A DNA stretch of 20,698 nucleotides from a virus: positions 1 through 20,698 of IMG/VR virus record IMGVR_UViG_3300021233_000049, one strand, 5' to 3'. How positions within the stretch are numbered: the stretch's first letter is position 1; each line of letters opens with the position of its first letter. Both the position numbers and the translations under genes were made by a program. Positions 1 through 20,698 of the stretch are shown here, piece after piece. The notes beneath the pieces are model-generated. The model saw nothing but the letters and a program-made list of their open reading frames with translations, was not told the origin of the DNA and did no database searches.

Positions 1-95
1 TGGAGACAATATTGTTTAGTTTACGTGCTTTGTTATTGAAGACAGTTGTGATGATTATTGTCCGTGTTCGGTGAGGGTTTGTATTTTTTTTTTTT
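1..95. other. Non-biological read-through noise ending in a T12 run
   Basis: This stretch lies outside the Illumina adapter at 96-161 and ends in twelve T residues (84-95). Read on the minus strand, the order is genome, adapter, poly-A, then irregular sequence. That is what an Illumina base caller emits when it reads past the end of a short library molecule. I see no coding potential or gene signal here. It should be trimmed with the adapter. Confidence 0.88.
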
Positions 96-161
96 CAAGC
101 AGAAGACGGCATACGAGATTCCGAAACGTGACTGGAGTTCAGACGTGTGCTCTTCCGATCT
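96..161 (-). other. Illumina P7 / TruSeq index adapter (contamination)
   Basis: Bases 96-119 match the 24-base Illumina P7 flow-cell sequence exactly. Bases 120-127 are an 8-base index (TCCGAAAC, i.e. GTTTCGGA on the other strand, which I recall as TruSeq index 21). Bases 128-161 match the 34-base TruSeq read-2 primer site, ending in CTCTTCCGATCT. In read orientation the adapter is on the minus strand, as expected for a read running off the left edge of the contig. It is an assembly artefact, so the biological sequence begins at about 162. Confidence 0.98.
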
Positions 162-163
162 AA

Positions 164-421
164 AGCACCGACACTGATGGGCTTATTGAAATATTTGGAA
201 CAACATCTGCAGGGTATACTATGGATATTGATGATTATCAATTTATTGGAAGAACAGATAAAAACACATTTTCAATATCAAAAACAATAACAAAAAAATC
301 ACTTGGTGGAACATCGTACACATCAACTGCTACAGATATGTGGTGTCTAATTCAAGTAGCTTCTGCAAATAGAAAGCCAAGTAGTGCAATAGATATTGCT
401 ACAGCATACATTGCTGTCTAA
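164..421 (+). CDS. C-terminal fragment of a probable phage structural protein
   Basis: The reading frame is open from the adapter junction at 162 to the TAA at 419-421, giving about 85 residues and no start codon. The Met at 221 is the first in the frame, but six-frame logic shows coding sequence continuing upstream of it (STDTDGLIEIFGTTSAGYT), so the gene is cut at its 5' end by the contig edge. The fragment is rich in Ser, Thr, Ala and Ile, has no charged helical stretches and ends in a hydrophobic AYIAV. This looks like a beta-rich virion or tail-fibre C-terminus, but I do not recognise a family. The next gene also looks structural, which supports a late-gene context. The structural assignment is inference. 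Confidence 0.5.
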   Translation, partial: STDTDGLIEIFGTTSAGYTMDIDDYQFIGRTDKNTFSISKTITKKSLGGTSYTSTATDMWCLIQVASANRKPSSAIDIATAYIAV

Positions 422-423
422 TC

Positions 424-432
424 TGCTATAAT
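424..432 (+). promoter_or_regulatory. Extended -10 promoter candidate (TGcTATAAT)
   Basis: A perfect extended -10 element, TG-C-TATAAT, lies in the 26-base gap before the gene at 448. No -35 box is seen at 17-18 bases, which extended -10 promoters can do without. The predicted start is about 439, inside the AAGGAG ribosome site at 438-443, so the leader would be only about nine bases. The same TGcTATAA string recurs at 18429 and 19705. Confidence 0.5.
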
Positions 433-447
433 TGTACAAGGAGAAAA

Positions 448-891
448 ATGAAATTACCAATTCCACAAAGAGGACAACCTCTAGACGTTACCTTTATATC
501 TGACATTGTTAGATCAGTAAATGATTTATACGATAAGGTTGCAATTAAGGTTTCTGCATATGCAAATCTTTGGACAGCAAACGGTAGAAAGCAGGTACGT
601 TCTAGCGAGGTTAAATTTGTTAGTGGTCAAGTAAAGATCAATACTGAAAAAACTACAAATGCCGATCAATACGTAGATTTTGAATACCGTTTTGATATTG
701 CGTTCAAGTATCCTCCAGTAGTTACAGCAACACCAATCTCACTTCGTGCAACTGCAAGCAAGTCTGCTAAAGACGCTACAGTTATTCTTACAAGCGTTAC
801 TACAAATAGCGTAAGAGGAACAGCAAAGTTTGAGACCAAGGGTGAATTCACGGTAGGTATCAATATCATTGCAATCGGCATTCCAGTATAG
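448..891 (+). CDS. Probable virion protein with a lectin-like C-terminal domain
   Basis: The product is 147 residues and starts at an ATG preceded by a strong AAGGAG ribosome site four bases away (438-443). Residues 1-45 are a short, partly helical head (PIPQRGQPLDVTFISDIVRS). The rest is beta-rich. The C-terminal part has the spacing of H-type-lectin-like domains found in phage tail and baseplate proteins: an aromatic strand followed by a Pro-Pro-Val turn (FKYPPVV, about 85-91) and a terminal hydrophobic strand ending IAIGIPV. It has no signal peptide or membrane segment. I infer a minor virion or receptor-binding accessory protein next to another structural fragment. The lectin-like fold is a visual resemblance only. 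Confidence 0.5.
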   Translation: MKLPIPQRGQPLDVTFISDIVRSVNDLYDKVAIKVSAYANLWTANGRKQVRSSEVKFVSGQVKINTEKTTNADQYVDFEYRFDIAFKYPPVVTATPISLRATASKSAKDATVILTSVTTNSVRGTAKFETKGEFTVGINIIAIGIPV

Positions 892-902
892 GACTGGTTA
901 AT

Positions 903-1439
903 ATGCCATCACCAGGATTTGATAGAGAAGCCTATAATTCAGCACCAGCAATTCCTGGTAGCAAGAAGGTATGGTTTTTAAACGGAGACTTAGTTAGGGT
1001 ACATCACTTTAGTAAGTCTAATGGAATCATGTCTGTATATAACATGACAAAAGATCGTATCGAAAGTTGCCTTATTGGTGACTTTAAAAAGAATAGAGAA
1101 AGAGCATATACTGTAGGTGAGGTTGCGATATTGGTCAATCGTCACAGGAAATATATGCCAAGTCTTATGAAGCGTGGAGTTATTCCAGAGCCTATGGGGG
1201 CATCTAAAGGCGGAGAGAGGGGCTGGCAAATTAGATGCTATTACTCTGAATCGCAAGTTCACGAGATCCGTGATATACTTTCTACGTACCATATGGGTAG
1301 ACCCAGAAAAGACAAACTCATTACGAATGATATAACTCCTTCAAGACAAGAGTTGACACGTAGGATGGGCGATGGTATACTTACATATACGAAAACCGAA
1401 GACGGCAGGTTTATTCCTGTTTGGTCAGAAAGTATTTAA
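903..1439 (+). CDS. MerR-like helix-turn-helix DNA-binding protein
   Basis: The product is 178 residues. Residues 67-125 read as a MerR-type winged helix: a YTVGEVAILVNRHR helix-turn-helix, then a Pro-containing turn (RGVIPEPMG), then a charged wing (GGERGWQIRCYY) and a recognition helix running into HEIRDILS. The N-terminal 65 residues look like a small beta domain (VWFLNGDLVRVHHF) of the kind that accompanies this helix-turn-helix in phages. A basic GRPRKDK at 132-138 resembles an AT-hook. The gene sits between the structural region and the replication module, so it could control the switch into that module. A near-consensus promoter lies in its 3' end and reads downstream. It may instead act in recombination directionality. 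The DNA-binding call is fairly secure and the regulatory role is inference. Confidence 0.65.
   Translation: MPSPGFDREAYNSAPAIPGSKKVWFLNGDLVRVHHFSKSNGIMSVYNMTKDRIESCLIGDFKKNRERAYTVGEVAILVNRHRKYMPSLMKRGVIPEPMGASKGGERGWQIRCYYSESQVHEIRDILSTYHMGRPRKDKLITNDITPSRQELTRRMGDGILTYTKTEDGRFIPVWSESI
1353..1381 (+). promoter_or_regulatory. Near-consensus sigma70/sigmaA promoter for the replication module
   Basis: TTGACA at 1353-1358, exactly 17 bases of spacer, then TATACT at 1376-1381 preceded by TGg (extended -10). It lies inside the last codons of the MerR-like gene. The predicted start is near 1388, giving a leader of about 74 bases before the gene at 1462, which has an AAAGGGG ribosome site (1447-1453). 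It is well placed to drive the helicase genes. Confidence 0.7.
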
Positions 1440-1461
1440 GCCTTCGAAAGGGGTATGAGAG

Positions 1462-1668
1462 ATGAATAACGAAGAAACAAAGGTAAATGTTACATTAGGT
1501 TATACGCTTAATCTTGGTAACTTTCAGTCACTGCGAATCGATCTTGGCGTAGTTGACTCTCGTCGTGATGGAGAGAACATCACAGAAGCATTTGAGCGAG
1601 TGTACGCATTCGTAGAGTCAAAGCTTGTAGAAAAAATTAACGAAGCTAAGTCCGAAATCAAAGAGTAA
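1462..1668 (+). CDS. Small conserved phage protein of unknown function
   Basis: The product is 68 residues and starts at an ATG eight bases after AAAGGGG. The N-terminal half alternates as beta strands (VNVTLGYTLNLGNFQSLRIDLGVVDS). The C-terminal half is a charged amphipathic helix (EAFERVYAFVESKLVEKINEAKSEIKE by position 42-68). It has no cysteines or nucleotide-binding motif. Its TAA overlaps the next ATG by one base (TAATG), so the two genes are translationally coupled. It is the first gene after the 1353 promoter and leads the helicase operon, so a replication accessory role is possible. I do not recognise its family. Confidence 0.7.
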   Translation: MNNEETKVNVTLGYTLNLGNFQSLRIDLGVVDSRRDGENITEAFERVYAFVESKLVEKINEAKSEIKE

Positions 1669-1976
1669 TGGCTGAACGCAAAGATCGTATGGCTTTGCTC
1701 AGTAGGTATTCCAAGCTTTATGTTATGAAGCATGAGAAAAAGCCATTGTTAAATTTGAATGTTGAGCAATGGGCAGCAGATGCATTGATTGAATCATACG
1801 GCTTGCCACAATGCTATGACCTGTTGGAGTATTACTTTGATGTTGCTCCATCACCAAGCTGGAAGTATTTTGCAAATTATGCTGACAGTATTATTGCTGC
1901 TATTCAGCAACAAAAAGTAGATGAAAAAGAACGACAAGAGCGTAGAGCTAGAGCAAAGGAATGGTTAAATGAGTAA
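1668..1976 (+). CDS. Small helical protein just upstream of DnaB; possible helicase accessory factor
   Basis: The product is 102 residues and is coupled to the previous gene through TAATG. It overlaps the helicase gene by eight bases (ATGAGTAA). The sequence is mostly helical, with aromatic-rich central residues (DLLEYYFDV, SPSWKYFANYADSII) and a strongly charged, probably coiled-coil C-terminal helix (KVDEKERQERRARAKEWLNE). It has no Walker motif, so it is not an AAA+ DnaC-type loader. Small all-helical proteins next to phage DnaB-type helicases sometimes act as loaders. Here that role rests only on position and helical character. It could equally be an unrelated hypothetical. Confidence 0.65.
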   Translation: MAERKDRMALLSRYSKLYVMKHEKKPLLNLNVEQWAADALIESYGLPQCYDLLEYYFDVAPSPSWKYFANYADSIIAAIQQQKVDEKERQERRARAKEWLNE

Positions 1977-3189
1977 TTCAGAGTCTAAGCTTATCTCTGC
2001 TGTATTAGAAGATAAGCAGGTTCACGTTTTGCTTCAGGCAAATGTAGACACAATGCTGCGTACTCATAATGATATTTGGCAATTCATTCGTAATTACTTT
2101 GATCATAATGGCACTGTGCCACCAACAGCACTAGTTGTTGAGAAGTTTCGTGACTTTGAGCCTGTTGCTGGGGTAGGTGCAACAAAGCACCACCTAGAAG
2201 AGTTGCAGGCAGACTATCTAAATGATAGCCTAAAGGATATTGTTCGCACAGCAGCTACTGATATTCAAGGTGGTAAGGGTGTAGAGGTTCTTGAGTCTTT
2301 GATTACAATGACTTCAGAGCTTAAAAAGAATACATCTGCAATTCGTGATATTGATGTTACAGATATCGATGATGCTATTGCATACTATAAGAATGTTCAG
2401 GAGCAGACTGCTCTTGGATTTACAGGAATCAAGACTGGTCTTCCAGGGTTTGACAACTATCTACCTGCTGGAATTACTCCAGGACAATTAGGCGTATTTC
2501 TTGCATATCCAGGTATTGGTAAGTCATGGCTATCGCTTTATTTTGCGGTACAGGCATGGAAGCAAGGCAAGTCTCCAATGGTTGTCAGTCTTGAAATGAG
2601 TGAGACAGAAGTTCGTAATCGTGTATTTACAATCATGGGTGAAGGACTATGGTCACACAGAAAGCTTTCTGCTGGTCAGGTAGAGCTTGAGATGCTAAAG
2701 TCTTGGCATACCAAGAATCTTGCAGGAAAGCCAGAGTTTCATATTATTTCTAATGATTCTGGTGGAGAAGTTACACCATCAGTATTGCGTGGAAAGATTG
2801 ACCAGTACAAGCCAGACTTTGTTATTGTAGACTATTTACAACTTATGTCTCCAAATCAGAAGTCAGATAATGAAACTGTACGCATGAAGAATCTTTCTCG
2901 TGAACTCAAGCTAATGGCTATTTCTGAAGAGGTTCCGATTATTGCTATTTCATCAGCGACTCCAGACGATGTTACGAAGCTAGATAGTGTTCCGACACTT
3001 GGTCAGACAGCTTGGTCACGACAGATCGCCTATGACGCTGACTGGGTAATGGCTCTAGGTCGTGGTACTAATTCAGATATTATCGAATGTGTATTCCGAA
3101 AGAACCGTAATGGTTTTATGGGTGAATTCATGGTAGAAGCAGATTTCGATAAGGGAATGTATAAGTACAAGGACTTTGAAGATAACTAG
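1969..3189 (+). CDS. DnaB-like replicative DNA helicase
   Basis: The product is 406 residues, a superfamily 4 (RecA-fold) hexameric helicase that unwinds the fork in the 5'-3' direction. Residues 1-110 form a DnaB-type helical N-terminal domain. The RecA core begins near 150 (GFTGIKTGLPGFDNYL). Walker A is PGIGKS at 181-186, the catalytic Glu is in SLEMS (E209) and Walker B is FVIVDYLQLM (D288). A basic FRKNRNG near the end could hold the arginine finger. The DnaB motif usually read as SQL is here ISSAT, a phage-type variation. At 406 residues it is shorter than bacterial DnaB (about 450-470). It lies with primase, SSB and polymerase genes, consistent with a phage-encoded replisome. Confidence 0.92.
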   Translation: MSNSESKLISAVLEDKQVHVLLQANVDTMLRTHNDIWQFIRNYFDHNGTVPPTALVVEKFRDFEPVAGVGATKHHLEELQADYLNDSLKDIVRTAATDIQGGKGVEVLESLITMTSELKKNTSAIRDIDVTDIDDAIAYYKNVQEQTALGFTGIKTGLPGFDNYLPAGITPGQLGVFLAYPGIGKSWLSLYFAVQAWKQGKSPMVVSLEMSETEVRNRVFTIMGEGLWSHRKLSAGQVELEMLKSWHTKNLAGKPEFHIISNDSGGEVTPSVLRGKIDQYKPDFVIVDYLQLMSPNQKSDNETVRMKNLSRELKLMAISEEVPIIAISSATPDDVTKLDSVPTLGQTAWSRQIAYDADWVMALGRGTNSDIIECVFRKNRNGFMGEFMVEADFDKGMYKYKDFEDN

Positions 3190-3190
3190 T

Positions 3191-3196
3191 TATAAT
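3191..3196 (+). promoter_or_regulatory. Consensus -10 box placed for a leaderless transcript
   Basis: TATAAT starts two bases after the helicase stop codon and ends five bases before the ATG at 3202. Transcription would begin on or next to that ATG. The intervening GGAG is only one base from the ATG, too close for a normal ribosome site, which favours leaderless initiation. No good -35 box is seen. Confidence 0.4.
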
Positions 3197-3201
3197 GGAG
3201 T

Positions 3202-3528
3202 ATGGAAAATTTTCACCATAAGGCTATTAAAAGGTTCACACTTGACGGTATCTTTCAAGACGATTCATCTATCGTTAGATTGAAAGATGAATATATCAGA
3301 CTTTTAAAAACTGAAATGGTGTTAACAGGATACGTGCCAAGACTAGATATTGACACAGACTTTACAATCTACTATAATGAGAAAAAAGATGTATTTGAAT
3401 TCATGATTTCACTTTATGGAACATACTTAGGGAAAAAACAAGCACAATGTATAGAGGGAATAGACGGAACGGTAGCGATACCTTTACAGAAGAGCAAATT
3501 GCAAGAGTACTCCGAGGAACAGGCGTAG
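3202..3528 (+). CDS. Conserved phage protein preceding primase
   Basis: The product is 108 residues of unknown function. It looks like a compact alpha/beta protein: a charged N-terminal helix (MENFHHKAIKRF), then beta strands (TDFTIYYNEKKDVFEFMISLYGTYLG) and a GKKQAQCIEGIDG turn. It has no catalytic motif I can name. Its last 82 bases are also the start of the primase gene in another frame, so the two are co-evolving or the primase starts later than marked. A perfect-consensus promoter sequence lies within its codons (3350-3378). The setting between helicase and primase suggests a replication role. Confidence 0.7.
   Translation: MENFHHKAIKRFTLDGIFQDDSSIVRLKDEYIRLLKTEMVLTGYVPRLDIDTDFTIYYNEKKDVFEFMISLYGTYLGKKQAQCIEGIDGTVAIPLQKSKLQEYSEEQA
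3350..3378 (+). promoter_or_regulatory. Perfect-consensus sigma70/sigmaA promoter inside a gene
   Basis: TTGACA (3350-3355), 17 bases, TATAAT (3373-3378): every position of both hexamers and the optimal spacing match consensus. The predicted start is about 3385, some 62 bases before the primase ATG at 3447. The codons here encode a conserved-looking IDTDFTIYYN segment, so chance from coding constraint is possible. A weaker look-alike occurs over a DFTNIYFYT segment in nrdE. Confidence 0.55.
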
Positions 3529-4391
3529 ACATTGAGTCTGAGGTTGACTCTGACTATATTATCTACTGCCCATTTCACGCAAACAATAGAACACCTGCTG
3601 GTGAAGTAGACAAGCAGTCTGGTCTGTTCTTTTGCTTTTCCTGTCACCACATTGCCAATCTAGTAGAGCTTGTAATGCATGTCTCTGGTCGTACATACTT
3701 TGAAGCTGTTCGCTTTGTCAACGCTAGAAAGACAGATAGCAACCTTGAGGCTGAGGTAACAAAGCGTTTAATTGATAAGCCAGACTACATACAGTTCGAC
3801 GAGCTTTTAATCAAGAGACTAAACCAGCAAGCAATTGAGTCACCTCGTGCAATGAGATATTATTCAGGACGACTTATTACAGATCAATCTGTAAATAAGT
3901 TTAGTCTTGGGTACTCAGAGAAACAGGATATGGTAACTATTCCTGTTCATTCACCAGATGGTATGGTTGTAGGCTTTGTTGGTCGATCTGTGGAAGGCAA
4001 AGAGTTTAAGAATACTCCAGGACTTCCAAAAGCAAAACTTCTGTTTAACCTTCATAGGGTGAAAACAGCAGACAAGGTTTATGTTGTCGAATCATCATTT
4101 GATGTCATACGCCTTGATCAGGTGGGACTTCCAGCGGTAGCAACACTAGGAGCTAACGTATCAAACCACCAAATTGACCTGCTCAAAAAATACTTCAATA
4201 ACATAATTGTTATTGCAGATAATGATGATGCAGGGGGGAATATGAAATCCAAGATTATTGATAAGCTTGGGTCTCGTGTAAACACAATACAACTAGATAA
4301 TAAATATAAGGATATTGGAGATATGTCTGACGAAGAACTCGGTAAGTTGGAAGTATCGTTTGACAAGTCAATTCTATCTATGCTAAACTAA
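3447..4391 (+). CDS. DnaG-like DNA primase
   Basis: The product is up to 314 residues and makes RNA primers at the fork. An N-terminal CHC2-type zinc finger is visible as C41-x2-H44 (CPFH) and C63-x2-C66 (CFSC). The middle segment (about 115-205) carries the RNA-polymerase-like region with a GFVGR turn. The TOPRIM domain follows: the metal-binding Glu is E215 in VYVVESSFDV and the Asp cluster is IADNDDAGG (D258, D260, D261). It ends without the DnaB-binding C-terminal domain of bacterial DnaG (about 580-600 residues), so helicase contact must be made another way. The ATG at 3447 gives an 82-base overlap with the previous gene and has no clear ribosome site, so the true start could be further downstream. 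Confidence 0.9.
   Translation: MYRGNRRNGSDTFTEEQIARVLRGTGVDIESEVDSDYIIYCPFHANNRTPAGEVDKQSGLFFCFSCHHIANLVELVMHVSGRTYFEAVRFVNARKTDSNLEAEVTKRLIDKPDYIQFDELLIKRLNQQAIESPRAMRYYSGRLITDQSVNKFSLGYSEKQDMVTIPVHSPDGMVVGFVGRSVEGKEFKNTPGLPKAKLLFNLHRVKTADKVYVVESSFDVIRLDQVGLPAVATLGANVSNHQIDLLKKYFNNIIVIADNDDAGGNMKSKIIDKLGSRVNTIQLDNKYKDIGDMSDEELGKLEVSFDKSILSMLN
4360..4389 (+). promoter_or_regulatory. Promoter for the single-stranded DNA-binding protein gene
   Basis: TTGACA (4360-4365), 18 bases, TAAACT (4384-4389) with the extended TGc at 4381-4383. It overlaps the end of the primase gene. The predicted start is near 4396, giving a leader of about 20 bases that contains an AAGGAG ribosome site just before the ATG at 4416. 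This could give high SSB output. Confidence 0.6.
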
Positions 4392-4415
4392 TAACCTCAA
4401 CAATAAGGAGAACAT

Positions 4416-5066
4416 ATGAGTGCAATTAAGGGACTAAAGAATCTAAATGCCCTACTCGAAAAACCAAAATATGAAGGAACCAAGGTTCGTTGGCTCAAGC
4501 TTGCTGACGGACAATCTGCGACTATTCGCTTTGTAGAAGAGCTTGACGCAGACTCTGCACACTTCTCAGAAGACCGTGGTCTTGCTGTTGTGTATGCAGA
4601 ACACACTAACCCAAAGGATTACAAGCGTAAGGCTGCTTGTACAATGGACTCAGAGGGTCGCTGTTACGGCTGTGAGATGGCTCGTAAGGACCCAAAGGCA
4701 GGCTGGCGAGCACGTAATCGCTTCTACTGCAACGTCCTCGTTGACGACGGACTTGAGCCTCCATACGTGGCTGTTTGGTCACAGGGTATTAGCAAGCAGT
4801 CTGCTGTACCAACGCTTATGGAATTCTATGGTGACACCAACGGAATCTCCAATCTCACATGGAAGATTAAGCGTAATGGTCAGGGTACTGAGACAAGCTA
4901 TACCCTCATTCCAAAGAGTCCAGATACAGAGCCATTCGATTGGTCTGCACTTGAGTTGAACGACTTGGACGCTGTCCTTCGTGAGATTCCATATTCAGAG
5001 CAAGAGGCTTTCTACTTTGGATTCGACACTCCATCAGTAACGTCTTCGACAAACACTGACTGGTAA
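4416..5066 (+). CDS. Single-stranded DNA-binding protein, gp32-like with zinc site
   Basis: The product is 216 residues and starts behind a strong AAGGAG ribosome site. The best evidence is a zinc-ligand pattern: H63, C75, C83 and C86 (AEHTNPKDYK, AACTMDSEGRCYGC). This closely follows phage T4 gp32, whose ligands are His64, Cys77, Cys87 and Cys90. An OB-like core with aromatic and basic residues follows (GWRARNRFYCNVLVDD, LTWKIKRNGQG). Residues 1-30 are basic and could serve cooperative binding, as in gp32. The C-terminus has acidic residues and ends in TNTDW, resembling an SSB tail for partner contacts. The gene lies between primase and polymerase and is bracketed by its own promoter and a strong hairpin. 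The SSB role is inferred from this pattern and position. Confidence 0.7.
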   Translation: MSAIKGLKNLNALLEKPKYEGTKVRWLKLADGQSATIRFVEELDADSAHFSEDRGLAVVYAEHTNPKDYKRKAACTMDSEGRCYGCEMARKDPKAGWRARNRFYCNVLVDDGLEPPYVAVWSQGISKQSAVPTLMEFYGDTNGISNLTWKIKRNGQGTETSYTLIPKSPDTEPFDWSALELNDLDAVLREIPYSEQEAFYFGFDTPSVTSSTNTDW

Positions 5067-5072
5067 TAAAAT

Positions 5073-5102
5073 GGGGGGTGGCTTGAATACAGGCTGCCCC
5101 CC
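5073..5102 (+). terminator. Strong G6/C6 hairpin between SSB and polymerase genes
   Basis: Six G (5073-5078) pair with six C (5097-5102). Inside are two wobble pairs and a G-C and C-G pair, giving a stem of about ten with an eight- to ten-base loop. No U-run follows, so it is not a classic intrinsic terminator. It could be a partial terminator, attenuator or RNA-stability element limiting read-through from the SSB gene into the polymerase gene. Confidence 0.55.
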
Positions 5103-5128
5103 TATCACTTCTAACAGAAAGATTTTAA

Positions 5129-8100
5129 ATGAGTTACGCTGGACTACACGTTCACACCCACTACTCGCTATTTGATGGAATTGCTACACCACAAGAATAT
5201 GTGGATCGTGCCATCGCACTAGGTATGCCAGCAATTGCTATTACCGATCATGGTTCACTATCTGGACACCGTGAAATGTATCGTGCTGCTAAAGAAGCAG
5301 GTATCAAGCCAATTCTTGGTATCGAGGGGTATATCACAAAAGACCGCCTCGACCATGAGGATAAGAAAGATAAGAATGACCCTCTAGACCTAAACTATAA
5401 CCACCTTATTATTCTTGCTAAGAATGCAGAGGGGCTAGAAAATCTTAATAAGCTTAATGAGATTGCTTGGACAGAGGGTTTCTACAAGAAGCCACGAATG
5501 GACTGGTCAATTCTTGAGAAGTATAAAGAGGGACTAATCATCACATCAGGATGTCTTAGTGGATATCTTGCAAAAGCTATTGAGGCAGAAAACCTAGCAG
5601 CAGCTAAGTTCCACCTACAGTGGGCTAAGGACACATTCGGTGATGATTACTATATTGAGGTAATGCCACATAATCCAGCAGAGATTAACAAGATTATTCT
5701 AGAGCTTGCTGATGAATTTGGCATCAAGCCAATTACTACACCAGACTGTCACCACTCAGACCCAGGACAGAAAGAGATTCAAGAGTTAAAGCTCATTCTA
5801 AACTCTTACTCTAACAAGACTGATAAGAATGCTTCATTTGAGAAGTCTCGTGAGTACGATAATCTTATGGATCGACTTGACTATCTCTATGGTGCAGACC
5901 GACAAATGACATTCAACAAGTTTGAGATTCATTTGCTTTCTGACGAAGAGATGCGCTCTGCCATGCTTGAGCAGGGTATTGACCGTGAAGATATCTACTC
6001 AAATACTCTTGAGATTGTAGATAAGATTCAGGACTACAATATCGAAGACCACATTGACTTGCTTCCAGTACAATACCAGAAGCCAAATGATGAACTTCGT
6101 AATCTTGCTATGGAAGGCTTGACTGCTCTTGGCTTTGCAGATAATCAGGAGTACCTTGACCGACTAGATGAAGAGTTACAGGTAATCAAGGATAAGAACT
6201 TCGGTCCATACTTCTTGGTTGTACGCTCTATGATTGCATGGGCAAAGAAGGAAGGCATCATGGTAGGTCCAGGTCGTGGGTCTGCTGCTGGTTCGCTTTT
6301 GTGCTATGCACTTGGAATTACTGACATTGATCCTATTGAGCATGGTCTATTGTTCTTCCGATTTATCAATCCAGAACGTAATGACTTCCCAGATATTGAT
6401 ACAGATATCCAGGACTCTCGTCGTGAAGAGGTCAAAGACTACCTTGTACGTCAGTACCGACACGTAGCCTCTATCGCTACATTCTTGCAGTTTAAAGGCA
6501 AGGGTATGGTTCGTGACATTGCTCGTGTGCTTATGATTCCACTAACAGATGTTAACAAGGTTCTAAAGCTTGTTGATGACTGGGATGACTATTGTAACTC
6601 TAAGTCTACTGAATGGTTTCGTGAAAAGTATCCAGAGGTAGAGATGTATGGAGAGCAACTACGTGGTCGTATTCGTGGTACTGGTATTCACGCTGCTGGT
6701 GTCGTTACTGCAAAAGAGCCTATCTTCAAGTACGCACCACTAGAGACACGAACATCTCCAGGAAGCAAAGAGCGTATTCCTGTGGTTGCTGTTGACATGG
6801 AGGAAGCAGAGCGTATTGGTCTTATTAAGATTGATGCTCTTGGTCTAAAGACCCTCTCTGTTATTCAGGACACTATCGGTATTATCAAAGAGCGTACAGG
6901 TGATGTTATTGACCTACACGACATTGATATGGATGATAGGAATGTCTACGCAATGCTATCTGACGGCTTTACAAAAGGTGTATTCCAGTGTGAAGCTACT
7001 CCATATACCAATCTTCTCGTTAAGATGGGTGTGAAGAGTCTTGCAGAGCTTGCAGCTTCTAATGCTCTAGTGCGTCCAGGTGCTATGAATACTATTGGTA
7101 AAGACTATATTGCTCGCAAACATGGTAAGCAAAATATCTCATATCATCACCAAGTTATGAAAACATTCACGCAAGAAACGTATGGCTGTATTCTATACCA
7201 GGAACAGGTTATGCAGGCTTGTGTGGAACTTGGCGGTATGTCAATGGCAGAAGCTGATAAGGTTCGTAAGATTATCGGTAAGAAGAAGGATGCTAAAGAG
7301 TTCGATCAGTTCCAAGATAAATTCGTACAGGGTGCTACAAAGTACCTTGGAGAAGAGGGGGCTAGAAACCTATGGCATGACTTTGAGGCACACGCTGGCT
7401 ACTCATTCAACAAGAGTCACGCTGTAGCCTATTCTACGGTCTCATACTGGACTGCATGGCTAAAGTACCACTACCCAATTGAGTTTATGTTTGCTCTTCT
7501 CAAGAACGAGAAGGACAAGGATGCTCGTACAGAATATCTAATTGAGGCAAAGCGTATGGGCATTTCAATCAAGTTGCCACACATCAACGACTCTGATATT
7601 GACTTCAAGATTGAGGGCAAAGGTATTCGATTTGGACTCAGTGCAATCAAGTATATCTCTGACAATATTGCTCAGAAGTTTATCTCTGCACGACCATTCA
7701 ACTCATATAAAGAGTTGGAAGAGTTCACATTTGGCAAGGGTAATGGTGTAAACTCTCGTGCATTATCAGCACTAAGACTAATTGGTGCAGCTACATTCGA
7801 AGATAATCCACGTAATGATGAAGAGATTCGTCAAAATCTATACGAGTACTTGAATCTACCAGAATTCAACATCTCTGTTCCATCACACTACAATGCGTAC
7901 ATTACAGACACAGAGGAGTATGAGGAAAAGGGATCATTCGTTCTGATGGGTATTGTCAAGAATATCAAGCGAGGCAAGGGCTGGTCTAGAGTAGAAATTC
8001 TAGATAAGACTGGAGTCGCTGGAATCTTTGACAATGAAGATACTTTGATTGAAGCAGGCAAAACATATCTAATTCTTGCTAGCGATAATCGAATCTCTTT

Positions 8101-8401
8101 TGCTGTGCCAGTTGATGAAATCAAAGATTCTGATTCCTCTCTGATTAAGTACATGAACTATCGTATGCTTCCATATCAGGAAGACGAGATGTTTGTAGTA
8201 TCATTCAGACCACGAATCACTAAGGCTGGCAAGAAGATGGCATACATGGTGGTAGCAGACTCTGGAAGAGAGCTACACTCTGTTACCGTTTTCCCAACAC
8301 AATTCCCCAAGGCATACATGAAAGTGCAAGAAGGAAATGTGTACAAATTTTCATTCGCAAAAACTAAAGATGGAACAACTATATTGGAGGATATAAAATA
8401 A
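5129..8401 (+). CDS. dnaE: DNA polymerase III alpha subunit (family C) with PHP exonuclease domain
   Basis: The product is 1090 residues, the replicative polymerase. The N-terminal PHP domain (1-about 290) retains a full metal-site set: H7, H9, D16, H41, E66, H92, C142, D206 and H208. The first five are offset by exactly seven from the M. tuberculosis DnaE1 residues as I recall them. A proofreading exonuclease activity in the PHP domain is therefore likely. The polymerase core has GPGRGSAAGS (380-389), catalytic Asp in PDIDTD (D424, D426) and a third Asp in IDALGLKTL (D569). The C-terminal part (about 925-1090) contains an OB-like fold (FVLMGIVKNIKRGKGWSRVEI). No intein is seen and the length fits the family. 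Its stop overlaps the next ATG (TAATG). No separate epsilon-type exonuclease is present in the window. Confidence 0.95.
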   Translation: MSYAGLHVHTHYSLFDGIATPQEYVDRAIALGMPAIAITDHGSLSGHREMYRAAKEAGIKPILGIEGYITKDRLDHEDKKDKNDPLDLNYNHLIILAKNAEGLENLNKLNEIAWTEGFYKKPRMDWSILEKYKEGLIITSGCLSGYLAKAIEAENLAAAKFHLQWAKDTFGDDYYIEVMPHNPAEINKIILELADEFGIKPITTPDCHHSDPGQKEIQELKLILNSYSNKTDKNASFEKSREYDNLMDRLDYLYGADRQMTFNKFEIHLLSDEEMRSAMLEQGIDREDIYSNTLEIVDKIQDYNIEDHIDLLPVQYQKPNDELRNLAMEGLTALGFADNQEYLDRLDEELQVIKDKNFGPYFLVVRSMIAWAKKEGIMVGPGRGSAAGSLLCYALGITDIDPIEHGLLFFRFINPERNDFPDIDTDIQDSRREEVKDYLVRQYRHVASIATFLQFKGKGMVRDIARVLMIPLTDVNKVLKLVDDWDDYCNSKSTEWFREKYPEVEMYGEQLRGRIRGTGIHAAGVVTAKEPIFKYAPLETRTSPGSKERIPVVAVDMEEAERIGLIKIDALGLKTLSVIQDTIGIIKERTGDVIDLHDIDMDDRNVYAMLSDGFTKGVFQCEATPYTNLLVKMGVKSLAELAASNALVRPGAMNTIGKDYIARKHGKQNISYHHQVMKTFTQETYGCILYQEQVMQACVELGGMSMAEADKVRKIIGKKKDAKEFDQFQDKFVQGATKYLGEEGARNLWHDFEAHAGYSFNKSHAVAYSTVSYWTAWLKYHYPIEFMFALLKNEKDKDARTEYLIEAKRMGISIKLPHINDSDIDFKIEGKGIRFGLSAIKYISDNIAQKFISARPFNSYKELEEFTFGKGNGVNSRALSALRLIGAATFEDNPRNDEEIRQNLYEYLNLPEFNISVPSHYNAYITDTEEYEEKGSFVLMGIVKNIKRGKGWSRVEILDKTGVAGIFDNEDTLIEAGKTYLILASDNRISFAVPVDEIKDSDSSLIKYMNYRMLPYQEDEMFVVSFRPRITKAGKKMAYMVVADSGRELHSVTVFPTQFPKAYMKVQEGNVYKFSFAKTKDGTTILEDIK

Positions 8402-8733
8402 TGGATAAAGAAAATGGATTTGACGACCTTTGCGAGCAGTTGCACAAGACTGCTGTAGAGAAAGGCTTTTGGCCTGAAGACGTAGATGATATCTTTATTA
8501 CCAAGCAGCTCATGATGATTGTGTCAGAGGCTGTAGAGGTAATGGAAGCTATTCGTAAGGACAAGGGCGAGCATGAGATTGCAGATGAAATGGCAGACAT
8601 TTTGATCCGCACACTTGACCTATACGCAGGACTAGTAGAGCATGGATATACTCGTGTCTCTCTAGACCACGCATTCGAAAACAAGACCAAGATTAATCAG
8701 TCACGACCAGAAAAGCATGGGGTACGATTTTAA
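8401..8733 (+). CDS. MazG-like nucleotide pyrophosphohydrolase
   Basis: The product is 110 residues and belongs to the all-alpha NTP pyrophosphohydrolase superfamily, which cleaves NTPs or dNTPs to the monophosphate and pyrophosphate using Mg. The metal-binding motif is visible as E43-x2-E46 (SEAVEVMEA) followed by E63-x2-D66 (ADEMADILIRTLDL). The size fits single-domain phage MazG proteins. The gene is translationally coupled to the polymerase gene (TAATG) and to the recombinase gene downstream. In phages such enzymes may tune host ppGpp or dNTP pools, or remove non-canonical nucleotides. The substrate cannot be read from the sequence. Confidence 0.85.
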   Translation: MDKENGFDDLCEQLHKTAVEKGFWPEDVDDIFITKQLMMIVSEAVEVMEAIRKDKGEHEIADEMADILIRTLDLYAGLVEHGYTRVSLDHAFENKTKINQSRPEKHGVRF

Positions 8734-9743
8734 TGATGACAGTAGAAGAGGTAATGGCAAAGCTTGACCCAAAGCTTCGTAAGCAACTATTTGTTGGTGA
8801 CGAGATGCCAGAAACAATCCTACAGCCTACAGCAAGCTATGGACTTAATCGTGCTCTTGGGGGTGGACTTCCATATGGACGACAGGTTCTAATTTGGGGA
8901 AGCAAGTCTTCAGCCAAATCATCAATGTGTCTTCAGATGATTGGTCTTGCCCAGAAAGAGGGCAAGGTTTGTGCATGGATCGATGCTGAAATGTCATACG
9001 ACAAGAAGTGGGCAGAGCGTCTGGGGGTAGATACAACAAAGCTTATTGTATCCCAGTGTCGTACTATCAATGAGATGGTAGACCTAGGTACAAAGCTTAT
9101 GCAGGCAGGTGTAGACCTAATTGTAGTTGACTCAATTACATCACTACTTCCTGCTATCTACTTTGAGAAAGACTCAGAAGAGCTAAAGCAACTTGAGAAT
9201 ACAAAGCAGATTGGTGCAGAGTCAAGAGACTTCTCGAATGCATGGAAGATGATTAACTATGCCAATAACAAGCCAAAGCCTACGCTGTTTGTGCTTATTA
9301 GTCAGAGTCGTAACAATATCTCTGCTATGTATACCTCACAACAGCCTACAGGCGGTCAGGCAACTAAATTCTATTCGTCAACAGTTATTAAGCTATTCTC
9401 TTCTGAGTCTGATAATCAGGCTATCAAGGGCAAGCTACCTGTTGGAGACAAGCTTATTGAGGAAAAGATTGGGCGTAAGGTTCGATGGGAAGTTCAGTTC
9501 TCTAAGACGTCTCCAGGCTTCCAAGCTGGTGAGTATGACTTCTATTTCCGTGGACCATTTGTAGGAGTAGATGCAATTGGAGACCTTGTGGACACAGCAG
9601 AACTTGCTGGTATTGTGACTCGAACAGGTGCATGGTACGTAGTATCAGAAGACAAGAAGGTCCAGGGTCGTGATGCATTTATCACATATGTTCGTGAGAA
9701 TGATGATTTCCGCAAGTCTATCGAGGATCAGTTAAATGGCTAA
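8733..9743 (+). CDS. RecA/UvsX-like recombinase
   Basis: The product is 336 residues, an ATP-dependent strand-exchange protein. The P-loop is GSKSSAKS at 56-63. The Gly normally before the invariant Lys is Ala (A61), as in the T4 UvsX type (GPSKSFKS), not canonical bacterial RecA (GPxSSGKT). The catalytic Glu is in WIDAEMSYD (E86), Walker B is LIVVDSITSLLP (D133) and the L2 region is SQSRNN followed by a Gly/Thr-rich loop. The C-terminal segment (about 280-336) is a small helical domain. The ATG at 8733 overlaps the MazG stop (TAATGATG), with a second Met at 8736. It heads the recombination set with Cas4-like, PD-(D/E)XK-like and RuvC-like genes. Confidence 0.9.
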   Translation: MMTVEEVMAKLDPKLRKQLFVGDEMPETILQPTASYGLNRALGGGLPYGRQVLIWGSKSSAKSSMCLQMIGLAQKEGKVCAWIDAEMSYDKKWAERLGVDTTKLIVSQCRTINEMVDLGTKLMQAGVDLIVVDSITSLLPAIYFEKDSEELKQLENTKQIGAESRDFSNAWKMINYANNKPKPTLFVLISQSRNNISAMYTSQQPTGGQATKFYSSTVIKLFSSESDNQAIKGKLPVGDKLIEEKIGRKVRWEVQFSKTSPGFQAGEYDFYFRGPFVGVDAIGDLVDTAELAGIVTRTGAWYVVSEDKKVQGRDAFITYVRENDDFRKSIEDQLNG

Positions 9744-9921
9744 GTATAACATTTACCCAGGAAGCTTTCCATGCCACACATGTGGTTTAGAATCGAAGAC
9801 TATTCGTAGTTATCCAGGAATGCGTATGCTATCTTGGATGTGTCCTGACAAGCACCTGACTGAGGTCAGCCTTGAAACAAAGAAAGACAAGAAAGATTAT
9901 GAGCGAAAAGAACGAGAGTAA
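9736..9921 (+). CDS. Small zinc-ribbon-like protein
   Basis: The product is 61 residues. It has one clear CxxC knuckle (C13-x2-C16, FPCHTCG) and a third Cys in WMCPDKH near 36, with His nearby as a possible fourth ligand. The C-terminus is a charged helix of Lys and Glu (ETKKDKKDYERKERE). Such mini zinc ribbons are frequent in actinophage replication regions, but no activity is established. It overlaps the recombinase gene by eight bases and the next gene by 23. It may bind nucleic acid or mediate protein contacts. The function is unknown. Confidence 0.7.
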   Translation: MAKYNIYPGSFPCHTCGLESKTIRSYPGMRMLSWMCPDKHLTEVSLETKKDKKDYERKERE

Positions 9922-10189
9922 GCGTATTGGTGCAAGTCAACACAAAAACTCTGGCAGGAATACAAAGAAAGGCGATGCCACATGGCACAACTTTTGCGTA
10001 GACTTCAAAGAGGTAGGCAAGTCATTTACACTTAATAAAGAGGTGTGGGCTAAGGCTACAACAGATGCAATCAAGAATAAGCTTGATCCAGCAATCATTG
10101 TAGTTCTTGGTGATGGTGAACAAAAGACTAGATTAGCTGTAATAGAGCTTTCGCTACTTGAACAGATGGTTGAGGATAGGGTATACTAG
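9899..10189 (+). CDS. Small conserved phage protein, possible PD-(D/E)XK nuclease
   Basis: The product is 96 residues from the ATG at 9899. An earlier Met at 9872 would add nine basic residues inside the preceding gene and is less likely. The pattern is NSGRNTKKGDATWHNFCVDF followed by K: a Gly-Arg basic segment, an Asp after KKG (D26), and a strand with D35-x-K37, then a KSFTL strand. This resembles small Holliday-junction-resolvase or VRR-type nucleases (KGD, then [DE]xK, then a substrate helix). The C-terminal strand IIVVLGDG with VIELSLLEQM would complete the fold. I infer a nuclease fold, not proven catalysis. The gene sits among recombination genes, which fits. Confidence 0.45.
   Translation: MSEKNESKRIGASQHKNSGRNTKKGDATWHNFCVDFKEVGKSFTLNKEVWAKATTDAIKNKLDPAIIVVLGDGEQKTRLAVIELSLLEQMVEDRVY
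10158..10187 (+). promoter_or_regulatory. Promoter with TATACT -10 next to a gene start
   Basis: TTGAAC (10158-10163), 18 bases, TATACT (10182-10187) lies at the end of the preceding gene. The ATG at 10195 comes seven bases after the -10 box, so the RNA would start at or one base before it. There is no ribosome site. A second box, TATAAT at 10191-10196, overlaps the ATG. Confidence 0.5.
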
Positions 10190-10194
10190 ATATA

Positions 10195-10497
10195 ATGGAA
10201 ACAAAAACAACGATAGACATGGTGAACGGTCTAAGTGAGATTGCCGACTTTATGGAAGACGATGAACTCACAGAGGCACTTACCATGATTGCAAAATTGA
10301 TTATTAAACCAGATATTCCTCTGCAAGTTGCTACAATCGAAATCGTTCGATTACAAGCAATTGCTGCCAAGATGTCATTCAAGGCAACTTGGCTTACCAA
10401 CGTAGACAAGGGAGATAGAGCGAAGAAGAATATCTATTATACGGCAGCCACAGCAATCAATGATTTGGTAGCAGCTCTGAAGTATATTACTCGCTAA
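10195..10497 (+). CDS. Small helical phage protein of unknown function
   Basis: The product is 100 residues, predicted mostly helical, with no Cys and no nucleotide-binding motif. The N-terminal half is acidic (SEIADFMEDDELTEAL) and the C-terminal half is basic with aromatic residues (KGDRAKKNIYYTAATAIND). This could suit a small nucleic-acid-associated or adaptor protein. It starts without a ribosome site but right behind a promoter (10158-10187), consistent with leaderless translation. It lies immediately before the Cas4-like nuclease gene and has a two-base gap to it, so the two are probably cotranscribed. I do not recognise its family. Confidence 0.65.
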   Translation: METKTTIDMVNGLSEIADFMEDDELTEALTMIAKLIIKPDIPLQVATIEIVRLQAIAAKMSFKATWLTNVDKGDRAKKNIYYTAATAINDLVAALKYITR

Positions 10498-10499
10498 TT

Positions 10500-11309
10500 A
10501 TGATTATGAAAAATTTACTAAACCAGGTCATGGAAACACCACCAGATACTAAGATTGTGAACAACTATGGAATTGACCCAGAAGCATTAGTCGAAAAGAT
10601 TAAGTCTGGATATATCGCTAATCGTGGTCCACGACACCAGCAAAAGAAAACATTTGCACCATCTACAATTGCGTATGGTCATGGTGAGTGTGCTCGCTAC
10701 TGGTATCTTGCATTTGAGGGCGGTACATTCGAAGATAATGCAGATGCATTTGCAGGTGCTAATATGACTAATGGTACTAAAAGCCATGAGCGTATTCAGC
10801 AAGCAATGGCTGATGCAGGATTCCTAATTGATTCAGAATTCAAGATCACATATAGTGATCCACCTATCTTTGGATATGGTGACGTTATGCTTGACTGGGA
10901 GGGCGAAGAGCTTCTCGGTGAAATCAAGACAATGATGAATGAAGGATTTGAGTATCGTAAACTAAATAGGAAGCCAAAGACAGGACACCTAATCCAGCTT
11001 CTCATTTATATGAAGATTCTCAAAAAGCAAAAAGCGGTACTTATTTATGAGAACAAGAACAACCATGAACTATTGGTAATTCCTGTTGAAGTAAATAACT
11101 ACTATATTCAGTGGGTGAATAATGCATTTGAATGGATGCGTACTGTTCGTAAGGCATGGGAAAATAAAACCCTTCCAGAAAAGAACTATCGCTCTAATTC
11201 AAAAATCTGCAAGAACTGTCCTTTATCAAAGGTATGTGCAGATGCAGGCAAGGGAGACGTAAAAATATCTGCCTTGGAGCCAATCGATGAAACATTGTCA
11301 ATGGTGTGA
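10500..11309 (+). CDS. Cas4/RecB-family PD-(D/E)XK exonuclease with Fe-S cluster
   Basis: The product is 269 residues. The nuclease core shows GYGDVML (D128), the E-x-K strand GEIKTM (E141, K143) and the downstream HLIQLLIY motif (Q166, Y170), typical of the RecB/Cas4 family. Four cysteines frame it in the Cas4/AddB pattern: C64 in GECARYWY near the N-terminus, and C237-x2-C240-x5-C246 (CKNCPLSKVC) near the end. These are expected ligands for a 4Fe-4S cluster. Such phage proteins act as 5' or 3' single-strand-directed exonucleases, probably resecting ends for the RecA-like protein. No CRISPR array or Cas1/Cas2 is nearby. The start could be the Met at 10506 instead. The stop is TGA, overlapping the next gene by 23 bases. 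Confidence 0.85.
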   Translation: MIMKNLLNQVMETPPDTKIVNNYGIDPEALVEKIKSGYIANRGPRHQQKKTFAPSTIAYGHGECARYWYLAFEGGTFEDNADAFAGANMTNGTKSHERIQQAMADAGFLIDSEFKITYSDPPIFGYGDVMLDWEGEELLGEIKTMMNEGFEYRKLNRKPKTGHLIQLLIYMKILKKQKAVLIYENKNNHELLVIPVEVNNYYIQWVNNAFEWMRTVRKAWENKTLPEKNYRSNSKICKNCPLSKVCADAGKGDVKISALEPIDETLSMV

Positions 11310-11580
11310 TGACCAATTCGAAACAGACATATCTTATAAAATATATTGCTCAGACACTTGTCGTGACGAAGCAACTAAAAACAATATTGCACTAAGATAT
11401 CAAAAAAAGAAGATAGAGGCTAGAGCTAAAAAGCCTAGAAAGTGTTCTTCTTGTGGAGTTAATCTATCCATGTATAACGAAGGAAAGGTTTGCTCCAAGT
11501 GTATTGTTGATGAAAAAGAAGTTAACAAGATCTTGAAGCAAATGAAGGGTATCGCAAATGGTAAACTTGAGCTTGATTAA
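11287..11580 (+). CDS. Double zinc-knuckle small protein
   Basis: The product is 97 residues. There are two Cys pairs in the N-terminal half (C4-x2-C7, then C21-x3-C25 in YCSDTCRDE) and two more in the C-terminal half (CSSC and CSKC). These suit two zinc-binding modules separated by a very basic helix (RYQKKKIEARAKKPRK). The architecture suggests a nucleic-acid or protein adaptor. A GGAG ribosome site lies seven bases before the ATG. It overlaps the Cas4-like gene by 23 bases and the RuvC-like gene by 23, so it belongs to one transcript with them. I cannot name a family or function. Confidence 0.7.
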   Translation: MKHCQWCDDQFETDISYKIYCSDTCRDEATKNNIALRYQKKKIEARAKKPRKCSSCGVNLSMYNEGKVCSKCIVDEKEVNKILKQMKGIANGKLELD

Positions 11581-12148
11581 TCAGTCGCCATCAAAGATAT
11601 GCTCTATTGATGCTAGCACAAATAGCATAGCCTTCGCTCTTTTTGAGAACAAGAAGTTAATTATGCATGGAAAGATTAAATTCACTGGTAATAATACATA
11701 TCAAAAGGTACAAGATGCTTCTAGAAAGCTTTCTGTATTCTTTGAATCATTTGCCAAAGGCAATGTTATTGTTATCGAACATACAGTCTTTATGAATAGT
11801 CCTAAGACAGTTGCTGATCTTGCTCTAGTACAGGGTGCAATAATTGGTGCTGCTGGCATAAATAAAATACCAGTAGCTGGATCTGTCAATCCTGTTACAT
11901 GGCAAAGCTTTATTGGCAATAAGGTTCTTAGTAAGATTGAGAAAAAAGAACTTGCTGATGCAAACCCAGGAAAGTCAGTGGCTTGGTACAAGGCTCGTGA
12001 GAGAGAAATGCGTAAGCAAAAGACTATTAATTTTGTCAATACATACTATGATAAAAATGTAAATGACGACGATGTAGCTGATGCTATAGCAATTGGGTAT
12101 TGGGCAATCAATAACTGGGAGAAAGTTGACAAAAATACTAATGGCTAG
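11558..12148 (+). CDS. RuvC-like Holliday-junction resolvase
   Basis: The product is 196 residues with an RNase H-fold RuvC-like core. The first catalytic Asp is in CSIDASTNSIAFALF (D18). The second acid is the Glu of VIVIEHTVF (E74). The C-terminal DDDVADAIAIG supplies the remaining acids (around D172 and D175). The spacing agrees with phage RuvC-like endonucleases that cut branched DNA before packaging. The segment between about 110 and 155 (WQSFIGNKVLSKIEK) is basic, suitable for junction binding. It starts after an AAGGG ribosome site and overlaps the next gene by eight bases. With the RecA-like protein and the nucleases it forms a recombination and branch-clearing set. Confidence 0.85.
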   Translation: MVNLSLINQSPSKICSIDASTNSIAFALFENKKLIMHGKIKFTGNNTYQKVQDASRKLSVFFESFAKGNVIVIEHTVFMNSPKTVADLALVQGAIIGAAGINKIPVAGSVNPVTWQSFIGNKVLSKIEKKELADANPGKSVAWYKAREREMRKQKTINFVNTYYDKNVNDDDVADAIAIGYWAINNWEKVDKNTNG

Positions 12149-12154
12149 TAAACT
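12126..12154 (+). promoter_or_regulatory. Weaker promoter candidate before the HTH and IMPDH-family genes
   Basis: TTGACA (12126-12131), 17 bases, TAAACT (12149-12154). The same TAAACT -10 is used upstream of the SSB gene. It overlaps the RuvC-like stop and the start of the small HTH gene, so its RNA would begin near 12161, inside that gene. It may serve the IMPDH-family gene at 12303. Chance is a real possibility. Confidence 0.35.
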
Positions 12155-12296
12155 TTATATGAATGAGAACTGGTTGCGTAAACGCTACCATGTTGACCGT
12201 AAGACACCAGAAGATATCGCAAAGGAATGCGGAGTATCTATTGAAACAATTTATGTTTATCTTGCAAAGTTTAAGTTAAGAAAATCAAAACGATAG
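12141..12296 (+). CDS. 51-residue helix-turn-helix protein
   Basis: The product from the ATG at 12141 is 51 residues. A longer frame upstream exists but runs inside the RuvC-like gene, and the eight-base overlap at 12141 is the usual spacing here. The whole protein is one homeodomain-like helix-turn-helix: LRKRYHVDRKTPEDIAKE, then CGVSIETIYVYLAKFKLRK, with two helices, a turn and a recognition helix ending in basic residues. Similar HTH units precede catalytic domains in resolvases and HNH endonucleases, but here the protein stands alone. It may be a tiny DNA-binding regulator. The fold is clear by pattern and the target is unknown. Confidence 0.65.
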   Translation: MASKLYMNENWLRKRYHVDRKTPEDIAKECGVSIETIYVYLAKFKLRKSKR

Positions 12297-12302
12297 GGAA
12301 TA

Positions 12303-13334
12303 ATGAAACCATACAGCAACAAGCCAAGTCTAGCTTTTGACGATATCCTTCTAGTGCCACAGCATTCAGATATTTCTAGTCGAAAGAACATTAGACTAAC
12401 ATCTAGCATTGGTATAGATGTTCGTTCAATCAGTCTTAGAACACCCATTATTGCAGCTCCTATGGATACAGTATCTGAATGGGAAATGGCTACAGCAATG
12501 CGAGATAATGGCGGTATTGCTATTATTCATCGCTATATGCCAATTGAGAAGCAAGTAACCATGATTAAGATGGCAAAAGCAAATAATGCTATTGTAGGTG
12601 GATCTGTTGGTGCTAAGGATAACTATATTACAGATGCAGTAAAGCTATTTGATGCTGGAGCAATCGTTATTCTAGTTGATACAGCAAATGGTCATAGTCA
12701 GTATGCAATTGATGCAGTAAAGAATTTGCGTAGCACATTTGGTATCCATGCACATATTATGGCTGGTAACGTGTCTACATGGGAGGGCTTCTCTGCACTA
12801 CAGGATGCAGGTGCTGACTCTATTCGTGTTGGTATTGGTGGAGGTTCTGCTTGTACTACTCGTATTGTTAGTGGTCATGGTATGCCTACTCTTCAATCTA
12901 TTATTGATATTCGTGAGCGATTCCCATATGGTTCTGGTGCTTCTATCATTGCTGATGGAGGTATTCGTAATTCTGGAGACGCTTCTAAGGCTCTAGCTGC
13001 TGGTGCTAATGCAGTAATGCTTGGTGGTGCTCTAGCAGGCACAGACGAGTCACCAGGGGCTGTAGTAGACGGACACAAACTATTCCGTGGTATGGCTTCT
13101 AGAGAGGCTCAGGCAGACGGTAGAGGCTCTGTGTCTGGTGTAGAGGGAATTGCTACCACTGTTCCATACCGTGGCAGTGTAGCTAATGTAATCTCTGAAT
13201 TCAGGGACGGTATCTCAAGTGCAATGTCCTATACAGGTGTTGATAACCTCTATGACTTTGCAACAGAAAGTATGTATACAGCAATTACTAATTCTGGTAT
13301 TGCTGAGAGCAAGCCACACGCAAAGGTAGCATAA
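12303..13334 (+). CDS. IMP dehydrogenase / GMP reductase family enzyme without CBS domains
   Basis: The product is 343 residues, a TIM-barrel enzyme of purine metabolism. The N-terminus is IMPDH-like ([33 protein letters not shown]). The catalytic loop is [11 protein letters not shown] with the nucleophile C184, and a phosphate-binding IADGGIR follows at 216-222. The CBS pair that interrupts most IMPDHs near residue 100 is absent, giving the length of GMP reductase (about 330-350). The flap after KLFRGMAS (259-266) is short and lacks the Arg-Tyr pair of IMPDH, but keeps a Glu (E281) before VPYRG. I cannot decide between IMP to XMP oxidation and GMP reduction. Either would alter guanine nucleotide supply for phage DNA synthesis. 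It is an auxiliary metabolic gene. Confidence 0.85.
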
Positions 13335-13645
13335 TGGGTAGACGTAAAAAGATAGACTTATTCCAGATTCCAGAGATTGCTAAGCGATACGTAAAAAGTG
13401 ATACAGCAGTCCTTCCAGATGGTAAAATTATAGAGAAGGATGAAGTAATCAAGATCAAGGGTGAGTACGGAATAAGCTTTAAGTTTACTGCTTTTGTTAT
13501 TAACACAATAACTGGTGCAGAATGGATAGACTGCTTAGAGATTCACCGTGGACAGCTTGGTGCGATTCGATCATTCCACGTAGATAGGGTCAAGAAGTTG
13601 CCCAAGAAGAGAGGTAAGCGTGTCAGACGAACAGAAGCTAGTTGA
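13334..13645 (+). CDS. Conserved small basic phage protein
   Basis: The product is 103 residues and is coupled to the IMPDH-family gene by a one-base overlap (TAATG). A beta-rich core (IKGEYGISFKFTAFVINTITGAEWIDCLEI by position about 41-70) is followed by a very basic tail (RVKKLPKKRGKRVRRTE) suited to DNA or RNA binding. The central strand pattern and KxKGEYG motif resemble proteins often seen beside terminase genes in actinophages, but I do not assign a function. It overlaps the small terminase candidate by 26 bases, so it may act in packaging or nucleic-acid handling. The stop is TGA. Confidence 0.7.
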   Translation: MGRRKKIDLFQIPEIAKRYVKSDTAVLPDGKIIEKDEVIKIKGEYGISFKFTAFVINTITGAEWIDCLEIHRGQLGAIRSFHVDRVKKLPKKRGKRVRRTEAS

Positions 13646-14156
13646 GCACTTAGATGAAGTAAACAAGGTTGTAGAGAAATACCTTGCAGGTAATGACCCT
13701 ACCCAAATTTCTAAAGAGCTTGCTCTACCTAGACAAAAGGTTGTCGCACACATTAAAGAGTGGCAACATATGGCTGCAGACAATGCAGCTATTCGTGCTC
13801 GTGCAAAAGAAGCACTAGTTGCAGCAGACACACATTACACTAAACTAATTCAGAAGGCATATGAGGTTATTGACGATGCTACAACTACAGCAAACCTTAG
13901 TGCTAAAAACGCAGGTATTAAACTAGTACTTGACATTGAGTCTAGACGTATCGAGATGCTACAGAAGGCAGGTCTACTTGAGAACAAGGAGCTTGCAGAA
14001 GAGATGCTAGAGATTGAAAGAAAGCAAGAAGTTCTTGTAAATATTCTAAAAGACATTGCATCCACACATCCAGAGATTCGTGATGAAATTATGCGTAGAC
14101 TTTCTAGTGTTGCCAGAGAGAGTGAGGTAATCACAGTTGTCAGAGATGTTCAGTGA
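13620..14156 (+). CDS. Probable terminase small subunit
   Basis: The product is 178 residues and starts at a GTG (13620) with AGAGG five bases upstream. Residues 1-50 form a helix-turn-helix (AGNDPTQISKELALPRQKVVAHIKEW) suited to recognising packaging DNA. Residues 70-170 are long charged helices (ARAKEALVAAD, LVLDIESRRIEMLQKAG, EEMLEIERKQEVLVNILK) typical of small-terminase oligomerisation. It lies directly upstream of, and overlaps by 20 bases, the large-terminase gene, which is the strongest argument. The HTH and length match small terminase subunits, although sequence conservation in this family is low. Confidence 0.7.
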   Translation: MSDEQKLVEHLDEVNKVVEKYLAGNDPTQISKELALPRQKVVAHIKEWQHMAADNAAIRARAKEALVAADTHYTKLIQKAYEVIDDATTTANLSAKNAGIKLVLDIESRRIEMLQKAGLLENKELAEEMLEIERKQEVLVNILKDIASTHPEIRDEIMRRLSSVARESEVITVVRDVQ

Positions 14157-15921
14157 GTTCCTTGAAGTTCTAAAGGCAGACAATTTTAATGAGCGTCCAG
14201 TAGACGCTAGAACCTTTGTCGAGGGTGAAGACTTTCTTGGTCAGCCACCACTCTCTGAAATTCAATACGACATTGTTGAGGCAATGAGTCAAATCTATAA
14301 GCTTGAAGATCTTATAGAGTTATTGGGTCCTGAAGAAGGAACAAGATACTACAAGAAATATACTAAGAATGAAGTTATCTTGCAACTTGGCAAGGGTAGT
14401 GGTAAAGACTTTACATCTACAGTAGCCTGTGCATATATCGTATACAAACTTCTATGCCTAAAAGATCCAGCACGTTACTTTGGTAAGCCATCTGGCGATG
14501 CTATTGATATTATCAACGTTGCTATCAACGCACAGCAGGCTAAAAACGTCTTCTTCAAGGGTTTCAAAACTAAGATTGAGAAATCGCCTTGGTTTGCTGG
14601 AAAGTTCTATGCTAAGGCTGACTCCATTGAGTTTGATCATTCTATCACTGTCTACTCTGGTCACTCAGAGCGAGAAAGTCACGAGGGTCTAAACCTTATC
14701 CTAGCAGTGCTTGACGAGATTTCTGGCTTTGCCCAAGAAGTTGCTACTGGTAATGATCAAGGTAAGACTGCTGATAATATCTATAAAGCATTCCGTGCTT
14801 CTGTAGACTCACGTTTCCCAGACCTTGGAAAGGTAGCACTACTATCATTCCCTCGTTATCCAGGAGACTTTATCTCACAGCGTTATGATGATGTTATTGC
14901 TGAGAAGGATGCGATTCAAAAGACTCACAAGTTTATTATGAATCCAGATCTTCCAGAAAGTGCTGAGGGTAATAGTCTAGAGATTGAGTGGGAAGAAGAT
15001 AATATTATTAGTTATAAGTACCCAGGAGTCTTTGCACTAAAAAGACCTACATGGGTAGTCAATCCTACAAGAAAAATTGACGACTTTAAACTAGCATTCT
15101 ATACAGACCTTGGAGATGCTATGCAACGTTTTGCTTGCATTCCAACATTCTCTTCAGATAGATTCTTCAAGCAGACAGATAAGGTTAGGTCTGCCATGTC
15201 ACTACGTAATCCTCTTGATCAATATAGAAGATTCGAAGAGACGTTTAAGCCAGACCCAGACAAGAAGTATTTTGTTCATGCTGACCTTGCACAGAAACAT
15301 GACAAATGTGCTGTCGCAATTGCTCACGTAGACAAGTGGGTAAATATTCAGGTAATTAAGGACTATCAGCAGGTAGCACCAATCGTTGTGGTAGATGCCG
15401 TAGCATGGTGGGAACCAAAGGTAGAGGGTCCAGTAAACCTATCTGAGGTAAAGCAGTGGATTCAAAATCTTCGTCGCCTAGGATTTGATATTGGTATGGT
15501 TAGCTTTGACCGCTGGCAGTCATTTGATATTCAGAATGAACTAAAGCAGGTTGGAATGAGAACTGAAACAGTATCTGTCGCCAAGAAGCACTATGAAGAT
15601 ATGGCTATGCTTATTTATGAAGACAGGCTAGCTATGCCAGCAATTGATCTATTGTTTGAAGAGCTTACAGAGCTAAAGATTATGAGGGGTAATAAGGTTG
15701 ACCACCCCAGAAAGTCTTCTAAGGACCTTGCTGACGCCGTCTGTGGTGCTATCTATGGTGCTATTTCGCATACGCCACGATATACTGAACAGGTAGTTGA
15801 GATCCATACTTTCAAGGACAGAGGCAAACCTCGACTTGAAGAGAAGCCCGACAATGTGATACAATATAAACCCATGCCAGAAAAAGTTAAAGACTATCTG
15901 GAACATTTCGATTTAATTTAG
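14137..15921 (+). CDS. Terminase large subunit (DNA packaging ATPase and nuclease)
   Basis: The product is up to 594 residues. It translocates phage DNA into the procapsid and cuts concatemers. Walker A is GKGSGK at 85-90, and Walker B with the catalytic Glu is LILAVLDE (D193, E194). The RNase H-like nuclease domain has HADLAQ (D383), a FDRW strand (D458) and a DLADA motif (D530, D533). I place the start at TTG 14137 because a GAGG ribosome site sits nine bases before it. ATG 14146 would drop three residues but lacks that spacing. The gene is followed by nrdI, not by a portal or capsid gene, unlike most siphophage layouts. Its 3' end holds a promoter for the nrd genes. Confidence 0.93.
   Translation: MSEMFSEFLEVLKADNFNERPVDARTFVEGEDFLGQPPLSEIQYDIVEAMSQIYKLEDLIELLGPEEGTRYYKKYTKNEVILQLGKGSGKDFTSTVACAYIVYKLLCLKDPARYFGKPSGDAIDIINVAINAQQAKNVFFKGFKTKIEKSPWFAGKFYAKADSIEFDHSITVYSGHSERESHEGLNLILAVLDEISGFAQEVATGNDQGKTADNIYKAFRASVDSRFPDLGKVALLSFPRYPGDFISQRYDDVIAEKDAIQKTHKFIMNPDLPESAEGNSLEIEWEEDNIISYKYPGVFALKRPTWVVNPTRKIDDFKLAFYTDLGDAMQRFACIPTFSSDRFFKQTDKVRSAMSLRNPLDQYRRFEETFKPDPDKKYFVHADLAQKHDKCAVAIAHVDKWVNIQVIKDYQQVAPIVVVDAVAWWEPKVEGPVNLSEVKQWIQNLRRLGFDIGMVSFDRWQSFDIQNELKQVGMRTETVSVAKKHYEDMAMLIYEDRLAMPAIDLLFEELTELKIMRGNKVDHPRKSSKDLADAVCGAIYGAISHTPRYTEQVVEIHTFKDRGKPRLEEKPDNVIQYKPMPEKVKDYLEHFDLI
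15836..15865 (+). promoter_or_regulatory. Promoter for the nrdIEF operon
   Basis: TTGAAG (15836-15841), 18 bases, TACAAT (15860-15865) preceded by TGa (extended -10). It lies inside the last codons of the large terminase gene. The predicted start is near 15872, leaving a leader of about 59 bases before the nrdI ATG at 15931. This would let nucleotide-synthesis genes be expressed apart from terminase. Confidence 0.55.
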
Positions 15922-15930
15922 GTGGGTATA

Positions 15931-16321
15931 ATGGATATAATCTACTTTTCAAATCGTTCTGGTAATACAAAACGCTTTGTAGAAAAGTTGGAAGATTACA
16001 GAGTTTCCAGAATCCCACTCAAGTGGGAAGAGGAAGCTCCTTTTCTTACTGATAAAGAATACGTATTATTTGTGCCAACCTATGGTGGTGGAAATGATGG
16101 ATTTAGCATACCTGCTTCAGTAAAGAAATTCTTAAACATTGAGTCTAACAGAAAACTTCTTCGTGGAGTAGTTGGATTCGGAAACACAAACTTTGGCGAA
16201 CACTTTTGTCATGCTGCAGAACTAATTTCTCAGAAAACAGGTGTCCCAATTTTAGGCAGGGTAGAGCTATTTGGCACTCCCGAAGATGTAGTAAAAATAA
16301 AAGAGAGGTTGGAGAAGTTTA

Positions 16322-16335
<14 letters not shown>
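15931..16335 (+). CDS. nrdI: NrdI flavodoxin-like activator of ribonucleotide reductase
   Basis: The product is 134 residues from the ATG at 15931. A GTG at 15922 would add three residues, but the ATG gives the usual NrdI start ([13 protein letters not shown]) and has GGTGGG upstream. NrdI is an FMN protein that supplies superoxide or a related oxidant for assembly of the manganese-tyrosyl cofactor in NrdF. The FMN phosphate loop is [10 protein letters not shown], and further binding loops are PTYGGGNDG and GNTNFGEHF. Length fits the family. It overlaps nrdE by 14 bases. A NrdH glutaredoxin-like gene, common beside NrdI, is absent here. Confidence 0.92.
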
Positions 16336-19402
<3,067 letters not shown>

Positions 19403-19403
<1 letters not shown>

Positions 19404-19573
19404 TGGCTAAGATGGAATTTAGCGACTGGATGGATATCGGTATTGAGCAGGGATGGGTTACAACCCCATTTTGCATGACCCACGAGGGCGACCCCTTCAT
19501 GACTGAAGAGGAAGCCAAAGATTGGGAAGAAGGCGGAGATCCCTGTTGCCCTGTGATTAAAATCATAGAGTAA
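19403..19573 (+). CDS. Small acidic Cys-containing phage protein
   Basis: The product is 56 residues from the ATG overlapping the nrdF stop (TAATG). It is acidic (DWMDIGIEQG, TEEEAKDWEEGGD) with an FCMTHEG segment near 23-29 and a CC pair near 51-52 (DPCCPVIKII). Cys and His in this arrangement could bind one metal ion, though spacing is not a standard knuckle. Proteins of the form FC-x-TH-(D/E)G, then EEE, then GGDPC are common in actinophages, of unknown function. It closes the nrd transcript before the hairpin at 19581. I assign no activity. Confidence 0.7.
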
Positions 19574-19580
19574 AAAGACC

Positions 19581-19625
19581 CCCTGCTCCTAGCATGACTC
19601 ATAAGAACCATTCACTGGAGCAGGG
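19581..19625 (+). terminator. Nine-base-pair hairpin after the nrd operon
   Basis: CCCTGCTCC (19581-19589) pairs perfectly with GGAGCAGGG (19617-19625) across a 27-base loop. It follows the last gene of the nrd transcript by eight bases and ends three bases before the tRNA. The loop is long for an intrinsic terminator and no U-run follows directly. It may terminate or attenuate transcription or set up tRNA 5' processing. Confidence 0.5.
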
Positions 19626-19628
19626 CTT

Positions 19629-19700
19629 GCCTCTTTAGCTCAGTGGTAGAGCAACGCACTTGTAATGCGTAGGTCGTCAGTTCAATCCTGACAGGAGGCT
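19629..19700 (+). tRNA. tRNA-Thr (anticodon UGU)
   Basis: A complete cloverleaf can be folded by eye. The acceptor stem is GCCTCTT with AGGAGGC (19693-19699). The D arm is GCTC/GAGC with loop AGTGGTA. The anticodon stem is ACGCA/TGCGT around CTTGTAA, giving anticodon TGT. The T arm is GTCAG/CTGAC around TTCAATC. The discriminator is T at 19700 and no CCA is encoded. The anticodon reads ACA, a codon used often in these genes, so it may ease a mismatch with host tRNA supply. Confidence 0.93.
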
Positions 19701-19704
19701 CAAA

Positions 19705-19713
19705 TGCTATAAT
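19705..19713 (+). promoter_or_regulatory. Extended -10 (TGcTATAAT) for a leaderless gene
   Basis: Identical in nine of nine bases to the element at 424-432. It ends five bases before the ATG at 19719, so RNA would start at or beside that ATG. There is no ribosome site between. The -35 region would lie in the tRNA gene and shows no match, as allowed for extended -10 promoters. Confidence 0.55.
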
Positions 19714-19718
19714 TAAGT

Positions 19719-19901
19719 ATGGAAAAACCATACTATGGATCAAACACAAGAGCCAAATTTATAATCTACTGCAGTTCATACGAAATGGCTGAAGCATATG
19801 CTGCCAAACGTGGATGGGACTCAAAGGACTGGAGACATTACCACGACAATGTTGCCCCAGAAAAAGCGGTAGTATTCGAAAGACAGAAAGAGAAATCGTA
19901 A
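19719..19901 (+). CDS. Small protein of unknown function, possibly leaderless
   Basis: The product is 60 residues. It begins with a Tyr-rich MEKPYYGSN, then a short beta strand (AKFIIYCSSYE) and a helix (MAEAYAAKRGWDSKDWRHYH), ending in a charged helix (FERQKEKS). It contains one Cys and two or three His, too few for a clear zinc site. Its stop overlaps the FmdB-like start by one base (TAATG), so the two are translationally linked. With the -10 box at 19705, its ATG would be at the RNA 5' end. No family is recognised and no function is offered. Confidence 0.65.
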   Translation: MEKPYYGSNTRAKFIIYCSSYEMAEAYAAKRGWDSKDWRHYHDNVAPEKAVVFERQKEKS

Positions 19902-20077
19902 TGCCAATTTATGAGTATAAGTGTAGTACATGTAATGAAGTAGTTGTTGAGAATAAGCAACCAGCAATGAGCCAAGACTTGCCAATTTGCTCTATTTGTG
20001 ATACAGTTATGAAAAGGTTATACGGTAGTCCAGGTCTTGCCTTTAAGGGCAATGGCTTTTATTCAACTGATAAGTAA
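19901..20077 (+). CDS. FmdB-like zinc-ribbon protein
   Basis: The product is 58 residues with the hallmark FmdB pattern: start MPIYEYKCSTC (C8-x2-C11), a second knuckle CSICD around 31-34, and the conserved end GLAFKGNGFYSTDK. Proteins of this family bind one zinc through the two CxxC knuckles. They were first linked to regulation of the formamide/amide operon, but most remain without a defined role. In phages the family is widespread and small. It overlaps the preceding gene by one base. I infer zinc binding with confidence and regulation only by family name. Confidence 0.85.
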   Translation: MPIYEYKCSTCNEVVVENKQPAMSQDLPICSICDTVMKRLYGSPGLAFKGNGFYSTDK

Positions 20078-20087
20078 GAGGTGTAAA

Positions 20088-20333
20088 ATGGTAGTAATGG
20101 AAGAAACAAAGGTAGAGGAAAAGCAAGAGCGTCAGCTTACACTCAATGATCGATGCGACTCATGTAATGCTGCTGCCTACGTAAAGGTAACAGGCGTTAC
20201 TGGAGAGCTTTTCTTTTGTGGACACCACTTCAATAAGTTTGAGAATACTGAAAGTATGAAAGCATTTGCTTTTGAAACAGTAGACGAGCGTAGCTTTCTT
20301 CTAGGAGAGAATCGACTTAAGGGGCAACTCTAA
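20088..20333 (+). CDS. Small zinc-binding protein of an actinobacterial and actinophage type
   Basis: The product is 81 residues from the ATG at 20088, behind AAGAGGTG. A later Met at 20097 is possible. The core reads LNDRCDSCNAAAYVKV, then GELFFCGHHFNKF: a CxxC knuckle and a C-G-H-H, likely one zinc site. The DRCD-x-C, AAYV and LLFCGHH pattern is typical of a small domain seen in actinobacteria and their phages (I recall it as DUF7455). This is one of the best host clues in the window. It probably binds zinc. A role in transcription or translation control is possible but unproven. Its stop overlaps the next start by one base. Confidence 0.75.
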   Translation: MVVMEETKVEEKQERQLTLNDRCDSCNAAAYVKVTGVTGELFFCGHHFNKFENTESMKAFAFETVDERSFLLGENRLKGQL

Positions 20334-20610
20334 TGGATAGTCGAAAAGATAAGATGTTCAATAATCTAATTCTTATTGGTGCAATTGAGCCTGCTGGAAT
20401 GGATATGGATACTGGAGAGATGCTGTTCTGCTTCTCTGAGAATATCGAAACTGTTGCACCAGGTCTTGCAAAGTCAGTAAGTGATAAGATTTCATCAACT
20501 GTAATGAATCTCTGGAGTAAGGGATTCGTTGAGCTAAAGTATAATGATGACAGTGATGACCCACTAGTATTTCTAACAGACCGATGCAATGATGATTTTG
20601 CAATTTCTGT
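20333..20610 (+). CDS. N-terminal part of an unknown protein cut by the contig end
   Basis: About 93 residues are genuine. The frame continues to 20677, but from 20611 it reads adapter sequence, so the apparent C-terminus is false. The visible part is alpha/beta (NNLILIGAIEPAGMDMDTGEMLFCFSE by position about 10-36) with helices ASDKISSTVMNLW-like in the middle. It ends in a strand with acidic turns (YNDDSDDPLVFL). No catalytic motif can be named. The start overlaps the preceding stop (TAATG), so it belongs to the same operon. The function is unknown. Confidence 0.6.
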
Positions 20611-20698
20611 AGATTGTAAGCGCACAAGTCTGAACTCAAGCCACGATTCGGAATCGCGTTTGCCGAATCAGGTCTGAAAAAACAAAACATATAAAAAT
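20611..20698 (+). other. Error-rich TruSeq adapter read-through (contamination)
   Basis: Aligned without gaps from 20611, 28 of 34 bases match the TruSeq adapter (AGATCGGAAGAGC onward). Bases 20645-20652 match the index GTTTCGGA in seven of eight. Bases 20653-20676 match the following P7 reverse complement in 15 of 24. An A-rich tail ends the contig. Errors increase along the read, as in low-quality read-through. The index is the same as in the left-end adapter. Confidence 0.9.

Follow-up and report, generated by a model that had tools for sequence, protein, structure and literature searches.

Illumina TruSeq single-index libraries yield, in their established chemistry, a read-through sequence that starts with an A and then continues with GATCGGAAGAGC. 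The elements follow in a fixed order, namely the A-tail, the adapter stem, the index, the P7 end and poly-A, and index 21 (GTTTCGGA), as a stock index, is shared by many libraries. A literature search on adapter contamination returned, among titles and abstract openings, no paper on the present case. The stretch of DNA analyzed here (virus record IMGVR_UViG_3300021233_000049, 20,698 nucleotides, hereafter the window) shows the same order of elements at its right end, in a copy that differs from the TruSeq index-21 adapter at 16 of 66 bases. We conclude with near certainty that 20611-20698 represents untrimmed read-through adapter followed by noise, an artefact of library and assembly and not biology.

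Running the ungapped alignment of 20611-20676 to the TruSeq index-21 read-through sequence, as the preliminary description had suggested, revealed agreement at 50 of 66 positions, made up of 28/34 in the stem, 7/8 in the index and 15/24 in the P7 end. These counts, as well as the subsequent turn to A-rich sequence, reproduce to the base what that description had reported as a degraded adapter. The stem proper, corresponding to adapter bases 2-34, matches at 27 of 33 positions, and including the A at 20611 gives 28 of 34. For the index, read as GATTCGGA, the runner-up among the TruSeq indices reached just 4/8. Altogether, the final 88 bases comprise AGATTGTAAGCGCACAAGTCTGAACTCAAGCCAC GATTCGGA ATCGCGTTTGCCGAATCAGGTCTG and an A-rich run after these, in which 20677-20698 contains 17 A, 2 C, 3 T and no G. 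The adapter lies in read-1 orientation (forward) and runs outward to the contig end, with a recognised index in its proper place.

The phage gene entering this region could be followed in two relatives. Searching with its 92 genuine codons, we found IMGVR_UViG_3300021233_000141 (L002; the whole contig, L135 or G001, has 17,893 bases), the first 140 bases of which equal window positions 20471-20610 at 139 of 140 positions, the single difference being at 20581. A second relative, G002 (IMGVR_UViG_3300028025_003852, 72,814 bases), aligns to the greater part of the window with 70-89% identity. Within the truncated gene, identity is 99% to G001 over 20471-20610 and about 70% at the DNA level to G002. 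In both alignments, similarity to the window stops at 20610, and G001 departs exactly at 20611 with coding sequence that is common to G002. Past the junction, G001 reads LPEFEGIVLRNVIEHFRQDEV and a stop, and G002 reads LPDFEGMVLKNMIEHFKQDQA; the two share LP(E/D)FEG...IEHF(R/K)QD, which the window lacks, and in both the downstream gene starts MEYLLLILLVIPIF. G001 moreover runs on along G002 in the same order, and this colinearity makes it very probable that the phage of the window truly continues in G001. Between window positions 19727-20012 and G002 41833-44922, G002 is about 3 kb longer between matching blocks, reflecting an insertion or deletion between the relatives. A Pfam search of the truncated protein returned no family, and a tblastn search against annotated phage genomes gave no match, so that the relatives come from IMG/VR alone.

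These alignments bear out the earlier claim that the adapter creates a false protein C-terminus in the frame reaching 20677. The frame 20333-20677 reads through the adapter and ends in ...AISVDCKRTSLNSSHDSESRLPNQV, compared to the true C-terminus ...AISVLPEFEGIVLRNVIEHFRQDEV. By accident, the false and the true stop share the coordinate 20675-20677, giving a protein of 114 residues in the window and in the relative alike; protein length therefore gives no warning. The features of both contig ends are compiled in the table.

Table. Adapter-derived and adjoining features of the window
Feature	Position	Strand	Remarks
Poly-T, corresponding to poly-A on the read strand, with noise, outward of the left adapter	1..95	-
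Error-free second copy of the index-21 adapter	96..161	-	66/66
Genuine 5' part of the truncated phage gene	20333..20610	+	92 codons and 2 bases; function unassigned
False coding extension from the adapter	20611..20677	+	DCKRTSLNSSHDSESRLPNQV (21 residues), then a stop
First base outside the phage sequence, A-tail of the library insert	20611	+	relatives depart exactly here
Error-rich TruSeq read-1 read-through stem	20612..20644	+	27/33
Index 21, read as GATTCGGA	20645..20652	+	7/8
P7 flow-cell end of the adapter	20653..20676	+	15/24; still aligns with one-base gaps
A-rich run beyond the molecule end, base-caller noise	20677..20698	+	17/22 A; composition course as in 35 other adapter tails

At the left end, phage sequence begins at 162, and the phage sequence of the window is thus 162-20610. 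Positions 162-421 hold the C-terminal 85 codons of a protein that is probably a variable structural protein, with similarity to G002 and G003 beginning at 422. IMG/VR yielded no relative of this protein, nor did G002 or G003 show a match to it, and a search for a neighbour contig carrying the coding piece at 164-418 found none. Further genes in the window encode a DNA polymerase III alpha subunit (5129-8401), a protein of the IMP dehydrogenase / GMP reductase family (12303-13334; Pfam IMPDH, E 1.5e-93), NrdI (15922-16335) and a ribonucleotide reductase small chain (18408-19403).

Scanning IMG/VR for the exact adapter stem revealed at least 120 stretches containing it. Nearly all copies at the adapter-bearing loci examined are outward-facing and situated less than about 250 bases from a contig end, and many continue into the P7 end and poly-A; an exception is L015, with 1257 bases past the stem. 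The exact index-21 junction was present in 19 IMG/VR stretches, 18 of which stem from dataset 3300021233 and one, L138 (IMGVR_UViG_3300021246_000072), from dataset 3300021246. The L138 junction, the sole one outside 3300021233, could stem from a sister library, from reuse of the index or from carry-over. The contig that adjoins the window in the same phage, L135, ends in a similar manner: its right end (17803-17893) bears its own degraded index-21 adapter (gapped local score 92). In L135 as in L024 (IMGVR_UViG_3300021370_000006), an adapter with the index of the library is located no more than a few hundred bases from a contig end, with poly-A and noise after it. L024 also resembles the window in having one clean and one degraded end, with a perfect 64/64 and a degraded 55/64 copy at opposite ends, but differs in dataset (3300021370) and index (6). 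Adapter sequence was also found at both ends of L139 and L141. The right ends of L021 and L082 apparently include the first bases of the second TruSeq adapter type, the universal (read-2) one, AGATCGGAAGAGCGTCGTGTAGGGAAAGA.

Could the right end nevertheless be real phage sequence, namely a divergent C-terminus with a chance likeness to the adapter? The open frame to 20677 and the protein length, equal to that of the relative, would fit such a reading. However, the 49/65 match at the right end compares to a maximum of 36/65 and a mean of 31.5 for 1000 shuffled adapters placed anywhere in the window on either strand, the second-best forward match of the adapter inside the window is 31/65, and the gapped local alignment score is 94, whereas 3000 internal 130-base stretches gave no more than 32. 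The perfect same-index copy at the opposite end argues against a chance likeness as well, as do the two relatives: the preliminary description had pointed to a related phage conserving the window's coding sequence from 20611 onward as the contrary case, and the opposite was seen, both relatives conserving another sequence. With the breakpoint at 20610/20611 and the adapter match taken together, a real divergent C-terminus is refuted, its probability being negligible. Equally minute is the probability that 20611-20698 is real DNA in the phage population, for example an alternative gene end that is accidentally adapter-like.

Taking the tail as adapter, its 16 mismatches are best explained as late-cycle sequencing errors in a single untrimmed read. 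The word "degraded" in the preliminary description should, we infer, be taken as sequencing error late in a read and not as mutation of the DNA. Alternatively, several adapter-bearing reads may have been merged, or the mismatches may have been introduced during oligo synthesis or PCR; we regard this alternative as unlikely. The errors are indeed scattered and begin early, the first at the fifth adapter base; matches per 11 bases amount to 8, 10, 9, 10, 9 and 4, and the lack of a steady fall before the last stretch counts against a smoothly rising error rate. Furthermore, the left end of L142 carries two adapter fragments head to tail, reflecting adapter reads assembled together, so assemblers do merge such reads. 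In contrast, a consensus of several reads normally removes random errors, synthesis or PCR would leave far fewer errors than 16 in 66, and perfect adapter copies are present in other contigs of dataset 3300021233. The insert immediately upstream of the adapter is clean, as expected if other reads cover the insert while a single read covers the tail. A simple phasing model was not favoured, too few of the mismatches (9/16) being equal to the previous or next adapter base. Past the adapter, the first 12 bases of the tails are 88% A, giving way to C/A-rich noise; their in-register likeness is 0.283 vs 0.285 for shuffled tails, and being no more alike than these, the tails carry no shared sequence. 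As to the origin of the two ends, the same adapter and index were found at both, in line with the preliminary description, which had taken this to show that both arose in one library. With a stock index such as index 21, a match by itself does not prove this claim, and two different libraries sharing index 21 could have been co-assembled; one index-21 contig does belong to another dataset, 3300021246. Given that a single dataset, 3300021233, accounts for 18 of the 19 index-21 contigs and for G001, which overlaps the window, one library is very likely and two libraries are improbable. By its index and its overlap with G001, the window very probably belongs to dataset 3300021233 as well.

Late-cycle errors in a single untrimmed read would fit the following course of events. 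A fragment shorter than the read length would be sequenced in read 1, and the read would pass the insert, the A-tail and the index-21 TruSeq adapter before running off the molecule end into poly-A and noise. Left untrimmed and poor in its late cycles, this read would form the contig end alone or nearly alone, and a single read is what we infer behind the right end. The indexed P7 adapter is present at either end, and both ends should therefore represent read-1 read-through of short inserts. Non-insert bases number 161 at the window's left end and up to about 238 in other 3300021233 contigs, which points to long reads, probably of at least 250 bases.

The relevance of these findings is one of data quality only: the contig should be trimmed to 162-20610, and the false C-terminus should be neither deposited nor clustered, keeping in mind that a length check would miss a protein of equal length. 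Degraded adapter copies slip past exact screens, and with 16 mismatches in 66 bases the right-end copy escapes near-exact ones as well. The adapter index, in turn, is usable as a label linking contigs to their library. Untrimmed TruSeq adapters being present in well over a hundred IMG/VR contig stretches, the case serves as a warning for public viral contigs.
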